From: a virus
DNA length: 64,000 bases
IMG/VR virus record: IMGVR_UViG_3300032304_003098
Coordinates: 1 to 64,000 of that record
Direction: 5' to 3' (one strand)
In this document: piece after piece, positions 1 to 64,000 of the stretch
Layout of the letters: each line of letters begins with the position of its first letter
Numbering within the stretch: the first letter of the stretch is position 1
Position numbers and translations under genes: made by a program
Notes under the pieces: generated by a model
The model's input: only the letters and a program-made list of their open reading frames with translations
The model's database searches: none
What the model was told of the DNA's origin: nothing

Positions 1-1
1 A

Positions 2-994
2 GTTCAAAATGTTGCGATAGGAAACGATGCTTTGGGAGCAAACGCTACCAACAGCAACAACGTGGCTGTAGGGCACAATGCGTTGTTGGTGAACACGGCT
101 GACAACAACGTAGCAGTAGGTTCATTAGCTCTAGACGCCAACACGACTGGAACACCTAACGTAGCCATAGGAACTAACGCATTGGGTCTCAACAACACAG
201 GTGCCAACAACGTAGCGGTTGGACATCAGGCCTTGGATGCCAACACAACAGGAAGTGATAATATTGCCATGGGAACTAATTCTCTAGGAGCTAACACAAC
301 TGGTATCAACAATGTGGCAATTGGAACTAGTTCTTTAGTGGCCAATACAACTGGAACAGAGAATACTGCAATTGGTTTTGAAGCTCTTAAAAATTTAAAT
401 GGTGGTACAACAAACGTTTCTGTTGGTGCTGGATCTCTTACTGGAGTTACTACTGGCACAAGAAATACTGCTATTGGTTTTGGAGCCGGTGAAGTTCTTA
501 CGACCGGAACCTCTAACATATACATAGGTCGTAGATCACAAGCTTCCGCGGCAGGAGTAAATAACGAGATAGTTTTAGGTGACAATTTAATTGGAAAGGG
601 TAACAACACCTTTTTTGTTGCTGGATCTGGTGGGGTCTACAATGAAAACGACACCACTACATGGGATACAATTTCTGATCTTAGATTAAAGAAGAATATC
701 GTTGATAATTTTGAGGGTCTTTCAATAGTTAATCAAATCAAGGTTAGAAATTTCGAGTTTAGAACCGCTGAAGAAATCACAGAAGTTCCGCAAGCTTGTG
801 CCATTAAAAAATCTGGATTTCAGATTGGTGTTATAGCCCAGGAATTTCAAACAGTTTTACCCGAGTCTGTGAATGTAACTAGTGATGGAATTTTATCGAT
901 TAACAGCGATAGACTTTTTTGGCACTTGGTTAGAGCTATACAAGAGCTTTCTGCCAGGATTGAAACTTTAGAAAATTCTATTCCTAAAAATTAG
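2..994 (+). CDS. tail fibre / adhesin with S74 chaperone (5' truncated)
   Basis: The reading frame is open to the left edge, so the true start lies outside the window; the TTG at 32 only continues the repeat. The N-terminal two thirds is about ten repeats of roughly 17 residues built on N-x-A-(V/I)-G and A-N-T-T-G, as in YadA-head-like beta-solenoid adhesins and phage fibres. The C-terminal part has the S74 intramolecular chaperone signature (DLRLKKNI about position 679, then GVIAQE), a domain that trimerises fibres and usually cleaves itself off. The likely role is host receptor binding at the tail tip. Glycosyltransferase genes follow at 1016, 4343 and 5401, and this repeat surface is a plausible acceptor (inference). 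Confidence 0.85.
   Translation, partial: VQNVAIGNDALGANATNSNNVAVGHNALLVNTADNNVAVGSLALDANTTGTPNVAIGTNALGLNNTGANNVAVGHQALDANTTGSDNIAMGTNSLGANTTGINNVAIGTSSLVANTTGTENTAIGFEALKNLNGGTTNVSVGAGSLTGVTTGTRNTAIGFGAGEVLTTGTSNIYIGRRSQASAAGVNNEIVLGDNLIGKGNNTFFVAGSGGVYNENDTTTWDTISDLRLKKNIVDNFEGLSIVNQIKVRNFEFRTAEEITEVPQACAIKKSGFQIGVIAQEFQTVLPESVNVTSDGILSINSDRLFWHLVRAIQELSARIETLENSIPKN
8..528 (+). repeat. tandem ~51-nt coding repeats in fibre
   Basis: About ten imperfect repeats of about 17 codons encode N-x-A-I/V-G ... A-N-T-T-G units. The 5' copies are more alike than the 3' copies. The repeats stay in frame, which suggests selection on a protein solenoid. Confidence 0.8.
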
Positions 995-1015
995 GAAATA
1001 CAATCTAAATCGTCT

Positions 1016-1666
1016 ATGTTGAAAAAAATTATGGTAGGAACTCCATCTTATGATGGGACAGTTACTGTCCACTATGTTGCCTCTTTGGTTGCTGCTACTA
1101 AGGAAGCAGCAAAAAAAAATATTGATTTGGTGCCAGTTTTTCTTTCTTATGACGCCTTAGTACAGAGAGCCAGAAATGAACTCGTAAAACTTGCAGTTGA
1201 GTTCAATGTAGAAAGTCTAATTTTCATAGATCATGATTTGGAATTTAACCCACAATGGGTTGTTGAATTGGCAGAGAGTCAACTTGATGTTATTGGCGGA
1301 ACATATCCCAAAAAAACAGACGAAAAAGAAATTTATCCTATCTCAGCTAGTAATTTAGAATTAAATGGGGATGGATTAATAGAAGTCCAAGGAATTGGTA
1401 CTGGTTTCTTGAAACTGTCAAGAAAGGCCCTTTTAACCTTATGGGAGAAAAGTTCAATCTATTGGAACGAAGGAGCCCAGAATCGAATGGTTTTTGATAT
1501 TGGGATTATTGACGGTAACCTTTATGGAGAAGACAGGATGATGTGTAAAAAATTTACAGATCTAGGTTTTAAAATTTGGCTAAATCCTTCTATGTGCTGT
1601 AAACACATCGGTGTTAAAATCTACGAAAGAAATTTTTTAGATTATCTATCCAGATTGAAAAAATAA
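1016..1666 (+). CDS. putative GT-A glycosyltransferase
   Basis: This 216-aa protein has a GT-A (GT2-like) layout. It opens with VGTPSYDG, followed by an RARNELV helix (residues 51-57), a D-x-D-type metal site IDHD at 71-74, and a late GEDRMMC segment resembling the acceptor/base region of GT2 enzymes. It would transfer a sugar from a nucleotide sugar in the cytoplasm. It begins 22 bases after the S74 fibre gene, so virion or fibre decoration is a reasonable inference. Donor and acceptor cannot be read from the sequence. Confidence 0.65.
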   Translation: MLKKIMVGTPSYDGTVTVHYVASLVAATKEAAKKNIDLVPVFLSYDALVQRARNELVKLAVEFNVESLIFIDHDLEFNPQWVVELAESQLDVIGGTYPKKTDEKEIYPISASNLELNGDGLIEVQGIGTGFLKLSRKALLTLWEKSSIYWNEGAQNRMVFDIGIIDGNLYGEDRMMCKKFTDLGFKIWLNPSMCCKHIGVKIYERNFLDYLSRLKK

Positions 1667-1690
1667 TTTATTTCTGGGTTAATTTCCAAA

Positions 1691-1698
1691 GATATATA
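1691..1698 (+). promoter_or_regulatory. late-promoter-like GATATATA box
   Basis: GATATATA ends 19 bases before the ATG at 1718, in a short gap between genes. It matches the box found upstream of many virion genes here. Confidence 0.5.
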
Positions 1699-1717
1699 AA
1701 AAAATTAATAGAAATCT

Positions 1718-2026
1718 ATGGCCATTCAGATTACAGGTTTATTCAAAAATCCAACCTCGAAATTAATCCACGACTCTCCTCTTTTGAAGATCGGAGCCCA
1801 TTTATCTTATCAAGGAAATTTGCACGTTGACCTTCATGTTGTCTCCGAAGATGGAATTCACCGAGATACCGTGGTTTTTTCAAACGTAGATCGTAGCAAG
1901 TTGGATTATGACATTTCTATTTCGGATTCTTATAACAGTCTTATTCACTCAATAGAAACTTTTGTTATTCCAGAACTACAATCAGCAAATTCGATTAATT
2001 CACAAGCAACGTTTTCTCGCACATGA
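1718..2026 (+). CDS. hypothetical protein, 102 aa
   Basis: I do not recognise a family. The protein has alternating beta-like segments, no cysteines and no membrane segment. It has its own GATATATA box and its stop overlaps the ATG of the next gene in an ATGA arrangement, so the two are probably co-translated. The position inside the fibre/glycosylation cassette suggests a small virion or accessory protein. Confidence 0.6.
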   Translation: MAIQITGLFKNPTSKLIHDSPLLKIGAHLSYQGNLHVDLHVVSEDGIHRDTVVFSNVDRSKLDYDISISDSYNSLIHSIETFVIPELQSANSINSQATFSRT

Positions 2027-2304
2027 ACAATATAGAAGAAACAGGAAAAGAAGAATATCCAGCCATGATACAGCCAGAAGAATTAAAGAAAATTCAAGAA
2101 TTCGGGAAATCTGGGAATATGTTCTTGGTTGAATTTGGTTCTCTTAAGATAGAAGAAATTAATCTCCAAGAAAGGAAAAAAGAGACGGAAAGAAAATTTT
2201 TGAAATTTAGAGAGGAAGAAAAAAATTTTATGTCTCTAATGGAATATAAATACGGGAATGTCAATTTAGACCTAGAAACTGGTATTTTAACTCCTAGAAA
2301 TTAA
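2023..2304 (+). CDS. small coiled-coil protein, paralog of 2513 gene
   Basis: A 93-aa charged helical protein. It carries PEELKKIQ near residue 18 and ends with KYGNVNLDLETG. The gene at 2513 has the same two landmarks (PEELDKIQ and KYGEGKLDFNSG), so the two are paralogs of a small phage family of unknown role. ATGA overlap with the upstream gene supports the start. Confidence 0.6.
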   Translation: MNNIEETGKEEYPAMIQPEELKKIQEFGKSGNMFLVEFGSLKIEEINLQERKKETERKFLKFREEEKNFMSLMEYKYGNVNLDLETGILTPRN

Positions 2305-2422
2305 CGAGATTTTAGAAGTTCATCGTAGACCTCTGTCATTTTTTCTCCAGCATTTTTCCATGTAAAAATCTCACAGGTTTTTCTAGCCTATCTGGGACCA
2401 AACTTAAAATTTTAGGTTTCAT
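2301..2422 (-). pseudogene. relic of a glycosyltransferase C-terminus
   Basis: The 169-base gap after 2304 has no + strand gene. On the minus strand, 2301-2387 reads CEIFTWKNAGEKM then TEVYDELLKSR and a stop. That is the typical last helix of GT-B family 4 glycosyltransferases (F-x-W ... A ... vY-x-x-L). An in-frame TAG lies just upstream (2388-2390). A second frame carries ATG (2422) and KPKILSLVPDR, so one frameshift would join the pieces. This looks like a decayed gene fragment, consistent with turnover of glycosyltransferases in this cassette. The fragment is short, so chance resemblance is not excluded. Confidence 0.45.
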
Positions 2423-2512
2423 TCTTGAATTTTAGATTGTACAGAAAAAACATAAAAATTCTAAATAACAGGATTGAAATATTTTGATGATTTCGGAGTA
2501 CAAAAAATAAAA

Positions 2513-2785
2513 ATGGAAAATCAAATTAAACTTACCCCTGAAGAATTGGATAAGATTCAAAATTTAAGGGAGGCAGCTCGAAATAACATTCAGCAAATAG
2601 GTCAACTCAATACACAAAAATTCTTTCTTGAAAGAGAGGTAACCACGGTTGGAGAACAAATTCAAAACCTTTATCAAGAGACTCTCCAATTAAACGAAAG
2701 CGAAAAACAACTCGTGGATGAAATCGTTTCCAAATATGGAGAGGGAAAGCTAGATTTCAATTCTGGCGTTTATAGCATTAATTGA
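2513..2785 (+). CDS. small coiled-coil protein, paralog of 2023 gene
   Basis: About 90 aa, almost wholly helical, with PEELDKIQ near the start and SKYGEGKLDFNSG at the end. I chose the ATG at 2513 over the upstream in-frame TTG at 2474 because the homologous part of the neighbouring paralog begins here and the leader is A-rich. The function is unknown. Confidence 0.6.
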   Translation: MENQIKLTPEELDKIQNLREAARNNIQQIGQLNTQKFFLEREVTTVGEQIQNLYQETLQLNESEKQLVDEIVSKYGEGKLDFNSGVYSIN

Positions 2786-2832
2786 ATTTTGAATTAAATT
2801 GATTCAAAATTAAAAGATCCAAATTTTTTTAA

Positions 2833-2840
2833 AATATATA
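2833..2840 (+). promoter_or_regulatory. possible late-promoter variant AATATATA
   Basis: A TATATA box with one mismatch to GATATATA. It sits only 4 bases before the ATG at 2845, so a transcript from it would be nearly leaderless. Confidence 0.25.
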
Positions 2841-2844
2841 GGTC

Positions 2845-4263
2845 ATGGCTACAGCCCGACCTTTTGCATACAATACTGGATCTGAAATTACAGGAACCGA
2901 ACAAATTGGAGATTTAGCAATTGGATTTCCGACAAACGGTTTTGCATCCACTGAACTCCAGTGGTGGAATGGACCCGACGAGGATTTAGGCTACGTAATT
3001 GCTGCATCTAATCCGGGTGGTACTAGACCTACCCCAGTTCCTGGGTTTTTTGCATCTGTTGGTTTTTTTAGATCTGCTGAAAAAAACGAAAATTCATTTG
3101 TTGCTTTAGCAAATGTTATTCAAAATGGTAGTACAGCTCCGTTTACGACTGGATCTGAGGCTAGAACCTGGCTTAACATAAATGGATATTGGACCTCCTA
3201 TCCGGTAATTGTAAATCAAACATTCGTGAGTATATGGACTACTTCATCATCTAATGAAACGATAGTATTACCCTTGGTATCAAATGGAACTTATAGTTTT
3301 GAAGTTGACTGGGGCGACGGTAACACACAAACTATTACAAGTTATACCCAAAGATCTCACACCTACACCACTGCAGGAAATTACACCATTTCTATTGATG
3401 GCACAATAGAGGGTTGGAATTTCAACACTGTTAATACGTCTAAAGACAAGATAAAATCTATTTTATCGTGGGGGTCTCTGAAATTGAGTAATACTGCAGG
3501 TCAGTTTGCCTATTGTACAAATTTAGACATCAGCAATGTTACTGACACCTTAAATTTAACAGGAATTACAAACTTAGGATTTTGTTTTGCCTTTTGTGAC
3601 AATTTGTACGGCATAGCTAACATAAATTCCTGGGATATGTCTGCAATCACAGACATTGGTTTAATGTTTTATAATTCTCCCAATTTTAATTCTCCAGTTG
3701 GAAATTGGAATACAAGTTCCGTTACATATGCGGCGGCTGTGTTCAGAAATGCTTTACCAGGACAATTCAATCAACCAATCAACAATTGGGATATGGGTGG
3801 GGTGACTGATTTGACCGAGATGTTCGCAAATTGTGTGAATTTTAACCAGGATTTGAGTTCTTGGGATGTTAGTTCTGTAACCAGTCTGTACCAGACATTT
3901 GCCGGGTGTAGTTCTTTCAATCAAGATTTAAGTTCTTGGAATGTTAGTTCTGTTACCAACATGAACACTACCTTTCTTGGCTGTTTTGTTTACAATCAAC
4001 CTTTGAATACATGGAACGTAAGCAGCGTTACAGATATGGGACAAATGTTCAGTGGAGCAAAGAAGTTCAATCAACCTTTAGGCAGCTGGAATGTTTGTTC
4101 GGTATCAAATATGATTTTAATGTTTGAAACAGCAGAAGAATTTGACCAAAATATCTCTGCTTGGACAGTACCATTAATCGGATCAAAACCTTTTTGGTTT
4201 GACGAAAACACTCCGGTCACTTGGACTGGAGGCGAAAAACCTCAATGGGGTGTTCCTTGTTAA
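2845..4263 (+). CDS. tail fibre with PKD-like and DUF285 repeats
   Basis: A 472-aa surface protein. Residues 1-120 form a virion-attachment-type region rich in Gly, Asn and aromatic residues. Residues about 145-195 look like a PKD/Ig-like domain (DWGDG followed by SHTYTTAGNY). From about 215 to 455 there are BspA-type DUF285 repeats with the recurrent pattern F-N-Q-x-(L)-x-x-W-(D/N)-V-S-S-V-T-x-M-x-x-M-F. DUF285 repeats are common on surface proteins of mollicutes and Bacteroidota and bind other surfaces, so a receptor-binding role is likely. A glycosyltransferase follows after 79 bases. Confidence 0.75.
   Translation: MATARPFAYNTGSEITGTEQIGDLAIGFPTNGFASTELQWWNGPDEDLGYVIAASNPGGTRPTPVPGFFASVGFFRSAEKNENSFVALANVIQNGSTAPFTTGSEARTWLNINGYWTSYPVIVNQTFVSIWTTSSSNETIVLPLVSNGTYSFEVDWGDGNTQTITSYTQRSHTYTTAGNYTISIDGTIEGWNFNTVNTSKDKIKSILSWGSLKLSNTAGQFAYCTNLDISNVTDTLNLTGITNLGFCFAFCDNLYGIANINSWDMSAITDIGLMFYNSPNFNSPVGNWNTSSVTYAAAVFRNALPGQFNQPINNWDMGGVTDLTEMFANCVNFNQDLSSWDVSSVTSLYQTFAGCSSFNQDLSSWNVSSVTNMNTTFLGCFVYNQPLNTWNVSSVTDMGQMFSGAKKFNQPLGSWNVCSVSNMILMFETAEEFDQNISAWTVPLIGSKPFWFDENTPVTWTGGEKPQWGVPC
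3650..4150 (+). repeat. DUF285 coding repeats
   Basis: Five to six units of about 25 codons encode W-(D/N)-V-S-S-V-T ... M-F ... F-N-Q. The nucleotide match is highest between the copies around 3855-3880 and 3925-3955, suggesting recent duplication. Confidence 0.7.
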
Positions 4264-4342
4264 TAACAAGAACAAAGATTGAAATATTTTTGTCTTTAAG
4301 AGTATAAATCAAGATAATTGTCAAAATTAAAATTTACATCAA

Positions 4343-5404
4343 ATGGACTCTTGTGTTGATCTTCTTCGAAAAATAGAATATGATTTAACCCGGAATCTTG
4401 CACTTGTGAAATCAAAAATCCATGAAATTTCTGGGGAAAAACCTAGAATATTGTATATAGCTCCACATTTGTCTACCGGGGGAATGCCGCAATATCTCTG
4501 TAAGTGTATCGAGAAATTATTGCCTGCAGCAGAAATTTACTGTGTTGAGTATAGCAATCTCTCCGATGATTTTGTTGTTCAACGTAACAAAATCCAAAAT
4601 CTTTTGGGTGAAAATTATTTTAGATTAGATGGTGAAGATAAAACAGAATTGCTACAAATCGTCAAGAGAGTTTGTCCAGATGTCATTCACTTTCAAGATT
4701 TTGTAGAATTTTTCGTGGGAGATCAAATTTGCGAAAAAATATTTTCTCCAGACAGACCCTGGTTCATCTTTGAAACTTGTCATTCCTCTAATGTAAAACC
4801 TGATGATAAATTTTGGGCTCCTGACAAGATTGTCATGGTAAATAGGTGGATGGTAGAGGTTTTCAAAAATTCTGGGTTTGAACTCGATGTTTTAGAATAT
4901 CCAATAGAAAATTTTCCAAGAATGGAGAAAGAGCATGCACATACTTTATTGGGTCTTGACCCATCTAAAAAACACGTCATCAATATTGGTTTATTTACCA
5001 GAGGAAAAAATCAAGGAGAACTTTTCGAATATGCCAGACAATTAACGGATCTACCCATAGAATTTCATTTTATAGGCAACCAGGCGATCAATTTTCAAGA
5101 TTATTGGGAACCTTTGATGCAAAATATTCCAAGTAATTGTAAAATATGGGGGGAAAGGCACGACACCGATCTTTTTTATCAGGCCGCTGATTTATTTGTT
5201 TTTAATTCCACCTGGGAATTAAATCCCATCGTCATCAAAGAATCTTTGTCGTGGGGATTGCCCATCATGATGCGGAGACTTCCTTCCTATATGGACGATT
5301 ATGATTCAAATCCACTTGTGCATTATTTTGCCAAAGATTGGCACAAAAAAGACGATGATTACAATGTAATCAAAATTAAAGAAATTTTAGGATTTATCAC
5401 ATGA
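4343..5404 (+). CDS. putative GT-B glycosyltransferase (family 1/4 type)
   Basis: A 353-aa protein. The N-terminal Rossmann region carries ILYIAPHLSTGGMPQYL, the typical start of GT4 enzymes. A C-terminal nucleotide-sugar domain has NIGLFTRGKNQ and then a conserved E-x7-type region (WELNPIVIKESLSWGLP). It would transfer a sugar from an activated donor, keeping the anomeric configuration if GT4. Its stop overlaps the ATG of the heptosyltransferase gene, so the two are probably translated together and may act on the same acceptor. Confidence 0.75.
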   Translation: MDSCVDLLRKIEYDLTRNLALVKSKIHEISGEKPRILYIAPHLSTGGMPQYLCKCIEKLLPAAEIYCVEYSNLSDDFVVQRNKIQNLLGENYFRLDGEDKTELLQIVKRVCPDVIHFQDFVEFFVGDQICEKIFSPDRPWFIFETCHSSNVKPDDKFWAPDKIVMVNRWMVEVFKNSGFELDVLEYPIENFPRMEKEHAHTLLGLDPSKKHVINIGLFTRGKNQGELFEYARQLTDLPIEFHFIGNQAINFQDYWEPLMQNIPSNCKIWGERHDTDLFYQAADLFVFNSTWELNPIVIKESLSWGLPIMMRRLPSYMDDYDSNPLVHYFAKDWHKKDDDYNVIKIKEILGFIT

Positions 5405-6594
5405 ATAAAAGAGGCATAGAGGTTTATAAAAATTTGAAGAAAAATCCTTTGGTTAAAGTACCGGAGAAATTTGATTTTAAATTTAGTTTTGATTATGGTC
5501 CGAAGGTGGATATGATTGGCAATAGTCATCGAATTCACAAAACAATTAAATTCAAAGATCCCACCACCGGAGACTATGTGTACACTGGAGACATGACACC
5601 AGGTCTTTTTACCACTTTGTTCAGAAAATGGTTCACCCCTTGGATTGTTGAAGCCTATGATGGAGATAAATTGGTTTGGGAATTCGATTTCGAAAAGACT
5701 TTACCCAATCAAAAAATTATAATTTCATTTGATAGTAGTTCATTAGGAGACACCCTAGCATGGCTTCCCGTGGTAGAACTATTCAGAGAAAAGTTTTCAG
5801 CCGACGTTTATGTGACAACTTTTTGGAATTCCCTGGTAAGTCACTTTTTTCCAAAATTGAGATTTTTACATCCCGGATTTAGAGACCCAAACATCAAATT
5901 TGTTTTTGGTGTAGGCTGGTATGAAGAAGAAGACGGAAACGTTCACAAGAGAGATCCTAGATCCATTTCTTTACAACAAGTGGCAGGGGATATTCTGGGT
6001 ATAACTTTCGATAAAGACGTTTTACCTCCACAAATTCCGACCTGGCTCCCTGCGTCTTCCCGCCCTATTGAAAAAAAATATGTGTGTATTGGAACAGAAT
6101 CAACGGCTAACGCTAAGCATTGGCATCATCCAGGGGGTTGGCAAATTTTAGTTAACCATTTGAAGTCAATTGGATATGAGGTCATGGTGATTCACAGTCA
6201 ACAGAACACTTTAGAAGGAGTCATAGACCAAACTGGAGAAATTGATATGCTAGACCGTATGATTCAACTGTATCATGCTGATTTCTTTATAGGAATTGGC
6301 TCTGGACTTTCGTGGTTGGCTTGGGCTCTCAGAAAACCTGTGGTGATGATTTCTGGGTTTTCCAGCCCAACCTGCGAATTTTCAACCTCAAATTACCGGG
6401 TGATTAACACTGATGTTTGTCATGGGTGCTTCAACGACGTGAGACACAAATTCGACCGTGGAGATTGGAATTGGTGTCCCAGATTAAAAAATACAGAAAG
6501 AATGTTTGAATGTACCACGAAAATTCATCCCGAACAAGTAATTTTCAAGATTGAACAACTGATCCTAGAGCAAAAATTAATGACTCTGGAATAA
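5401..6594 (+). CDS. TibC-like protein O-heptosyltransferase (BAHT family)
   Basis: A 397-aa GT9-fold enzyme resembling the autotransporter strand-loop-strand O-heptosyltransferases (TibC/AAH type). These move heptose from ADP-heptose to serines of repeat adhesins and form iron-bound dodecamers. Landmarks are SSLGDTLAW (113-121), a GTESTANAKHW donor-site region (231-241), FFIGIGSGLSWLAWAL (295-310), VVMISGFSSPTCEF (314-327), and four cysteines at 340, 343, 359 and 371 in the family's C-x2-C-x15-C-x11-C pattern around GDWNWCP. Full length, with no missing motif seen. It overlaps the upstream GT by 4 bases (ATGA). A heptose-7-phosphate kinase is encoded at 32791. The acceptor is unknown; the fibre at 2-994 is the obvious candidate. 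Confidence 0.85.
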   Translation: MNKRGIEVYKNLKKNPLVKVPEKFDFKFSFDYGPKVDMIGNSHRIHKTIKFKDPTTGDYVYTGDMTPGLFTTLFRKWFTPWIVEAYDGDKLVWEFDFEKTLPNQKIIISFDSSSLGDTLAWLPVVELFREKFSADVYVTTFWNSLVSHFFPKLRFLHPGFRDPNIKFVFGVGWYEEEDGNVHKRDPRSISLQQVAGDILGITFDKDVLPPQIPTWLPASSRPIEKKYVCIGTESTANAKHWHHPGGWQILVNHLKSIGYEVMVIHSQQNTLEGVIDQTGEIDMLDRMIQLYHADFFIGIGSGLSWLAWALRKPVVMISGFSSPTCEFSTSNYRVINTDVCHGCFNDVRHKFDRGDWNWCPRLKNTERMFECTTKIHPEQVIFKIEQLILEQKLMTLE

Positions 6595-6600
6595 ATTGGT

Positions 6601-6608
6601 GATATATA
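6601..6608 (+). promoter_or_regulatory. late-promoter-like GATATATA box
   Basis: GATATATA starts 6 bases after the heptosyltransferase stop and 44 bases before the ATG at 6645. It probably opens the gp16-gp17 transcription unit. Confidence 0.5.
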
Positions 6609-6644
6609 CTCGAAAAGGTTCTCTTTTCGGAATATTCGCCATCC

Positions 6645-9194
6645 ATGTCTCCCTTACCTCCAAACAAAGCTTTATTCACTGGACTTCCCGTCTACAACGG
6701 GAACGGCGAGCAAAAAAACTTGTCTGATCCAAGATATGAATATCAGGATAATTTAGCCAACACCGCTAAAGTTCAAGAAACCAGCACCGATAATCTTTAT
6801 GGGACAACGGGAGCTGCTTTGGCCAGAGCAATTCAAATCGGCTGTAACGGATATCACACTGTTTTAGCTTCGAATGGAACCTATTATTATGCTCCCTGTC
6901 AATCTCAAGAATGGCTGATAGAAAGATTGACCCAATTAGACTCTGCCCTCAATTTTACCTATATTGGCAATTATAGAGTTCTAAGTTACGATCAACCTTT
7001 TTACTATGTAAGTTCTTTTAATGGCTGGATTATTGATGCAGCCAGTGCATTGGAAGGTTATAATGTTGATTTAGATACTGTTGCTGATGCCGAAATCCCA
7101 AACGGAATTACTATTGATTTCAGATATTCCATCGATGGAGAAACCTGGTCTTTATGGGTTAACATGGGTTTTGCTACGACTGGTTTACAAAATTCTTATG
7201 GCTCGGGAGAAAAAGCTGAAATTTTTTCCGTCGATCTGGATCCAAGTAAACCTTTTTATCCCGAATTCAGATTTACTTCTGTTATCATCAATCAAGACGG
7301 CAGTATTGCCTACCAATCAGACGAACCTATTTCTCCAAGTGTGGTGATTGTGAATTTCGAGTTGGATCTAACTTACGATGATGAGATAGCAACTGGACCC
7401 GATAATTTGGTTATTCGCAATCCTGTTCCCCAATGTTCACCTGAACAATCCAATCGTCCTGTCGTTTTCAATGAATGTGGACCTTTCACATTCAATCCCT
7501 ATAACATTAACAAGGCGATTAATCTTTATCGTGATTTAAGTTTAATTGTTAATAAAATGTTTGGTTTTGAAACTAATTATTATTCGGTTCAACCTCAATC
7601 TAGGTCCAAAGATGTGGTCCTGAAGGAATGGACTTTATATGATGTGGTCGAGGAAAGATGTGTGAAAGTCATGGTGCCGCAGAATCAATTTCCTGACAAC
7701 AAACCCAATTACGACCCGTTTGGTATTTCTTTCGAAGAACCCTTTGAAATACACATCGACAAAGTGTATTTTGAAAGTTTTTTTGGTAGAGGATCCCAGC
7801 CCAGAAAAAGAGATATTTTGTATTTTCCTCTTACAAATCGAATTTATGAGATCAATTCAACTTACCTGTTTAGGGATTTCATGTATTCCCCCGTTTACTT
7901 TAAAATCGAGTTGAAGAAATACAACCCTAAATCTAACACGTACTTTAGAGACCCGGCCTACAAAGAAGAGCTGGATGGAATCGCACTAAACTCGCAAAAG
8001 TTATTTGGAGCCGAAACTGAAGCACAGGAAGAATTGATCACCAAACCCCAACAGTATGTCACGACCACGAACGACCGGGGGACCGATCCCACGAGATCGT
8101 ACGTGTACGAGAAACTCCCAATTGTGAATTATGATTTAAACAACAACTGGACAATTGTTTTCAACAATTATTATGATTTATATGATGCTTTCCAGTCTAA
8201 TCCTGAATTTGTCTTTGAGCCAGACAAATATCGCAGTGGCGTGAGATATTTAACCACTCCCAAATTGGATGCGGAGGGAGAAATAGCTTTTACCTGCTGG
8301 TTTTCCATTAAAAATTATGTGAATGAAAATTCACTGACCAAAAAACCCTTTGCTCCCATGCCGATGGTTCAGGAAACAGTGACCCCCACCAGGATTGTCT
8401 ATAACACCTCACCATATAAACATGGACTTTCCCCATGGCTGGGTTTTGCAGAGAATCCTGATGGATATGTTGCTATCAAAGCAAGTCAAAATCAATCGGG
8501 TGGATTTCAGGTCACCTCTGTGATTGATCAATTTAAATTTTCGGTCGCAAACCCGAATTTACCTTTTTCTCTGGATCCTCCTCCTCTCAAAATGCAAAAG
8601 GCTCAAGCCAGAAATTTGATAGCAGGTGATTATCTGGATCCAAACACCGGACCCCAAGGTCTGCGAGTAGATATAATTTATTCTGGTTCCCAGGAACCCA
8701 ACAACACAAACTTTCTCCAGGAGGGAAGCATTCAGATTAATTTGAACGATTTTGTGTTTAATTCCAAACTTCAGTTCGTACCCGAGATCGGAGAATGGTA
8801 CGCTATTGTGGTAAACATTTCGAATAAATACCATCAAATGGGGGTAAACATGTGGAAGATGAGTTACGATGCCAACAACCCACAAGAACAGAGTTCAAAT
8901 CTGATCACGGTCCATGAAGATTTCAGAACTTTATCTCAGACCTATACATTCGACTTACCGAAAGACATCGTGACGAATCCAGCTAGCCCCTTATATGGAA
9001 CTGATAACAATGCCTATCGAATTTATACCTCCCCTGTTTTATTATCTAATATTAGAATTTTCAAATCGATGATAGATATTAATAAACAATCTATTGTGTT
9101 GAATCAAAATGTTGTGAGGGACGCTCAACTTGCCCACATCATCGATAACGCCAAACCAGTTTTAGCCATCCCCAAAATCCCCAGAAAGGGTTAA
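6645..9194 (+). CDS. large virion protein, possibly neck/collar related
   Basis: An 849-aa beta-rich protein with no signal peptide or membrane segment. A central stretch (about residues 370-430) reads FEIHIDKVYFESFFGRG, then KRDILYFPLTNRIYEI. This recalls the T4 neck protein family, where a phrase like 'gDliy.P....fEI' is conserved. The C-terminal half has a lectin-like segment (EIAFTCWFSI). It lies between the fibre cassette and gp16/gp17, where T4 keeps its neck genes 13-15. I rate it a structural protein with fair confidence and the neck assignment as weak. Confidence 0.5.
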   Translation: MSPLPPNKALFTGLPVYNGNGEQKNLSDPRYEYQDNLANTAKVQETSTDNLYGTTGAALARAIQIGCNGYHTVLASNGTYYYAPCQSQEWLIERLTQLDSALNFTYIGNYRVLSYDQPFYYVSSFNGWIIDAASALEGYNVDLDTVADAEIPNGITIDFRYSIDGETWSLWVNMGFATTGLQNSYGSGEKAEIFSVDLDPSKPFYPEFRFTSVIINQDGSIAYQSDEPISPSVVIVNFELDLTYDDEIATGPDNLVIRNPVPQCSPEQSNRPVVFNECGPFTFNPYNINKAINLYRDLSLIVNKMFGFETNYYSVQPQSRSKDVVLKEWTLYDVVEERCVKVMVPQNQFPDNKPNYDPFGISFEEPFEIHIDKVYFESFFGRGSQPRKRDILYFPLTNRIYEINSTYLFRDFMYSPVYFKIELKKYNPKSNTYFRDPAYKEELDGIALNSQKLFGAETEAQEELITKPQQYVTTTNDRGTDPTRSYVYEKLPIVNYDLNNNWTIVFNNYYDLYDAFQSNPEFVFEPDKYRSGVRYLTTPKLDAEGEIAFTCWFSIKNYVNENSLTKKPFAPMPMVQETVTPTRIVYNTSPYKHGLSPWLGFAENPDGYVAIKASQNQSGGFQVTSVIDQFKFSVANPNLPFSLDPPPLKMQKAQARNLIAGDYLDPNTGPQGLRVDIIYSGSQEPNNTNFLQEGSIQINLNDFVFNSKLQFVPEIGEWYAIVVNISNKYHQMGVNMWKMSYDANNPQEQSSNLITVHEDFRTLSQTYTFDLPKDIVTNPASPLYGTDNNAYRIYTSPVLLSNIRIFKSMIDINKQSIVLNQNVVRDAQLAHIIDNAKPVLAIPKIPRKG

Positions 9195-9206
9195 TAAAAT
9201 CAACTT

Positions 9207-9989
9207 ATGCCTAGACGTAAACCCAAGCCAGAGAAGGTTGTCCAAGAAAGAATCAAAGCAAATTTAGATTCCATTTTATTGGAAGAAAATTTGGAAATTG
9301 AATCTTTAACTGTCGATAACCTGCCCCGGATAAAAACTACGGAAGTTCTGGATTTTCAAAACCAAATCCAATCTACCGGCACAGACTCTAAAGATCTTTT
9401 AGAATCTCTGGTAAAATTCTATGTGGATGAAAATTTGATTGATGAATCAGATTTTATTGTTTACAAGAAAAAAATTGATGCGATGAATGTTGCATCTATG
9501 ATGTTACAATTGAAAACAGCCCAACATGCGATCACTAAGCTCGTAGAAGAAATTGATTTAGGAAACACTGCCCCGCGAATGTTCGAAGTTTTAGCCCAAC
9601 TTCAATCTCAAATTATGCAGATGTCCAAAGATCATCAGGCCTATTTAGACAAAACAGAGGCTAGTTATAAAAATTTGAGAAAACAGCTGGAAACAAAAGT
9701 TTCTTCTGGTTCAGTTCCTTTGCAACAAAATCAAAGCCAAGACGGAAGTTTTGAGACGATTAAGAATCCAGAGCAAGGATTTAATTCGGCTTTAAGAGTT
9801 AGAGGAACTAAAAATTTAATGGAGGGTCTTCGTGACATTTTAGGCACAGAGATCCAAGACGTAAAAATCGAGGAAGTCAACGAAAATGCAGTGGTAAACG
9901 CCAGACAAAAAGCAAGTCAAGACGCCAGCAAAAATGTCTATGATAACGGAGAATCGACTTTTGAAATAGACGACGAATTGTTTCAATAA
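9207..9989 (+). CDS. terminase small subunit (gp16-like)
   Basis: A 260-aa protein immediately upstream of the large terminase, as gp16 is in T4. The core (about residues 90-165) is a long helical hairpin with PRMFEVLAQLQSQI, resembling the central coiled coil of T4-type small terminases that assembles into rings. Basic N-terminus (MPRRKPKPEK) and acidic C-terminus. It would recognise concatemeric DNA and stimulate the gp17 ATPase. It is longer than T4 gp16 (164 aa). The call rests on position and the helical pattern. Confidence 0.7.
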   Translation: MPRRKPKPEKVVQERIKANLDSILLEENLEIESLTVDNLPRIKTTEVLDFQNQIQSTGTDSKDLLESLVKFYVDENLIDESDFIVYKKKIDAMNVASMMLQLKTAQHAITKLVEEIDLGNTAPRMFEVLAQLQSQIMQMSKDHQAYLDKTEASYKNLRKQLETKVSSGSVPLQQNQSQDGSFETIKNPEQGFNSALRVRGTKNLMEGLRDILGTEIQDVKIEEVNENAVVNARQKASQDASKNVYDNGESTFEIDDELFQ

Positions 9990-10000
9990 AAAGAATTCGA

Positions 10001-11800
10001 ATGAGTAAACACGAGGAAGAACAAATTGACTCCAATTACTGGTCCACTAAAAGAATTGAGGACTTATTAAGAAAAGTAGAAGAGGAAGGATTAGATTACA
10101 AATCGGTAGATAATCCATTTCATGATGGGGATCCTGATTTGAAAAAATCTAATTTGTTGTGGGAATACACCACAGAGGAGGTTCAAGAAATGCAGAAGTG
10201 CGCAAAAGACGTGGTTCATTTTGCACAATATTGCCAGGTAATGACAGACGATGGTTTACAGTACATTGGACTTAGAGATTATCAAGAATCTGTTCTACAA
10301 GAATATCAAAATAATCGTTTCAATATTTTATTGGCCCCGAGACAGATCGGAAAATCGATTTGTTCTTCTATCATTTTGATGTGGTATTTACTCTTCAACC
10401 ACGATAAAAACGCCATGATTTTAGCTAATGTGGGTTCTACAGCCGAAGAATTGATGGACAAAATTAAATCTATTGTTAAAGGATTGCCTTGGTTTCTAAA
10501 ACCCGGCATGATTGTAAACAACGTTATGTCAATGAAGTTTGATAACGGGTGTCGGGCCATAGCCAAGACAACTACCAAAACTACCGCGATTGGTTATACA
10601 ATTCATTTTCTGTATATGGACGAGTTTGCACACATTCATCCTAACTTCATTGAATCTTTTTTCAGATCTACCTATCCAACCGTATCTTCATCCAAAGTTT
10701 CTAGGATTATTATTACCTCGACACCAAATGGAATGAACAAATTCTATGATATTTATCAAGGAGCATTGTCCGGAGACAATTCTTTCAATCCGGTTCGGGT
10801 TGATTGGTGGCAAGTTCCAGGCAGAGACGAAGAATGGAAAAGAGAGGAAATCGCCAACTTAGGCAGTGAAGAACTTTTCAATCAAGAGTATGGAAATCAA
10901 TTTTTGAGTTCCACTTCTTTGCTTCTAGGTTCTAACGAGTTAAAAAAAATCAAATCCAATGAATCTGAGTATGTATGGAAAGAAATAGATGTTTTAGGAG
11001 ATTTGAGCATTGTATATGAAAACTTCAGATGGCATCCCAAATTTTCTTTGGACGACGCTTTTTTGGAAGATAAAAATTTTGTTTTTTCTGTGGATTTAGC
11101 CGGCGGGGGGAGAGGAGATTTTACGGTGATTAATATTTTTAGAGTTGTGCCTTTACCTAAAAAATTGATAGAATCTAACACCGATTACAAAGACGAAGCG
11201 GATTTTTTTGGTTTACTTCAGGTTGGGGTCTTCCGGGATAATGGTATTCAAATTGAAGATATTAAAAAAATGTTGGAGGCTTTGATTCTAAATGTTTTTG
11301 ACAAAGATAGACTCACAATCATTTTAGAGATGAATTTCAGAGGAGAACTTCTCTTAGATAAACTAATTTCTAATGATGAAATTTCTTTAGACATGTTTTT
11401 ACACACCAAACACACTGAATCTGCACGTTCAGCTAAACCCGGGATCAAATACAACGAAAAAAACAAAATGAAATATTGTGAAATGTTAAGGTCTCTGTTC
11501 CGACAAAATAGAGTCATGGTCAATGAAAAGGCCTGGACAATTCCCGAACTTTTTTCTTTTGGTTTGAATAACAGTGGCACATATTCTTCTCAATCTGGAC
11601 ACGATGACGTAGCTATGACCCTGGTTAACTTATCTGCTTTGTTTGAAACTTCTGCTTTCTATGATTTGATTGGGGATCTGTATGACAGAATGGACGAAGG
11701 TTATAGAGATTTGATTGAGTCCAAATTAGACGACAAGGAAAACGATGGAAAAACCAAGGAAGGAAACTTCTATAATTCTTTTAGTAAACTTATGTCGTGA
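10001..11800 (+). CDS. 17: terminase large subunit (gp17)
   Basis: A 599-aa DNA-packaging motor with ATPase and nuclease domains. Walker A APRQIGKS at 112-119, Walker B FLYMDEFA at 203-210, coupling motif TSTPNG at 239-244. The RNase H-like nuclease has its first acidic residue in FSVDLAGG (D365), a second in LEMNFRG, and a terminal GHDDVAM motif. It docks on the portal, pumps DNA into proheads and cuts concatemers. Length agrees with T4 gp17 (610 aa). It starts 11 bases after the small subunit stop. Confidence 0.96.
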   Translation: MSKHEEEQIDSNYWSTKRIEDLLRKVEEEGLDYKSVDNPFHDGDPDLKKSNLLWEYTTEEVQEMQKCAKDVVHFAQYCQVMTDDGLQYIGLRDYQESVLQEYQNNRFNILLAPRQIGKSICSSIILMWYLLFNHDKNAMILANVGSTAEELMDKIKSIVKGLPWFLKPGMIVNNVMSMKFDNGCRAIAKTTTKTTAIGYTIHFLYMDEFAHIHPNFIESFFRSTYPTVSSSKVSRIIITSTPNGMNKFYDIYQGALSGDNSFNPVRVDWWQVPGRDEEWKREEIANLGSEELFNQEYGNQFLSSTSLLLGSNELKKIKSNESEYVWKEIDVLGDLSIVYENFRWHPKFSLDDAFLEDKNFVFSVDLAGGGRGDFTVINIFRVVPLPKKLIESNTDYKDEADFFGLLQVGVFRDNGIQIEDIKKMLEALILNVFDKDRLTIILEMNFRGELLLDKLISNDEISLDMFLHTKHTESARSAKPGIKYNEKNKMKYCEMLRSLFRQNRVMVNEKAWTIPELFSFGLNNSGTYSSQSGHDDVAMTLVNLSALFETSAFYDLIGDLYDRMDEGYRDLIESKLDDKENDGKTKEGNFYNSFSKLMS

Positions 11801-11809
11801 TGTTCTGAA

Positions 11810-11817
11810 GATATATA
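11810..11817 (+). promoter_or_regulatory. late-promoter-like GATATATA box (distal of two)
   Basis: First of two GATATATA boxes in the 96-base gap before the sheath gene, 79 bases upstream of its ATG. A doubled promoter would fit a protein needed in very high copy. Confidence 0.5.
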
Positions 11818-11860
11818 AAGAGGAACTCTAGTAATATCTCCAATTGTGATAATTCATTTC

Positions 11861-11868
11861 GATATATA
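11861..11868 (+). promoter_or_regulatory. late-promoter-like GATATATA box (proximal)
   Basis: Second box, ending 28 bases before the sheath ATG at 11897. Confidence 0.55.
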
Positions 11869-11896
11869 CTAGGGAAAAAATATCTTCAAAACGATA

Positions 11897-14800
11897 ATGG
11901 CTAAGAAAATCAAACTCGATTTATCACAATTCAAAGCTTCTGGTGTGTACACGCTGGAATTTGATGCCTCTGAAAACATCATCTTAACTTCACAAACGAT
12001 TCGTTTGGTGGTTGGTTTTTCAAATAAAGGTCCATTCAATGCTCCAGTTTATATCCCAGATGTAACAACCGCTGTTGCTATTTTTGGTGACATCGATAAA
12101 AATCTCGAATCACAAGGCTCATATTTCCAAAGATCAATTTTAACATGTCTTGCAACTGGGCCAGTTTTTGCCTTGAATTTGCTTCGTCTGAATAACGATG
12201 TTGATTCCCCAACAGCAGATAAAGTAGACTATTTTGGTTTTTCCGTCGCTACAGATGAACCTAACGGGGTTTTAACCTCTCGTCTATATTCTTCTTTCTA
12301 CAACAAAGAAAGATTTTGGTTTGCCGATGTGGATTATTTTCTGGCTACCATGTCGGTAGTAGACCAAGGTAGAATTTTTAATTTGGTGAATCTTGGACAG
12401 CAATCTATGTCTGTTATTGTTAGAAAATCCACCGATGCAACTCCTCCTTTGCAGGGATATGACGTATTTGCTATCGATTGGTATGGTGCCAATAACGTGC
12501 CCAGTTATGTTCACCCTTATGATTATATTTCAGATTGGTTTATTGATGTAATTGCTGTTTCTGGGAATTGGACTGACTATCAGGCTTTATCAGAAGATCC
12601 AGAATGGTCGGCTTTCTTTACCCCCAATGGATTCATCAAAAGTCAAATTAACAATTTCTTGAGTCAACAAAACGTAAACATTATTACGCAAGTAACTGGG
12701 TGTTTAATTCTAGATTTTGTAGATCTGAATGGGAACAATCAGTTTATTCAAACGCTGGTTAACAACAATACACCATCAACTGGTCTTTTCTGTGCTGTAG
12801 ACGCCGAAGGATTGGAATATCTTTGTCAAAATAGATTTAAAGTTGATTTGGTCGGTAACTTCTTAATTGACGAATTAACTGCAGATAGAGATCTAGCAGA
12901 TCCCAAGTTAAATTTCTTGAGTTATGATCAACAGTTAATTCAGGATTATCTTTACACCCAAAATTCAATTGGAATAACTGGCGGAGGAGTTACTGGAGGA
13001 ACAGCAGGTGTTGACTACACTTCATTGAACGTTGGAACATTATTTAACCTAGGTGGGGCAACTGGACCTACTGCTGGTGTACCAGCATCCGCTCTAGAAC
13101 CTTACGACCCAAGTTTAACATTTGGTGGTCTTCATTATCTTCGTACCAATTCTGGTGTTACTGGTGGTGCAGTAGTTAACGTGTGGGTTGGGGCAAGCGG
13201 GGGATCTGGGTACACTACAGCTCCTACAGTTACTTTTGTTAATCCGGCAGGAGCAACGGGAGCTTCAGCTTATGCTGTGATAAGCAGCGGGGGAAGTGTA
13301 ACTTCAATTGTTTTGACAAGCGGTGGATCAGGATATACTACTGCTCCTACAATTAGTCTAACTGGCGGTGGAGGTTCAGGAGCACAGGCTTACGCCGAAA
13401 TTTTAACCCAGCCTTCTTTAACCTCAGCAGAAAAATTAAGATTAAAAGATTTTGTTACGCCCACTCCTTCATACACCCCATTCATTCTTGGTACAGTTAC
13501 AATTCCTGCAGCAGCTACTGGAAACGTTATTAATCAATTTACAACAGGTGACTTGGTCAAACTCAAAATAACAGGGGTCAGGGAAATTTCAGGTAATTTA
13601 ACCATAACTTTCACACATCCACTAGATACTCCTGTTTATGCTTCCCAAGGAATTCAGGTTAGTCCTACTTCCTTTACAATGGGAACAACCTCTGGAACAG
13701 TTTCTGAATTTTATCAGCAGTTCGGGGCTTCAGATTATCTAGATATTGTAAGTGTGGCATCGATTACCGGTGGCACAGCTTCTAACTCACTAACAGGTCA
13801 GCTTACAACCAGTTTGTATCAAAATATCCTTTATCGTGAAATCGAGGATGGGGATATTATATGGTTAAATGAAACTGGAACAAATCTTTACTATGTGGAC
13901 ACACAATTGACGGTAGATAGAGACCAATTCAATGTTTCGTATGTCAGAGCATTTGATAATGTGGCTAGACAAAATCCAGACAATTTAGTAAACTATCCTG
14001 CCTTTGGAACAGTTTATGCTTTTGATAATATCGGTTTGCCAGTCTCTGCAGGAAAAACTGATATTATATCTAACGTAGCCTCAATCAATCAATTTCTGGA
14101 CGTGTTGACGAAAATAGATTCAACCAGTTTCACCTTTGTGCCCGACCAAGTGAATAATAAAATAATTTCAGTTGGCGATTATCTAGTTTCAACTGATTTA
14201 GAATTGTGTGAAACTGTAGGTGCAAACAGACAATCAAGATTGACCAAAGTAACCTCTGTGGCCCAAACCACGACTGCAGGTGTAGTAAGAGTAACATGTG
14301 CTAGACCTATATTTTATTATGCTGGATCACCAATTCAAGTCCAAAAGTTCAAATCAATTCCACAATTTACTAGATCGTTCGATTTTATCTACCTGAACGG
14401 CTACACCATGAGAGACGCCCAAAGGCCAAATGGGACTGATTTGAGGGTAGATGAAATTCTAAATGTTCTTTATGACACAAATTTGGCTGCAACTTTGGCA
14501 ACCAAAGATGTTATTTCTTTCCGTTACATTGTGGATACGTTTAGCGGTACAATTCAGCCAAATTCTAAGTACCAGCTTTCGAAATTGGCCATGATGAGGC
14601 AAAAAGCTTTGGCTTTTATCAATGCTCCTTCGATGGCTCAGTTCAGAGCTAGTACAGACCCTAGATTTACCAACGCACCTACTCCATCTGATCCATTCCC
14701 TTCTCTGGAAGCACAGTACATAGCTGAAGGGGGTAACTTATCTTTGAATCCTTCCTATACTTTTAGCCTTCCTACACAAGATTTAGGAGCTTCATTCGCT

Positions 14801-15439
14801 GGATATTTCACCCCTTACATTACCATCAGGGAAAATAACAGAAACACAAACGTACCTCCCGCAGCTTACGTTTCAAACAATTTTGTTAGAAAATTTGCCA
14901 ACGGGGAACCCTACAACATTATTGCAGGTCAGAAAAGAGGTACCATCTCAGGAGGCAATATTGTAGGTTTAGAGTATGACTTCACTGATGAAGATCGTGG
15001 TTGGTTAGAACCATTCGGGTTGAACCCTATTATTAAGAAGAGGGGATTTGGCGTTGTTATCTTTGGCAACCAAACTGCTTATCAAACTGTGAATTCTGCG
15101 TTTAGTTTGCTTCACGTGAGAGATCTTCTTATAAGTCTTGAGAACGATGTGGAAGAAATTTTGGCTAATTACCTGTTTGATTTCAACGAAGATTCCATTC
15201 GCTTAGAAATCAAAACTCTGGTTGATACTTATTTGGATGGTGTCAGAGCAGGAGGAGGAATTTATGCCTACCAAGTTATCATGGATGCATCTAACAATCC
15301 TCCTTCGGTCATCGACATGAATATGGGAATCATTGATGTTATCATAGAGCCTGCTCGAGGCATACAGAAGTTTATCAATCGAATCACTGTAACCCGCACA
15401 GGAGGCATCGCTTCAGGAGGTTTCATCAATTTCGTATAA
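11897..15439 (+). CDS. 18: tail sheath protein (gp18), enlarged
   Basis: The contractile sheath subunit, which surrounds the tube and contracts on infection. The N-terminus (VVGFSNKGPFNAPVYI) and C-terminus (RGFGVVIFGNQTAY, VRDLLISLENDVEEIL, then IDVIIEPARGIQKFINRITVT) match conserved sheath ends. At 1180 aa it is nearly twice T4 gp18 (659 aa). The extra length is central and includes two Gly-rich GGSGYTTAP repeats (about residues 430-510), likely surface-exposed domains on the sheath exterior. It is followed by two tube genes, the usual T4 order. Confidence 0.93.
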   Translation: MAKKIKLDLSQFKASGVYTLEFDASENIILTSQTIRLVVGFSNKGPFNAPVYIPDVTTAVAIFGDIDKNLESQGSYFQRSILTCLATGPVFALNLLRLNNDVDSPTADKVDYFGFSVATDEPNGVLTSRLYSSFYNKERFWFADVDYFLATMSVVDQGRIFNLVNLGQQSMSVIVRKSTDATPPLQGYDVFAIDWYGANNVPSYVHPYDYISDWFIDVIAVSGNWTDYQALSEDPEWSAFFTPNGFIKSQINNFLSQQNVNIITQVTGCLILDFVDLNGNNQFIQTLVNNNTPSTGLFCAVDAEGLEYLCQNRFKVDLVGNFLIDELTADRDLADPKLNFLSYDQQLIQDYLYTQNSIGITGGGVTGGTAGVDYTSLNVGTLFNLGGATGPTAGVPASALEPYDPSLTFGGLHYLRTNSGVTGGAVVNVWVGASGGSGYTTAPTVTFVNPAGATGASAYAVISSGGSVTSIVLTSGGSGYTTAPTISLTGGGGSGAQAYAEILTQPSLTSAEKLRLKDFVTPTPSYTPFILGTVTIPAAATGNVINQFTTGDLVKLKITGVREISGNLTITFTHPLDTPVYASQGIQVSPTSFTMGTTSGTVSEFYQQFGASDYLDIVSVASITGGTASNSLTGQLTTSLYQNILYREIEDGDIIWLNETGTNLYYVDTQLTVDRDQFNVSYVRAFDNVARQNPDNLVNYPAFGTVYAFDNIGLPVSAGKTDIISNVASINQFLDVLTKIDSTSFTFVPDQVNNKIISVGDYLVSTDLELCETVGANRQSRLTKVTSVAQTTTAGVVRVTCARPIFYYAGSPIQVQKFKSIPQFTRSFDFIYLNGYTMRDAQRPNGTDLRVDEILNVLYDTNLAATLATKDVISFRYIVDTFSGTIQPNSKYQLSKLAMMRQKALAFINAPSMAQFRASTDPRFTNAPTPSDPFPSLEAQYIAEGGNLSLNPSYTFSLPTQDLGASFAGYFTPYITIRENNRNTNVPPAAYVSNNFVRKFANGEPYNIIAGQKRGTISGGNIVGLEYDFTDEDRGWLEPFGLNPIIKKRGFGVVIFGNQTAYQTVNSAFSLLHVRDLLISLENDVEEILANYLFDFNEDSIRLEIKTLVDTYLDGVRAGGGIYAYQVIMDASNNPPSVIDMNMGIIDVIIEPARGIQKFINRITVTRTGGIASGGFINFV
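13190..13400 (+). repeat. duplicated Gly-rich segment in sheath insertion
   Basis: Two copies of a segment encoding G-S-G-Y-T-T-A-P-T-(V/I)-(T/S) followed by Ala/Gly-rich strands lie in the sheath's extra central region. Such repeats are common in phage fibre and decoration domains. Confidence 0.6.
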
Positions 15440-15465
15440 CACATTGAATGAATTTTAAAAGAAGA

Positions 15466-15473
15466 GATAAATA
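15466..15473 (+). promoter_or_regulatory. possible late promoter GATAAATA
   Basis: GATAAATA, one base from both the local GATATATA box and the T4 late consensus TATAAATA. It ends 19 bases before the tube ATG. Confidence 0.35.
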
Positions 15474-15492
15474 AAAAAAGAAAAAAGAATTA

Positions 15493-16047
15493 ATGGCCGG
15501 TTTACCACACTACCAAAATTCGTTATATTCGATCAATAAATACGAACCCGTTTATCTTAACCAATTTGAGGTAACTGTGATTCCACCCGCTGCTGTCCAA
15601 GGTGGTCAAATTTTGTTACAGCAGGTTGTAAATGTAAACGGCTTAGATGTGGATAAAAACCCATCTTTCGTGTTCCAGAAATATAAGTTTGCCAAAAGAA
15701 ACTATGCAGGAGGTAAGCCGGATAAAACCTCTTTAGATTTGAGTGTAAAATTCACAGTGAATTTAAACGATGATAATTCTATGTACTCGTTTAAAACTCT
15801 TAGACAATGGTCAGATCTGATTTATAACCCTTTGACCGGAGCTATGGGCATTAAAACTGACTACACTGGAACGATTATTATATCTATTTTCAACAAAAAT
15901 GGAGACGTCTTCCGAAGAATCACGTGTCGTGACTGTTTCCCCATGAAAGCTATTGATCCTATGGAGTTAGACTATATAAACGGAACTACTTTGTATGAAA
16001 TCACCATGACATGGGCGGTAGATTATTGGGAAGACCTTTTCACCTAA
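15493..16047 (+). CDS. 19: tail tube protein (gp19), copy 1
   Basis: A 184-aa tube subunit of the T4 gp19 fold, which stacks as hexamers inside the sheath. Conserved features are the LPHYQNSLYSINKYEPVY opening, KFAKRNYAGG mid-protein, and LRQWSDLIYNPLTGAMG with the following RRITCRDCFP region. The gene directly follows the sheath. It is paralogous to the next gene over the whole length. Confidence 0.9.
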   Translation: MAGLPHYQNSLYSINKYEPVYLNQFEVTVIPPAAVQGGQILLQQVVNVNGLDVDKNPSFVFQKYKFAKRNYAGGKPDKTSLDLSVKFTVNLNDDNSMYSFKTLRQWSDLIYNPLTGAMGIKTDYTGTIIISIFNKNGDVFRRITCRDCFPMKAIDPMELDYINGTTLYEITMTWAVDYWEDLFT

Positions 16048-16062
16048 AAAATTAAAAAATAA

Positions 16063-16644
16063 ATGGCAGGTTTACCTCATTTCAATAATTCACTCGCAGC
16101 TCGCAACAATTACGAGCCAGTTTTTCTGAACCAGTTTGAAGTTTTAATTACTCCCCCAGCGGGTGTGACTTTAGCAAATGTGAGATTCAATGGAGAATCT
16201 ATCATGACCCAGCAGGTCAAAAGCGTGACCGGATCTTTGGCTGTAGACATTCAACCTTCGGCCCCGGTGACACAATATTACAAATTTGCAGAAAGAAGAT
16301 ATGCAGGGGGTGAACCTTCAACTTCGGATGTGCAATTTTCAATTGCTTTCGAGGTAAATCTAAATCAAAACAATTCTATGACCATTTTCAAAATTTTGCG
16401 TCAATGGTCAGATTTGATTTATAATCCTCTCACGGGTGCTATGGGTCTGAAAAGAGATTACGTGGGTCAAATCGTGGTTTCTATTTTTAACAAGCAAGGT
16501 GATGTTTTCCGTAGAATAACTTTAAATAACTGTTTTTTGATTGAGCCATTGACAAGTATGGCATTAAGTTATGACACTGGTGATTCCATTTATGTTCTAG
16601 ATACAACTTGGAAATCTGATTACTGGCAGGACCAGTTCCTATAA
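16063..16644 (+). CDS. 19: tail tube protein (gp19), copy 2
   Basis: A 193-aa paralog of the preceding tube protein. The two share LRQWSDLIYNPLTGAMG, the RRYAGG/RNYAGG turn and the D-Y-W-(E/Q)-D end. Copy 2 has about nine extra residues near 35-50. T4 has one tube gene. The second could be a tube-initiator or terminator, or a minor ring, or the two may alternate. A terminator hairpin overlaps its stop codon. Confidence 0.87.
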   Translation: MAGLPHFNNSLAARNNYEPVFLNQFEVLITPPAGVTLANVRFNGESIMTQQVKSVTGSLAVDIQPSAPVTQYYKFAERRYAGGEPSTSDVQFSIAFEVNLNQNNSMTIFKILRQWSDLIYNPLTGAMGLKRDYVGQIVVSIFNKQGDVFRRITLNNCFLIEPLTSMALSYDTGDSIYVLDTTWKSDYWQDQFL

Positions 16645-16658
16645 TCGGAACTTTTTTT
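16634..16658 (+). terminator. Rho-independent terminator after tube genes
   Basis: AGTTCC / GGAACT stem with a 7-base loop, followed by seven T. It overlaps the stop codon at 16642-16644 and separates the abundant tube transcripts from the downstream chaperone gene. Confidence 0.7.
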
Positions 16659-16662
16659 CTTT

Positions 16663-16674
16663 GATACATATATA
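16663..16674 (+). promoter_or_regulatory. late-promoter-like GATACATATATA
   Basis: A CATATATA core preceded by GATA. It lies just after the terminator and ends 35 bases before the ATG at 16710. Confidence 0.4.
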
Positions 16675-16709
16675 AGAAACACATTTTTGTGTGACTTAAA
16701 CACCTTTAT

Positions 16710-17804
16710 ATGGATCCTAATAATTTGTCCCCTGAAAAAATTTTACAAGAAAAAGAAAAACTAGGCGGAATATCTTTCGACGATAGAATTGCAGATCTAA
16801 ATCCAATAAACCCTTTGGAGGAAAGAGCACAAAAGGAGGCGGAAGCTCTAGCCGAGCAAGCACGAGGAAAATCCCAAATTGTGGCTGAAACAAAATTGGC
16901 ACAACAGCTTAAATCTGACCAAGATCAAAATTCTAATTTTGAAAATTCAACACAGAAACAGTTTAGTCCATCTGATTTAGGGTGGAAAAATTTACCCCCT
17001 GTCCTTTTGCCCTCTGGTGGTTTATTTTACCCAGAGGGGGTCCAAATTGCTATCCGCCCTGCTGAGGTAAAAGAGATTCGCCACTTTTCAACGATCGATG
17101 AAACAGATATGTTGGACATAGATTCTAAACTAAATTTAATTTTAGAAAGATGTTGTGTCATTAAATTCCCTCAGCATGGAGTTGTTTCTTACAAGGAAAT
17201 CAAACAAGAGGACCGTTTTTTTATTATCATGACAATTCGGGATTTAACTTTCGTGAGGGGAGAAAACATGGTTGTCTTGAAACCACAAACTGGATGTGAA
17301 ACTTCATCTTGCCCCTTCGAACATGGCATCGAATTGAGAACTGGGGTTTTGTCTAAATATACTATTGACGATAAACTGATGTCCTATTATTCTAAAACGG
17401 AAAGAAAGTTTGTTTTACATATTCAAAAGTTATCCAAGACTGTAAAAATGACTGTGCCATCGATTGGAGTTGTAGAAGCAATTTCTAATTACGCCAGAAC
17501 CAGGATTAGACAGGGTAAAGACGTGGATGAAAGTTTCATCAAAATAGCTCCTTATTTGTATGATGATTGGAGATCTTTGACTGAAAACAAATTAGCAGAA
17601 TTGGAAGAGGCCTCAAATTCTTGGTCCAAGGAAGAATTTTCACTTTTTTTCCAAATCACGGATCTTCTAAAAATTGGAACAAAACTAGAGGTGAGTGTAC
17701 CTTGCCCAAAATGCGGTGCCCAGGAGGTCACCGCACCGATTTACTTTCCCGAAGGGATCAGATCTCTTTTCGTTATTTCAGATATCTTTGGACAACTTCT
17801 TTGA
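16710..17804 (+). CDS. gp26-like baseplate/tail assembly chaperone (0-frame product)
   Basis: A 364-aa protein between tube and tape-measure-like genes. The core LPSGGLFYPEG, then IAIRPAEVKEIRHFS and LNLILERCC resemble the T4_baseplate (gp26-like) family. Cys pairs occur at CETSSC and CPKC. The gene slot between tube and tape measure is where most tailed phages encode assembly chaperones made as a short form plus a frameshifted long form. This ORF ends CTT-CTT-TGA, and a +1 shift there enters an open 57-codon extension (see 17803). The N-terminal 85 residues are charged and probably flexible. Confidence 0.7.
   Translation: MDPNNLSPEKILQEKEKLGGISFDDRIADLNPINPLEERAQKEAEALAEQARGKSQIVAETKLAQQLKSDQDQNSNFENSTQKQFSPSDLGWKNLPPVLLPSGGLFYPEGVQIAIRPAEVKEIRHFSTIDETDMLDIDSKLNLILERCCVIKFPQHGVVSYKEIKQEDRFFIIMTIRDLTFVRGENMVVLKPQTGCETSSCPFEHGIELRTGVLSKYTIDDKLMSYYSKTERKFVLHIQKLSKTVKMTVPSIGVVEAISNYARTRIRQGKDVDESFIKIAPYLYDDWRSLTENKLAELEEASNSWSKEEFSLFFQITDLLKIGTKLEVSVPCPKCGAQEVTAPIYFPEGIRSLFVISDIFGQLL
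17796..17804 (+). other. candidate +1 programmed frameshift site CTT-CTT-TGA
   Basis: The final sense codon CTT followed by TGA reproduces the core of the release-factor-2 autoregulatory frameshift (CUU-UGA): the P-site Leu tRNA slips one base to UUU while the poor stop TGA waits. The next codon in the +1 frame is GAT, and the frame is open to 17976. No Shine-Dalgarno-like booster is seen just upstream, unlike E. coli prfB, but this genome does not use such sequences for initiation either. Confidence 0.6.
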
Positions 17805-17976
17805 TTTAAAATTTAGATTGTGGTTCGAACACAAGCTGGACCCAGATTGGGTAGAAAAAATTCCTTATTATGAATATCAGATTTGGCTTCAAAAGTTAAA
17901 TGTTGAAATAGAAAAAGAAAACAGAGAAGCACAAGAAAACTCTGGTCAGTCCGAAGTTTTCAATTTTTCTAAGTAA
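17803..17976 (+). CDS. +1 frameshift extension of the gp26-like chaperone
   Basis: 57 codons from GAT at 17803 to TAA at 17974-17976. The peptide begins DLKFRLWFEHKLDPDWVEK and continues with a charged helix (YEYQIWLQKLNVEIEKE). It is clearly coding-like, but it has no ATG, and the only in-frame GTG (17695) lies deep inside the upstream gene. The simplest expression route is +1 frameshifting, giving a long form of about 421 aa analogous to lambda gpGT. The T domain of gpGT binds the tape measure protein, and a tape-measure-like gene follows 40 bases later. Confidence 0.6.
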   Translation, partial: DLKFRLWFEHKLDPDWVEKIPYYEYQIWLQKLNVEIEKENREAQENSGQSEVFNFSK

Positions 17977-17995
17977 TGAGTTAATAGTGGATCTG

Positions 17996-18003
17996 GATAT
18001 ATA
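17996..18003 (+). promoter_or_regulatory. late-promoter-like GATATATA box
   Basis: GATATATA ends 12 bases before the ATG at 18016. The spacing is shorter than at most other sites, implying a very short leader. Confidence 0.45.
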
Positions 18004-18015
18004 ATTTTATTTTAT

Positions 18016-19455
18016 ATGGCACAGGATTCTGCAACAATTTTAAAAGAACTATCTGTTCTGTCCAGTAATATGGATGCCTTAGTGCGAGAGTTAAAGGAAC
18101 AAAATAAAACAACCGCAGAGAATACAAAAGGAATCAATGATTTGGTAACCCAGATTAAAGAAAACCCAATTTCTAAAACCCAAAAGCCAGTTGACCAAAA
18201 GGAAAGTCCAACAAAATTATTTGAAAATTTAGTTTCTTCCTTTTCGAAAGAAATTTCCAAGTCTAATGAGATTTTGCAAAAAAATTTAGACAAACAGATG
18301 GGAAGTTCGTTAAAGGATTTAGCGAAAAATGTATTTAAACCAGCGGAGGTAAAGCCCAATCCTAATCTTGATTTTTTTAAGGCTTTAGGTTTAGACAAGT
18401 TACCCCAGCTGAAAGACGGTGGACAAATTCAAAAAGACGGAGTGGCTATTGTAGGAGAAAAAGGACCAGAGCTTGTAGATTTAAAAAAGGATCAGCGTGT
18501 AATTTCCAACCAGGATTTTCTTCTGCAAGAAGAATTGAAAGAAATGGCGGTGAAGGAAGCAAAGCAGAATCAGGCTCAGCAAAACACCTCTGACCTGGTA
18601 ACCGGATCACAAAATTTGACAGATAGTGTAACCAATTCATTTGGGGCTAAGGTTTCTAAGAAAGAAATAGATGGATATCGTGATAGAATGCTAAGAGAAG
18701 ATGCAGATTATTACGAAGAATATCCAGACGAACTTGAAAGTGACATAAAATCCTTCATAGAAAACTATAGAGAACCCTACGATTTTTCAAAGTTTTTAAA
18801 CTCTAAACTAGAAAATCAAGAACAGCTAAAATCTATAAAAGAACAGCCAGTAGCAAACCCAGCGGAGGAACTTTCACGAGGGGATAAAAGAAAGAAGGAT
18901 AGCGAAGAAAAAAAAGCTGGGAATGAAAAACTAGAAAGCGTTGTTACTCCCACTAAGCCTAAACTGTTAGAGTCTCTTAAATCTAAAGGAAAGGAATTTG
19001 GTTCTAACCTAAAGCAAAGCATTTCATCTAAAGTAGAATCAGCTAAACAAACATTAAGTGGAAAAATTCCACCAGATGGGTTGGAAACGTATGCTTCCGT
19101 GTCCCAACAAATGCAAAAACTTTCCAAGGATATGAGCGAATCAGTGGAAATGAAAAAAGAAACCTCAGCTTTAAAAAAGGCGGAAGGGGAAAAATCTAAA
19201 CCAAAATCTACACCAGCCCCTTCTCTACCCCAGCAGCAAGCTATTGAATCTGTTACCCCAAAAGTTGCAGAAACACAAGCCTCTCCTAGTAAAATCCAGG
19301 AAAATAAAGTAGAAAAAAAAGAAACTGCCGAAACTTTACCTCATCAGGAGATTAAAGAAATAAAAGCTCTTTTGGCAGGAATCTATAAAGCCTTATCTGG
19401 TCCATTAAGAATTGCAAATGACACTCCATTTAGACCGAATTCTAATATCATATAA
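18016..19455 (+). CDS. tape-measure-like tail protein
   Basis: A 479-aa, highly charged helical protein. DGGQIQKDGVAIVGEKGPELV (about residues 134-154) contains the G-E-x-G-P-E motif that marks many tape measure proteins. The C-terminal 30 residues (IKALLAGIYKALSG) also look like a tape measure end. The middle is Lys/Glu/Ser-rich low complexity (residues 270-440). It could set tail length or be a companion of a longer tape measure outside the window; at 479 aa it is shorter than T4 gp29 (590). Its position after the frameshifting chaperone supports the call. Confidence 0.55.
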   Translation: MAQDSATILKELSVLSSNMDALVRELKEQNKTTAENTKGINDLVTQIKENPISKTQKPVDQKESPTKLFENLVSSFSKEISKSNEILQKNLDKQMGSSLKDLAKNVFKPAEVKPNPNLDFFKALGLDKLPQLKDGGQIQKDGVAIVGEKGPELVDLKKDQRVISNQDFLLQEELKEMAVKEAKQNQAQQNTSDLVTGSQNLTDSVTNSFGAKVSKKEIDGYRDRMLREDADYYEEYPDELESDIKSFIENYREPYDFSKFLNSKLENQEQLKSIKEQPVANPAEELSRGDKRKKDSEEKKAGNEKLESVVTPTKPKLLESLKSKGKEFGSNLKQSISSKVESAKQTLSGKIPPDGLETYASVSQQMQKLSKDMSESVEMKKETSALKKAEGEKSKPKSTPAPSLPQQQAIESVTPKVAETQASPSKIQENKVEKKETAETLPHQEIKEIKALLAGIYKALSGPLRIANDTPFRPNSNII

Positions 19456-19493
19456 AAAAATTAAGGTTTCATTTTTTTAAGGCACATACAGTT

Positions 19494-19501
19494 TATATTT
19501 G
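19494..19501 (+). promoter_or_regulatory. possible host-type promoter box TATATTTG
   Basis: Matches the Bacteroidota -7 consensus TAnnTTTG, 24 bases before the deaminase ATG. A partial TTTC lies about 23 bases further upstream, where TTTG would be expected. Confidence 0.35.
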
Positions 19502-19525
19502 GACTTTTTAACCCCAAGATCTTTC

Positions 19526-20104
19526 ATGAGTTTAATTAAATTCAAGTTCAAAGAAATTCCTTCGTTCGATTTTTTTCAAAATTTGTCAGAGTATGATGAA
19601 TTTTCATGGGTTGCTAACCCTAAATCCGATTTTATTTATATCTTCAGTGAATTAGAAAATCTTACCGACGAAACTTTTTATACGGCCAAAGATATTAAAA
19701 CGGATCCTGTGTATTTGTCTATGGCAGAAACCTGGGCCACTAATTCATATTGCAGAAGAATGAAAGTAGGGAGTTTGATTGTCAAAAACAAATCCATTAT
19801 TTCGGATGGATACAATGGTTCTCCTACAGGATTCCCCAATCAATGTGAAGATGAAGATTTTGTTACTTTAAATTATGTGTTACATGCCGAAGCAAACGCA
19901 ATCACCAAACTTGCCAAAAGTACTCAGAGTTCCGAGGGTTCAACTATGTACGTGACGGTTTCTCCTTGTTTTGAGTGTTCAAAATTGATTATTCAATCGG
20001 GAATAAAAAGAATAGTTTTTGGCAAAGTCTATCGAAAACCTGAGCCCTTGTCTTTTTTATTACAGGCAGGAATTGAAATTGTAAAATTGGGAAAAAAAAT
20101 CTAA
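19526..20104 (+). CDS. dCMP deaminase-type zinc deaminase
   Basis: About 192 aa from the ATG at 19526; the in-frame TTG at 19499 overlaps the promoter-like box and is less likely. Zinc and catalytic motifs are HAEAN (120-124) and P-C-F-E-C (147-151), with CRRMKVGSLIVKN upstream, as in dCMP deaminases. It would convert dCMP to dUMP for dTTP synthesis. The first 60 residues are an extra domain not usual in the family. A sigma factor gene follows 11 bases later. Confidence 0.85.
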   Translation: MSLIKFKFKEIPSFDFFQNLSEYDEFSWVANPKSDFIYIFSELENLTDETFYTAKDIKTDPVYLSMAETWATNSYCRRMKVGSLIVKNKSIISDGYNGSPTGFPNQCEDEDFVTLNYVLHAEANAITKLAKSTQSSEGSTMYVTVSPCFECSKLIIQSGIKRIVFGKVYRKPEPLSFLLQAGIEIVKLGKKI

Positions 20105-20115
20105 GAAAATTAAGA

Positions 20116-20736
20116 ATGGCAAAAGAAAAAAACATCCAGGTATTAGCAGAGAATTTTATTCAGGGAAAAGATGACACATCGTTTAAATTTTTATTCGACC
20201 GGTTAAAGCCCGGAGTTTTAAACCACTGTTTCACAATTCTTAAAGATATGGAATTAGCAGAAGACGCTTTTTTAAATTCCATGGCCAAGGTCTGGCAAAA
20301 AATTGACCAATATGATGTAGAAAAGGGTAATTTTTCTACGTGGTGCTATAATATAGCCAAGAATGAATCATTACTTTTACAAAAAAGTAGAAAAAGATTA
20401 GTCAGTAAAACAACGGAAGAAATAGAACTAGATTCTACAAAAATGGATTCTGATTCTGTGGTTTATTCCGTGGAAGATGACCCGATCTGGAGTTTCCTGG
20501 CTGGAGGGTCAGATATAGACGAGGTTTATGAACAAGTGGTGGACGAAATAAGAGACCTTCCTGTTCTTTATCGTGACATCATGATCGACCGAGAGATCAA
20601 CGGCATGAAGTATAAAGACATAGCGGATAAATATGGAATAAAGAAAAGATCCATAGCTACAAGGATTAGAAGGGCGAGAACAAAAATTCGCAAGAAAATT
20701 GAGACCCTCACAAAAAAACCAATGAGAAATGATTGA
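20116..20736 (+). CDS. ECF-like sigma-70 family factor
   Basis: A 206-aa protein with the two-domain layout of ECF sigma factors. Region 2 (about residues 15-95) has LAEDAFLNSMAKVWQKI and GNFSTWCYNIAKNE. Region 4 (about 140-200) has LPVLYRDIMIDREINGMKYKD and a helix-turn-helix IADKYGIKKRSIATRIRRAR. It would direct host RNA polymerase to a phage promoter set. A separate gp55-like late factor is encoded at 28055, so this one probably serves another class, perhaps the TAnnTTTG-like sites (inference). Its last codons overlap the next gene. Confidence 0.82.
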   Translation: MAKEKNIQVLAENFIQGKDDTSFKFLFDRLKPGVLNHCFTILKDMELAEDAFLNSMAKVWQKIDQYDVEKGNFSTWCYNIAKNESLLLQKSRKRLVSKTTEEIELDSTKMDSDSVVYSVEDDPIWSFLAGGSDIDEVYEQVVDEIRDLPVLYRDIMIDREINGMKYKDIADKYGIKKRSIATRIRRARTKIRKKIETLTKKPMRND

Positions 20737-21211
20737 TTTTATTTCTAGAATTATAGTCTCTGTCAAAATTTGGGAAATTTTCAAAGACTTAAAATTGTAT
20801 TCAGATTACCTTTCTATTATCAAAAAGGAATCTTTGAGTTCTCCTCAATGGAGTAAGCTGAAATTAAGAAAAGATTGGTTCGGTAGAATTTATACCGTGG
20901 TTAATCTTCCAGCCGAAGTTACACAATCGAGAGATTTCCCTACCGAGGCTAGGCCCGCGTATGTTTTCGAAGAAATTAGACCCATCAACGAATACCTCAC
21001 ACGATTAAATTTACATGAAATTATTGCTCCCCTCCTACAGCCTATAAAAGATACTGGCGGGGACTCCTATTTAGTAATTTATTATTTTGTTTTCCGTGAA
21101 ATAAGTTGGATTTGGCTTGTAAGATTTTCTTTGGAAGTCTTTGGTTTGATTTACGCAATTCAAAATTGGCATGAAATTTTACATGTGATAAACTCAACAT
21201 TTACATGGTAA
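20729..21211 (+). CDS. hypothetical protein, 160 aa
   Basis: No family recognised. It has a charged N-terminal half and an aromatic, hydrophobic stretch near residues 110-145 (YLVIYYFVFREISWIW) that could lie at a membrane or form a hydrophobic core. It overlaps the sigma gene by 8 bases and the nuclease gene by 7, so it sits inside one translational unit. Confidence 0.55.
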   Translation: MIDFISRIIVSVKIWEIFKDLKLYSDYLSIIKKESLSSPQWSKLKLRKDWFGRIYTVVNLPAEVTQSRDFPTEARPAYVFEEIRPINEYLTRLNLHEIIAPLLQPIKDTGGDSYLVIYYFVFREISWIWLVRFSLEVFGLIYAIQNWHEILHVINSTFTW

Positions 21212-22005
21212 ATTGGGAAGAGGTCAAGTCAGATTATCAAAAAAAATTGGATTTTTTTAAAGATCCCTATTTCATTTTCGAAGAACAAAGTCACTCTTAT
21301 ACTTACCGGGGAGTTGTCTATGACTCGGTAACAACTTTTCTCAGAAGATTTAAAATTCCCTTTGATCGTGATTATTGGATCAAAAGGAAAGCAGCAGAAG
21401 CAGGGGTAGACCCTTCCGTCATAGAAAACGACTGGACACAAAAGGCAGTAACAGCAGCTTCTTTAGGAACTAGAGTTCATAAATGGATTGAAGATTTCTG
21501 GAGTGGGGAAAATCCGGTTATGCCAGAAAAGGAAGAAGATATTAGAAGAGTTGAATCTTTTTTACAATTATACGAATCCAAATTGAAAAACTTAGTGCCT
21601 TTGAAATCTGAATTGAAGATATTTTCCAAAAAATGGAGACTGGCTGGCACTGTAGATCAACCTTTTCTGATGTGGGATGAAAAACAAAGTAAAGTTTTGT
21701 TTTTGGTTGGGGACTGGAAAACCAACAAAGACTTCAAAGACGATGAACACCCTAAAGGCAGATATAAAAAATTACTTCATCCCTTTGCCGATCTGTACGA
21801 AAACTCACACAACGAATATTCCATTCAAATTAGTTTGTATCGTCTGATTTTAGAGGATGAATTAGGAATAGAAACTCATGGAGGTTTTTTGGTTCACATT
21901 GGTCCAGAAGGCAATGCCAAAATTCATCCGGTGAAAGATCTAAGGGAAAGATTGAAAGCGTATCTTCAACAAAATAGAGAAAAATTTGACGTTTTTGCGA
22001 TTTGA
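21205..22005 (+). CDS. PD-(D/E)XK nuclease, RecB-like exonuclease
   Basis: A 266-aa protein with the RecB/Cas4-type nuclease core: GTRVHKWIE (88-96), GTVDQ (148-152), GDWKTNK (169-175) and a later Q-I-S-L-Y helix. The DxxxK-type active site appears intact (D151, D170, K172). It would degrade or resect DNA during phage recombination or host DNA breakdown. The start overlaps the preceding gene by 7 bases. Confidence 0.8.
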   Translation: MVNWEEVKSDYQKKLDFFKDPYFIFEEQSHSYTYRGVVYDSVTTFLRRFKIPFDRDYWIKRKAAEAGVDPSVIENDWTQKAVTAASLGTRVHKWIEDFWSGENPVMPEKEEDIRRVESFLQLYESKLKNLVPLKSELKIFSKKWRLAGTVDQPFLMWDEKQSKVLFLVGDWKTNKDFKDDEHPKGRYKKLLHPFADLYENSHNEYSIQISLYRLILEDELGIETHGGFLVHIGPEGNAKIHPVKDLRERLKAYLQQNREKFDVFAI

Positions 22006-22051
22006 CTTGAAACAAAAATTGGGTTTTTTCTAAAAATAGAAAAAAATAACC

Positions 22052-22576
22052 ATGTCAAAAAAAGCAACGGTAAAAAATACCAGAATTGAAAATTCTTCTT
22101 CGGTGAAAGAAATAACAAAAGCCGAATTAGACGATATTGTCAGCCATCTTGATGAAAATAGAATTCAAGAATGTGAAAAAAGATTGAACGAGGCTAAAGA
22201 AGATTTGAGCCAAAAAGTTTATGCAGTCAAATTTGAGAAGAAAGAAGATGTAGATTCTTTTTTCGATTTCATTTCTTTAGAGGCAGAATGGAAAGAAAAA
22301 GAAGCTTTGGGGATTATTGAGATTTGCAGAATTATCGAAGAAATCAAAAAACAAGGAGTCAAACAAAATACCTTGTTTCTAAATGCTTTACCTTTGGAAG
22401 CTAGCCACTATTTTCTTTCTAAAGTTTCCGGTAAGGGTCTCAAGGAAGCTAAAAGATTCATTTCTATTTTGAAACCATTTGGTTTAGCTTTAGAATTAGC
22501 CAAGCAAGATGCAGCTAAAATTGGAGATTTAGAAAAGGAATTGGCCGCTGCCCAACAAGGTTTAGAGCTTTCTTGA
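22052..22576 (+). CDS. hypothetical helical protein, 174 aa
   Basis: Charged, mostly alpha-helical (coiled coil about residues 25-60 and a C-terminal KIGDLEKELAAAQQ helix). No motif recognised. It is followed by the strongest terminator of the window, so it ends the deaminase-sigma-nuclease unit. Confidence 0.6.
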   Translation: MSKKATVKNTRIENSSSVKEITKAELDDIVSHLDENRIQECEKRLNEAKEDLSQKVYAVKFEKKEDVDSFFDFISLEAEWKEKEALGIIEICRIIEEIKKQGVKQNTLFLNALPLEASHYFLSKVSGKGLKEAKRFISILKPFGLALELAKQDAAKIGDLEKELAAAQQGLELS

Positions 22577-22668
22577 TTTGGATCGGTTTGATACATCAAA
22601 TCAAATAAAAATACAAGCCAAACAATAAAAAAGTCAAAAATTAATTAGTACAAATTAAATTTTGGTCG

Positions 22669-22716
22669 AAAGCCTCATAAAGGATCTACAAATTATCCTT
22701 ATGAGGCTTTTTTTTA
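22669..22716 (+). terminator. strong Rho-independent terminator
   Basis: Stem AAAGCCTCATAAGGAT-type: 22669-22685 pairs with 22694-22710, with the loop near CTACAAATT, then eight T. The 225-base gap 22577-22801 holds this terminator and the promoter box at 22776 and nothing else I can see. Confidence 0.85.
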
Positions 22717-22775
22717 ATCTATACCTTCAAAATTTTGGTGTAAATCGAAGTTGTTAAAAATAGATTTGAAAGAGG

Positions 22776-22783
22776 GATATATA
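22776..22783 (+). promoter_or_regulatory. late-promoter-like GATATATA box
   Basis: Ends 18 bases before the ATG at 22802, downstream of the terminator. It supports 22802 rather than the upstream TTG (22751) as the start of the next gene. Confidence 0.5.
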
Positions 22784-22801
22784 GAAAATAAAATTATTTC
22801 T

Positions 22802-23080
22802 ATGATACAAAAAATTAAAAACAATTACCAGGTAATTTTTCTTTGTCTTTTTTTTCTGTTTTTTTTAAAACAGTGTGGCATCAGCAGAGATATAGAAAGA
22901 ATTAAAAAAGAAAATTTGAAAATTTCAGGTAAAATGGATTCACTCGTTTCGAAAAAAGATCTTATTATAGAGGGATTAAAAACCGAAAATAGAATGATTC
23001 AATCCACAGACAGAAAGATGATAGATGTAACCAGACAATCATCAATTCGCCAAGAAATTCAAAAATTAGAAAACGAATGA
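22802..23080 (+). CDS. small membrane-anchored coiled-coil protein
   Basis: 92 aa from ATG 22802. Residues about 9-22 form one hydrophobic segment (YQVIFLCLFFLFFL) followed by a charged coiled coil (RDIERIKKENLKIS). That is the layout of an inner-membrane spanin or similar lysis factor, though no spanin family motif is visible. It overlaps the next membrane-protein gene by 4 bases (ATGA). Confidence 0.55.
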   Translation: MIQKIKNNYQVIFLCLFFLFFLKQCGISRDIERIKKENLKISGKMDSLVSKKDLIIEGLKTENRMIQSTDRKMIDVTRQSSIRQEIQKLENE

Positions 23081-23865
23081 AAAAGCATTTGCACTGGTTC
23101 ATCATTTCTACTTTTGTCTCACTGTATTTGGTTGTCAGTATTATCTCTACTATCCACGTTATAGATTTTTTTAAATTATCAAATCCAGATTGGCTTGCTA
23201 TATTTTTGGCCATTTCGTTTGAAATAGGAGCTGCAGCTTCTTTAGCATCCTTGATAGTACTAGAAAAAATGAATAAAACCCTCGTTTGGGTTCTATTCTT
23301 GTTATTGACCGCCATGCAAGCTATGGGAAACACATATTATGCTTTCATAAATCTGGAAAATTTTGAAGCATGGAGCCAACTTTTTGGTTTAGAAGAGGAG
23401 GAATTAATATTTCAAAAAAGAATTTTGAGTTTAATCTCGGGTGCTATTTTACCTTTGGTTGCCCTTGGCTTTATCAAATCTTTGGTTGATTATTTAAAAC
23501 CAAGTGAAAAAAATTCATATGTCACAAAAACGGATGATTTAAATTCAGATGGCAAAACCTCTGAAACGTCAAAGAGGGATGAAAATATTTCTATGAAAGA
23601 CCCACGACAAGTAGAAATGATTATCGACGGAGGTGGGATTTTAGTCAATTCTGTGGAAGATTCAGAACTTATTAGTTCGGAGAACCCAACAGCAGAGGAA
23701 ATAGTGGAAAATCTAAATCCAGTCTTAATAGAAAAGGAAAGTGAAATTGAACAATTAGATAAAAGCCAAAATTCAGAAAACAATTCAAACCTCGAAAATG
23801 CAAATACTAACCGCCCAAAATTAAGCGATCGACCTTCATCCCAGGTGGATCCTACTCTTTTGTAA
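23077..23865 (+). CDS. membrane protein with four predicted helices
   Basis: 262 aa. Hydrophobic segments lie near residues 7-30, 40-62, 68-88 and 112-135. The cytosolic tail of about 120 residues is acidic and Ser/Asn-rich. The family is not recognised. It is co-translated with the preceding small membrane protein, so the pair may act together at the membrane, for example in lysis or exclusion (inference). The next gene starts 2 bases later. Confidence 0.6.
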   Translation: MKKHLHWFIISTFVSLYLVVSIISTIHVIDFFKLSNPDWLAIFLAISFEIGAAASLASLIVLEKMNKTLVWVLFLLLTAMQAMGNTYYAFINLENFEAWSQLFGLEEEELIFQKRILSLISGAILPLVALGFIKSLVDYLKPSEKNSYVTKTDDLNSDGKTSETSKRDENISMKDPRQVEMIIDGGGILVNSVEDSELISSENPTAEEIVENLNPVLIEKESEIEQLDKSQNSENNSNLENANTNRPKLSDRPSSQVDPTLL

Positions 23866-23866
23866 T

Positions 23867-24547
23867 ATGTTAAACGAGAACAATTCTATAATTGGTGGAG
23901 ATCTTGATATTTATGGAGGTAGTTCTTCAGCTGTCACGGGAGGTACTTATTTCGGTGAGGGTTCTTCCGAAATAGGATTAGATCCGGGACCCTCTGCTAA
24001 TTTTGATACTAGATACACTTTAATTGCTTTGAATCCGGGGGGTTTAGAGAGGGTTAATCTTACTTTTTCAAATTTCAACGACCCCCACAATATTAGATTT
24101 TACAACACATCCATGAATGTTGCTTGGCAAGACGTAACCGAGCAAAAATTGGATTTGGTTGATTTTTTCTATCCTATTAGAGATTTTTCTGGGTATCAGC
24201 AGCAAACTTTTGTCATAGCTCCCTACACTTCTGTTAATTTAGATCAAGGAGATTTTGACACAACTCTAGGAGAAATTGGACTATTTGTTGCCCGTGCACA
24301 ATTTTATGCTGATGCAACCCCCGACCAAAGAATGCTTTATTGGCAGTACGGTGGGTCTAATCGTTATATCATGGCTGATTTCATGATGTTAACTGGACAA
24401 GTGAAAAATGGACAGATTTGGAAAGGATGGCAAACCAGCAATAACGTTAGTTCTGAAATTGGATATACTGGTGCAGCGACTGGGGGTTTTATTTTTTCAA
24501 ACCCAACAGAATACAATGTAAAATTAACGGTTTTAACCGCAAGTTAA
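23867..24547 (+). CDS. putative virion protein A, paralog of 24549 gene
   Basis: 226 aa, beta-rich, Gly/Ser-rich N-terminus. The C-terminal part reads MLYWQYGGSNRYIMADFMML ... GGFIFSNPTEYNVKLTVL and aligns by eye with HWTYEGKTYNLGELMVL ... GGITFTNPHSDFDVKLQVL in the next gene. A compact beta-sandwich decoration or fibre-associated protein is plausible. Start codon ATG follows the preceding stop by one base. Confidence 0.5.
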   Translation: MLNENNSIIGGDLDIYGGSSSAVTGGTYFGEGSSEIGLDPGPSANFDTRYTLIALNPGGLERVNLTFSNFNDPHNIRFYNTSMNVAWQDVTEQKLDLVDFFYPIRDFSGYQQQTFVIAPYTSVNLDQGDFDTTLGEIGLFVARAQFYADATPDQRMLYWQYGGSNRYIMADFMMLTGQVKNGQIWKGWQTSNNVSSEIGYTGAATGGFIFSNPTEYNVKLTVLTAS

Positions 24548-24548
24548 G

Positions 24549-25091
24549 ATGGCTACCCGACCTATTATTTGTCCCCCAACTCCTCCCAACGGCTGGGTTT
24601 TTTTCAAAAACGAATTTGTATTGGAGGAGAATTTCAATTATACAACTTTTTTTAATTTCAAAGATTTAGTCTTTGGAGTTGAAACTTACTCTAGACTGCA
24701 AATCACATTGAAAAGAAATAAATCTATTTTGTTGAGTCAAACCGATATAGCAACGGAAGGATTTGTTAGATGGATAGCGGTTAAGGTACAATACCCTGCT
24801 CCTAAGAATCCCATTTTATTCTCTGCTCAAACCCCGATTATTCCTGGACTACCGAGACCTACCAATGGAACACCCCAAATTCAAAAGTATATTCATTGGA
24901 CATATGAAGGTAAAACTTACAATCTAGGCGAACTTATGGTACTAAGCGGAAACCCTTTGGGTTCAACCGATGCTGATGTTACTGGTTGGAATTTAAGCGA
25001 ATATGACTTGGTTTACCCAGGAGGAGGCATAACTTTCACCAACCCACATTCCGATTTTGATGTGAAGTTACAAGTTTTGATTGCTAAATAA
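24549..25091 (+). CDS. putative virion protein B, paralog of 23867 gene
   Basis: 180 aa, sharing the C-terminal half with the preceding protein (W-x-Y-x-G ... G-x-x-F-(S/T)-N-P ... V-K-L-x-V-L). The N-terminal half differs. Unknown function; the tandem arrangement suggests gene duplication with divergence. Confidence 0.5.
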   Translation: MATRPIICPPTPPNGWVFFKNEFVLEENFNYTTFFNFKDLVFGVETYSRLQITLKRNKSILLSQTDIATEGFVRWIAVKVQYPAPKNPILFSAQTPIIPGLPRPTNGTPQIQKYIHWTYEGKTYNLGELMVLSGNPLGSTDADVTGWNLSEYDLVYPGGGITFTNPHSDFDVKLQVLIAK

Positions 25092-25121
25092 AAAAAAATT
25101 CGGAAAATTAAAGTTCTGGAT

Positions 25122-25129
25122 GATATATA
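25122..25129 (+). promoter_or_regulatory. late-promoter-like GATATATA box
   Basis: Ends 24 bases before the ATG at 25154 in a 62-base gap. Confidence 0.55.
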
Positions 25130-25153
25130 TGAAGAAAAAAATTTCAAAGTAAA

Positions 25154-27820
25154 ATGGATTTACTCAATAAACTAAAAACTCTTAGAAATACAACTACTTC
25201 TCCTGAAGTGAAAGCTATCTGCGAATCTAACATTCAAAAAATAGAAAGGGGGGAGCCAAACATTAATTCAGATTCGATTATGGAGTCGATCCAAAATTTC
25301 GAACCGCTGAACGAAAATGTTCAAGATCCCTTTCAATTAATGAGAGAGCAAGAACTAAATCGTTCTAAAAATGCTGCCAGCAGATTAATGGAATCCTGGG
25401 GAGGAATTGGTAACGGCTTGTCAAAAAATGCTGGAAGTTATGTTGAGGGAGAAAAAGCACAGCCTCAAAAATTTGATTCCACTAGTTTGAACGAAAGCTT
25501 GTCCCACCTTTCTTCACAAGACCAAGGAGCAGCAGCATTCTTGAAGTCCGAAGAAGTAAACAACTTGGGTGTTTTTGAAAGCATTAACACGATTAGGAAT
25601 TCTGGGATTTTTGAACATCCTTCTATCAAAATTATTTGTGAAAAATACTTTCATCTTTTAAAAAACAAGAATATGCCAGAATTTTTGGTAGCAGAAGGAT
25701 TTTTACAGGATTTAAAAAACTTCGATTGGGATGAAAGAATTCAGGACATCACCGAATCGCTGAGTGAAAAATTGACAGATCTAAGACCAGAAATAGAAGT
25801 TTCAAAAGCTCTTTATGCTATTTCAAGTAATGCTGGCTCTGATTTCTATTCCCCGGTTACTGAATCTTTAAACAAATGGCTCGTGTCGGAAAACAAATCT
25901 ATCTCTTTATTGTCTAAAGATATTTCCAGATGGCAGTTTAATCCGATAGTTAGAAATTTGCTGAACAATCTTTCTCTTTTGGAAAAAGACTCTTCAAAAT
26001 TGAATATTCCTATTCACGCCGGAAATTCTTCAGTCCGCAGGGTTTATTCTCCGGTTTTGGTAGAAGGGGGAAAAACAATTTTTACCGTCGGATCGAATGT
26101 ATTTGAAGGTTCAAACCAAGGTCTGAAAAGATTGAATCGTGGCCAAGTTGCTGCTTTACCTAAAAATTACTTGTCAGTTTTGGAATCTTTCTATGCTTCA
26201 TATGTGAAGGTAAACGAAAATGGATTGAATGTATTTGTAGGTAAACACAAATTTTCATTGATTGAAGAATCCGAAAAAACTTCAGTTCTTTGTAATGGTA
26301 ACCCCCTGAGGTTTGATTCCAAAATCAATCTTTCTAAAGCTATCGGTATAGAAATTTCAGGTTCTACTGGAGTAAATGAAAACAAAGTTGTATTTGACAT
26401 TTTGAATTTGTACGAGAACTTTTCGTCTATCGTGGAACTAGACTTTGCTAAAAGAATCGAGTCCAAAGTCTATGAAGGAGCTTCTGTTAATTTAATTAAA
26501 TGGCAGGACAGAATCTTCTTAAATAGAATCAATGAATCAATGTCTGATAATTCTGTATTTGAAGTCAATGGAACTCAGGCCACAAACATGGTAAGAGAAT
26601 TTTTGAAGTATGATATTTCAGAGGGTCTTACTGAATTTTTGGAAGGAGAATCTAGGATTAAGTCCATTATGCTCAATGATAGAAAGAAGCTGATGGAAAA
26701 TATCACTGTTTTGGAAGGGCAATTAAATAAAGTTGAATCTCAAATGAGTCTTAGTCCGTTGTTTGCCAATTCTCCAGAATTACATAGGGCACAAAATTTG
26801 TTGGAAAAAGAACTTTCATCTCTCCGCAAAAAATGGTCAGCAGTAAATGCTGAATTGGAAAAGATTGAATCCCAACCTCTTTCTTTCGAGGAAATGTTCG
26901 AAGACGACAAATTCAACGTGGGTGAATATATTAAGGTAATTGAATCAGGGAATACTGGTAAAATAATTTCTATTGATAGCACTTCTGGATCTTATACGGT
27001 CCTCATGGATAATGGCAGAACCGGAGATTTCAAAATTGATGAAATTGTAAATCTGGATGATGCTTTATCTATGGCAGGTGACGAGAATCAAGCAGATGCC
27101 GAAACTCAGGAGGAACTGAAAGAAGCTTCTCAACAGTTGGCTACAGCACCTGGTAAATCAACCAAGGAAAAAAAGGATGCAGTCCCCGGTAATACAATGA
27201 GAAAAAATACCAAAGCTGCTCCTAAAGGTAAAGACAACAACAAACTAGGACAGAAAGATTATGAAAATTTGAAAGATGCAAATTTAGAAGAAGCTCCAGA
27301 AGGCAAGGAAAAACACACCAAGTACAAAGCAACTAAAGGAGCTGGTTATAATTTGTCGGAAGATACCAGGTTCAATAAATCTGATGTTAAACTTATGAAA
27401 CTTGCTGAGACCCCTGGATCTGAAGAAGGAGATGCAGATTACGACGTGAAGGGAATCAGATATAAGGCAAAAAACCCACAAGTCATGAAGACTGATCCAA
27501 ATTTTGCTTCAGCTCCAGGTAGTGTTAAAGGGAAAAAACTTCATTACAAGGTAGATGATGAAATGGGTTACAATGTGGATGAGCAAAATGATTTAGAAAA
27601 AACAAACCAAAATTTGGCTGTTGCTCCTGGTAAATCCGAAGGAGAAGCTGGATATGCAGTGAGAACTATCAAAGGTAAAGCACACAGTCCCCAGTTGGAT
27701 AAGACAAATCCAAATTTTGCAATAGCGCCTTCTAAAGGAGCAGATGGAAAGTTGGGATACAAGTCAAATTCAGAAATGGGTTATAACATTGACGAAAGCG
27801 AAGAGTCAAAAAAAAACTAA
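25154..27820 (+). CDS. 888-aa protein with C-terminal APG repeats (0-frame product)
   Basis: No family is recognised for the bulk. The N-terminus contains NFEPLNE (about residues 48-54), resembling the (L/I)-x-E processing sites of the phage's head proteins. Residues about 480-580 are coiled coil. Near 590-640 there is a small beta domain (GEYIKVIESGNTGKIISI) like an SH3/KOW fold. From about 660 to the end there are six degenerate repeats of about 36 residues centred on (N/L)-(F/L)-A-x-A-P-(G/S). The repeats resume after the stop in the -1 frame (see 27817). It is likely a virion or head-assembly protein because it precedes gp55, gp4 and the portals. Confidence 0.6.
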   Translation: MDLLNKLKTLRNTTTSPEVKAICESNIQKIERGEPNINSDSIMESIQNFEPLNENVQDPFQLMREQELNRSKNAASRLMESWGGIGNGLSKNAGSYVEGEKAQPQKFDSTSLNESLSHLSSQDQGAAAFLKSEEVNNLGVFESINTIRNSGIFEHPSIKIICEKYFHLLKNKNMPEFLVAEGFLQDLKNFDWDERIQDITESLSEKLTDLRPEIEVSKALYAISSNAGSDFYSPVTESLNKWLVSENKSISLLSKDISRWQFNPIVRNLLNNLSLLEKDSSKLNIPIHAGNSSVRRVYSPVLVEGGKTIFTVGSNVFEGSNQGLKRLNRGQVAALPKNYLSVLESFYASYVKVNENGLNVFVGKHKFSLIEESEKTSVLCNGNPLRFDSKINLSKAIGIEISGSTGVNENKVVFDILNLYENFSSIVELDFAKRIESKVYEGASVNLIKWQDRIFLNRINESMSDNSVFEVNGTQATNMVREFLKYDISEGLTEFLEGESRIKSIMLNDRKKLMENITVLEGQLNKVESQMSLSPLFANSPELHRAQNLLEKELSSLRKKWSAVNAELEKIESQPLSFEEMFEDDKFNVGEYIKVIESGNTGKIISIDSTSGSYTVLMDNGRTGDFKIDEIVNLDDALSMAGDENQADAETQEELKEASQQLATAPGKSTKEKKDAVPGNTMRKNTKAAPKGKDNNKLGQKDYENLKDANLEEAPEGKEKHTKYKATKGAGYNLSEDTRFNKSDVKLMKLAETPGSEEGDADYDVKGIRYKAKNPQVMKTDPNFASAPGSVKGKKLHYKVDDEMGYNVDEQNDLEKTNQNLAVAPGKSEGEAGYAVRTIKGKAHSPQLDKTNPNFAIAPSKGADGKLGYKSNSEMGYNIDESEESKKN

Positions 27821-27980
27821 AAAAAATACTCAGCCGGGTTTGGGCTTTCGCACCCTCGAGTCCAGATCAAGACAAAAAACCCGAGCCTTTTGTGAATGAT
27901 TATAAAAAAGGTTTGAGTTTTGCTCCTACTGGGAAACCTGAGTCTGAAAATAACTTAGAATTTAGGGGAGATAATACTGA
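27130..27980 (+). repeat. ~36-codon APG repeats spanning a stop codon
   Basis: Units such as LATAPGKSTKE, NLEEAPEGKEK, FASAPGSVKGK, LAVAPGKSEGE and FAIAPSKGADG in frame 0 are followed by WAFAPSSPDQDKKPE and LSFAPTGKPES in the -1 frame beyond the TAA at 27818. The repeat period and theme continue across the frame change. Confidence 0.65.
27811..27817 (+). other. candidate -1 programmed frameshift heptamer A-AAA-AAC
   Basis: In frame 0 the codons are AAA-AAA-AAC-TAA, giving the canonical X-XXY-YYZ slippery heptamer directly before the stop. A potential stem CGGGTTT (27835-27841) with AAACCCG (27877-27883) lies downstream. The nine-A tract could also reflect a sequencing indel or a real inactivating mutation. 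Confidence 0.5.
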
Positions 27981-27996
27981 GGAAAATAAAGTCTAA
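27817..27996 (+). CDS. -1 frameshift extension of the 888-aa protein
   Basis: 59 codons in the -1 frame from CTA at 27817 to TAA at 27994-27996, without an ATG start. The peptide carries two more FAP motifs (WAFAPSSPD and LSFAPTGKPE) and an acidic tail (GDNTEENKV), like the repeats of the upstream ORF. Frameshifting would give a protein of about 947 aa. If instead there is a single-base error, this is simply the true C-terminus. Nothing else is seen up to 28054. Confidence 0.5.
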   Translation, partial: LKKILSRVWAFAPSSPDQDKKPEPFVNDYKKGLSFAPTGKPESENNLEFRGDNTEENKV

Positions 27997-28054
27997 GTGA
28001 AACTAACCTCGAGGTTAAAACTAAGATTCTAAGTTATCCATTTTCAAACAAATA

Positions 28055-28414
28055 ATGTCTAAAGTTTATGTTACAAATGCTAGTTTAATGGAAGCCATTT
28101 TGGAGTCCAAAGAAAAAGGGCAGTTGACACCAAAAACTATAGAAATGTTTAATTTGATGATAACAGGTATTTCCAAGAAAATGGCTTACAAAGATCCAGA
28201 CGACAAAGCAGATTGTATGGCTTTTGCAATGGAAGACCTTTGTAAATATTGGAACAGATTTGATCCTGCCAAATCTAATAATCCGTTTGCTTATTATACG
28301 CAGATAGCTAAAAATGGATTTGCCAAGGGATGGAAAAAAATACATCCTCCAAAAGCACCCAAAACTATTCCATTTTCTTATATTACAGGAGAAGACAATT
28401 CCTATAATATTTAG
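28055..28414 (+). CDS. 55: late transcription sigma factor (gp55-like)
   Basis: 119 aa. LMITGISKKMAYKD, then MAFAMEDLCKYWNRFDPAKSN and NPFAYYTQIAKNGFAKGWKK aligns by eye with T4 gp55 (core-binding helix, then the K-x-x-N-P-H/F-A-Y-x-T-Q segment corresponding to sigma region 2). T4 gp55 (185 aa) lets host RNA polymerase read TATAAATA late promoters with the sliding clamp. This copy lacks the long T4 C-terminal part, including an obvious clamp-binding tail. The GATATATA boxes in this window are its likely targets (inference). Confidence 0.85.
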   Translation: MSKVYVTNASLMEAILESKEKGQLTPKTIEMFNLMITGISKKMAYKDPDDKADCMAFAMEDLCKYWNRFDPAKSNNPFAYYTQIAKNGFAKGWKKIHPPKAPKTIPFSYITGEDNSYNI

Positions 28415-28900
28415 ATGACTGACATTAAGAAAATCAAGCCTAATGGGGATTATAAATCTGGTTTGTATGTGCCAGTCAATCCTGAAAAATATGTGGGTGA
28501 TATCCACAATATTATTTGTAGATCTAGTTGGGAATTTCGTTTTTGTAAATATTGCGATAACAACGAAAAAATTCTGAAGTGGAGTTCAGAGCCTGCGGCG
28601 ATTCCTTATTACAATCCACTCGACAAGAAAGAACATCAATATAACGTAGATTTTTACATTAGAGTTCTTCAAGATAATGGCACAGAACAAGACTGGTTAG
28701 TAGAAGTAAAACCCCAAAAACAACACCAGAAGCCAATCTATGAAGGAACCTACACCGAGGAAAAATTAAAATCATACAATCATAAAATGCAAATTTGGAT
28801 TACGAATCAATCCAAGTTCAAAGCCGCTAAACATTGGGCAGAAAGCAGGGGTATGAAATTTGGTGTAGTGGACGAAAAATTCTTGTTTCAAGGTAAATGA
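28415..28900 (+). CDS. 4: head completion nuclease (gp4-like)
   Basis: 161 aa. KSGLYVPVNPEKYVGD, then CRSSWEFRFCKYCD and YNVDFYIRV and WLVEVKPQKQ match the T4 gp4 (gp50/gp4) head-completion family, whose fold is that of a PD-(D/E)XK nuclease. E in SSWE, D in YNVDFY and E-x-K in VEVKP would be the active site. It acts after packaging to finish the DNA end or neck. It begins directly after the gp55 stop. Confidence 0.85.
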   Translation: MTDIKKIKPNGDYKSGLYVPVNPEKYVGDIHNIICRSSWEFRFCKYCDNNEKILKWSSEPAAIPYYNPLDKKEHQYNVDFYIRVLQDNGTEQDWLVEVKPQKQHQKPIYEGTYTEEKLKSYNHKMQIWITNQSKFKAAKHWAESRGMKFGVVDEKFLFQGK

Positions 28901-29499
28901 AAGACTTTGTAGAACAAGCTAAAAAGTTGAGAAATGAATTCTCTTCTCTGTCCAAATTGAATTCTTCAGTGAATGAAGAATTTTTGAAAAAATACGGCCC
29001 AAATTCAGATGAATCTTTAGAAAAATTTTCCTCTTTCAAAAGTGGAAAAATTTACTTTGCACTTAATACTACAAAATACAAAGCAGGAGAAAAGAATTCT
29101 TTTGTAAATAGATATCCGTGTTTCCTGTTCCTTTCAGAGGAAAGAACACAAAGCGGTATAATCTGTAAAGTGATGGACTTAACTATAATTCCTTCTGATT
29201 ATAGAGCGGAAATTCTCACCAGACTGACTTCAACTTTTGGTGAAATTATTCAAGAGAATATAAGAAACTTACAAAGTTCCCAAATGCCTTTAAATTTAAA
29301 AGGCGAAAATTTACAAAAAATTCTGAAAGGTACGGGATACGAGTTTGCAATTTTTGGTTTTAAAATGGAAAATTTACAAAATATCAAAATTGTAGATTAT
29401 GCAGATTGGATTAAAATTCCCTTCCTAAGTCATGCTTCTTTAGAGGGTCTCTCATTACAAAAGATATATAGCGAATATAAATCGAAAATAAAAATCTGA
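28897..29499 (+). CDS. hypothetical protein, 200 aa
   Basis: No confident family. The N-terminal helix is followed by beta-like segments (GKIYFALNTTKY, YPCFLFLSEE, GIICKVMDLTIIP). Starts 4 bases inside gp4 (ATGA), so it is co-translated with it. In T4 the neighbours of gene 4 are the baseplate gene 53 and the head-completion genes 2 and 50, but I see no sequence resemblance to gp53. A virion assembly role is inferred from position only. Confidence 0.5.
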   Translation: MKDFVEQAKKLRNEFSSLSKLNSSVNEEFLKKYGPNSDESLEKFSSFKSGKIYFALNTTKYKAGEKNSFVNRYPCFLFLSEERTQSGIICKVMDLTIIPSDYRAEILTRLTSTFGEIIQENIRNLQSSQMPLNLKGENLQKILKGTGYEFAIFGFKMENLQNIKIVDYADWIKIPFLSHASLEGLSLQKIYSEYKSKIKI

Positions 29500-29529
29500 T
29501 TATGACTATAAAATCAAATTTCTGGCAAG

Positions 29530-31176
29530 ATGGCAGGATTTAACGAGAATCCAAACACCAACCCTATTTTTCAAAGAATCAGGGATTCCGTCAAAAATCT
29601 GAGTAATTTCGGATTGAGATATGGAGACATGGTGGTAAAAAATTCTCAAGCTATCGGTACCACGGAAGCGGAATTTTTAAAAAAAGGTCCAATTGAAGAC
29701 GAGACGACTTTTTTTTCTTTAGGCCGTCAGGATACCACAACAAGGCAATACATTTCTTATTTCGATAAAGATTATGCAGGAAAAAGAGACTATCTGAGAA
29801 AATTTTCTTTGAATCCAGAAATCGAATACATTTTAGATACTGTTTGTGATGAATCTATTTCCTATGATGGTTATAATTTTTTTGCTTATCCGGCATTTTT
29901 AAACATTACAGGAATTAAGGAAGGGGTCATAGATAAGATTGACTCCACATACAAGAAATTGTATGACATGTTTGGCTTCAACGATGACATTTCTGCTTGG
30001 CAGTATTTCAGGCAATTATTGGTTGATGGATTTGTTGCCTTTGAAATTATTTACGACGATAAGGGAAAAAACATTATAGGTTTCAAAGAACTCGATGCAA
30101 CCACGCTGATGCCATCTGTAGAAAAACAGAAGGATGGTACTTTTTTGAATGTTTGGTATCAATACCCTAAAGACGAAAGAAAAAGGAGAATGCTTTATGA
30201 TTCTCAGATTATTTACATCTCCTACGCCAAAGGCAATTCTGTGTCAAGAGTTAGTTACACCGAAAGATTAATCCGCCCTTATAACGTCCTGAGGATCATT
30301 GAATATACACGTGTTATTTGGTCAGTGATGAATGCATCATTTCGTCTCAAAATGACAGTTCCCGTGGGGTCCAGATCGCAACAAAAGGCGATGCAAACCT
30401 TAGGTGAATTAATGAGTATCTATAAAGAAGACATTCAGTTCAATGATGAAAGTGGAGAACTTTCAGTAAATGGTCAACCTAAGATTCAGTTTTACAAAAA
30501 CTATCTGATGCCCAAAGGTGCATTAGGAACTCCAAACATTGAGCCTCTAAACACTGTCGGTCCAAATTTAAATGATCCGGCTCCACTGGCTTATTTTTTT
30601 GATAAACTTGTTCAGGAATCAAAAATTCCTTTCTCGAGATTTCAAGGTCCAGATGGAGGATCTATTGGTAAATATGCTAACTCTGCTGAAGGCCTGGATA
30701 AGGAAGAAATTAGGTTTGCCAAGTTTATCATGAGGTTAAGATCTATTTTTCAAGATATTCTAATCAAACCTTTGTGGATTCAATTGTGTAGAGACTTTCC
30801 CCAGTTGGAGAAAGATTATATGTTCAGAAGTCAATTGGGCCTTACCTTTATTTCTGATAATCCCTTTAGGGTGAATCAGGAGATAGAAACTATGAACAAA
30901 AGAAAAGAGTCTATTGATGCCATGTACCAGTTGGTAGATGGAGAGGGACAACCTTTCTTTTCTTTGGGATATTTGATTGAAAATTTTCTTGGTATGACGG
31001 AAGACGATATTCGTTCTAACGAAGAGGCCAAGGAAAAAACAGAAAAAAAGAAAAAGAAATCTGAACCAGGAGAAGAGGACGGAGAAGAAGCTGGAGCAGC
31101 CCCAGGGGAATCCCCTACACCTCCAGCAGGTCCTGAACCTGGTGGTACACCCCCTGAAACAGAAACACCGGAATAA
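29530..31176 (+). CDS. 20: portal protein (gp20), copy 1
   Basis: 548-aa dodecameric portal subunit through which DNA enters and leaves the head. Conserved gp20-type stretches include YISYFDKDYAGKRDYLRKF, LDTVCDESI, WQYFRQLLVDGFVAFE, FKELDATTLMP, GNSVSRVSYTERLIRPYN and FYKNYLMPKG. The C-terminal 60 residues are Glu/Lys then Pro/Gly-rich, probably disordered. It is followed two bases later by a second portal gene of nearly the same length. Confidence 0.92.
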   Translation: MAGFNENPNTNPIFQRIRDSVKNLSNFGLRYGDMVVKNSQAIGTTEAEFLKKGPIEDETTFFSLGRQDTTTRQYISYFDKDYAGKRDYLRKFSLNPEIEYILDTVCDESISYDGYNFFAYPAFLNITGIKEGVIDKIDSTYKKLYDMFGFNDDISAWQYFRQLLVDGFVAFEIIYDDKGKNIIGFKELDATTLMPSVEKQKDGTFLNVWYQYPKDERKRRMLYDSQIIYISYAKGNSVSRVSYTERLIRPYNVLRIIEYTRVIWSVMNASFRLKMTVPVGSRSQQKAMQTLGELMSIYKEDIQFNDESGELSVNGQPKIQFYKNYLMPKGALGTPNIEPLNTVGPNLNDPAPLAYFFDKLVQESKIPFSRFQGPDGGSIGKYANSAEGLDKEEIRFAKFIMRLRSIFQDILIKPLWIQLCRDFPQLEKDYMFRSQLGLTFISDNPFRVNQEIETMNKRKESIDAMYQLVDGEGQPFFSLGYLIENFLGMTEDDIRSNEEAKEKTEKKKKKSEPGEEDGEEAGAAPGESPTPPAGPEPGGTPPETETPE

Positions 31177-31178
31177 TT

Positions 31179-32780
31179 ATGGCAGGTTTTAATGATGATA
31201 GTAGTCAACAGCGTTCCTTTTTAGGCAACTTGTATCGAAATTTGTCTAGAATCGGGAGATTTGGGATGCAATATGAGGATATGGTAATCCGAAATTCCCA
31301 GGCTATAGGAGCCACCGAATCTACATTCTTTAATAATCAAGGAACTGGATTTACTGAGGATGATGCTTTCTTTTGGACTTTAGGTTATCAAGACACTAGG
31401 GTAAGAAAATATATTGCCTATTTCGATAAAGATTATTTGGGCAAAAGAGAATTTCTCAGAAAATTTGCTCTAAATGGAGAAATTGATTTTATTCTAGACA
31501 CCTTGTCTGACGATGGAATTAATTACGATGACAAAAATTTCTTCGGCTATCCTTCTCTATTAAATGTAGATTTGAAACCGGAAGTTCGAACCAAAGTAGA
31601 GGAGAATTTCAGAACTCTGTATATGCTTTTTGGTTTTCAACAAAGCACTTTGGCTTGGCAGTATTTTCGTCAATTTCTAGTAGATGGTTTTTTAGCTTTT
31701 GAAATTGTTTATTCTACGGATGGCAAGAAAATTGTTGGATTCAAAGAATTAGATGCCACATCTTTGCAACCAGCCACCGAACAACAGCCCAACAAGGAAT
31801 TTCAACAAATTTGGATTCAATATCCCGGAGATCCCCGGATGACCCGTAAACTAAAAGCTGAACAAGTTATTTATCTCTCTTATGCTAAAGGAAACTCCGT
31901 TTCTAGAGTAAGTTATACAGAAAGACTTATTAGATCCTATAATATTCTAAGGGTGATGGAAAACACCAGAATAATTTGGAATGTGATGAATGCCTCATAT
32001 CGCTTGAAGTTTGTCATCCCAGTCGGAACCCAATCCGCCCAGAAAGCGATGCAAACCTTGGGTCAACTTATGTCTCAGTACAAGGAGGAAATTCAAATTA
32101 ACGATACTTCCGGTGAATTAACAGTAAACGGAGCACCCAAGATTCAATTTTATAAAAATTATTTGTTCCCTGAAAAGGACGGAGAAAGCCCAGACATCAA
32201 CACATTAAATCCCAATGGTCCTGATTTCAATGTGATGGAAAATGTTGTGTATTTTTACAATAAATTGAAATTAGATTCGAAGATCCCCTATGCTAGGTTT
32301 GCTTCCCGTAGTGGACCAGCTACCTATCAAATTTCTATCGATCAGTTGGAGAGGGATGAAATTAGATATGAAAAATTTGTAACCCGCCTGAGATCAGTCT
32401 TTCAAGAGCTTTTGGTTAAACCTCTGTACATTCAAACCTGTTTAGATTTTCCAGCTTTATCTGAAGATAGATCTTTCAAAGTAAATTTGGGGTTAAATTT
32501 TGTGAAGGAAAATGTCTTTGAACAACTCATTATGTTGTCCAATTACACCAAAAGAACTGCTTTCATAACAGCTTTAGGTGACATGAAACAAAGAATAGGA
32601 GAGGAAGAAATTCCCTATTTCGATAAAGAATGGCTGATTAAAAGGTGGCTAGGTTTAAGTATGGACGAATATAGGGCCAATGAAAAATACAAAGAGGAAG
32701 AAAAGAAAAGAGCAGAAAAAGATAAGAAGAACAAGAAGCCAGAGGGAGCAGAAGGAGGAGCACCGGAATTCACTCTTTAA
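31179..32780 (+). CDS. 20: portal protein (gp20), copy 2
   Basis: 533-aa full-length paralog of the preceding portal. Shared runs include IAYFDKDYLGKREFLRKF, WQYFRQFLVDGFLAFE, GNSVSRVSYTERLIRSYN, KAMQTLGQLMSQYKEEIQ and GAPKIQFYKNYLFP. No frameshift or loss of conserved regions is seen, so both copies look functional. The C-terminus is Lys/Glu-rich. T4 has a single gp20. Two intact portals in tandem are unusual; a mixed ring or a second use such as a neck-like ring is conceivable. Confidence 0.9.
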   Translation: MAGFNDDSSQQRSFLGNLYRNLSRIGRFGMQYEDMVIRNSQAIGATESTFFNNQGTGFTEDDAFFWTLGYQDTRVRKYIAYFDKDYLGKREFLRKFALNGEIDFILDTLSDDGINYDDKNFFGYPSLLNVDLKPEVRTKVEENFRTLYMLFGFQQSTLAWQYFRQFLVDGFLAFEIVYSTDGKKIVGFKELDATSLQPATEQQPNKEFQQIWIQYPGDPRMTRKLKAEQVIYLSYAKGNSVSRVSYTERLIRSYNILRVMENTRIIWNVMNASYRLKFVIPVGTQSAQKAMQTLGQLMSQYKEEIQINDTSGELTVNGAPKIQFYKNYLFPEKDGESPDINTLNPNGPDFNVMENVVYFYNKLKLDSKIPYARFASRSGPATYQISIDQLERDEIRYEKFVTRLRSVFQELLVKPLYIQTCLDFPALSEDRSFKVNLGLNFVKENVFEQLIMLSNYTKRTAFITALGDMKQRIGEEEIPYFDKEWLIKRWLGLSMDEYRANEKYKEEEKKRAEKDKKNKKPEGAEGGAPEFTL

Positions 32781-32790
32781 ATTAGTATAG

Positions 32791-33768
32791 ATGGAATTCA
32801 AAAATTTATTTTCTACTAAAAAAATTCTAGTAGTTGGGGATTCTATTTTAGATCACTATGTGTATGGAAAGGTGCACAGGATATCGCCAGAAGCTCCTGT
32901 TCCTGTTGTGTTGAAGAGTGAGGAAGAATTTTTTCTAGGCGGAGCTGCTAACGTGGCCCAGAATATTACAGCCTTTGGAGCCCAGTGTACTTTGTTATCC
33001 TTAACTGGGCTCGATTTAGAGAGGGATATATTATCCCAAAAGTGTTTTGAACAAAATATAAATCCGGTTTTTATAGTAGATGAAAGTAGACCCACAACTA
33101 AAAAAACAAGGGTGTTGGGGAACAAACACCAAATTGTAAGAATCGATCACGAGAAAACACACGGATTGTCTGTTGGATTAAGTCTTAAAGTATCCCAAAT
33201 TTTCGAAAATGAAATTCTAAACCATGACGGGGTTATTTTTCAAGACTATGGTAAAGGTTTGCTAACTAGAGATTTACTGAAGCTTTTAATTCAAATTTCA
33301 CAAAAACACAATCGACAAATTTTAGTAGATCCCAAAGAACCTGATCTTTTTAGATACCAAGGAGTTTCTTATATCAAACCAAATTTGAATGAGTTCAAGT
33401 CCATGCTAAATTTGAAAATCGAAGAAGAGTTGGAAATTCCTCAAATCGTAGATTATGCTCAAAAAGCATTGAGTGATTTTGATTATGAATGTTTTCTCAT
33501 CACCTTGTCAGAACGTGGAATTTTGGTGGTTAAAAAAGACTTCTGGCACCACGTACCTGGCATCAAAGTGGATGTTTCTGATGTGTCTGGGGCTGGTGAC
33601 ACAGTCAGTGCAGTATTTGCTTTGGGAATTTTTGCTGGACTAAGAAAGCCTATTTCTGAGTTGGAACTTGTCCAAATTGCAGAGTCGGCAAATTTGGCTG
33701 GATCTCTAGTTTGCAGACACCTGGGGGCGGTGCCAGTTGACCCTGTTGAATTATTTAATTACCCTTAA
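32791..33768 (+). CDS. hldE: D-glycero-D-manno-heptose-7-phosphate kinase (HldE/RfaE kinase domain)
   Basis: A 325-aa PfkB/ribokinase-fold kinase without the nucleotidyltransferase half of bacterial HldE. Diagnostic features are RISPEAPVPVV (30-40), typical of HldE/RfaE1, GGAANVA (50-56), DYGKG (152-156), DPK (180-182), KPNLNE (196-201) and the catalytic anion-hole motif GAGD (267-270). It would phosphorylate heptose-7-phosphate to the 1,7-bisphosphate, a step toward ADP-heptose. Genes for the other steps (GmhA, GmhB, the adenylyltransferase and perhaps HldD) are absent here and could be host-supplied. It pairs functionally with the TibC-like heptosyltransferase at 5401. A different sugar kinase specificity is possible. 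Confidence 0.8.
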   Translation: MEFKNLFSTKKILVVGDSILDHYVYGKVHRISPEAPVPVVLKSEEEFFLGGAANVAQNITAFGAQCTLLSLTGLDLERDILSQKCFEQNINPVFIVDESRPTTKKTRVLGNKHQIVRIDHEKTHGLSVGLSLKVSQIFENEILNHDGVIFQDYGKGLLTRDLLKLLIQISQKHNRQILVDPKEPDLFRYQGVSYIKPNLNEFKSMLNLKIEEELEIPQIVDYAQKALSDFDYECFLITLSERGILVVKKDFWHHVPGIKVDVSDVSGAGDTVSAVFALGIFAGLRKPISELELVQIAESANLAGSLVCRHLGAVPVDPVELFNYP

Positions 33769-33818
33769 AAAATTTCAAAATTTTCTAAATTTTATTTTTT
33801 TTATTCGAATTTTAGTTC

Positions 33819-33826
33819 TATATTTA
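33819..33826 (+). promoter_or_regulatory. possible early promoter TATATTTA
   Basis: TATATTTA, one mismatch from the Bacteroidota TAnnTTTG box, 4 bases before the ligase ATG in a very AT-rich 62-base gap. It opens the replication/repair block. If used, the transcript would be leaderless or nearly so. Confidence 0.3.
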
Positions 33827-33830
33827 CATC

Positions 33831-35180
33831 ATGAAAAACGAACTAAAAGTACTTGCACAAGTGGAGCTTCTCACTGGTAATGGCTCCCAGAAAGAAAAAC
33901 AAAGGTTGATTTCGGAATCTCTTTCAGAAGAGATGCTGTATATCCTAGACGTTTGTTTTAATCCTTTCGTCACCACCAAATTACACAAGCTAGAAATCGA
34001 AAAAAATCGGGGTTTAATCCCCCCTGTTTCTTTTCCAGGATTTACGGTTTTCAAAGATCTGATTGAGGATCTAAAAAAAGCTCCTGCCGCTAATGACTCT
34101 TTGAGACAAAGAGCAAATTTTTTGATTAACACCCAACTGGACGAAGATCCTAATACGGACCTTGTTTTGAGGGATATTCTAATGAAAATCCTGACCAAAA
34201 GAATGAATATAGGAATTGGTGCCAAGCTGATTAACAAAGCAGTTGGCAGTGAATTAATTCCAGATCCTTCTTTGATGTTAGCTTCTGACGATCAAAAAGA
34301 GGTGTCAGGATGGAGCAAGATTTACTGCGAGGAAAAGTATGACGGCGTTCGTGTTATTGCGGTGGGCAATAGAGAATCTGGTTTTCAATTTTACACCCGT
34401 GCTTTCAACGAACTGGACAAAACAAAACTTTCCCACATAGAAGCTGAGTTAGTCAAGATTCTACATGGAGCCAATATAATTTCTGATGTTTTCTTTGACG
34501 GAGAGCTCACTGACCTGAACAGAAAATCAGTCTCTGGAAAAGTAACCCAGATTCTGAAGGGGACTGCCCCCGATAATATTGATAAAGAATTTATTTTCAA
34601 TGTCTTTGATCTTGAAAAATCGGAAGTTTTAAAGTCAGGCAAAGGGAATACACCTTTCACCAAAAGAAGGCAAGAACTAGAATTTCTAAGTTCTTTTTTA
34701 TCACCCACTGGACCTGTAAAATTGGCCCGGCAGTGGGTCGTTGATTCCTTTGAAGAAACTCAGTCTATCTACGGTTTGATTGTTTCTATGGGAGGAGAAG
34801 GTGTTATTCTCAAGCCAGGAGATCACGTCTATGAGTGTAAGCGCAGTAAGAGCTGGGTAAAATTAAAACAAATTCAAGACTGTGATTTGGAAATAACTGG
34901 CTGGTACCCAGGAGAAGGCAAAAGAGAAGGTTTTATTGGAGGGTTTATTTGTACAGATGCCTCTAGAACTCTAGAGGTCAAAATTGGTTCAGGCTTCACC
35001 GATCTTGATTTAAAAACACTAAGTTTAAATCCAAACGAATGGATTGGTAAAGTAGCAGCAGTTCAGTTCAACGAACCCATCACCGATAAATTTGGCAACC
35101 GCAGTCTTTTTTTACCTCGATTTATCGAAATAAGGACTGACAAGAACCAAGCTGATGACATGACTTCTTTTTTTAAGTAA
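33831..35180 (+). CDS. 30: ATP-dependent DNA ligase (gp30-like)
   Basis: 449 aa. Adenylation motif I is KYDGVR, with the catalytic lysine at about 169 (EEKYDGVR). Motifs III-V follow as FFDGELTD, EGVILKPGD and KSWVKLK. The C-terminal OB-fold region carries VKIGSGFTD and AAVQFNE. It seals nicks during phage replication, repair and recombination. Length is close to T4 gp30 (487 aa). First gene of a DNA-metabolism run that continues to about 42.2 kb. Confidence 0.93.
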   Translation: MKNELKVLAQVELLTGNGSQKEKQRLISESLSEEMLYILDVCFNPFVTTKLHKLEIEKNRGLIPPVSFPGFTVFKDLIEDLKKAPAANDSLRQRANFLINTQLDEDPNTDLVLRDILMKILTKRMNIGIGAKLINKAVGSELIPDPSLMLASDDQKEVSGWSKIYCEEKYDGVRVIAVGNRESGFQFYTRAFNELDKTKLSHIEAELVKILHGANIISDVFFDGELTDLNRKSVSGKVTQILKGTAPDNIDKEFIFNVFDLEKSEVLKSGKGNTPFTKRRQELEFLSSFLSPTGPVKLARQWVVDSFEETQSIYGLIVSMGGEGVILKPGDHVYECKRSKSWVKLKQIQDCDLEITGWYPGEGKREGFIGGFICTDASRTLEVKIGSGFTDLDLKTLSLNPNEWIGKVAAVQFNEPITDKFGNRSLFLPRFIEIRTDKNQADDMTSFFK

Positions 35181-35226
35181 GAGGAAACCTTTAGCCGAAT
35201 TTTCATAAAATTTAAAAGAAAGAACC

Positions 35227-36177
35227 ATGGTCAATCAACTACTGACTGAAAAGCTCAGGCCCCAGGAATTAAAACATATGATTTTACCGGACCGAATCCG
35301 TAATTTATTCGACGGAAAACCTTTGGCACAGAATGTTTTGCTGGCAGGATCGCCTGGATGTGGTAAAACCACTCTAGCCAAAATCTTAGCAGCAAATTCC
35401 CCACACCTCTTCATCAACGTATCCGATGAGAGCTCAGTCGACGTCATCCGAACAAAAATTAATGATTTTTGTTCCACCTTAAGTATTATGGATGGTAAAT
35501 CTGCCTTGAAAGTTGTTATTTTAGATGAGTTTGATGGTGCCTCAGATCAATTTTACAAAGCTTTAAGAGGCACAATAGAAAAGTTTGCTAAGAATGCCAG
35601 GTTTGTAGCCACCTGTAATTGGATAGCCAAAGTCCCTGAGGCGATTCAGTCCAGATTCGAGGTTATAAATTTTGATCCGGCCAATTCCGAAGAGGAACAG
35701 GGTCTAAAAGAGGAATGGAGAAAAAGAATTACCTTGATTTTGAACAAGCTTTCTATCTCTATCGACGAAGAGGCTTTAGATGTTTTTGAAAGAGATTTTT
35801 TTCCAGATTTAAGGTCCGCCTTAAATAAGATTCAAGCCTGGTCCATCGAAGGTTTAAAGAAAATTGATGCCAAAAAGATAAAGGATTCTTCTTATTCCCA
35901 CGAAGAGCTTTATCATTTAATTTGTAAGGGAAAAAATCCAATTGAAAATTATCAATTCGTCGTGTCTCAGTATTCCGGTAAAGTAGACAGCGTTATGTTG
36001 GCCTTGGGAAATGAATTTGTGGGGTGGGTCCAACACAATCGTCCTGACTTAAGCCAAATTATTCCATCAGTGATTGTGATGGTCGCTGAACACCAGGCCC
36101 AAAGAATGTTGGTTATTGACCCAATAGTTTCACTCTTGGCTTTGGTGTATAAAATTCAAAAACAAATTCAAGCATGA
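35227..36177 (+). CDS. 44: clamp loader ATPase subunit (gp44-like)
   Basis: 316-aa AAA+ protein of the RFC/gp44 type. Walker A GSPGCGKT (41-48), Walker B VVILDEFD (96-103), sensor 1 FVATCNW (126-132) and the Arg-finger SRF (142-144). A helical collar follows. It loads the sliding clamp onto primer-template junctions and is needed for replication and, in T4, for late transcription. The small-subunit partner (gp62) is not recognised; the gene at 36174 or 38251 might supply it. Confidence 0.93.
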   Translation: MVNQLLTEKLRPQELKHMILPDRIRNLFDGKPLAQNVLLAGSPGCGKTTLAKILAANSPHLFINVSDESSVDVIRTKINDFCSTLSIMDGKSALKVVILDEFDGASDQFYKALRGTIEKFAKNARFVATCNWIAKVPEAIQSRFEVINFDPANSEEEQGLKEEWRKRITLILNKLSISIDEEALDVFERDFFPDLRSALNKIQAWSIEGLKKIDAKKIKDSSYSHEELYHLICKGKNPIENYQFVVSQYSGKVDSVMLALGNEFVGWVQHNRPDLSQIIPSVIVMVAEHQAQRMLVIDPIVSLLALVYKIQKQIQA

Positions 36178-36488
36178 TAGAATTACTTCCGGACGAAATT
36201 AAAAGAAATACATTTATCTACCGACTTGTAAAAAGAGGAGAAAAAGCCATGATGTACGAACAGTTCAGTTTGGACGCTCAAAAGGTTATTGCATGGGAAG
36301 TATTTAAAAGAAAGATTGATCCGCCAAAAGAGGTGTTTGGAGTTCAGCTGGGAGAAAGAGAAATATTTCCTGGTAATGAAGATTTTGGCAAGTGGGCTTG
36401 GTCTCCATTTGATTTAGAGAGAGCAGAATATATTTTCTCCCAACTAGAACAGGGTTTAAGTCACAAAAAAGATGATGGAGATGAATGA
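36174..36488 (+). CDS. hypothetical protein, 104 aa
   Basis: Small protein beginning with IELLPDEI. It contains YRLVKRGEKAMMYEQ and a C-terminal helix after GKWAWSPFDLERAEYIF. It occupies the T4 gene 62 position (directly after gp44, ATGA overlap), but it is much shorter than gp62 (187 aa) and I see no resemblance. It overlaps the kinase gene by 17 bases. Confidence 0.55.
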   Translation: MIELLPDEIKRNTFIYRLVKRGEKAMMYEQFSLDAQKVIAWEVFKRKIDPPKEVFGVQLGEREIFPGNEDFGKWAWSPFDLERAEYIFSQLEQGLSHKKDDGDE

Positions 36489-37122
36489 ATTTGACTCAGA
36501 GGGTAAAATCAATTACAATCAGAATTTATTTCACGAAGAGCCCAGCTTTGAGACTGTGTACGCCTCTAGTTTGTTTTTCACAAAAAAAATTAAAAGATTA
36601 ATTTTGTGTGGAAAGGGTGGATCTGGAAAGGATCATCTGCGTCAAATATTGGAACAAAGGGGTTTTAAATATTGTGTTTCTCACACAACCCGTCCACGTA
36701 GAACAAATGAAGAGCAAGACAAAGACTACTTTTTCGTGGAAAATCTAAAAGATTTTGAAATTCTGAAAGGTATGTTTGAAAGAAAAGAATTTTACGAGGT
36801 CAATCTTTTTGCTGGCTGGATTTATGGGACTTCCATACAGGAATTCAATTCGAGCAATTTGATGATTCTGACCCCTTCTGGTATTTCTAATCTTAAACCA
36901 GAGGACAGAGAAGAATCTTTCGTTCTATTTCTAGACATAGATCAAAGAATCAGAAAATCCAGACTCTCTGCCAGAAAAGATGTGGATAGCGTGGAAAGAA
37001 GATTAAAAACTGACGAAGAAGATTTTGCAAATTTTTCGAATTTCGATTTCAAAATATGCGATCCTAATTTCCAAGTAGGCTCAGAAATTTGGTTTGACTT
37101 AAGTTATTATCAACATGATTAA
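36472..37122 (+). CDS. guanylate kinase-like nucleotide kinase
   Basis: 216 aa. P-loop GKGGSGKD (47-54) and the GMP-binding-type segment SHTTRPRRTNE (70-80), followed by DYFFVE, are those of guanylate kinases. It would phosphorylate (d)GMP or another monophosphate for DNA synthesis. The P-loop has Asp instead of Ser/Thr after the lysine (GKD), as in some phage dNMP kinases. The first 35 residues are extra. It overlaps both neighbours. Confidence 0.78.
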   Translation: MMEMNEFDSEGKINYNQNLFHEEPSFETVYASSLFFTKKIKRLILCGKGGSGKDHLRQILEQRGFKYCVSHTTRPRRTNEEQDKDYFFVENLKDFEILKGMFERKEFYEVNLFAGWIYGTSIQEFNSSNLMILTPSGISNLKPEDREESFVLFLDIDQRIRKSRLSARKDVDSVERRLKTDEEDFANFSNFDFKICDPNFQVGSEIWFDLSYYQHD

Positions 37123-38248
37123 TATTTTAATTGATGGCAATTATTTGCTGCATAAAACTTTTGGTATTTTTGGTGGTTATGGTGCCAAGGATCCAGCAGA
37201 GGTTTTGAAAACCAAGAATGAACAAGCCATGTTTATTCGAAAAGTTGCAACAGACCTTTGTGCAGCTTTAAGAGAACTTCCTACTGGGGGAAGATTGGTT
37301 TTTACGGCAGATTCTAGAAGTTGGAGAAAAGACATTGAAATCGAGGGCGGAGGTTACAAGTCCAACAGAGTCAAGGATGAGACAGTAGATTGGTCTATCT
37401 TTTTCAACCTCCTTGATTCTTTTGGCAAACAACTGGAAAAAATGGGATTTATTTACTCTCGGGCTAATGGTGCGGAGGGTGACGATTTATTGTATTTTTG
37501 GGCAGACTATTTCACTACCAAAGGTCAAGATTGCATTATTATCTCTGGAGACAAGGATTTACATCAACTTGCCCGCTGGAAAGGTGACAATTGGACTTTG
37601 GTTTGGAGCAACAATTCAAAAAACAATGTTGTTTCTTGCCCTGAAAAATGGAAAGAAGATTGGTTGGACCATCAGCCGCAGGTTTCCATTTTTGAAATGT
37701 CAGAATCAGCACAGCCAGATAAAACAAAAATGAAAAAGTGGATTGAGAAACTTCTTTTAAATCCAATCACTCCTCGGGATTTTGTTTTTGTTAAAATGTT
37801 AATTGGTGACGATGGTGATGCCGTTCCTGGAGTTTGGAACTTTGAAGCAACTCCAGGTAAAATCTCTAGAATGACCCCAAAAAAGGCAGAACAGCTGATG
37901 GAATCCCTTCATCAATCGAAGTGGGCACAAATTTCTTTTCGTGAATTGCTGGAAGATGTGGAATTTTTGGATTGGGCTGGGGGTTATATCATGAGACTGA
38001 TGAAAGATTTAGACTCCAAAGAAAACAGAGAGAAAGCATCCAGAAATCTGAAAAGAAATTATCAGCTCATGTGGTTAGATAAAGTCGTTATTCCTGAATG
38101 GGTGGTCTCGAATGTGCTGGCTGAAATTAAAAGGGGTATGAATTTAGACAGAAGACCAGTCACCTTAGATCGAATTAAAATTCTAGAAGGCACGGAGTGG
38201 GTTACAGTTACCTCTATTCCTAAAATGTACAATCCATTTCCCGATTAA
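37115..38248 (+). CDS. rnh: 5'-3' exonuclease / RNase H (T4 rnh-like)
   Basis: 377-aa FEN-family nuclease. The metal-binding acidic residues are visible in ILIDGNY (D7), TADSRSW (near 65), GAEGDD (119-124) and SGDKD (144-148). The H3TH-type region lies near MLIGDDGDAVPG. T4 RNase H (305 aa) removes RNA primers from lagging-strand fragments, the likely task here beside ligase and clamp loader. The insert near residues 170-215 and the C-terminal extension make it longer than T4 rnh. Confidence 0.87.
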   Translation: MINILIDGNYLLHKTFGIFGGYGAKDPAEVLKTKNEQAMFIRKVATDLCAALRELPTGGRLVFTADSRSWRKDIEIEGGGYKSNRVKDETVDWSIFFNLLDSFGKQLEKMGFIYSRANGAEGDDLLYFWADYFTTKGQDCIIISGDKDLHQLARWKGDNWTLVWSNNSKNNVVSCPEKWKEDWLDHQPQVSIFEMSESAQPDKTKMKKWIEKLLLNPITPRDFVFVKMLIGDDGDAVPGVWNFEATPGKISRMTPKKAEQLMESLHQSKWAQISFRELLEDVEFLDWAGGYIMRLMKDLDSKENREKASRNLKRNYQLMWLDKVVIPEWVVSNVLAEIKRGMNLDRRPVTLDRIKILEGTEWVTVTSIPKMYNPFPD

Positions 38249-38250
38249 AC

Positions 38251-38685
38251 ATGGAACTCTTTGATGTCGTTAAGGCCATCTTCGGTCCAGAAAAAACGTG
38301 GAACTCTGTAGGTAAGGCAGATAAGACCCGAAATTTTTTTATGGTCAATAGGATTATGTCGATCCAATTTCCTCTTCAAGCCCAAGAATTCAATCATACT
38401 AAAATTGTTCCTGATCTAGTGGTAAACTGGTGGAGATCTGCTTTATCGCCCAAATTCAACAAAGCTCCAGGGTGGATATCTACATCCACCTCCAAAAAAG
38501 AAGGCAATAAATCTACCCAGAAAATTAAAAACTTCGAAGTGGTAGAGGATTTTATTAGGACCAGGTATCAAATTAGCAAAAGGGAACTGCAAGAAATGAA
38601 ACAATTCTTTCCCGAACAATATCATGATTGGCTAAAATCATTGTCCCAACAATTGGGAACAGAAAATATAAAAGCCGATATATAA
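38251..38685 (+). CDS. hypothetical replication-region protein, 144 aa
   Basis: No confident family. It contains NFFMVNRIMSIQFPLQAQEFN and a Lys-rich middle, and ends with a helical segment (FFPEQYHDWLKSL). It starts 2 bases after the 5' nuclease gene. Similar short proteins occur near clamp-loader genes in large phages, so a clamp-loader small-subunit role is possible but unproven. Confidence 0.55.
   Translation: MELFDVVKAIFGPEKTWNSVGKADKTRNFFMVNRIMSIQFPLQAQEFNHTKIVPDLVVNWWRSALSPKFNKAPGWISTSTSKKEGNKSTQKIKNFEVVEDFIRTRYQISKRELQEMKQFFPEQYHDWLKSLSQQLGTENIKADI
38677..38684 (+). promoter_or_regulatory. late-promoter-like GATATATA box
   Basis: Overlaps the end of the preceding gene and ends 23 bases before the ATG at 38708. 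Confidence 0.4.
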
Positions 38686-38707
38686 GAAGAAAAATAACCA
38701 CGTTGCC

Positions 38708-39238
38708 ATGGAGAAAGGAATTCAAAAAATTGTTGATAAGCTGGTTCAAAGTTTGGATTGGAATTCTATTTTGATGATCCATAAAGCATTTAAACACGGG
38801 ATAGGCCAAGGCAGCGAAGTTATTCCTGGTTTGAAAAGGAAAAATTACGACCAAAATTTAGAGGTTAAAGATCTTAAACATGAACTCAAAACCATTCTCA
38901 AATATGTGGTCTTAAACGACTATCAAAGTTTCACCTATGGGAACTGGATCGTGTCTTGGTACAACCAAGAATGGAACCAAGACACCGTCATCGAAACACT
39001 AAGTCAAGAGGACGAAGAAATTGAATTCGAAGTTGAATTACCAAACACCAGGTTAGAGGTAATTTATGCTCCTCAAAGAATTTGTATTTCTGTGGACACA
39101 GGTAGTGCCCCATCCGGGGTTTCGGATCTTGACACTTTAAAAGCCATGTTGGAAAATGCTTTGGCCGAAGAAAATTATGAGATGGCCCAAAAAATTCAAG
39201 ACATCCTGAAGATGTCACACAAATCCGAAGAAATTTAG
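38708..39238 (+). CDS. hypothetical protein with C-terminal UVR-like motif
   Basis: 176 aa. Residues about 140-165 (DLDTLKAMLENALAEENYEMA then QKIQDIL) match the UVR helical hairpin seen in UvrB, UvrC and ClpC partners, a protein-protein contact element. The N-terminal 130 residues are not recognised. It could couple to a host UVR-domain partner (inference). Confidence 0.55.
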   Translation: MEKGIQKIVDKLVQSLDWNSILMIHKAFKHGIGQGSEVIPGLKRKNYDQNLEVKDLKHELKTILKYVVLNDYQSFTYGNWIVSWYNQEWNQDTVIETLSQEDEEIEFEVELPNTRLEVIYAPQRICISVDTGSAPSGVSDLDTLKAMLENALAEENYEMAQKIQDILKMSHKSEEI

Positions 39239-39245
39239 ATACATA
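39238..39245 (+). promoter_or_regulatory. late-promoter variant GATACATA
   Basis: One mismatch to GATATATA, 16 bases before the TTG start at 39262. It overlaps the stop of the preceding gene. Confidence 0.3.
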
Positions 39246-39261
39246 GAAAAAACAGTTTTCT

Positions 39262-39744
39262 TTGAAACACATTCTTACCCTCAACGAATTTTTTGACACC
39301 GGAGTTTTTGGTGATACCTATGGGTATGGTGGGGCAAACGGCATTTTCAAGGTTCAATATAAACCTTATAAAGATTTGTCCGTTTCTGTAGGACCTGATC
39401 CTAGAGTTCCTAGAAACATCCCAGGCTCAAAATTCCAGGTGGGAGATATTGTCCTTGGAGTACCCATTAATGATGATAAGAAGGTGGCCGGCATGGTCGT
39501 TAAAAATATTTTGGCCCCAGATCACAAATCATATCGTTTTTTTGTTCAGATCCACACCAAAGGTAAGAAGGATCAAAAAGTTTTAGAGCTAAAGCCAGAC
39601 ACGGTAGAATTTGTAGATATGGGAGACAAAGGGCATCGACAGGTTGTATCTCAATATAAATTTAACGATATGCCCGGTGATGCTTATAATTCTAAAACAG
39701 TTTATACAAATCCTGGTTTGGGGATCGAAGCGGTGGGAAGCTGA
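39262..39744 (+). CDS. putative internal head protein, 160 aa
   Basis: Starts with TTG after an A/T-rich leader. The N-terminus KHILTLNEFFD has the F/L-N-E pattern of the capsid-targeting-like peptides found on several genes here. The rest is beta-rich and contains a GDIVLGVPIN and VVKNILAP segment, possibly an SH3-like barrel. Function unknown. It lies among DNA repair genes, not with the head module. Confidence 0.5.
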   Translation: MKHILTLNEFFDTGVFGDTYGYGGANGIFKVQYKPYKDLSVSVGPDPRVPRNIPGSKFQVGDIVLGVPINDDKKVAGMVVKNILAPDHKSYRFFVQIHTKGKKDQKVLELKPDTVEFVDMGDKGHRQVVSQYKFNDMPGDAYNSKTVYTNPGLGIEAVGS

Positions 39745-39778
39745 GAAACTTTTACTGTTCTCCTGTGTACAGCACAGG

Positions 39779-40660
39779 ATGATTTTAAGCAAAACCCCAC
39801 ACAAATTAGGTTCTATTGCTGGAAATTTCAAGTTCACGAAGAACGATGAAGTTTCTCCTAGCCAATTTTTACAATTTCTGTCGGATACCATCGGCAGACA
39901 CGTCAAAAACGGGATAGATGTCACTTGTTTCCAATTAACCGAAGCAGATTACAATTTGCCAGATTTTTCCAATTTGGAAGAAGGTCATTCAGATTTAAAC
40001 CTTCTAGATAATTTAAGTCAAAATCTAAGAGTTCATTCCCACAGGATTTTATTTTTTCTATCTCAACATTTTTTTCTAGGTTCAAAGTTGCCAGATTCTG
40101 TCGAACAAACTCATGTGATGATAGGAAAACTTGCTTCTTTGATAGAGGGTTTGGGCATTTCTGAACCCTGTGTGCTACTCAGAGTAGGAAGTGCCTATGG
40201 TAACAGAAAAGAAACTGCCCAGAGATTTTGTGAAGAAATACAAAAATTTCCGATGTCTATCAGAAAAATGTTGGCCGTCACAAATGATGATAAGCCCTCT
40301 CTTTTTTCTGTAACTGATTTATTAGCTGGAGTTTTTTATCCTGTTAAAATTCCAATTTGTTTTAGATCTTTACCGCATCAATTTAATTCTGGTGGTCTAA
40401 ATTTTAGAGAGGCTTTATTTTTAAGTTGCTCTACTTGGGAATCTCCGCATAAGCCAATTTATTTTCACGGGGAAAGTTCTATTTTAGATGACAAAGGAAT
40501 TTCAATCTCCCCAAATCCATCTGTAAGATTATCCCACCGTATTCCAACTTTTGGTTTGGATGTGGATGTTGTGGTTGAATCACCAGATTCCTATAAAACT
40601 TGTATCCAATATTTGTCCGAACACAAATCTTTGATTCCTTTGATAATTCCAAAAATTTAA
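39779..40660 (+). CDS. UvdE-like UV-damage endonuclease family protein, active site degenerate
   Basis: About 293 aa from ATG 39779; the longer frame upstream runs through the previous gene. The fold resembles UvdE (TIM barrel): KLGSIAGNFKF start, VKNGIDVTCFQL, then CVLLRVGSAYGNRKETAQRF, VTNDDKPSLFSVTDLL, IPICFRSLPHQF and STWESPHKPIYFHGES. In active UvdE the equivalent stretches read H-x-G, L-E-N-D-D and D-x-H-H and bind metal ions. Here the first His is Arg, the Glu is Thr and the Asp is Arg-like. It may be a non-catalytic or altered relative. Neighbour of an Fpg/Nei-like glycosylase. Confidence 0.7.
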   Translation: MILSKTPHKLGSIAGNFKFTKNDEVSPSQFLQFLSDTIGRHVKNGIDVTCFQLTEADYNLPDFSNLEEGHSDLNLLDNLSQNLRVHSHRILFFLSQHFFLGSKLPDSVEQTHVMIGKLASLIEGLGISEPCVLLRVGSAYGNRKETAQRFCEEIQKFPMSIRKMLAVTNDDKPSLFSVTDLLAGVFYPVKIPICFRSLPHQFNSGGLNFREALFLSCSTWESPHKPIYFHGESSILDDKGISISPNPSVRLSHRIPTFGLDVDVVVESPDSYKTCIQYLSEHKSLIPLIIPKI

Positions 40661-40682
40661 GAATTTTATTGAATTAATTTGT

Positions 40683-40690
40683 TTATTTTT
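40683..40690 (+). promoter_or_regulatory. possible early promoter TATTTTTA
   Basis: A weak TAnnTTTG-like box 5 bases before the ATG at 40696, similar in placement to the box before the ligase gene. Confidence 0.25.
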
Positions 40691-40695
40691 ACGCC

Positions 40696-41493
40696 ATGCC
40701 AGAATTAGCAGAAGTCAGATTAACCGCGGAATATGTTCAAAAAATTTCGCAGGGTAAAATTTTTCATGGTGTTTGGAAAAACCCTCAGCATAAAGGAAAG
40801 GAATTCACTTTAGAATCTCCGTTTAAAATTCAAGCCACTTCCAGAGGAAAGGAAATGCTTTTGTTATTAGAAACCATGGAAGATTTTCCAGTTTCAACGA
40901 AGTCTAAAATTCTTTCTTTAAAAATGACTATGGGCATGTCTGGACATTTTAAATGGGCAGATCCAGGTTTGAGACCTAAACACACACATTTAAGTTTTCT
41001 TTCCTCTGAAGGAGAAGTGTGTTTCGTGGATGTAAGAAGATTTGGTAGATGGTCTTTCGAATCTTGGAATCCGGAACGAGGTCCAGATCCAACTAGAGAT
41101 TTTGAAGCATTTAAAATTCGTGTCTTATCAAATTTGAAATCAAAAGCATTCGAGAAACCTATCCATGAAGTTCTAATGAACCAAAAATTCTTCAACGGAA
41201 TTGGTAACTATTTAAGAGCTGAAATTTTATATCGTATTGACTCTAACCCCTTTGAGGCAGCTGGAGATTACATCACACAACATCCAATTATTTTAGATTT
41301 GTGTCGAGATTTACCTACCATAGCCTACACTCTCGGCGGGGGTAGAATTAAAGATTGGAAAAATCCAGACGGCAAAATCCCTACCAATTGGGATGAATTT
41401 ATGTTGTGCTACGGCAATCCTCTGATGTCTAAAATGACAGATAAAAATGATAGAACCTTTTGGTTTGATTCCAAATGGAATACAAAAAAATAA
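40696..41493 (+). CDS. Fpg/Nei-family DNA glycosylase, zincless type
   Basis: 265 aa. MPELAEV matches the catalytic N-terminus (Pro2, Glu3) of formamidopyrimidine/endonuclease VIII glycosylases, MTMGMSGHF and the H2TH region NQKFFNGIGNYLRAEILYRI follow. The usual four-Cys zinc finger at the C-terminus is missing: the region reads MLCYGNPLMSKM then NDRTFWF with one Cys only, as in 'zincless finger' NEIL1-type proteins. It would excise oxidised bases and cleave the strand by beta/delta elimination. It lies between UvdE-like and exonuclease genes, suggesting a repair group. Confidence 0.88.
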   Translation: MPELAEVRLTAEYVQKISQGKIFHGVWKNPQHKGKEFTLESPFKIQATSRGKEMLLLLETMEDFPVSTKSKILSLKMTMGMSGHFKWADPGLRPKHTHLSFLSSEGEVCFVDVRRFGRWSFESWNPERGPDPTRDFEAFKIRVLSNLKSKAFEKPIHEVLMNQKFFNGIGNYLRAEILYRIDSNPFEAAGDYITQHPIILDLCRDLPTIAYTLGGGRIKDWKNPDGKIPTNWDEFMLCYGNPLMSKMTDKNDRTFWFDSKWNTKK

Positions 41494-41495
41494 AT

Positions 41496-42197
41496 ATGAT
41501 TTCACTTCCTATCCTCAAAAATTGTCTTTTCTTCGATGTTGAAACTGCTGGTTGGTGTCCAGACTTGGAATGTCTCCGCCAAGAAAATCCTAGATTAGCG
41601 AAACTCTGGGAAAGAAGAGTAAAATATTACAGATCCTATCCAGAATTTCAAAACTCTACTAGCGATGAAATTTACCTTCAAAAAGCGGGATTAGAACCAG
41701 AATATTCTAGGATTGTGTGTATTTCTTTTGGTACCATCAACGAAGATGAAACTTCAAGATTTATTTCTTTTTATGGAGAAGATGAGATTGATATTTTAAC
41801 CAAGGCTAAAAAAGTTCTTTCCAATTCGATGACCAAAGGCATGAAACTTGCTGGTCACAACATCAAAGGTTTTGATGTCCCGTGTGTGGGCAAAAGAATG
41901 ATTTACAATGGAATTGAACTCCCTGGTAATTTAAAAGTCTGGGATAAAAAACCATGGGAAATTCCATTTTTTGACACCTCTGAGATTTTCGCTTTCGGTA
42001 GCTGGAGTCAGCAAAAATATTTAAGTTTAGACTTACTTTCTTGTTCAATGGGGGTAGAATCTCCCAAAGAAGATATAGACGGATCTCAGGTTCATTCCAC
42101 GTTCTGGGTAGAAAAAGATTTTGAAAGAATCAAGGTCTATTGTGAAAAAGACGTCGAAACTGTAATTCAAGTTTTACTTACCGCAAGTAAATTGTAG
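41496..42197 (+). CDS. DEDD-type 3'-5' exonuclease
   Basis: About 233 aa from ATG 41496; an in-frame ATG at 41475 would overlap the glycosylase by 19 bases and is an alternative. Motifs FFDVETAG (ExoI; D14, E16), AGHNIKGFDVP (ExoII) and VYCEKDVETV (ExoIII, Y-x3-D type) identify a DnaQ/PolB-exonuclease-like enzyme. It may proofread or trim DNA in repair. No polymerase domain is attached. Confidence 0.85.
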   Translation: MISLPILKNCLFFDVETAGWCPDLECLRQENPRLAKLWERRVKYYRSYPEFQNSTSDEIYLQKAGLEPEYSRIVCISFGTINEDETSRFISFYGEDEIDILTKAKKVLSNSMTKGMKLAGHNIKGFDVPCVGKRMIYNGIELPGNLKVWDKKPWEIPFFDTSEIFAFGSWSQQKYLSLDLLSCSMGVESPKEDIDGSQVHSTFWVEKDFERIKVYCEKDVETVIQVLLTASKL

Positions 42198-42213
42198 TAC
42201 CCTTCGGAAATTT

Positions 42214-42234
42214 ATTTGGATATATAGTCCAAAT
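42214..42234 (+). promoter_or_regulatory. inverted repeat over a GATATATA box
   Basis: ATTTGGA (42214-42220) and TCCAAAT (42228-42234) form a perfect 7-base dyad around TATATAG. The late-type box GATATATA (42219-42226) lies inside it, 21 bases before the TTG start at 42248. The dyad could be an operator or a hairpin in a longer transcript. Confidence 0.4.
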
Positions 42235-42247
42235 AAATGACCGAATT

Positions 42248-43018
42248 TTGGGATTTCCTGTTTTTAATTTTAATGAATTTCTAGGGGAGAATGATTCAAG
42301 CCATTCTCCTCTAAGTTCTGATTTGTGTCAAAAATTTTGGGATAAATATAAACATCCGACAGGAATGACTAAATGGGATCTAGATCCCATCGTTAGAAAA
42401 AAATTAATTAAGATTTCGGAGTCTTTTATTGGTGATCTTGAAGAATCCATCGAAGACCGTTGTACAATTTCGGATATTCGTTTGGTTGGTCCAATGTGTG
42501 GACCACATTACAGCGAGGATTCTCCGTTGGAGGTTGAGATTGTTTTCGATTTAGATCCACAAAAAGAAAAAAAGGCTTTAGTAGCAGAAAAAATTAATCG
42601 CCAAGCTTTTTTGTGGCAATCTAAACCAGAAGTTACTCTGCGGGGCCATGAGGTCGAGCTGGAAGTTATAGGCGTTGGGGAATCTAGGGTCAAGTCTGGG
42701 ATTTATTCTTTGAAACAAAACAAATGGATAAAGACACCCAATCTGGAAGAAAAGGAAAATTTTGGGGTAGATGAAAAAAAAGCTATGAGTGTTTGTTATC
42801 TCCTCGAAAAATTGGAAAGAATCCAAAGTTCAGAGTTTGCAGATACCAAGGTCCAAAAGCAGATCATTAAAAAAATCCAATCTAATCTTGGTAAATTAAG
42901 AAAAAAAGCTTACACTTCAAAAACTAAATCACTGGCGGAGCAATCTGCCTACCGTAAGCTCCTCGAAGGAGGATACATAAAAAGACTGGTTAAAATACTA
43001 GAACATAACACCAAATAA
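42248..43018 (+). CDS. nucleotidyltransferase-fold protein, degenerate active site
   Basis: 256 aa with TTG start; the nearby ATG at 42237 is out of frame and soon stops. ISDIRLVGPMCGPHYSEDSP, then LEVEIVFDLD, TLRGHEVELEV and KSGIYSLKQNKW follow the pattern of a phage minimal-nucleotidyltransferase family. There the consensus is G-S ... Y-S-D-x-D and H-x-V-E-L. Here the G-S is G-P and the first D-x-D is L-E-V-E, so activity is doubtful. The N-terminus (FNFNEFLGEN) resembles the capsid-targeting-like peptides. Confidence 0.55.
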   Translation: MGFPVFNFNEFLGENDSSHSPLSSDLCQKFWDKYKHPTGMTKWDLDPIVRKKLIKISESFIGDLEESIEDRCTISDIRLVGPMCGPHYSEDSPLEVEIVFDLDPQKEKKALVAEKINRQAFLWQSKPEVTLRGHEVELEVIGVGESRVKSGIYSLKQNKWIKTPNLEEKENFGVDEKKAMSVCYLLEKLERIQSSEFADTKVQKQIIKKIQSNLGKLRKKAYTSKTKSLAEQSAYRKLLEGGYIKRLVKILEHNTK

Positions 43019-43027
43019 TTAAACCTT

Positions 43028-45676
43028 ATGATTTTACTGTTCAAAAAAAATTCCGCATTCACTGCTAGTAAAGACCCAGATAAATCCGGTTCCGTTTTTC
43101 CTTTAATTAATCTACCCACAAATATAGAAGGAACACCTACAGATTTAAATGATTTTCAGTGGTGGTCTTATACCGATAAATGGCAAGAATGGTTGAAAAA
43201 AAATCCCAGAAGTTGGACTGCAGAAGCAGAATCTTATTTTGAATTGGGGAAAAGCTTGCTGGAGAATATAGAGCAAGCCGATGATTTTTACCGTCAATTT
43301 TTTGAATTTGAAGTTAATTCTCTAACAAGTTCTGGTCACCTTTCCGGATTTGATGAATTTTTAAAAGTATATGAAGCCGAAGAAAAATCCGGAGATCCAG
43401 ACAAACGAGCAATCCGTTTCATGTATGCAATCGATGCTTTGGAAAAATCAGGAGAACTTAAAACCACTTTAGAACTGGATGGTTTGGAAGAAGGTAAACA
43501 ATACGCTGTTGTAATAGAACCTTTCGATGAAGCAGGAAGCACAGTTCCTGAAGGCAGACAAGCTCTCAGATTTAAGAAAATTAAAGACACTCCAAATTTA
43601 ATCGTGGCCGAAGTTGATTATTCGATTCCCTTGGAAAAGGAATTAAAGGGGGATGCACAATCTTACCTTTCGTCAGTCTCCGAATTTGTTTCACAAGCTT
43701 TCACTGCTGCTCTTGGTTTAGGGGGTATTCTAGTAGCTGCAAAAGTAGCAGGGGGAATAGCTTCAGCTTTACTTCTAAGAAAAGCAGCCAGGGGTATTTT
43801 CAAGGGAAAAAATACAATCCAAGCTGTTGCAGGTAAAGGTAAATGGGAAACTCTTAAAAGTTTTTTTAGCGGAGGACCTTCTTTGAAAGGTAAAACAGTT
43901 CAACTCCCTAATGGTGTATTTGTAAAAAATGGAATTCCTTATGTAAGACAAGCAGGTGGGGTGACCAGAAAATTGGGGGGAGCAGTTGGAAATGCCGCTA
44001 TAAAAAGAGCTAAACAAAAATTATCGGGCAAAGTTGCAGCCAAAGGAGCTACTAAAGCAGGAGGAAAATTTTTAGGCAAAACAGTTGCTTCAATAGGTTC
44101 TAAAATAGCTCTTGCTTTAGGTGTTGTACAAGCCGGTCAACAAATCTACAACTGGTTTTCAAAAAATCAAGCCCCAAGATATGGTGAGGTAGATGATTTT
44201 GCCTCGAAAACGTTTGAACCCGGTAAAATCCAAACCGGAAAACCAATCACCATTTGTTGGACCAATGATGCCGGGGGAGGCTGGGCTAGTTACGTTTTTG
44301 CTACTGATACTAGAACCACCATGGATTTAATGAAAGTAGCTCAAATCGATGGGCTCTCTTATTTCTTGCTAATTGACGTCCATTCTAAGGAATTAAAAAA
44401 ATTGGTTACTGGAAATGAACTTGTTCTTTTAGTTTTTAATGCCAATGACAAGTTTGGACATGGATTGGTAGATAATGATGATCTAGAATTCGAGACAATT
44501 GCATTACAATCTATGGAAGAACACATGGTGGCAACTTCTTTTTATGGTTACTGTGATTGGGACCAAATGGAAAAAGCTTATGCAGAAGCACCGGATGAAA
44601 TGTATTTTGTGCCAGAAGAGGCTCCAGATTCCTATGAATTTAATTTTCAAAACCAGGATGGAAATAAATTAAATGTGGCTGGAAAATTAATGGGGCAAGA
44701 AGATTTAAAAAACGCAGGCGTAGATAAAATATTAGTTTCGTTAGCAGGAGAAAACCAACAAGAGGTTAAAGAAAATTTCGCTTACCCGCAAAAACAAATT
44801 TTAAACGAAAATTTGAAATTAGTTTCTTTTTCAGATTTTAAAATGATTTCGGAAGCTGAAGAGTCAGAGGAAGATAATCCTATTTTGAATCCTTTTGGCA
44901 GAAAAAAAGAAGATGAAAATAAAAAAGACTCTAAAAAGTCAGAAGGTAAAAGTTCAGAAGAAGAAGAATGGGCTGAAGATTTCGAAAGTTCCGAAAAAGT
45001 TAAGACCAACAAAGAAAAAATAATGCGGAGAGAAGAAGATTCTCCCTATTCGAGATTTGCTACTCCCATTTATCGCATATCTACTATTCAATTTGTTGAC
45101 CCAAACATCAAACAGCAAGCACCAGAAATTGCTTATTTTGTAGTTGGAGAAGAAAGTTTTGACGCTTCTCCAGGAGATTCTATCGTGGTTGAAGTAACAA
45201 CGGATGATCCTGTTTATAATCCTCGGTATGGATTGGCTACTTATGAGGCTCCAAAAAAAGATGATTCCGAGTCGAAAAAAGAGGAAGAAGATGAAATTGC
45301 TCCTCTCACACCAGGTCCAGGAAAGGGGTCTAAGGATAAAATCAAAGCTTCCCCTGATGATGTACAAATTGTAGATAAAAAAAGGAGACTTGTTATTAAG
45401 GATGATCCAGATGGAGATGCAGGCGAGGACGTAAACGTTGCAGAAGAATTTTTAACCCCGGAACAAAGAAAAGAATTAGGCATCGAAAATTGGAAAACTG
45501 TGACTAAAGTAACCTTGGTGTACGACAGAGATAAAAAACCCGCCAAGGTAATTTTAAGAAACAAAGAAGCTGGAATTTTAGGGGATAGAATTAGAAGAAT
45601 TCGAAAAGGACAGGCTGGGTTTGAAGCGGCAGTCAAATTCGCAAAAGATATTAAAGATAGAATTTCATACAAATAA
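43028..45676 (+). CDS. 882-aa putative internal head/ejection protein
   Basis: Family not recognised. The N-terminal 215 residues are mixed helix/strand. Residues about 222-250 form a Gly/Ala-rich hydrophobic segment (LGLGGILVAAKVAGGIASALLL). Residues 255-380 are very basic (K/R/G-rich) with another hydrophobic stretch near 360. The middle contains KPITICWTNDAGGGW. At about 592-612 there is LNENLKLVSFSDFKMISEAEE, which looks like an internal copy of the capsid-targeting peptide with L-x-E/I-S-E cuts. The C-terminal third is acidic and low complexity, then a globular end. DNA-binding plus membrane-active character suits a protein packed in the head and injected. It directly precedes the protease gene. 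Confidence 0.5.
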   Translation: MILLFKKNSAFTASKDPDKSGSVFPLINLPTNIEGTPTDLNDFQWWSYTDKWQEWLKKNPRSWTAEAESYFELGKSLLENIEQADDFYRQFFEFEVNSLTSSGHLSGFDEFLKVYEAEEKSGDPDKRAIRFMYAIDALEKSGELKTTLELDGLEEGKQYAVVIEPFDEAGSTVPEGRQALRFKKIKDTPNLIVAEVDYSIPLEKELKGDAQSYLSSVSEFVSQAFTAALGLGGILVAAKVAGGIASALLLRKAARGIFKGKNTIQAVAGKGKWETLKSFFSGGPSLKGKTVQLPNGVFVKNGIPYVRQAGGVTRKLGGAVGNAAIKRAKQKLSGKVAAKGATKAGGKFLGKTVASIGSKIALALGVVQAGQQIYNWFSKNQAPRYGEVDDFASKTFEPGKIQTGKPITICWTNDAGGGWASYVFATDTRTTMDLMKVAQIDGLSYFLLIDVHSKELKKLVTGNELVLLVFNANDKFGHGLVDNDDLEFETIALQSMEEHMVATSFYGYCDWDQMEKAYAEAPDEMYFVPEEAPDSYEFNFQNQDGNKLNVAGKLMGQEDLKNAGVDKILVSLAGENQQEVKENFAYPQKQILNENLKLVSFSDFKMISEAEESEEDNPILNPFGRKKEDENKKDSKKSEGKSSEEEEWAEDFESSEKVKTNKEKIMRREEDSPYSRFATPIYRISTIQFVDPNIKQQAPEIAYFVVGEESFDASPGDSIVVEVTTDDPVYNPRYGLATYEAPKKDDSESKKEEEDEIAPLTPGPGKGSKDKIKASPDDVQIVDKKRRLVIKDDPDGDAGEDVNVAEEFLTPEQRKELGIENWKTVTKVTLVYDRDKKPAKVILRNKEAGILGDRIRRIRKGQAGFEAAVKFAKDIKDRISYK

Positions 45677-45718
45677 TTTAGAAGTTTTAAAAAGATTAAA
45701 ATTTTGTAAAGTCATTTA

Positions 45719-45726
45719 GATATATA
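45719..45726 (+). promoter_or_regulatory. late-promoter-like GATATATA box
   Basis: Ends 21 bases before the protease-scaffold ATG. Likely drives protease, capsid and then stops at the terminator at 49541. Confidence 0.6.
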
Positions 45727-45747
45727 AAAGATAAAAAAAAGATCAGT

Positions 45748-47775
45748 ATGGAAGATCTACCATTTATGAACGAGAACTGGGTGTTTATTTTGGAGAAGCA
45801 AGGTCATCACGTAGAGGCTTCTAAAACCTCAGATGGCTACACTCTACAGGGTATAGCAGCACAGTTTGGCAAAGAAAATAACAACAACAGGATCTACGAG
45901 GAAAGCGAGTATCTGCCACATCTGGATTATCTGAAAGAAAAAATCAAACAAAAAAGATTGGTTGGTGAATTAGACCATCCTGAAAAATTTGATGTTTCTC
46001 TGAAAAACATTTCTCATATTATAGAAGATTTACAGTACGACAAAAGTGCTCGGGTATTGAAGATCAAGGTCAAATTGCTTGATACTCCAGCTGGTCAAAT
46101 TGCCAAAAAATTGGTTGAAGCTGGAATTCCTCTTTCCATTTCTTCTCGTGCCGCTGGTAATGTGGGTCCTAACAAAAAAGTTCAAATTAAAAAAATCTTC
46201 ACTTATGATTTGGTAGCTGATCCTGGATTTCAGGATGCACAACTAGAAAGAGTGTACGAAAGTGCTGGTTTTTCATTCTCTGAATTTTCAGATAGACACA
46301 AAAATTCCGTTGTTAACGATTTAAAATGTTTGAATGAGTCCTTAGGAATCAAAAATGATTCGGGAGTGATGATATATAAGGTTGATGATAACGAAGAATT
46401 CAAAAAAATATTCAAAACAGAAAAAAATAAAATTGACATCATGGAGTCCAGAAAAGAATATGTAACGAGTGAAGAACTCAACAATTATTCCATTTTCTTA
46501 AAGAAAAAAATGGATGAGCTCGAGTCTCAAATTAAAGAAGCTAAGTCTACCCAGAATTTGGTAGAAAGCTCGGATTCATACACACAAAAACTTGAAGAAA
46601 GAGTAGACCGTCTTGAAAAGTACTGTGAGTACTTGGCCGAGAATTTGGAAAATTCCATTAAGTATGGTGAATATGTAGCCGAGAATTTGGACAATTCCAT
46701 CACTTACAGTAAATATCTAGCCGAGAATTTGGACAAGAACATTTCTTACTCTAAGTATCTGGCTGAAAACGTAGATAAGTCAATTCTCTATTCAGAGTAC
46801 GTGGCAGAAAATGTCGACAAAGGAATTAACTACTCTAAATATCTTGCCGAGAAATTAGATGACAGCATTCAATATGCAGAATACCTGGCTGAAAATGTGG
46901 ATCATACAATTTCCTATTCCGAATACCTGGCCGAAAATGTGGACAGAAATATTTCTTATTCTGAGTATTTGGCAGAGAAGTTGGACAGAAACATTTCTTA
47001 TGCCGAATACCTGGCCGAGAATTTGGACAAAGGCATAGCCTACTCAGAGTATCTAGGCGAAAATCTCGATAAAGGGATTGCTTACTCTGAATATCTGGGT
47101 GAAAAACTAGAACAAGGAATTTCTTATTCGGAATATCTAGCGGAAAATGTGAATAGAACCATCTCCTATTCCGAGTACATCGCAGAAAAATTAAATGGCA
47201 CGATTTCGTTCACCGAGTCTGTATCCGAAAGCGTTGGTTATCAACCCCTAGTTGAAAAAGACGCACGGAGACAGGCAGAAGTCGCCTCAAGAACTGAATT
47301 AGCGGAGTCTGGCTTTGCCGGAGATTATACCAATCTCGGCAAACAAATTGATTTTCTAATTGAGTCGGTCCAAACCCAAAAGACCGAAACAAACCAAAAA
47401 CAGGCTGCAAGCAAATGGCAGCCGACTGCTGACACACAAAAAGCAGATCAAGTTCTCAATGAGAACGATGAAGCCAAATTTAAAACTGGCCACAAGTTCA
47501 TTGATGAGATGCCAACGGATTACGTTCCGATTTGGGAGTCGTTAAGTGAAGGACACCAGCAATCTATTATTGCCCAGGCTGCTCTTCGTAATCTTAACAC
47601 CCCTTATCAGATTAGAAATTTCTGGTCAACTCGTCAGTTTGGACCTAAGCCTTTGGCTTTGCAAAAATTGCAAGAGAATGAAAATTTCTCAGAGGCCTCT
47701 AACCCTCGGACCCCAACTCCTTACAACAACGATTACCTAAGTTGGGTGGCTAAGTCGCTAGAAGGCAAATTCTAA
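45748..47775 (+). CDS. 21: prohead protease (gp21) fused to repeat-containing scaffold
   Basis: 675 aa. Residues 1-190 are a T4 gp21-type serine protease: GKENNNNRIY, GELDHPE (His77) and SISSRAAG (Ser about 132). Residues 190-290 are a charged linker. Residues 292-487 are 14 tandem 14-residue repeats (Y-S-E-Y-L-A-E-N-L-D-K-x-I-S). The C-terminal 170 residues (WESLSEGHQQSIIAQAALRN, then TPYQIRNFWSTRQFGP) look like a T4 gp22-type scaffold end. T4 makes protease and scaffold from separate genes. gp21 cuts after (L/I)-x-E, and nearly every repeat contains L-A-E, so the scaffold appears built for digestion. An in-frame ATG at 46441 could give a scaffold-only product. Confidence 0.85.
   Translation: MEDLPFMNENWVFILEKQGHHVEASKTSDGYTLQGIAAQFGKENNNNRIYEESEYLPHLDYLKEKIKQKRLVGELDHPEKFDVSLKNISHIIEDLQYDKSARVLKIKVKLLDTPAGQIAKKLVEAGIPLSISSRAAGNVGPNKKVQIKKIFTYDLVADPGFQDAQLERVYESAGFSFSEFSDRHKNSVVNDLKCLNESLGIKNDSGVMIYKVDDNEEFKKIFKTEKNKIDIMESRKEYVTSEELNNYSIFLKKKMDELESQIKEAKSTQNLVESSDSYTQKLEERVDRLEKYCEYLAENLENSIKYGEYVAENLDNSITYSKYLAENLDKNISYSKYLAENVDKSILYSEYVAENVDKGINYSKYLAEKLDDSIQYAEYLAENVDHTISYSEYLAENVDRNISYSEYLAEKLDRNISYAEYLAENLDKGIAYSEYLGENLDKGIAYSEYLGEKLEQGISYSEYLAENVNRTISYSEYIAEKLNGTISFTESVSESVGYQPLVEKDARRQAEVASRTELAESGFAGDYTNLGKQIDFLIESVQTQKTETNQKQAASKWQPTADTQKADQVLNENDEAKFKTGHKFIDEMPTDYVPIWESLSEGHQQSIIAQAALRNLNTPYQIRNFWSTRQFGPKPLALQKLQENENFSEASNPRTPTPYNNDYLSWVAKSLEGKF
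46371..46378 (+). promoter_or_regulatory. possible internal GATATATA promoter inside protease gene
   Basis: A perfect box within coding sequence, 62 bases before the in-frame ATG at 46441 (Met232). It could start a transcript for a separate scaffold protein. It may also be chance in AT-rich DNA. Confidence 0.3.
46621..47208 (+). repeat. 14 x 42-nt coding repeats with L-x-E protease sites
   Basis: Fourteen exact-length units of 42 bases, each encoding Y-(S/A/G/C)-(E/K)-Y-(L/V/I)-(A/G)-E-(N/K)-(L/V)-(D/E/N)-x-x-I-x. No unit has an indel. Twelve units have L or I at the P3 position of L-x-E; two have V. Codons vary between units, so the peptide is selected rather than recently amplified DNA. 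Confidence 0.9.
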
Positions 47776-47800
47776 AAAAACCAAAAAAAATACTAAAAAA

Positions 47801-49519
47801 ATGAAACTAATTAATGAAGCTGAGATCTTCGATACCTGGTCGCCTATCATCGAGCAGAAAGCCGGTATCACTGATCCATCCAAAAAAGCGTGGTTGTCTA
47901 TATACTGCCACTATCACTCCCTCAACGAGTCTGCTGGTGCATACCAGTCTTTGAACGTCGTCAACGGTATGGGAGCCGTTGCACCTCCTGTTTTCCCAGC
48001 CTCAACTCAAGCTGGCTCTGTTGGTGGTTACGGGCCAAACCAAGGATTCTACAGCCAATCTTGGCAAGGATCTGGCGATAAGTTTCCTTCGCTTTTGCCT
48101 TTGGCTATTCAGGTAGCTGCAAAAACCGTAGGTTTCGATATTGTTCCAGTTATTCCAATGTCTGGTCCTTCCGGTGTTCTATCCTATCTGGACTATGTGT
48201 ATGCTGGCGGTAAGCTCAGCCCACAATCTACAGGTACCACTGCAGCCGATGCCTTGGCCGCAGCTCCTGCTATGATTAAGCTGCAAATTACTTCCTATGC
48301 TGGAGGATATCCTGGTAGTTTCGTAGTAGGTACAACTTATTTCATCACCAATGCTTCTTCAGCAGCTGAATATATCACCACTAAGTTTGTTGGTCTTTCA
48401 AGAATCGATGGTTTCCCAATCTTCGAAATTACTGCAATCACTGCAGGGGAATCTGTTGCATCTGTTATCAATGGAGGTGCTACCAAAGTCGGTACTGGAG
48501 TAGATGGAAGCCAAGCAGGAACCACTACTGCTTCGGCTTCTTTGGTTAAGGCACTTGAAGATCACATCCAAGGTTTCTCTGGAGCTGGTTTCTACGACAA
48601 CCAAGACTGGCAGGGTCCTTACGTTGATGGTACCAAGACGTACAACCCAATGCTTAGAAGCGTAGGTGAAGAAAACTACTACAACTTGATGGGTCTTTCG
48701 ACTTTCACAAAGTTTGTAGAAGCCGACACTTTCCAAGTAGCTGCTTCCGTCACCACGGAGCAAATCCAAGACCTTAATAAGCAGTTCGGTATCGATGTCA
48801 TTTCGATGATTGAGAACGCACTGGTCAATGAGGTTTCTCAGGCTATTAACAAGCACATTCTTGCCAGAGCTTTTGCTTTAGGCTGGTCTAACTGTGATAA
48901 CTTCAACACAGTAGAAGGTCAAAATTTGAACTTGAATCTGGTCATCGGTGGAACCGCTGGTTCTTACACCATTCCTTCTTATGTTGGAAAAACAGACCAG
49001 GCTTTGACCATGACTGGTACTGCAGGTCCTGCTTCTGGAACTTATGAGAACTTGTCAACTCTACAAAGAAGACTTTTCTCTCGTATCCTGGCAGCCGCTA
49101 ACGTAGTAGCTAACAGAGGTAGAAGAGGTCCTGCTAACTTCATTGTCACCAACGCAAACTTGGCTTCGGCAATGCAGGATATCAGCCAATTCACCTTTGC
49201 TCCTTTCACTAATACCTTGACTCAGAACAACGGTACTTTGTACCCAGTTGGTTCTTTGGCCGGTATGACAGTGTATGTGGACCAAAACATGAGGTACAAC
49301 GATACCAGAATCCTCGTTGGAAGAAAAGGTGGTGATGATGAGCCAGGTCTCAAATTCATGCCTTACATGATGGCAGAATCAATTCAGACAATCTCTGAAG
49401 GTACAATGTCTCCTAAAATCGCAGTTAAGTCTCGTTACGCTCTTGTAGAGGCTGGTTTCCACCCCGAAACCATGTATCTTTGCTTTAATGTTAACTTGCC
49501 TGCTGGCGGTCTGGTTTAA
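47801..49519 (+). CDS. 23: major capsid protein (gp23-like)
   Basis: 572 aa, HK97 fold expected. The N-terminus KLINEAEIFDTWSPIIEQ matches gp23-type pro-regions. SLNE at 40-43 is the likely cleavage site, equivalent to the F-L-T-E cut in T4 gp23, and the next part (GMGAVAPPVFPAST) is the mature start region. The C-terminal half has RVITSANVVANRGRRGPANFIV-like text (AAANVVANRGRRGPANFIV), TLYPVGSLAGMTVYVDQN and FMPYMMAESIQTISEG, typical of gp23. Residues about 150-255 form an insertion of Ala/Gly-rich beta segments. Base composition is visibly richer in G+C than its neighbours, fitting a very highly expressed gene. A terminator follows. Confidence 0.95.
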   Translation: MKLINEAEIFDTWSPIIEQKAGITDPSKKAWLSIYCHYHSLNESAGAYQSLNVVNGMGAVAPPVFPASTQAGSVGGYGPNQGFYSQSWQGSGDKFPSLLPLAIQVAAKTVGFDIVPVIPMSGPSGVLSYLDYVYAGGKLSPQSTGTTAADALAAAPAMIKLQITSYAGGYPGSFVVGTTYFITNASSAAEYITTKFVGLSRIDGFPIFEITAITAGESVASVINGGATKVGTGVDGSQAGTTTASASLVKALEDHIQGFSGAGFYDNQDWQGPYVDGTKTYNPMLRSVGEENYYNLMGLSTFTKFVEADTFQVAASVTTEQIQDLNKQFGIDVISMIENALVNEVSQAINKHILARAFALGWSNCDNFNTVEGQNLNLNLVIGGTAGSYTIPSYVGKTDQALTMTGTAGPASGTYENLSTLQRRLFSRILAAANVVANRGRRGPANFIVTNANLASAMQDISQFTFAPFTNTLTQNNGTLYPVGSLAGMTVYVDQNMRYNDTRILVGRKGGDDEPGLKFMPYMMAESIQTISEGTMSPKIAVKSRYALVEAGFHPETMYLCFNVNLPAGGLV

Positions 49520-49540
49520 TTTTAACCAGCTAACACCAAA

Positions 49541-49567
49541 AACCCCGGGTTTCGACCTGGGGTTTTT
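49541..49567 (+). terminator. Rho-independent terminator with TTCG loop
   Basis: AACCCCGGGT / ACCTGGGGTT 10-bp stem (one G-T pair) capped by TTCG, then six T. It lies 22 bases after the capsid gene stop. Confidence 0.9.
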
Positions 49568-49582
49568 TGTTGTAATAGAAAA

Positions 49583-49590
49583 GATATATA
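49583..49590 (+). promoter_or_regulatory. late-promoter-like GATATATA box
   Basis: Just after the terminator and 21 bases before ATG 49612. Starts the internal-protein unit. Confidence 0.6.
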
Positions 49591-49611
49591 GATAAAAATA
49601 CACCCCAGATC

Positions 49612-50202
49612 ATGTCGAAAGTACAGGATTTCAATCATTTCGTCGATTCGCATTTCAAATCAAAATCGGGCAATTCACATCTTCAAGAAGGATTTATGGA
49701 TTCTTTGGCAAATGCAATCGATAGCCTTATGCCATTTTCAAAAACAAAAACAATCAATTCAGTCATTGATAATATGTTAGAGTATGAAAAGGACTTATTG
49801 AAGGCAAAATATGAACTTAAAAAAACTTTGAAATCCATGGAGTTAAAACTTCGAGAAATCAGAGGTAGAACCCCGGTTAATACAGAAGCAGTTGAATCTA
49901 TTAAAGAAGAAATTGAAGCCAAGACGAATGAATATAGAGCTATGGTTAAATCCAAAACCGTAGCTTTAGAAAAAGCCAAAGATTTGCTAAGAAGGGAAGG
50001 AGCTAAATCCCCTCGCTTAAAGGAAGTCATGAAAGCAAAAATGGCTGAATTGGAGATTGAATTAGCGGAATTTGAATATGAACAAGCTAAAAAGATTTCA
50101 GCAGAAGCTGGAGAAATACAAAATTTGAAAGATGCTCTAGAACAAGCTAAAAAAGAAGCTCAAGAAATGCTGAATAAGCTGAGCAATGCTCCAACCCCTT
50201 AA
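49612..50202 (+). CDS. putative internal head protein with capsid-targeting peptide
   Basis: 196 aa. N-terminus SKVQDFNHFVDSHF ending in HLQE (residues 23-26) then GFMDSL looks like a T4-type capsid-targeting sequence with an L-x-E cut. The remaining 165 residues are a long Lys/Glu-rich coiled coil. Likely packed in the prohead core and processed by the protease at 45748. Function after injection unknown. Confidence 0.6.
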   Translation: MSKVQDFNHFVDSHFKSKSGNSHLQEGFMDSLANAIDSLMPFSKTKTINSVIDNMLEYEKDLLKAKYELKKTLKSMELKLREIRGRTPVNTEAVESIKEEIEAKTNEYRAMVKSKTVALEKAKDLLRREGAKSPRLKEVMKAKMAELEIELAEFEYEQAKKISAEAGEIQNLKDALEQAKKEAQEMLNKLSNAPTP

Positions 50203-50215
50203 AATAATCCAAGCG

Positions 50216-51127
50216 ATGCTTTATAATTTTAAACAGTGGGACCATTACAATTCTCTGAATGAGGGTAAATCAATGAAAGATATTTTGAATTGGTTTGGTT
50301 CTTTTTTCGGAGGATCCCTGTCCAAGATAGATTCTTATTTGGAAGATATAGTTCAGATTGAAGAAGATTACATCAAAGAATGGGATAAAGTTGTCACAGA
50401 AATTGATTCTTTACAGGTTCAAAAAGCCCAGATATCTAACGACCCAGCCGAATCTAGAAAATTGGACAGAATGATTGAAAGGAATGAAAGACTTCTCAAT
50501 TCCATGCTCAGTAAAAAGAACTCTTCCGTGATGGAGCTAGAAGAAAAGGTGAAAAAAATTGTGGACAAAGATTCCAAATTGGTGTCCTATTGGAATTTGA
50601 AAAAAACTGAGGCGGAAAAAGAAATTGCTGAGAGATTATATGATGTTGCTAAGAAACTCACAGATCCTGATTTGGGTGAAGAATTGTATGATAAATATAA
50701 ACAGGCAGCTTTAATAGCAAAACAAAAAGATGAAGATTTCAGAAAGAAATATGGCGACATGAAATTGCCTTCTTCGTCTCTTGTTTCATCCTCTACTACC
50801 AAAAAATCTCCGAAATACTATGGACAGTCAAAATTATCTAAGGATTCTCTAAATAAAATCATGTCCTATTCTGGCTCTGAATTTGAAAAATATGCAGAGA
50901 AATTGAGTAAAGAAGATGCAAAGGATTTGATTCGGGAATTAACTAGGGTTAAAAATGAGATGTGTGCACTCAGAGATTTAGATTTGGAAAAATTCGAGGA
51001 TGAAGCTAAAAGAAAAGGCATGAGTGAAGTCCAAATGAAAAAAGAAATCAGGGACCTTAGAAATTACCACACCAACAAAATAGGAGATCTTAGAACGAAA
51101 ATAACGTTAGCAAGAAGATATGACTAA
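50216..51127 (+). CDS. putative internal head protein, coiled coil, 303 aa
   Basis: ATG at 50216 is preferred to the one at 50186, which overlaps the previous gene. The N-terminus LYNFKQWDHYNSLNE followed by GKSM carries an L-N-E cut site at 13-15. FGSFFGGSL follows. The rest is highly charged helical coiled coil. It shares its design (targeting peptide plus short hydrophobic patch plus coiled coil) with the preceding protein, possibly by duplication. Confidence 0.6.
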   Translation: MLYNFKQWDHYNSLNEGKSMKDILNWFGSFFGGSLSKIDSYLEDIVQIEEDYIKEWDKVVTEIDSLQVQKAQISNDPAESRKLDRMIERNERLLNSMLSKKNSSVMELEEKVKKIVDKDSKLVSYWNLKKTEAEKEIAERLYDVAKKLTDPDLGEELYDKYKQAALIAKQKDEDFRKKYGDMKLPSSSLVSSSTTKKSPKYYGQSKLSKDSLNKIMSYSGSEFEKYAEKLSKEDAKDLIRELTRVKNEMCALRDLDLEKFEDEAKRKGMSEVQMKKEIRDLRNYHTNKIGDLRTKITLARRYD

Positions 51128-51389
51128 AATTCTTTTGGATTTAAACGATTTTCAACTCAACGAGGATGTAAATTCCGATCTGGTTAATGCAAAAAAAGCG
51201 GTCAATGACCAATTACAAGCAATTAGAGATGAGATCCAAAATGAAAAAAAACAAACAGAAGTAGCACAAAAATCTGCCAGTTTAAAAAAACAGGCAACTT
51301 TATACTCTGCTTTACCCGCCATGTTGAACAAACTGGCTACGGCGATGGAAGCAAAAGATAAATCTGGGGATAAAACAAACATATACTAG
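51120..51389 (+). CDS. small putative internal head protein, 89 aa
   Basis: TKILLDLNDFQLNE then DVNSD: the L-N-E at residues 13-15 is a likely cut. The rest is a Lys/Gln-rich helix. It overlaps the upstream gene by 8 bases. Confidence 0.55.
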   Translation: MTKILLDLNDFQLNEDVNSDLVNAKKAVNDQLQAIRDEIQNEKKQTEVAQKSASLKKQATLYSALPAMLNKLATAMEAKDKSGDKTNIY

Positions 51390-51391
51390 AA

Positions 51392-53854
51392 ATGCATAAT
51401 TATTTCACACACAATCCAGCTGCTAAAGCTATCATCACAAATTTTATGAATTTGAATGAAAACGCTTCGGTGGACAATCTTCTCAAACGGGCCACCGAAA
51501 TTAGTCTTGATACTTTCAAGAAAATTGTTTTTGATCTGGCTTCTCATGATAACCGTAACCCTGATGTTTTAAGAGCTATGTTGTTGGACGTTGCCTCTGC
51601 TAAAACTGTCAAAAGTCTGGTGGCCAAATTTAAAGACTATGCCGGTGAAGCGGAACTAGGTGATGCTAGATTCTCCAAAGTTAAAAATATGTACATTAAC
51701 GCCTTAAATTCTTTGGGTGATGCACTTAAAAGACTTGTTGAGGTCGATTCCAAGTTGGAAGATGGAATTATTAATACCTTCAAAATTTCGGCCAATAGAT
51801 TGATTTCATCTTTAGATTCTATTGCTGTTAATTATTCTAAGAAACAAACCGCCAATGAAAATTTGAGTTTAGGTTTTGGTCTTGAAGAGATCAACGAATC
51901 TTTGTTCATTGGATTTAAAGGTAGAATCGAAAAACTAAGAAAGAAGCTGGTAAATCTAATTTCCGATTCTAAAGGTAAAGATGCCAAAAACGGTTATGGT
52001 AGAGATTGGCAAAGACTTTTCACTACTTTAGAACAAAAACTAGAAGCGATTGAAAATTCTAAAGATTTAACCGGAGAAAGAGACAGAAAAACTTTAGGCG
52101 AGTTGGAAAAACAGGCGGATTCTTTATCTGAAGAATATTACAATTATAAGATTAAAGCTGCGGAGATGAGCATGAAAAAAATCATCGAAGACGATGAGCT
52201 TATTACCAAGTATTCTGATGTGACTGAGATTATTACTGCTGCTTTGGATATGATAGCTAAAGCAAATGTGCAAGAATTGTTAATTGATAAAACTTTGCGG
52301 GAGGAGATGGATGAGATGGAACAAAAAGTTATTCAAAAGGTTTTCCCCATTAAGATAGGGGCGAAGGATACAGATTTAAAATTTAAGAAGTCTGGTATCA
52401 CAGCTGCAGTGCAAAAATCTTTGATGGCAGCTTTCCCTCCATTCAAAACTTTTTTGCAAAAACACGGGGGAGCAGACGGTAAATATGGACCTGCAACCTC
52501 AGCCTGTATTAAATCTATCCAGTCTCTACTGGGCAACAAAAACGCCAATGGTGAATTAGACAAACCTTTGTTTGATTCATTTTTAAAAATGGAACAAATT
52601 TCATCCGAAAACAAAAAAGCATTGACTAAGGCTTTGGATGTTTTGAAAAAAACATACGCTATGTCTGAATCAGAAGTTGTTGGAATAAATCAATTTTCAA
52701 AGATGTTTGAGGCCATTTTTATCGATGACGATGATTTGGAAAGAGAACTTGAAAAAAACACGGCAGAATTAGCCAAAATGCCAGATTCCGGGACAAGAGC
52801 AGAAAAAGAAGAAAAAACCACTGCTGATTCTAAATTGGCCAAAAATTTGGCCAAAAATTTAAGAAAGGGTTACAATAGAAATGCGGAGGAAGAGGATTTC
52901 TTAAAAGAGGATGGAACCTTGAAAAGTTCTTATCCAACCGAATTTGTCGAGGCCTGGTTGAAAACTTTAGAAGAAAATTCACGGGAATCGGACAAACCAG
53001 CCTTTTTTTGGATGCAGGGTTCTGACGAGAAAACGGGAGCTCTCTACTCGACCAAAAGATTGGCTGGAAATTACAAAAAACCTTATAATTGGTCCAAGTG
53101 GAAAGAATTTTCTGGTGGTGACACCCCACAAGACAGAGATTCTTTTGCCAAATGGTATACTGGATATTTCTCTAAGTTTGGTGGAATTCAGGACGACCAA
53201 AGAGAAAAAGTAATTAGTGAAATTTTAAACTTTTACTCCAATCCCAAAAACTCCTCCGGGGTTAATCCCAAATTAGCGGAATCTTTTAACTCTTGTGCTA
53301 GCTTTTATGATGATATCAAAGATGCATTGAAGAGTGGAAAATCCTCCCCTGATGCGGAAACCTATGAATATTTTAAACAGGGTTATTTAACTACTGAAGC
53401 TCTGCAAAAAATTGTAGCTGCTGCATCGAGAGCTGCACAAATTGACGATGAAGAACCGGACTTAGATTTTTATGATTTTCTGATGTTAGCAGTTTGTGTT
53501 TTTTTATGTGGTTCCACTTTAGCGTGGAATTCAGAAAAGAAAAAGTGGGATTCTTCCCTTTCCATTCTGAAAGATAAAGTTTTGAAGGAAGGGGTTCTCA
53601 ACAGAATCATGGAAAATAAGGTGGTTGAAAATGATCCTAAGGCTTTAATTCCATCTCTAAATAAAGAGGGGGTTGAAATTTTGAACAAAGGCTATGAAGG
53701 TAATTCCAAAAGAATTTTCAAAGAAAATTTAGAAAGAGCTTCATCTGTACTGGAACCTTTAATTCAGAGACATGCAGACAGAATCAATTACAAAACAAAG
53801 GAAGACATTAAGACTTTCGATTCGAAAAATGTTTTTGTTGTTAATTTAGATTGA
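51392..53854 (+). CDS. 820-aa putative internal/ejected protein with peptidoglycan-binding-like domain
   Basis: N-terminus HNYFTHNPAAKAIITNFMNLNE has L-N-E at about 21-23, then NASVDNLL. A further site EINE occurs near residue 173, followed by SLFIGFKGRIEKLRKK. Residues about 334-392 contain KHGGADGKYGPATSACIKSI, matching the PG_binding_1 pattern (G-x-x-G-x-x-G-x-x-T ... I-x-x-x-Q). The rest is helical and charged. A protein packed in the head, cut at several L/I-x-E sites, and able to bind cell wall on entry would fit, but it may also be a structural vertex protein. Confidence 0.55.
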   Translation: MHNYFTHNPAAKAIITNFMNLNENASVDNLLKRATEISLDTFKKIVFDLASHDNRNPDVLRAMLLDVASAKTVKSLVAKFKDYAGEAELGDARFSKVKNMYINALNSLGDALKRLVEVDSKLEDGIINTFKISANRLISSLDSIAVNYSKKQTANENLSLGFGLEEINESLFIGFKGRIEKLRKKLVNLISDSKGKDAKNGYGRDWQRLFTTLEQKLEAIENSKDLTGERDRKTLGELEKQADSLSEEYYNYKIKAAEMSMKKIIEDDELITKYSDVTEIITAALDMIAKANVQELLIDKTLREEMDEMEQKVIQKVFPIKIGAKDTDLKFKKSGITAAVQKSLMAAFPPFKTFLQKHGGADGKYGPATSACIKSIQSLLGNKNANGELDKPLFDSFLKMEQISSENKKALTKALDVLKKTYAMSESEVVGINQFSKMFEAIFIDDDDLERELEKNTAELAKMPDSGTRAEKEEKTTADSKLAKNLAKNLRKGYNRNAEEEDFLKEDGTLKSSYPTEFVEAWLKTLEENSRESDKPAFFWMQGSDEKTGALYSTKRLAGNYKKPYNWSKWKEFSGGDTPQDRDSFAKWYTGYFSKFGGIQDDQREKVISEILNFYSNPKNSSGVNPKLAESFNSCASFYDDIKDALKSGKSSPDAETYEYFKQGYLTTEALQKIVAAASRAAQIDDEEPDLDFYDFLMLAVCVFLCGSTLAWNSEKKKWDSSLSILKDKVLKEGVLNRIMENKVVENDPKALIPSLNKEGVEILNKGYEGNSKRIFKENLERASSVLEPLIQRHADRINYKTKEDIKTFDSKNVFVVNLD

Positions 53855-53879
53855 GTGTTATAGAATGTTATTTTTTTCT

Positions 53880-53887
53880 TAAATTTG
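53880..53887 (+). promoter_or_regulatory. host-type promoter box TAAATTTG
   Basis: Matches TAnnTTTG, 18 bases before the lipoprotein ATG at 53906. Confidence 0.35.
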
Positions 53888-53905
53888 GACATTAAATCAA
53901 ATGTC

Positions 53906-54265
53906 ATGAACAAATTAATTTTGTTTTGGTGTACGATTCTGCTTCTTTCGTGTCAGAATAAACAAACCATTAGTCCAATCGATCCCGGATTTACTAAATC
54001 TGAAATTAACGAGCAGATCATAAAACCAGCTTTACAACAAGGTAATCTTTTAAAAGATAAACCCCTCTCCCTCAAAATCAATAAGACTTTAGCAAAATTT
54101 AGAGCCCAATACCCGACAGAATATATGAAATTTGGTCAGGTGGATGGTGATATTGAAAGAGCAAATTTTCTAAAGGGTAACAGAAAATTCAAAAAAATTT
54201 GGAAAAAATTGGGTTATTCCAAAAAGGAACTTATGCAGATTATTCACCTAAGAAGATGTGAATAA
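53906..54265 (+). CDS. phage-encoded lipoprotein
   Basis: 119 aa from ATG 53906. The signal peptide NKLILFWCTILLLSC ends in a lipobox LLSC, so the Cys at about residue 16 would be lipid-modified. The mature part is charged and helical with no motif I recognise. Outer-membrane spanin and superinfection-exclusion lipoproteins are the usual phage roles. It has its own host-type promoter, which favours early expression. Confidence 0.65.
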   Translation: MNKLILFWCTILLLSCQNKQTISPIDPGFTKSEINEQIIKPALQQGNLLKDKPLSLKINKTLAKFRAQYPTEYMKFGQVDGDIERANFLKGNRKFKKIWKKLGYSKKELMQIIHLRRCE

Positions 54266-54273
54266 ATTGATAA

Positions 54274-55137
54274 ATGTTCAAACAATCTATTTATTTGTTG
54301 TTGTTTCACACGGAGGGGTTTCCACACGACGAAGGGTTTGATATTTCTAAATCTGCCCAAGACGTGGAAAAAGCTTTAAGTGGAGTTTTTACCGATATTC
54401 TAATTTATACACCACGTAAGTTGAAACAACTTCCTGGATCAGAAAATTTTTGTAATTTTCACGAAGGTGAATTTTCTTTGAATCCTGGGTTAAATCAAAT
54501 AGGGTGTGGGGATTTTAAATCGTTTTTAATTGAACATACACTGAATGAAATCCCACCAAACTCTTTATTGATTTATCACGACTGTAACTTTGAAAAATAT
54601 GTCCAGTATTGGCAAACTGATTGGTCAGATTTGGAAAATATTTGTGATTATTTTTTGGATCAAAACTTTTCTGATTTTTTTATCCCTTTTGAGGAAAGAG
54701 ATCATGCAGGAAATTATCCTAAGGTTAAACATTTTGGAAAAAGATACACAACTCAGTATTTTTTTACAGATCAGGAATTGGTTAGAATTTTAGAAGAATC
54801 CCCTATGCTGGGATCTTCTAGAATGATTATTAGAAACACTCCTGCCTCAAGAGAGTTTTTCTCTGATTTTAGAAAATTCAACGAGAAAAAGGACCTTTTA
54901 ACTAAATGGCCAAATGCAGATCCGCATCCAGAATTCATTCATTCGTGTCCAGAACAACACATATTAAATTTGTTGGTGTTTAAATACATCACAGAAGGTA
55001 AACTTCATCCGTACTTTCCAAGATTTAGATTTTGCCATAGAAGGATGAGAATCGATGAATATTTAGAATCCTATAAAAATGAAAATCTATTTAATTATCT
55101 AAAAAAAATTCAAACTATCCATGATTACAATTTTTGA
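54274..55137 (+). CDS. glycosyltransferase-like protein, 287 aa
   Basis: YLLLFHTEGFPHDEGFD opens the protein; LLIYHDCNFEKY supplies a possible D-x-N/D metal site, and CPEQHILNLLVFKYI resembles the E-Q-x-x-L-N region of GT-A enzymes acting on surface sugars. The assignment is tentative. It overlaps the kinase gene by 17 bases, and an asparagine-synthetase-like gene follows, so the three form one unit. Confidence 0.45.
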   Translation: MFKQSIYLLLFHTEGFPHDEGFDISKSAQDVEKALSGVFTDILIYTPRKLKQLPGSENFCNFHEGEFSLNPGLNQIGCGDFKSFLIEHTLNEIPPNSLLIYHDCNFEKYVQYWQTDWSDLENICDYFLDQNFSDFFIPFEERDHAGNYPKVKHFGKRYTTQYFFTDQELVRILEESPMLGSSRMIIRNTPASREFFSDFRKFNEKKDLLTKWPNADPHPEFIHSCPEQHILNLLVFKYITEGKLHPYFPRFRFCHRRMRIDEYLESYKNENLFNYLKKIQTIHDYNF

Positions 55138-55663
55138 AGGTGCCAGGAACTCGGGAAAAACCTTTCTTGCCAACTCTTATGCCAAACAAACTAACCTCCC
55201 TATTTACAAATTTGAATTTTCAGGTTGGTTTTCTGAATTAATGATTCCAGATGATGATCCTGTAACTCACTATTTTGCTTTGGGCAAAGAGGCCATGCTA
55301 CTACAACTAAACAGAGATGGATTTTTATCTGATTTTATTTTGGATCGGGGATTTCTCACAGTTTTAACTTGGGGAATTATTAGTGACCGGATTACTCATC
55401 AACTGGCTTTACAACAGCTCAATCTCTTCAGAGATAAAGGTTTATTGGGCAATTTGAAAATTATTTTAGTCGAAGGTACAAATCCTTCATCTGAAGCCCG
55501 AAATAAAGATTTGTGGGATTTTAGAGAAAATACCTCGCAGGAAAAAGAAACTTTACTTAATTTGGTTTCAACACTTCAATTAATTGAACCAGATATACAA
55601 ATTGTGAAACTTACCAATGATTTTACAGATAAGACATCAAGTAATTTAACCGAATTAATTTGA
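55121..55663 (+). CDS. P-loop kinase (thymidylate/deoxynucleoside kinase-like)
   Basis: 180 aa. Walker A GARNSGKT (7-14) and FILDRGFLT (DRG, 75-77), the substrate-side motif of thymidylate and deoxynucleoside kinases. LVEGTNPSS... carries the distal nucleotide-binding segment, with a lid region after. It could phosphorylate a nucleotide or a modified base. Overlaps the gene before and abuts the gene after. Confidence 0.65.
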   Translation: MITIFEGARNSGKTFLANSYAKQTNLPIYKFEFSGWFSELMIPDDDPVTHYFALGKEAMLLQLNRDGFLSDFILDRGFLTVLTWGIISDRITHQLALQQLNLFRDKGLLGNLKIILVEGTNPSSEARNKDLWDFRENTSQEKETLLNLVSTLQLIEPDIQIVKLTNDFTDKTSSNLTELI

Positions 55664-55664
55664 T

Positions 55665-57074
55665 ATGTGTGGAATCTTCATAAACATAGACGGAGAAAAA
55701 GAAAGATTAAATTCTTTGTCCCACAGAGGCATCGAATCTAATACTATCGAAAGAGAGGGAATCTATTTATGTCATACTAGACTTCCCATCCAAACAGAAG
55801 AGGGTGACGGATGGAAGCAACCAATTGAGATTTCACCTGGAATTTTTCTTTTGTACAACGGGGAAATCTTCAATTATGACACTTCTGTGTTTGGGTCTGA
55901 TATCGAATATTTATGTCACATTTTCTCTTCTTGGAAAGGAGGTTCTTTCGAAATGTTTTGTTCAATGTTTATGCCTAGGGTCCAAACATGGGATGGTTTT
56001 TGGGCTTTAGCTATCTATGATGCTAAAAATAAAGATGTTATCTGTTTCACGGATCCTTTGGGAAAAAAATGTCTTTATGTAAATGAAGATGGAGAATTAG
56101 CCTCGGAAATTAAATCCGTTAAACATTGGTTTAGCCCTAAAGATTCTCATTTTATTTCTACTGTTAGAAAATTTGGCTATGTGACCGACGATTCCACTTC
56201 ATATTTGGATGTGAAAAGAATTTTACCAAACACAATCTACCATTATAATCTGAATTCTCCAAGTTTTAAAACCACTTATGCTAATTATTATCAGGGTTTC
56301 AATTTCCCCATCGAAAATTTAGCTTCTGGAGATTATGAAGCCCATATGGAGTGGCTGTGGGCAAAACTTTTTGAATCTGTCCGAAACAGATTAATTTCTA
56401 AAAACTACCCTATTTCCCTTTTGGTATCTGGAGGTTTAGATTCCTCAATTATTGCTGGAATTTTGAAAGAGCTAGCACCAGAGGTAAAATGGTTTTCTAT
56501 TGAAAATGGAGAATCTGAATATGTTAATATTTTATCCAGATTTCATCAAAAGACGGTGAATTTTCTAGATTACAAAATGGATGAATTGCAAATTAAAAAA
56601 ATCTATCAAGATTGGAATGAAAGTCCTATTGATTTAGGATCTGTAGTTCCTCAATACTTCCTTTTTGAATCTGTTAAAAAATATGGTGAATCTAGAATTG
56701 TTTTGAGTGGGGATGGAGCTGATGAGCTTTTTGGGGGTTACTCTAGAATTCATGAATATGATTCCCAATTTTCGGATGTTTTCGATGAGTTGAGATTTTA
56801 TCATTTACCTAGATTAGATAAGCTTTCTATGGCACACACCTTAGAACTTAGAAATCCTTTCCTCAATTTGGATTTAGTACGGTTTGCCCTTCATCTTCCT
56901 AGAGAATGGAGAACCGATAAAAAAATTCTAAAAGACACATTTGGTCCCTTACTGCCTGTAGAAATTGTAAATAGACCGAAGGAGGCACTGAAGAACCCCA
57001 AAATCAAAGAAAACAAATTAAAATACCGTCAGCATGCGGTAGATCTTTTTTTAGATCCCGAATCAAACCAATGA
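55665..57074 (+). CDS. asnB: asparagine synthetase (glutamine-hydrolysing)-like
   Basis: 469 aa. It starts MCGIF, so Cys2 can serve as the glutaminase nucleophile; NGEIFN (65-70) is part of the glutamine pocket. SGGLDSS (255-261) is the PPi-loop of the ATP-pyrophosphatase domain, and LSGDGADELFGGY follows. It is about 85 residues shorter than E. coli AsnB (554), mainly at the C-terminus. It would amidate Asp to Asn or act on another carboxylate, as in sugar-amidating relatives from O-antigen clusters. Grouped with a GT-like and a kinase gene. Confidence 0.87.
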   Translation: MCGIFINIDGEKERLNSLSHRGIESNTIEREGIYLCHTRLPIQTEEGDGWKQPIEISPGIFLLYNGEIFNYDTSVFGSDIEYLCHIFSSWKGGSFEMFCSMFMPRVQTWDGFWALAIYDAKNKDVICFTDPLGKKCLYVNEDGELASEIKSVKHWFSPKDSHFISTVRKFGYVTDDSTSYLDVKRILPNTIYHYNLNSPSFKTTYANYYQGFNFPIENLASGDYEAHMEWLWAKLFESVRNRLISKNYPISLLVSGGLDSSIIAGILKELAPEVKWFSIENGESEYVNILSRFHQKTVNFLDYKMDELQIKKIYQDWNESPIDLGSVVPQYFLFESVKKYGESRIVLSGDGADELFGGYSRIHEYDSQFSDVFDELRFYHLPRLDKLSMAHTLELRNPFLNLDLVRFALHLPREWRTDKKILKDTFGPLLPVEIVNRPKEALKNPKIKENKLKYRQHAVDLFLDPESNQ

Positions 57075-57091
57075 TTTCAAAAAGGAAAGTA

Positions 57092-57099
57092 GATATATA
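57092..57099 (+). promoter_or_regulatory. late-promoter-like GATATATA box
   Basis: Ends 16 bases before ATG 57116. Confidence 0.55.
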
Positions 57100-57115
57100 G
57101 AAAAAAGTCTACTCG

Positions 57116-57838
57116 ATGAAAATCCAGAAAGTCCAAAATTTTGACCAGTTTACATCCCAAAAAATTGAAGAAGCTAATGATTCGTTTTTCTCTTTTGATT
57201 TTTTAGGTAATCTTTTTAACAAAGGGTTTGATGCTTTCACTGACGTTTTAAAGAACAAAGTTATAGCCCATCTTCTGGAATATTTAGGCATAGGCGAAGG
57301 CACAATTTTAAGTAAACTTGTTCAAAACTTCGTTGAACAAATTGAGGTTAAAGATTATTACGCTATTCTATTTAAATCGAAGATGAATGCTCGATATCTT
57401 GCCCCAAAAGCTGCTAATGCTACCATGGAGTTTTTAGTTGAAAATGGATTTAATGATGTAGCCAAAGCCTTGGGTGTAACTGATACTAATGGTTATATTT
57501 ACAGAACAATACAAGAAGGATTGGTAAATGAGGTTACACGAAAAGATTTTGCTAAAAGATTGGAGTCTTTTTATCTGATGTTATTTGGCGGAGTTCCTGA
57601 ACAATCTGTAGAGATCTTTCAAAAATCTCTTAAGCCTGAAGAAAAAGCAAAATTACAAAACGACCTGGTCACAAAAGCAAAATCTGCGGGGATCAAAGCA
57701 GAAAAACCAGAAGAAAAAAATGCTATGCTGACCAACTTTTTTGCAAATATAGGATCTCTAAATCAAGCCAATCCAACCCAGATCGCAACTACCGCTGGAG
57801 AAGATTTATTCACGAGCTTAATCCAGCCTACAAAATAA
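57116..57838 (+). CDS. putative internal head protein, 240 aa
   Basis: KIQKVQNFDQFTSQKIEE then ANDSFFSFDFLG: a targeting-like peptide with I-E-E at about 17-19. The body is helical. No enzymatic motif was found. Late promoter and short gap to the next internal-type gene at 57847. Confidence 0.55.
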   Translation: MKIQKVQNFDQFTSQKIEEANDSFFSFDFLGNLFNKGFDAFTDVLKNKVIAHLLEYLGIGEGTILSKLVQNFVEQIEVKDYYAILFKSKMNARYLAPKAANATMEFLVENGFNDVAKALGVTDTNGYIYRTIQEGLVNEVTRKDFAKRLESFYLMLFGGVPEQSVEIFQKSLKPEEKAKLQNDLVTKAKSAGIKAEKPEEKNAMLTNFFANIGSLNQANPTQIATTAGEDLFTSLIQPTK

Positions 57839-57846
57839 AATTCAAG

Positions 57847-58191
57847 ATGAATATAAACGATGTATCCAAAAGGGAAATTTTAGATTTCAAAGATTTTTTG
57901 GGCAAGGTTATGGATAATACCTTTAAACCTTTAGCTGCTGAAAATCAAAAAGACAGCTATGATCGCACAGGATTTCATAAAATTAAAAGAGAGCCTGCCT
58001 ATGATTTTGTAGGTTATGCTGATGCAGTCTTTTCACCGGAAAGGGCAGGAATCGGCCTGCCTGGTTACAATGCAGGAGGCAACAGACAATATATTAATGC
58101 TATCGGTGGTCCAGGATTAGTCCAAACCTCTGCTACCAATGAATCTGAAAGTGTGGACCAAACTAAAATTAAAAGATTGTCAGATTTTTAA
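57847..58191 (+). CDS. small putative internal/virion protein, 114 aa
   Basis: NINDVSKREILDFKDFLGKV at the N-terminus and LAAE at about 30-33 resemble the targeting-plus-cut pattern. The rest is Gly/Asn-rich and may be flexible. A terminator follows 20 bases after the stop. Confidence 0.5.
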   Translation: MNINDVSKREILDFKDFLGKVMDNTFKPLAAENQKDSYDRTGFHKIKREPAYDFVGYADAVFSPERAGIGLPGYNAGGNRQYINAIGGPGLVQTSATNESESVDQTKIKRLSDF

Positions 58192-58210
58192 AATTCTGAT
58201 TTGTAAAATA

Positions 58211-58243
58211 AAAGGGACGGGATCGAAACTCGTCCTTTTTTTT
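58211..58243 (+). terminator. Rho-independent terminator
   Basis: AAAGGGACG / CGTCCTTTT 9-bp stem (one G-T pair), 11-base loop, then a T run. Confidence 0.8.
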
Positions 58244-58267
58244 GTGTATAACTTTTAAATTATTTGT

Positions 58268-58939
58268 ATGTCGAAAATTCGTTTAGTCCACATTTTAACA
58301 GAAATAGACACACCCAGAGAAAAAGCATCTATCAATTCTTTGTCCCCCCTTGGTGAACTTGGGCTTGAATACGTCCAACAAGTAAATCAGAGATACAAAG
58401 GGGAAGAGTGGAAATTAACAAAAGCTTTAACCCAAAGCGAGCACACAAATCACGGACCTGGACACTACGGTGCTTTTCATTCTTTCAAAAAAGCAATCGA
58501 AGAAAATTTTACGCCCGATCTGGATGCTTTAGTTCTTTGTGAGTGTGATTGTGTGTTGGAAGTTCCCCATCATAACTTTATGCAAACCCTCGATAGGGGC
58601 ATCCAATTTTGCTCCAAACATGATATTCGTTATCTTTCCTTAGGATCCAGGTTTGTAAACGGCTTTCTTCAGAGCCCAGTCTCCGAAACAGATCCAGATT
58701 TTGGGGACTTTTATATCACAACAAAAATTATTTTGGCCCACTGTGTTGTTTTACACAAGAGCTCAAGAGAATTTTATCTAGAGGCTTTGAAAAATCACTC
58801 TTGGGATAGTCCAGATATTTGGTTTAACGAAGTAAATTGGCTTCATAATAATTACAGGTTTGCTATTCCTTGGGAGAGATCTGCCTATCAACACGAAGGA
58901 CATTCTTTAATAGACGATTGTTGGAAAAATTCACAATAG
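58268..58939 (+). CDS. glycosyltransferase-like protein, 223 aa
   Basis: VHILTEIDTPREKASINSL at the start, HYGAFHSFKKAIEENF as the donor-side helix, and ALVLCECDCVLEVP as the likely metal-binding D/E-x-D strand, as in GT-A enzymes related to LPS GT25 and GT2 families. The C-terminal part WFNEVNWLHNNYRFAIPWER fits the acceptor loop. Tentative substrate: a surface sugar or fibre. It converges with the minus-strand gene, with 9 bases of overlap (58931-58939). Confidence 0.6.
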   Translation: MSKIRLVHILTEIDTPREKASINSLSPLGELGLEYVQQVNQRYKGEEWKLTKALTQSEHTNHGPGHYGAFHSFKKAIEENFTPDLDALVLCECDCVLEVPHHNFMQTLDRGIQFCSKHDIRYLSLGSRFVNGFLQSPVSETDPDFGDFYITTKIILAHCVVLHKSSREFYLEALKNHSWDSPDIWFNEVNWLHNNYRFAIPWERSAYQHEGHSLIDDCWKNSQ

Positions 58940-59641
58940 TTCCAGCTTTCTTTCCGTATCACGGACGAACAATTCTTTAGCTATTTTTAAGATATTTGAA
59001 TCTGAATTGAAATCTTCGTGAATCTCCATCGCTGTTATGCTTAGGGAATCGGATTTAACCCCGATAGCCACGATGATTTCATTGATTAGATGATCGTAAT
59101 TTATGGAAAAAAAATTATTTGTGATTTTAACTTTTTTCATCAAAATTCCAAAAGATGAAGAATTGGAATATCTTGACCACCAAAAAGGATGAATTTCGTC
59201 GGTTGCCATATTTCTAACTAAAAGAATGCCGCATTCTGAGTTTTTAACTTCTGGGTTTAAATTATACACCGAAATTCTATCCTCCAATTTTTTCCAAATG
59301 GAAGTAATTATCTCAGCATAACGATACAAACAATCTAAAGAAATTTCAATTATACTAGACAATTCCTCTCTTTCTGCTGTAGTGAGTTTGAGGGCTTCAA
59401 ATTCTTGTGCGATCTCTTTTTCTTTGGCCTGTAAATCATGGAGTGGAAAAATTTGTCCTCCTATAATTTTATCCATTAACTTCAAATCTTTGATTATCGC
59501 AAAAACTTTTCTAATTGGTTGATAAATGTTGTCTTTACGAATTTCTTTATTTACCCCCTGTAAAAAATTTAATAAAATGTATTGTTTATGTTCGGCATCT
59601 ATTGGGGACTTTAGAAACCAGGTAGTATCTATATTTTCCAT
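58931..59641 (-). CDS. hypothetical protein, the only intact minus-strand gene
   Basis: 236 aa, ATG at 59639-59641. Mostly helical, with a Trp/Ser-rich middle (HPFWWSRYSNSSSFG). No family recognised. On the minus strand an AATATATA stretch (59671-59678) lies about 30 bases upstream of the ATG and may be a promoter. Being inverted in an otherwise one-strand region suggests a cargo gene inserted independently (moron), but the function is unknown. Confidence 0.6.
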   Translation of the reverse strand: MENIDTTWFLKSPIDAEHKQYILLNFLQGVNKEIRKDNIYQPIRKVFAIIKDLKLMDKIIGGQIFPLHDLQAKEKEIAQEFEALKLTTAEREELSSIIEISLDCLYRYAEIITSIWKKLEDRISVYNLNPEVKNSECGILLVRNMATDEIHPFWWSRYSNSSSFGILMKKVKITNNFFSINYDHLINEIIVAIGVKSDSLSITAMEIHEDFNSDSNILKIAKELFVRDTERKLELL

Positions 59642-59713
59642 GACCTTGGTTTAAATTTTTAAATTCTGTTTATATATTCTTGTGGACTATCAGAAAAGAA
59701 AAAAAGGATTGAC

Positions 59714-59721
59714 GATATATA
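59714..59721 (+). promoter_or_regulatory. late-promoter-like GATATATA box
   Basis: Ends 19 bases before ATG 59741, divergent from the minus-strand gene. Confidence 0.55.
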
Positions 59722-59740
59722 GACAAACAAATTTCAAGGC

Positions 59741-60175
59741 ATGAGAATTCAAGATTTTGGTTCATATTCTGTACAGAAGAAAAAAAATTTCACTTCAGAG
59801 TATACATTTACCTGCCCCTTGGATTATTTGGACGTCAAGCTAACAAACAGACCTCCTGAATTGTCAGATGTGGATGATTTGAAGTGCGAAATAGAATACG
59901 AAATTTCAATAGAAAGAAAAAAAGAAGGAGTTCAAGATATTTCATTTAAGATAAATCAAATTGAGTTGGAGTTAAAAGTAGACGACCATCCAGACGATCC
60001 CAAAGAATTCGAATTTGAAATTGTACCTGGTGAAAATATAGATCCAAATTTGGTTGTGGTTAGAAAGGGAGAATCTTTAATCCCTACAAGTCCTACTTTT
60101 TTACATATAGACATGAAGAAGTCTGCTAAAGTTGCCGACTTCAAGATTACAGTTTTATTTGGTAAGAATGAATAA
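59741..60175 (+). CDS. hypothetical small virion-like protein, 144 aa
   Basis: RIQDFGSYSVQKKKNF at the start resembles the phage's other late-protein N-termini, but no L-x-E is near it. The rest is acidic, beta-rich, with an FEFEIVPGENID segment. Unknown function. Overlaps the next gene by 8 bases. Confidence 0.5.
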   Translation: MRIQDFGSYSVQKKKNFTSEYTFTCPLDYLDVKLTNRPPELSDVDDLKCEIEYEISIERKKEGVQDISFKINQIELELKVDDHPDDPKEFEFEIVPGENIDPNLVVVRKGESLIPTSPTFLHIDMKKSAKVADFKITVLFGKNE

Positions 60176-61058
60176 GAATACAATTCCTAGTTTTTCAGAT
60201 TTTACAAATCTAAACGAATCAGAATCAACATCCAAGAAAAACCTGGGTATTATAGGTCCTTTGGCAAACTGGTCTCTTAAACTTCAGGTTTATCCAGAGC
60301 CCAATCGGGGCATGATTGGGTATGCTATAGATGAAAATTGGGTTGAAATATTTCATGAAAATAAAAAAGTCAGATTTCCAAAATCTTGCTGTGAAATGAA
60401 ATCTAATCCGAACTCTGCAGTTATCCACATTAAACCCCATACTAAGTGGTTTTCGAAATTGAAAAATAGAGAAGAAATGGAAGAATTCGTTGATAATTTC
60501 ATAGAATCCCATGCCATAAAAAAAGAAAAAGATTCAGAAAGAATTGCAGAAAGCACTCAAATACTGTTGGATTTGTTTGGAATACATTCGGATGTTCAAA
60601 ATACCAAAACTAGGTTTCCCGGCCTTTACGAGTTAACATTGGATAATGGGATGCAAATCGAAATGCAAAAAACAGAAGAATCTGAACTTTTTTCTGACTT
60701 CAAAATTTACAAATCATCAGATGCTAAATTTCCGGATGTTAGAATTAAAAGAAAAAATGACAAGTACCAGATGGAATTCAGAGGTCCCGCCGGGAAATTT
60801 TATGAATCTGAAGAATCTTTAACCGACCTGTTAGAAAACAGGGTTTGTACTTATCTGACCAAATGCGTTTTGGAAATGGATTGTCTAACAGAAGAATCTT
60901 ATTTAATTGAACAATTGAAAAAGACATTATCAGAGAAAATAGATCCGAAAAATGTCGAAAAACTAGAAAAAAGAAAAAGCGATATTCAAAATTTGAGAGG
61001 AATTCTAACCAATTCAATCGAAAACTCAAAGTTGGAAGAAATTCTCCAAAGCGAATAA
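60168..61058 (+). CDS. putative internal head protein, 296 aa
   Basis: ATG 60168 is chosen over the upstream in-frame start at 60132 because it gives a targeting-like peptide: NKNTIPSFSDFTNLNE with L-N-E at 15-17, followed by SESTSKK. The body has mixed alpha/beta segments and a basic patch (RIKRKNDKYQ). Function unknown. Confidence 0.6.
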   Translation: MNKNTIPSFSDFTNLNESESTSKKNLGIIGPLANWSLKLQVYPEPNRGMIGYAIDENWVEIFHENKKVRFPKSCCEMKSNPNSAVIHIKPHTKWFSKLKNREEMEEFVDNFIESHAIKKEKDSERIAESTQILLDLFGIHSDVQNTKTRFPGLYELTLDNGMQIEMQKTEESELFSDFKIYKSSDAKFPDVRIKRKNDKYQMEFRGPAGKFYESEESLTDLLENRVCTYLTKCVLEMDCLTEESYLIEQLKKTLSEKIDPKNVEKLEKRKSDIQNLRGILTNSIENSKLEEILQSE

Positions 61059-61086
61059 GTTCTACGAAAGGAACTTTCTTTTCATT
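61057..61086 (+). terminator. probable Rho-independent terminator
   Basis: AAGTTC / GAACTT stem with an 8-base loop, then an interrupted T run. It overlaps the stop of the preceding gene. Confidence 0.5.
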
Positions 61087-61163
61087 TTTCATATAAAATC
61101 CAATCAAGTTGTGAATCCTTTTGTGTTGTATATTTTTAAAGTCAAAGTTTTGAATTTTTAAAC

Positions 61164-61802
61164 ATGAAATGGCTAAAGCAGTTTTTTAATAAATCGAAAA
61201 AAATGAATTGGAAAGAAAAAAGCTTAGAGGAGATCCAGGAATTCTTTCAAACTAAAGATTTTCAATGGTTGAAAGGTGACCAGATGGGAAACATAGAAAA
61301 ATTTAAAGCAATTGAAAAAGATGAATCTACTGGATTTACTTTCATTTGTTTCCGTTCTGGAGGAAGAATGAACGTAGATTTAGTACAAGAATATATGGAT
61401 GTTTTTCCCTCCCAAAACATTGACTTTGCTTCATTGGCCTCTGCTTCTCCGCCCCAGCAACCCACTGGAGAAAAATCAACGGCAGTTAAAAGTAAAACCA
61501 ATACAGTTTCTTCGATACAACTTTCAGAGTCTCCGATATATAGTTTGTTGAAGAAACAAAAAAACAATTGGGTTAACGTGAATATTACCTTGAAATTGAA
61601 TCTTCCTTCGAAGAATTTGTATGGTGTGCTTACTTCTTCTTTCGAAGATGCCGACACTGAAATCATCAATTTTGTGACTGAAGGCGTAGATATTGATGAC
61701 ATCAAAGCTGCTTTAGGTGAATCAATACTGTCGTACTATGACAAGAAAAAAAACCTAGTTTCTTCTGATAAATTTTTAGACCAAATTGAAGATGGAAAGT
61801 AA
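61164..61802 (+). CDS. hypothetical protein, 212 aa
   Basis: Basic N-terminus (KWLKQFFNKSKKMNWKEK), then an alpha/beta half and an S/T/P-rich linker near residue 95, then a second small domain (NVNITLKLNLPSKNLY). No family recognised. Its stop overlaps the NUDIX gene's start. Confidence 0.55.
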   Translation: MKWLKQFFNKSKKMNWKEKSLEEIQEFFQTKDFQWLKGDQMGNIEKFKAIEKDESTGFTFICFRSGGRMNVDLVQEYMDVFPSQNIDFASLASASPPQQPTGEKSTAVKSKTNTVSSIQLSESPIYSLLKKQKNNWVNVNITLKLNLPSKNLYGVLTSSFEDADTEIINFVTEGVDIDDIKAALGESILSYYDKKKNLVSSDKFLDQIEDGK

Positions 61803-62367
61803 TTTACTTTTTGAAAACAAACTCTTCCGCGTGGAAGAAAGAAACGGTTTTACTGGGATGGTACCTCTTTTCACTAATGTTATGATTATGCCATTTATTT
61901 CAGATGAACAAGGTTTACCCCTTTCCATTGGCGTTCTAAAAGAACCAAATCCTTTTAGAGATGGTGGCATGTCTATTTCTTTAATTACTGGCACTACCGA
62001 AGAAGAAGATCCAGATCTACTTTCGACCGCCAAGAGAGAACTCAAAGAAGAAAGTGGCTATGATGTACAAGACAATAAAAGGTGGTTTTATTTAGGATCT
62101 GTTACTGCTTCCAAATTTGTCGACCATGAACAGCCTTGTTTTGCAGTAGACGTTACAGATGTTGTAAAGGGAGAGCCAAATCCAGATAACAACGAGAAGG
62201 AAAACTCGATGGAATTCAAATTTATTTCCGCAAACGATGTTGTCAAACATAAAGATATTTTTATACCTGGACTTTTTCTGAAGTTGTTTAAATTCGTCTT
62301 GGGATTCGATGTGCAAAACAAACAAGAGGGTTTGGAAAAAAGCAAAGGTTTTAAATTTTCAATTTAA
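61792..62367 (+). CDS. NUDIX hydrolase
   Basis: 191 aa from ATG 61792; the TTG at 61786 is two codons upstream. NUDIX core RELKEESGY (82-90) within the usual GX5EX7REUXEEXGU pattern; the first half of the box (TGTTEEEDPDL) is a variant, with the spacer two residues longer. It would hydrolyse a nucleotide diphosphate linked to X, for example ADP-ribose, ADP-sugars or oxidised dNTPs. A link to ADP-heptose turnover is speculative. Confidence 0.85.
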   Translation: MESNLLFENKLFRVEERNGFTGMVPLFTNVMIMPFISDEQGLPLSIGVLKEPNPFRDGGMSISLITGTTEEEDPDLLSTAKRELKEESGYDVQDNKRWFYLGSVTASKFVDHEQPCFAVDVTDVVKGEPNPDNNEKENSMEFKFISANDVVKHKDIFIPGLFLKLFKFVLGFDVQNKQEGLEKSKGFKFSI

Positions 62368-62372
62368 ATTTT

Positions 62373-62696
62373 ATGAGTCAAGCTAGAAAAGCCAGAAGGG
62401 CAATTGCAAAATCTTTAGGGTATCTTAAAAAAGATGAATCCGTGTTATCTTTTAGAGAAAGAGTCAGGAGAGCACATCAGATGGGTAAACAATTTCACAC
62501 CATCCATCTCCAAAATATTATGAATCAAGAAATTCAGGCAGGTAGAATTTTAACTAATCAAAACTTGGAAAATTTGGCAATTGAAAAAAACAATAACGAA
62601 GAGAATTTTGGAACTAATTTGAATTCGTTTAATTTTTTAAGCGAATTCAAACCCGAAGGATCACCAGAGATAGAGATCCAGGATAACCCAAAATAG
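62373..62696 (+). CDS. hypothetical protein, 107 aa
   Basis: Basic N-terminal half (KARRAIAKSLGYLKK and RERVRRAHQMGKQF) suggests nucleic-acid contact; the C-terminal third is acidic and Asn-rich. No known family. Starts 5 bases after the NUDIX stop. Confidence 0.55.
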   Translation: MSQARKARRAIAKSLGYLKKDESVLSFRERVRRAHQMGKQFHTIHLQNIMNQEIQAGRILTNQNLENLAIEKNNNEENFGTNLNSFNFLSEFKPEGSPEIEIQDNPK

Positions 62697-62697
62697 T

Positions 62698-63030
62698 ATG
62701 ATTGATTGTTTGGCTGGATTTAAATTTTTTCTGACCGAATGCTCTGCCAAAGAGACCAAAAAGAAATTCTTTGGTTATTCAGACTTCTATCTTATAGATA
62801 TTGGGAAGGTTATCCGCGAACTGGGATATAATAATCAAAATTTAACCCAAGAGTCTGAATTCATCATAAATTACACTGTTCGTAGGAAAATAGACCAGGG
62901 GATATATAATACAAAGAATAACACCATTTTGATCGTCCACAAAAATATCTCTCCAGATTTTATTGAAAATCTGACTTGTTTTTTGAAAGAATACGGAGAT
63001 AATTTTCAGTTTGAGATAGAAATGGTTTAA
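62698..63030 (+). CDS. hypothetical protein, 110 aa
   Basis: Small alpha/beta protein beginning with a hydrophobic strand. The segment SDFYLIDIGKVIRELGY, and TILIVHKNISPDFIENL near the end, are typical of a Rossmann-like or P-loop fold, but no P-loop lies within it. Unknown function. Confidence 0.5.
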   Translation: MIDCLAGFKFFLTECSAKETKKKFFGYSDFYLIDIGKVIRELGYNNQNLTQESEFIINYTVRRKIDQGIYNTKNNTILIVHKNISPDFIENLTCFLKEYGDNFQFEIEMV

Positions 63031-63047
63031 AAATTTGTATGAGATAA

Positions 63048-64000
63048 ATGCCAAACAACAGTTCTTTTCAAGGAACAAACATTCCCACCTCAGGTAATAC
63101 ATTTTCTCTTGCAGATCAGAATTTAAATCCTTTGTTAAAGGATTATTGGTTTGGGTCAAGAGAAGCTTCTCAACAAGAGATTTCGAATGACATCGTTTCT
63201 AGATTTTCTAATCTAGGGTCGGTAAATCCCAACAAAGGGCCCACTGCCAGATCTCTTTTTTATAATGCTGCTAATTTATATGGAGATGATGCCAAATTTG
63301 GACAATTTCTTTTTTATTCCTTTTCAAACAATTCAAATACTTTCCGTCAAGAATATTACCAATCTGAACAAACTCAGTTCAACGCCGCAATTTCTTCGGT
63401 AGCATCAAAAAATCCATCCGCCGGAGCTTTGGTCAGAGCCAGCAATGAAACCATGGCCTCTACCCAGCCAGGTCAGATGGGAAACACAACCAACACCGGT
63501 AACAATACGATTGGCAATCCAGGTAAAATTATTGGTGGAGCATCTGCTCCTTATTATTGGAGAGACTTTTTGTATTGTAAATATTATGGAACAATTCCTA
63601 ATAATTACATGATTACCCTGCGCAGATTCCCTGCTCCCATGAGGGATAATTTATCTCTTCCCCCCCAACTTAATCAATCTGATGCTTTCAAAAAAGAGGG
63701 GGCTGGACGGCCGGTCGCTCAAGCAGTCACCTGGTGGGGTGGACAGACCGGAAACACTTTAAATGACATTTTGTCTTTTTCGACTGGTTTGAAATTTGAC
63801 CCTAAAACTCAAGCAGAAATAGCTAAAGTTGAAGGTTTTGACCAAGGTTTTTTTAAATCAGTTTTGGGTAGAGCTTTGGGAACATCGGCTAATATTTTAG
63901 GAGGTGGTGCTTTATTTGGAGCCCTGGGCGACGTAGCTTCGGTGCTCATTTCTTCTACGGATTCTGGAAGGGGCGGAATAACAATTCCAAAAATTAATAA
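63048..64000 (+). CDS. virion structural protein (3' truncated)
   Basis: Starts at ATG 63048 after an A-rich leader and stays open to the window end, so at least 317 residues. Asn/Ser/Gly/Gln-rich, typical of structural proteins, with YYWRDFLYCKYYGTIPNNYM then ITLRRFPAPMRDN as the best-conserved-looking part and a Gly/Ala hydrophobic segment (SANILGGGALFGALGDVASV) near residue 285. A tail or baseplate component is plausible; no family name can be given. Confidence 0.6.
   Translation, partial: MPNNSSFQGTNIPTSGNTFSLADQNLNPLLKDYWFGSREASQQEISNDIVSRFSNLGSVNPNKGPTARSLFYNAANLYGDDAKFGQFLFYSFSNNSNTFRQEYYQSEQTQFNAAISSVASKNPSAGALVRASNETMASTQPGQMGNTTNTGNNTIGNPGKIIGGASAPYYWRDFLYCKYYGTIPNNYMITLRRFPAPMRDNLSLPPQLNQSDAFKKEGAGRPVAQAVTWWGGQTGNTLNDILSFSTGLKFDPKTQAEIAKVEGFDQGFFKSVLGRALGTSANILGGGALFGALGDVASVLISSTDSGRGGITIPKIN

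Follow-up and report, generated by a model that had tools for sequence, protein, structure and literature searches.

A phage family related to T4, several members of which are known on Bacteroidota, appears to make its long tail-assembly chaperone by a +1 slip, probably at UUU-CCC behind a conserved hairpin, whereas most T4 relatives slip the other way. The locus lies in a 64,000-nucleotide stretch of DNA (hereafter the window), the first 64 kb of the 109,577-base virus record IMGVR_UViG_3300032304_003098. On the sequence comparisons presented below, we consider a gp26/gp51-type short/long chaperone pair, with a +1 slip most likely at UUU_CCC, to be the best explanation overall, and we hold it with reasonably good confidence. 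The genes and gene parts at the locus are as follows.

11897 to 15439, plus strand: tail sheath (phrog_34521, 1.6e-118).
15493 to 16047, plus strand: tail tube protein 1 (phrog_45, 3e-11).
16063 to 16644, plus strand: tail tube protein 2 (phrog_45, 2.6e-9).
16710 to 17804, plus strand: short form (TAC-N, gp26-like), 364 aa (open reading frame call; phrog_36717, 1.3e-19; phrog_150, baseplate hub, 2.5e-5).
17749 to 17973, plus strand: predicted +1 coding part of the long form, gp51-type C-terminal domain, 75 codons (dN/dS; match of the +1 tail to phrog_634, baseplate hub assembly catalyst, 1.2e-4).
18016 to 19455, plus strand: possible tape-measure gene, 479 aa (weak match to phrog_8892, 0.0027).

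The sheath and tube genes adjoin the chaperone locus directly upstream. The C-terminus of the short form consists of a CPKC zinc-ribbon-like segment and then a 0-frame run-on. The 3' end of the gene reads ...CAA-CTT-CTT-TGA, of which the first-pass annotation had described the final CTT-CTT-TGA. That annotation also proposed a coding +1 frame of 57 codons past the stop with no start of its own. The +1 frame is indeed open from 17695 to 17973, with 57 codons beyond the TGA and a TAA stop at 17974 to 17976; it contains no ATG, and GTG occurs at -107 and -86 and TTG at -14 and +16 relative to the TGA. The predicted long form has 421 aa. A Pfam search with the product of 18016 to 19455 gave no match. 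The sheath protein is very long (1180 aa), and matches to domains found in other virion proteins fall at residues ~405-514, suggestive of an inserted decoration domain. We also identified a sigma-70-type factor (regions 2 and 4) at 20116 to 20736, directly after a dCMP deaminase gene (19499 to 20104).

To compare the reading frames beyond the stop, we used distinct loci whose sequence extends at least 200 nt past it, and scored a frame as open when it continued for at least 40 codons. All window-like loci (43/43) and all more distant ones (57/57) have an open +1 frame (100/100 distinct IMG/VR relatives, from separate assemblies), whereas the -1 frame is open in only 0/43 and 4/57, in agreement with the original proposal of +1 rather than -1 access. 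The same arrangement in so many assemblies, and in the isolates PAU, PTm1, pT24 and MA9V, leaves a negligible chance that one extra base at 17802 was introduced by sequencing or assembly. In the 14 relatives examined first (78-96% identity across the matched region), TGA, CTT and the +1 frame are all retained. Across the wider set, the last codon and stop vary (CTT-TGA, TTT-TGA, TCT-TAA, CTT-TAA, TTA-TAA, ATT-TAA and CTA-TAA), and distant phages are more varied still. The alignment of homologues that had been suggested as a check therefore finds the +1 frame conserved but not CTT-TGA itself.

The +1 tail is also present in farther phages from isolates and metagenomes (PAU, PTm1, pT24, MA9V, MaF61, Lak and LR7565xx). 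Several of these phages have Bacteroidota hosts according to their records. The tail of Lak-B5 (L021, +1 after 3293) is open only when TAG is read as Gln (code 15), in agreement with the other Lak tail (L022). Cyanophage-type relatives have the -1 frame open in 78/78 loci and the +1 frame in none. The same kind of tail is open in -1 in the cyanophages P-SSM7 and S-SSM4 as well as in RL2RES, phiWae14, KVP40-like V09, GG32, Asswx_1 and Moby, mostly after U_UUU_UUC. Specifically, the heptamer TTTTTTC is invariant in 80/80 distinct cyanophage-type loci, and a GGAGG/GAGGG-like motif is found in 60/80, most often 10 nt upstream of the heptamer.

Selection was counted by parsimony on the protein tree of 104 distinct loci, which are related, so that their counts are not independent. 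For codons 1 to 39 after the stop, the +1 frame has 865 synonymous and 615 nonsynonymous changes (dN/dS ~0.16). Together with the open frame in 100/100 relatives and the phrog_634 match, this comparison shows that the +1 tail encodes protein and shares homology with the tail of gp51. The second part lies in a shifted frame that is conserved across relatives, as in gene pairs of the G/GT kind.

Full-length matches to PF12322 (T4_baseplate) are found in both T4 gp26 (8.8e-64) and T4 gp51 (3.9e-52), and both also match phrog_150. An additional C-terminal match to phrog_634 is present in gp51, and gp26 represents the same family minus that tail. Judged by these profiles, the two T4 proteins are paralogues: gp51 looks like gp26 plus a tail, and it is this tail that the window looks to carry in the +1 frame. 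The short form scores below the cut-off for PF12322 (0.011); the relative L020 matches phrog_150 (8.3e-6). A profile built from the 104 +1 tails finds the -1 cyanophage tails (4e-11 to 1e-7), and cross-matches between +1 and -1 tails span 4e-11 to 1e-5; T4 gp51 itself was not found by the +1-tail profile (0.22). Homology of the short form to gp26 and a gp51-type C-terminal addition in the long form are both found at the locus. The identity of the tail with the gp51 C-terminal domain, combined with the gp26/gp51 paralogy, argues for a short/long tail-assembly-chaperone (G/GT) pair, in line with the earlier suggestion.

In T4 the pair belongs to the same protein family, with gp26 as the short form and gp51, with its C-terminal extension, as the long form, but 26 and 51 are two separate genes, apart and on opposite (divergent) strands, and no frameshift is involved. 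Klebsiella phage Roth22 (L060, 440 to 1734) has two adjacent baseplate hub genes on the same strand, unlike the divergent pair of T4; these are probably tandem 51-like and 26-like paralogues. The -1 gp26/gp51 phages (cyanophages, KVP40-like phages, Ackermannviridae and other T4-like phages) have the same gene in the same position with a homologous tail in a shifted frame, but the shift is -1 and the frame is entered just before the stop.

T4 26 and 51 were reportedly identified as tail-assembly-chaperone genes by Vladimirov, Gautam and Davidson in 2022, and the placing of a T4-type gp26 in the role of lambda G by the first-pass annotation was right but not new. The 2022 work is cited by PMC12846349 and PMC10274946, and in the Adele paper it is the reference given for the poly-T slippery sites of T4-like phages. 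The T4 proteins are also listed as hub assembly chaperones (PMC3004832). Lambda G/GT and P2 E/E' have a short protein and a low-level frameshifted long protein encoded near tube and tape-measure genes (PMC5009743). The locus would resemble them in its short and frameshifted long protein, and it has adjacent tube genes and a possible tape-measure gene, but those systems use a -1 shift, and the likeness is one of arrangement, with no sequence homology claimed. In lambda, both the short and the long protein bind to the tape measure, and neither is part of the virion (PMC5009743). Given the lambda precedent, the listing of T4 gp26 and gp51, the sheath and tube neighbours and the weak tape-measure match, a chaperone role of the short/long pair is likely.

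Three elements around the stop bear on where reading moves into +1.

17745 to 17750, plus strand: UUU_CCC, the most likely slip site (conservation, synonymous suppression).
17770 to 17802, plus strand: +1-frame overlap segment SLFQISLDNFF, located ahead of the TGA yet conserved as protein (selection, profile).
17799 to 17804, plus strand: CTT-TGA, the slip site of the first-pass annotation, read here as a by-product (selection, profile comparison).

On the comparative evidence we place entry into +1 ~57 nt ahead of the TGA, with UUU_CCC as the most likely site. That reading in +1 starts upstream of the TGA is shown by selection, by a profile of the -1 family and by the tails of the relative L222 and the Lak phages. 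At codons -10 to -4 (counted from the stop), frame 0 has 7 synonymous and 76 nonsynonymous changes (dN/dS ~3.6), against 45 and 27 in +1 (~0.17); at codons -20 to -13, dN/dS in +1 is ~1.58. The +1 peptide SLFQISLxN[FY][FY] is nearly invariant before the TGA, while frame 0 drifts there. An independent profile, built from -1 fusions and gp51 only, scores upstream +1 entry above TGA entry in 104/104 loci, with means of 20.0 bits for UUU_CCC entry and 21.8-23.8 bits for entry at codon -12/-11 vs 12.5 bits at the TGA. Also, L222 and the Lak phages encode the overlap segment of the window after the stop (3e-30 and 8e-11).

These results do not sustain the RF2-like +1 shift at CTT-TGA that had originally been proposed. 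Although CUU_UGA is a classic +1 site (PMC5009743) and CTT is the last codon in 73/100 distinct loci, other relatives have TTA, CTA, ATT, TCT, GAA, AAG or GAG before the stop, and the segment that precedes the TGA is under purifying selection in +1 and none in frame 0 and forms part of the tail domain in L222 and the Lak phages. Instead of entry at CUU followed by the stop, as in RF2, the +1 frame is selected upstream of a site that is not conserved. We read CTT-TGA as a by-product, because the +1 codons TTC-TTT-GAT (F-F-D) spell CTT-TGA in frame 0; more generally, TTC-TTT-GA/AA in +1 yields CTT-TGA/TAA for free. Entry at CTT-TGA was rejected on selection, profile scores and the extent of the L222 and Lak tails, and we consider it very improbable. 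With prfB (RF2) the locus would share a forward shift by P-site re-pairing, and the window also has CTT-TGA, but this is not the entry point and the proposed site has no stop codon in the A site.

Several features point to UUU_CCC. Codon -19 is TTT in 102/104 loci, compared with 68% TTT among the F codons elsewhere in the gene, and the base after it is C in 103/104. Codon -18 is CCC in 90/104, and it has 2 synonymous changes where 31.2 would be expected. Synonymous changes are likewise suppressed at codons -15 and -13, which keeps Ser and Leu/Val/Ile in +1. Stops in +1 occur at codon -21 in 24/104 loci and at none of codons -20 to -1, the next longest stop-free run being 9 columns. The argI type of slippage at UUU followed by a pyrimidine has reportedly been described in E. 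coli by Schwartz and Curran; the proposed site has the same kind of forward-slip codon, but argI is an error site rather than a conserved programmed one. UUU, CUU and CCC were the most slippery forward codons among those tested at the RF2 site (PMC10274946). Some observations speak against UUU_CCC. CCC is missing from 14/104 loci, the aligned position in L050 and L300 does not carry UUU-C, and L026 is devoid of TTTC in frame. Nor is CCC an especially rare codon in the window phage (19% of Pro codons). A second UUU-C (TTT CAG) is found at 17776 to 17779, in the +1 frame of the long form.

Amino acids encoded in +1 at codons -17 to -12 are little conserved, so entry could be nearer codon -12. 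Alternatively, the shift may take place at CTN-TTC (codons -12/-11, 17766 to 17771), as +1 or -2, a place that matches U_UUU_UUC of the -1 phages. We retained this reading because the selection switches frame most sharply there and the profile score is slightly better than for UUU_CCC, with a -2-type join scoring best in 91/104 loci. However, any base (T, G, C or A) can stand third in CTN, which generally precludes both P-site re-pairing in +1 and a -2 slip of tRNA-Phe; the latter, at UUC (codon -11), was discarded on the free preceding base. A site further upstream is favoured by the synonymous suppression (codons -18, -15 and -13) and by the lack of any +1 stop from codon -20 onward, and the tail-domain similarity of L222 already covers the stretch that matches codons -13 on. 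We regard a shift at codons -12/-11 as unlikely.

Instead of being fused to the short form, the tail could be expressed as a gene of its own, from an internal start or by re-initiation. A homologue with its own start had been named in advance as evidence against a frameshift, and one such relative was found: in L222 (IMGVR_UViG_3300028610_002473) two stops interrupt the +1 overlap, and an ATG lies directly after the 0-frame stop. L222 is a natural split of both parts into separate genes. It does not overturn the case for fusion, because its copy reveals which stretch of residues makes up the tail domain. MaF61 has ATG-ATG 8 nt before its stop, and some -1 phages have TAATG or TGATG. Elsewhere, the stretch at +1 codons -20 to -1 is translated in +1 but has no ATG in 103/104 loci (one locus has it), no ATG, GTG or TTG is present at codons -20 to -6 in 86/104, and a stop at codon -21 closes the +1 frame upstream in 24. 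T4 gp51 and the -1 phages, moreover, join both parts in one chain. An internal start in the +1 frame was rejected on the missing start codons and the upstream +1 stops, and we give the separate-gene explanation as a whole a slim chance.

The preferred site, UUU_CCC, is preceded by a conserved structure.

17712 to 17735, plus strand: hairpin UGCGGUG-CCCAGGAGGU-CACCGCA, with its 3' base 9 nt ahead of UUU (folding, compensatory changes).
17723 to 17727, plus strand: GGAGG, Shine-Dalgarno-like, in the hairpin loop (GAGG kept in 69/98 loops).

The hairpin has a minimum free energy of -14.3 kcal/mol (z -2.25), and its 3' arm ends 9-10 nt ahead of UUU in 72/98 loci. Changes are suppressed in GAGGTC and its flanks (6 vs 31.4 at codon -25). 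The best-hairpin score is 15.4 at the site vs 7.7 elsewhere in the same genes, the hairpins having been picked by a best-fit search. Pair counts were made on two sets apart, because the MAFFT alignment of the region mixes two loop lengths. Two-sided pair changes were seen in 18 cells vs 6.6 +/- 2.3 in shuffles (0/500; 52 distinct rows), and slid versions of the hairpin pair less. Within the window-like set most pairs never vary, and there is one compensatory change, G-C to A-U. A few loci (L255, Lak) have no hairpin. Folding downstream of the slip site revealed no significant stimulatory structure (z 0.26). Overall, the comparison of loci shows selection on both the UUU-CCC bases and the hairpin.

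We propose that most ribosomes read 16710 to 17804 and yield the short form, whereas some would shift to +1 and yield the 421-aa long form with the gp51-type C-terminal domain. With UUU (17745 to 17747) in the P site and CCC in the A site, tRNA-Phe would re-pair with UUC one base downstream, skipping 17748. The predicted join in the window is ...APIYF-PKGSDLFSLFQISLDNFFDLK, and a junction peptide ...YFPKGSDLFSLF... would require entry at UUU_CCC. A published model holds that a structure upstream of the slip site can nudge ribosomes forward (PMC10274946). The hairpin may re-form behind the ribosome, around the mRNA exit, where it would probably discourage staying put or moving backward and so favour the forward shift. 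A broader reading, on which we are evenly divided, is that of a deeply conserved class of +1 frameshifting with no need of a stop codon or downstream structure, in which a GGAGG-loop hairpin re-forming at the mRNA exit drives the UUU_CCC slip; it would be the Bacteroidota-jumbo-phage counterpart of the T4-like -1 site, so that one pair is made three ways (+1, -1 and two genes).

T4 was long considered to lack the G/GT frameshift (PMC5009743). In the literature searched we did not find an earlier report of the +1 shift, its site or the upstream hairpin in these phages, which is not proof of absence. The analysis also corrects annotation: the Lak phages, PAU, PTm1, pT24 and MA9V carry the tail unannotated or as a truncated hypothetical gene. 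S-SSM4 and Asswx_1 likewise have a tail without any annotation. Sullivan et al. 2010 described cyanophage gp51 as ~20% of the usual length, with the first 200 or so residues missing (PMC3037559); it is short because only the frameshifted part was annotated. One annotated cyanophage gp51 (L053, NC_015290.1, 6242 to 6337) is a 31-codon fragment of the -1 tail.

The locus would add a third route to this chaperone pair and allows the +1, -1 and duplicated solutions to be compared in nature at a single gene. Should the hairpin drive the shift, the locus would also provide a simple and testable account of how a structure lying behind the ribosome may favour forward slippage.

Follow-up and report, generated by a model that had tools for sequence, protein, structure and literature searches.

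A conserved run of nine adenines at the end of a phage head-module gene: a candidate site of programmed transcriptional slippage

Introduction

Does a gene that ends in a run of adenines, with a second reading frame open behind its stop codon, encode one protein or two, and if two, which machinery sets the forms apart? The question is raised by an 888-aa open reading frame (ORF) in the window, by which we mean the whole stretch of 64,000 nucleotides analysed here, itself part of a virus record of 109,577 bases. The ORF (25154-27820, + strand) closes with TCA-AAA-AAA-AAC-TAA. A preliminary description had read its end as AAA-AAA-AAC-TAA with a slippery heptamer, which we located at 27811-27817 with the TAA at 27818-27820, and had pointed to repeats that go on in the -1 frame, with two more FAP units, up to a stop at 27994; all of these were found. 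AAAAAAC is frequent in the AT-rich window (40 copies in any frame), so the heptamer by itself is not notable. Recoding in phages is usually described as ribosomal. The features of the locus are as follows.

25154..27820, + strand: frame-0 gene, 888 aa (ORF and relatives)
27808..27816, + strand: A9 run, candidate slippage site (template strand: T9); each of the 32 representatives has exactly nine A's
27811..27817, + strand: A_AAA_AAC heptamer in the 0 frame, a possible ribosomal -1 slip site
27818..27820, + strand: frame-0 stop TAA directly 3' of the run; position conserved, codon varying (TAA, TGA, TAG)
27817..27993, + strand: -1-frame extension of 59 codons, LKKILSRVWAFAPSS...SFAPTGK...EENKV, with two FAP/KAP units and an acidic end
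27994..27996, + strand: extension stop TAA
28000..28036, + strand: conserved intergenic element TGAAACTAACCYCGRGGTT..ACTAA separating the extension from gp55, present once in each locus of the window's group
28055..28414, + strand: late-transcription sigma factor (gp55-like), the downstream gene, syntenic in relatives

Results

The gene and its second reading frame

A single C (27817) separates the A9 run from the TAA. The -1 frame is open from 27817 (CTA) to 27996 and encodes LKKILSRVWAFAPSSPDQDKKPEPFVNDYKKGLSFAPTGKPESENNLEFRGDNTEENKV, in which the two added FAP units are WAFAPSS and SFAPTGK; with this extension, the long form has 947 aa, versus 888 aa for the short form. Near the junction, the -1 frame of the window contains no ATG, GTG, or TTG, and no copies of the extension were found elsewhere in the genome. 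A reading with two +1 indels, giving NTQPGLGFAP..., was rejected, as the relatives keep LKKILSRVW in the -1 frame.

The 888-aa protein is made up of an N-terminal part of ~580 aa and, after a weak SH3/KOW-like match at residues 589-620, a repeat-rich tail (~655-888) that ends in SEESKKN. Two types of repeats alternate in the tail, '[LF]AxAPGK' and 'GYN[LIV]DE'. The former occurs twice more in the extension, which lacks the latter and has an acidic end. For the 888-aa protein, there was no PHROG, no gathering-level Pfam, and no credible PDB match, and no homology to tail chaperones was found. Homologs in two related lineages, L088 and L094, have one or two PG_binding_1 insertions close to the N-terminus (Pfam E-values of 4e-13 and 2e-26), and this peptidoglycan-binding domain hints at a virion protein. 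The tail repeats are putative docking motifs, which would make the long form a minor subunit with extra docking sites, in the manner of other frameshift extensions of phages.

Run, stop, and extension are conserved among relatives

A first search returned 14 relatives (65-97% identity), and an alignment search yielded 80 loci (38-97% identity). Detailed comparisons were based on 32 IMG/VR representatives with <95% identity to each other, spanning 40-100% protein identity. In nearly all relatives that cover the site, the ORF ends in ...KK(N/K), its stop comes immediately 3' of the A run, and 50-61 codons of -1 extension follow. All 32 representatives have the A9 run, a stop adjacent to it, and the extension, which is open for 50-61 codons in each of them. 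Since assemblies made independently from many metagenomes share A9-C-TAA with a -1 extension, and the latter shows conservation at the protein level, chance and assembly error are excluded.

Synonymous positions in this set are nearly randomised, as the median identity at 4-fold sites is 0.43. Third-base changes on the tree averaged 9.2 per codon column (sd 3.0, 678 columns). The codon before the 2 lysines has undergone 5 amino-acid changes (Ser, Leu, Val) and no third-base change at all, its third base always being A; an A occupies the third position in ~30% of the TCN and GTN codons of these genes. This wobble position is thus invariant though it lies outside A_AAA_AAC, suggesting selection beyond the need of the heptamer. 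Both Lys codons are AAA in 32/32 representatives, the last codon is AAC in 30 and AAG in 2, and the frame-0 stop is TAA in 30, with one TGA and one TAG. Judged from these alignments, the conserved element is the A9 run, rather than A_AAA_AAC in phase.

In the alignment of relatives, conservation of the extension begins at the junction codon, and its two AP units are invariant. Within the window clade, 25 of the 34 variable sites in the first 40 codons of the extension are third codon positions of the -1 frame. For the extension, pN/pS was 0.17 in the window clade; the values for the two groups were 0.38 and 0.43. The second-frame ORF is under purifying selection. In the other members, apart from L094 and its relatives, the conserved part likewise has no -1-frame ATG, GTG, or TTG ahead of it. 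In the relatives compared at the site, the +1 frame meets a stop within 14 codons, so that deletion of an A would yield nearly the short form. Because run, stop, and extension are conserved in all 32 representatives and the extension is under purifying selection, it is very likely that this site gives rise to two gene products.

Several homologs deviate elsewhere in the gene. Those of L012/L026 and L176 are broken by an early in-frame stop, at codons 34 and 464, respectively, which may reflect either faulty sequencing or a genuinely disrupted gene; L012 retains the A9 site and the extension despite this stop. In L011/L025, an insertion of ~60 residues, absent from their close relative L012, lies just upstream of the slip site, before IDESEESKKN, while the last ~30 bases before the stop remain identical. 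The sole match in the search among cultured relatives was LR756500, a 462-kb uncultured phage, whose homolog is 27% identical, 617 aa long, and has neither the repeat tail nor the slip site. In Chryseobacterium phage MA9V-2 and phage PAU, the genes that precede gp55 showed no significant similarity, and a search of genome contigs found no relative.

Natural variants of the site

The phase and context of the run differ in a number of more distant lineages. In L122, A9 lies in another phase (GAA AAA AAA ACC), from which the extension is again reached by a -1 shift. Two further lineages, beyond the 32 representatives, carry 10 A's, followed by GCT TAA in L151 and directly by TAA in L161. A_AAA_AAA is the sole heptamer in L151, L161, and L122, and A_AAA_AAG takes the place of A_AAA_AAC in L077, L083, L091, L128, L129, and L179. 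L088 and its relatives read A9-CCCC-AGT and carry the extension in frame 0; a -1 shift in L088 would hit a stop three codons past the run. In L094 and its relatives, the main ORF stops early, and the extension forms the C-terminal end of a second ORF, which is 74 aa long and has its own ATG. There, frame 0 contains A9-T, and slipping by -1 leads immediately to TAG. The in-frame versions read KKN-L in L094 and KKN-P in L088. What L122, L151, L161, L088, and L094 have in common is a run of 9-10 A's, not a heptamer in phase. The relatives with flipped frames provide a natural experiment for telling which product is the one that matters.

Stimulatory elements and the host

A 7-bp complementarity, CGGGTTT/AAACCCG (27835-27841 with 27877-27883), is present in the window, where the preliminary description had placed a potential stem. 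The stem is complete in the window only and is not conserved: among 16 relatives, one of its two outer pairs is possible in just 1 and the other in just 2, with no compensatory changes. RNAalifold found 0 compensatory pairs in the relatives, and folding of the 70 nt downstream in members gave z-scores around zero (about -2 to +2) and no consistent structure. With the stem not conserved and the z-scores scattered, a classical downstream stimulatory structure is not supported. No Rfam family was detected at the slip site, nor any tRNA in the window.

A Shine-Dalgarno (SD)-like motif precedes the start of just one of the 47 window genes, and leaders are A-rich, as in Bacteroidota. Bacteroidia ribosomes make no use of the SD, their anti-SD being sequestered (PMC9976891). 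With 46 of the 47 genes devoid of such a motif, an SD stimulator is unlikely to work in the host. An upstream GAGGAG was considered as a dnaX-type SD stimulator and rejected, as the genome makes no use of the SD and only part of the family carries the motif, which is not kept in the second group, with GACGAT or GACGAC in others. Phages of Prevotella, Tenacibaculum, Chryseobacterium, and Flavobacterium are among the nearest named relatives of the head protein. Related Bacteroidetes phages encode bS21 (PMC9723584), which is absent from the window's record and present in G001, the record of family member L065. Together, the lack of SD use, the relatives of the head protein, and the bS21 in the record of L065 make a Bacteroidota host likely.

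Genome neighbourhood

The gene is part of the head module, and gp55 is the next gene downstream. Its T4-like neighbours are gp55, a gp4-like head-closure nuclease, two gp20-type portals, a prohead protease, a gp23-type head protein, a terminase, and a tail sheath, and its carriers are large T4-like phages, probably with Bacteroidota hosts. The major head protein is encoded at 47801-49519, separately from the 888-aa gene. The element at 28000-28036 is possibly a promoter of the late sigma gene; in a second group, the same interval holds an intrinsic terminator followed by TGAAATC..ACTAAAA.

Two further features of this region were recorded. The two gp20-type portal genes (29530-31176 and 31179-32780; Portal_T4, E-values of 1e-60 and 1e-58) are adjacent, and Bacteroidetes phages with bS21 have likewise been described with plural 'portal vertex proteins'. 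The prohead protease ORF (45748-47775, 675 aa) contains the protease domain in its first ~230 residues, followed by a long array of 14-residue repeats of the YSEYLAENVDKSI type (46636-47148, with a 42-base period).

Long runs are avoided elsewhere in these genomes

Runs were counted in 395 ORFs (128,000 codons) of these phages and compared with the expectation from synonymous codon shuffles; as the phages are related and their ORFs therefore not independent, the figures are to be read as ratios, not as tests. Outside the slip site, A runs of at least 9 were observed 4 times, versus ~38 expected. A8 runs were observed 43 times (86 expected) and T8 runs 6 times (20 expected), and A and T runs of at least 8 are depleted in all three phases. 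Such phase-independent avoidance is expected from indels in transcripts or during replication, and the avoidance of A7/U7 in E. coli has been read likewise (PMC4066793). The depletion fits long runs harming transcription whatever the frame. For A7 runs, a mild depletion is confined to the ribosomal slip phase (56 versus 71 expected), and ribosomal slippage may therefore also be a cost.

Discussion

We infer that programmed transcriptional slippage, turning A9 into A10 in the mRNA, probably sets the ratio of short to long form. Most transcripts would carry A9 and give the 888-aa form ending at the TAA. At A9, RNA polymerase would slip, so that a share of the transcripts gains one A; these A10 transcripts would give the 947-aa form, with two more FAP motifs and the junction SKKK-LKKIL. 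The slipping machinery would be RNA polymerase, not the ribosome, both forms would be made in amounts that matter, and the longer tail would equip a minor subunit of a protein related to the virion or its assembly with further binding motifs. In vivo, runs of nine A's or T's cause bacterial RNA polymerase to slip efficiently (PMC5009743), and in slippage at A7-A11, insertions, which give the -1 frame, exceed deletions (PMC6260861). That the run outlasts changes of phase and context supports polymerase slippage, as does the lack of SD use and of a conserved stem. Counting against it, T runs make the E. coli polymerase slip more than A runs do (PMC6260861). We propose more tentatively, with slightly more doubt than conviction, that a lineage of T4-like Bacteroidota phages sets the ratio of two forms by polymerase slippage at A9, and that this has been kept through a flip of frame and a move to a separate ORF.

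The main rival candidate for the slipping machinery is the ribosome, through programmed -1 frameshifting at A_AAA_AAC and the overlapping A_AAA_AAA, helped by the adjacent stop. Both routes give a product of equal length (947 aa) and differ in one junction residue, K for the polymerase and N for the ribosome (KKN-LKKIL). The canonical heptamer A_AAA_AAC/G is in phase and next to a stop in 32/32 representatives, the C or G after the run and the immediate stop in most members suit a pause at the stop codon, and variants are the shiftier A_AAA_AAG (six loci) or A_AAA_AAA (L151, L161). Conservation of the run is compatible as well, as a longer run adds the second, overlapping heptamer; A_AAA_AAC has been proven to act without a known stimulator in an IS element (PMC4066793), A7 runs are depleted only in the ribosomal slip phase, and the in-frame KKN-L and KKN-P of L094 and L088 match the ribosomal junction residue, a weak point in its favor. 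However, the invariant upstream wobble A lies outside A_AAA_AAC, there is neither a conserved stem nor an SD, and the phase of the site changes while the run stays. In addition, A_AAA_AAC is weak in E. coli, where it is far less shifty than A_AAA_AAG (PMC5009743). We therefore consider ribosomal frameshifting as the main route rather unlikely, though both kinds of slippage may act. Of the mechanism suggested in the preliminary description, the two protein forms, produced through a C-terminal extension in the -1 frame, are supported at the exact site, and the classical heptamer-plus-stem ribosomal signal is not.

Explanations at the level of the DNA fare worse. Homopolymers are prone to indels, and A10 occurs in L151 and L161, as would be expected if replication slippage varied the run between phage genomes and switched the extension on and off in populations by phase variation. 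This is very unlikely, however, given that the run is exactly nine in 32/32 representatives and that no relative has the extension fused by a change in run length alone: the fused L088 retains A9 and differs after the run, and the A10 members still require a -1 shift. Reinitiation after the TAA, with the extension as a separate small gene, has its parallel in the 74-aa ORF of L094 and its relatives, but in the window and the other members no ATG, GTG, or TTG precedes the conserved part in the -1 frame and conservation starts at the junction codon, making this extremely improbable. Finally, homopolymer runs are error-prone, and the preliminary description had held that a wrong count of A's would mean an assembly error. 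The A9 of the relatives rules this out; with the A count identical in many independent assemblies and the extension under purifying selection, the chance of a sequencing or assembly error, or of a decaying gene, is next to nil.

Polymerase slippage as favored here has its closest counterpart in Thermus thermophilus dnaX, where slippage at a nine-base A/T run gives two products of one gene (PMC5009743). Here too a nine-base run lies in the coding frame, and a run of at least nine A or T is kept irrespective of codon phase. In dnaX, as here, the short form is terminated by stops outside the frame of the long one. A difference is that the slipped product here would be the long form in most members; L088, with its long form in frame 0, resembles dnaX in this respect. 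A further difference is that we deal with a phage gene for which slippage is deduced. The A-rich heptamer and the -1 direction recall the ribosomal frameshift of E. coli dnaX (A_AAA_AAG, SD, stem-loop), but no SD or stem is conserved here, the heptamer is mostly A_AAA_AAC, and there are nine rather than six A's. As in T7 gene 10A/10B and the coat-protein frameshifts of Listeria and Lactobacillus phages, the shift would come at the end of a structural gene and yield a minor, C-terminally extended form; unlike those proteins, this one is not the major head protein, the slip sequence is another one, and the added tail consists of repeat motifs rather than being Ig-like. Lambda gpG/gpGT is a phage case of -1 recoding that sets a ratio of short to long form, although the present gene is not in the tail-chaperone position. 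Transcriptional slippage in Shigella spa13 and Citrobacter rodentium tssM similarly provides a fraction of the product with a required C-terminal segment, but those are bacterial secretion genes and this is a phage gene.

Neither this family nor programmed polymerase slippage in a phage structural-module gene was described in the open-licence literature searched, which is weak evidence. The nearest mention concerns Campylobacter phage CPt10, where slippage by the polymerase was suggested for one methyltransferase gene (PMC2853527). An extension of this kind is missed by gene callers, and the annotated C-terminus of the protein is likely wrong in such genomes. If programmed polymerase slippage is indeed at work here, phages can set protein ratios by this route too, using a site that consists of the run only, with no stem or SD, in hosts that ignore the SD.
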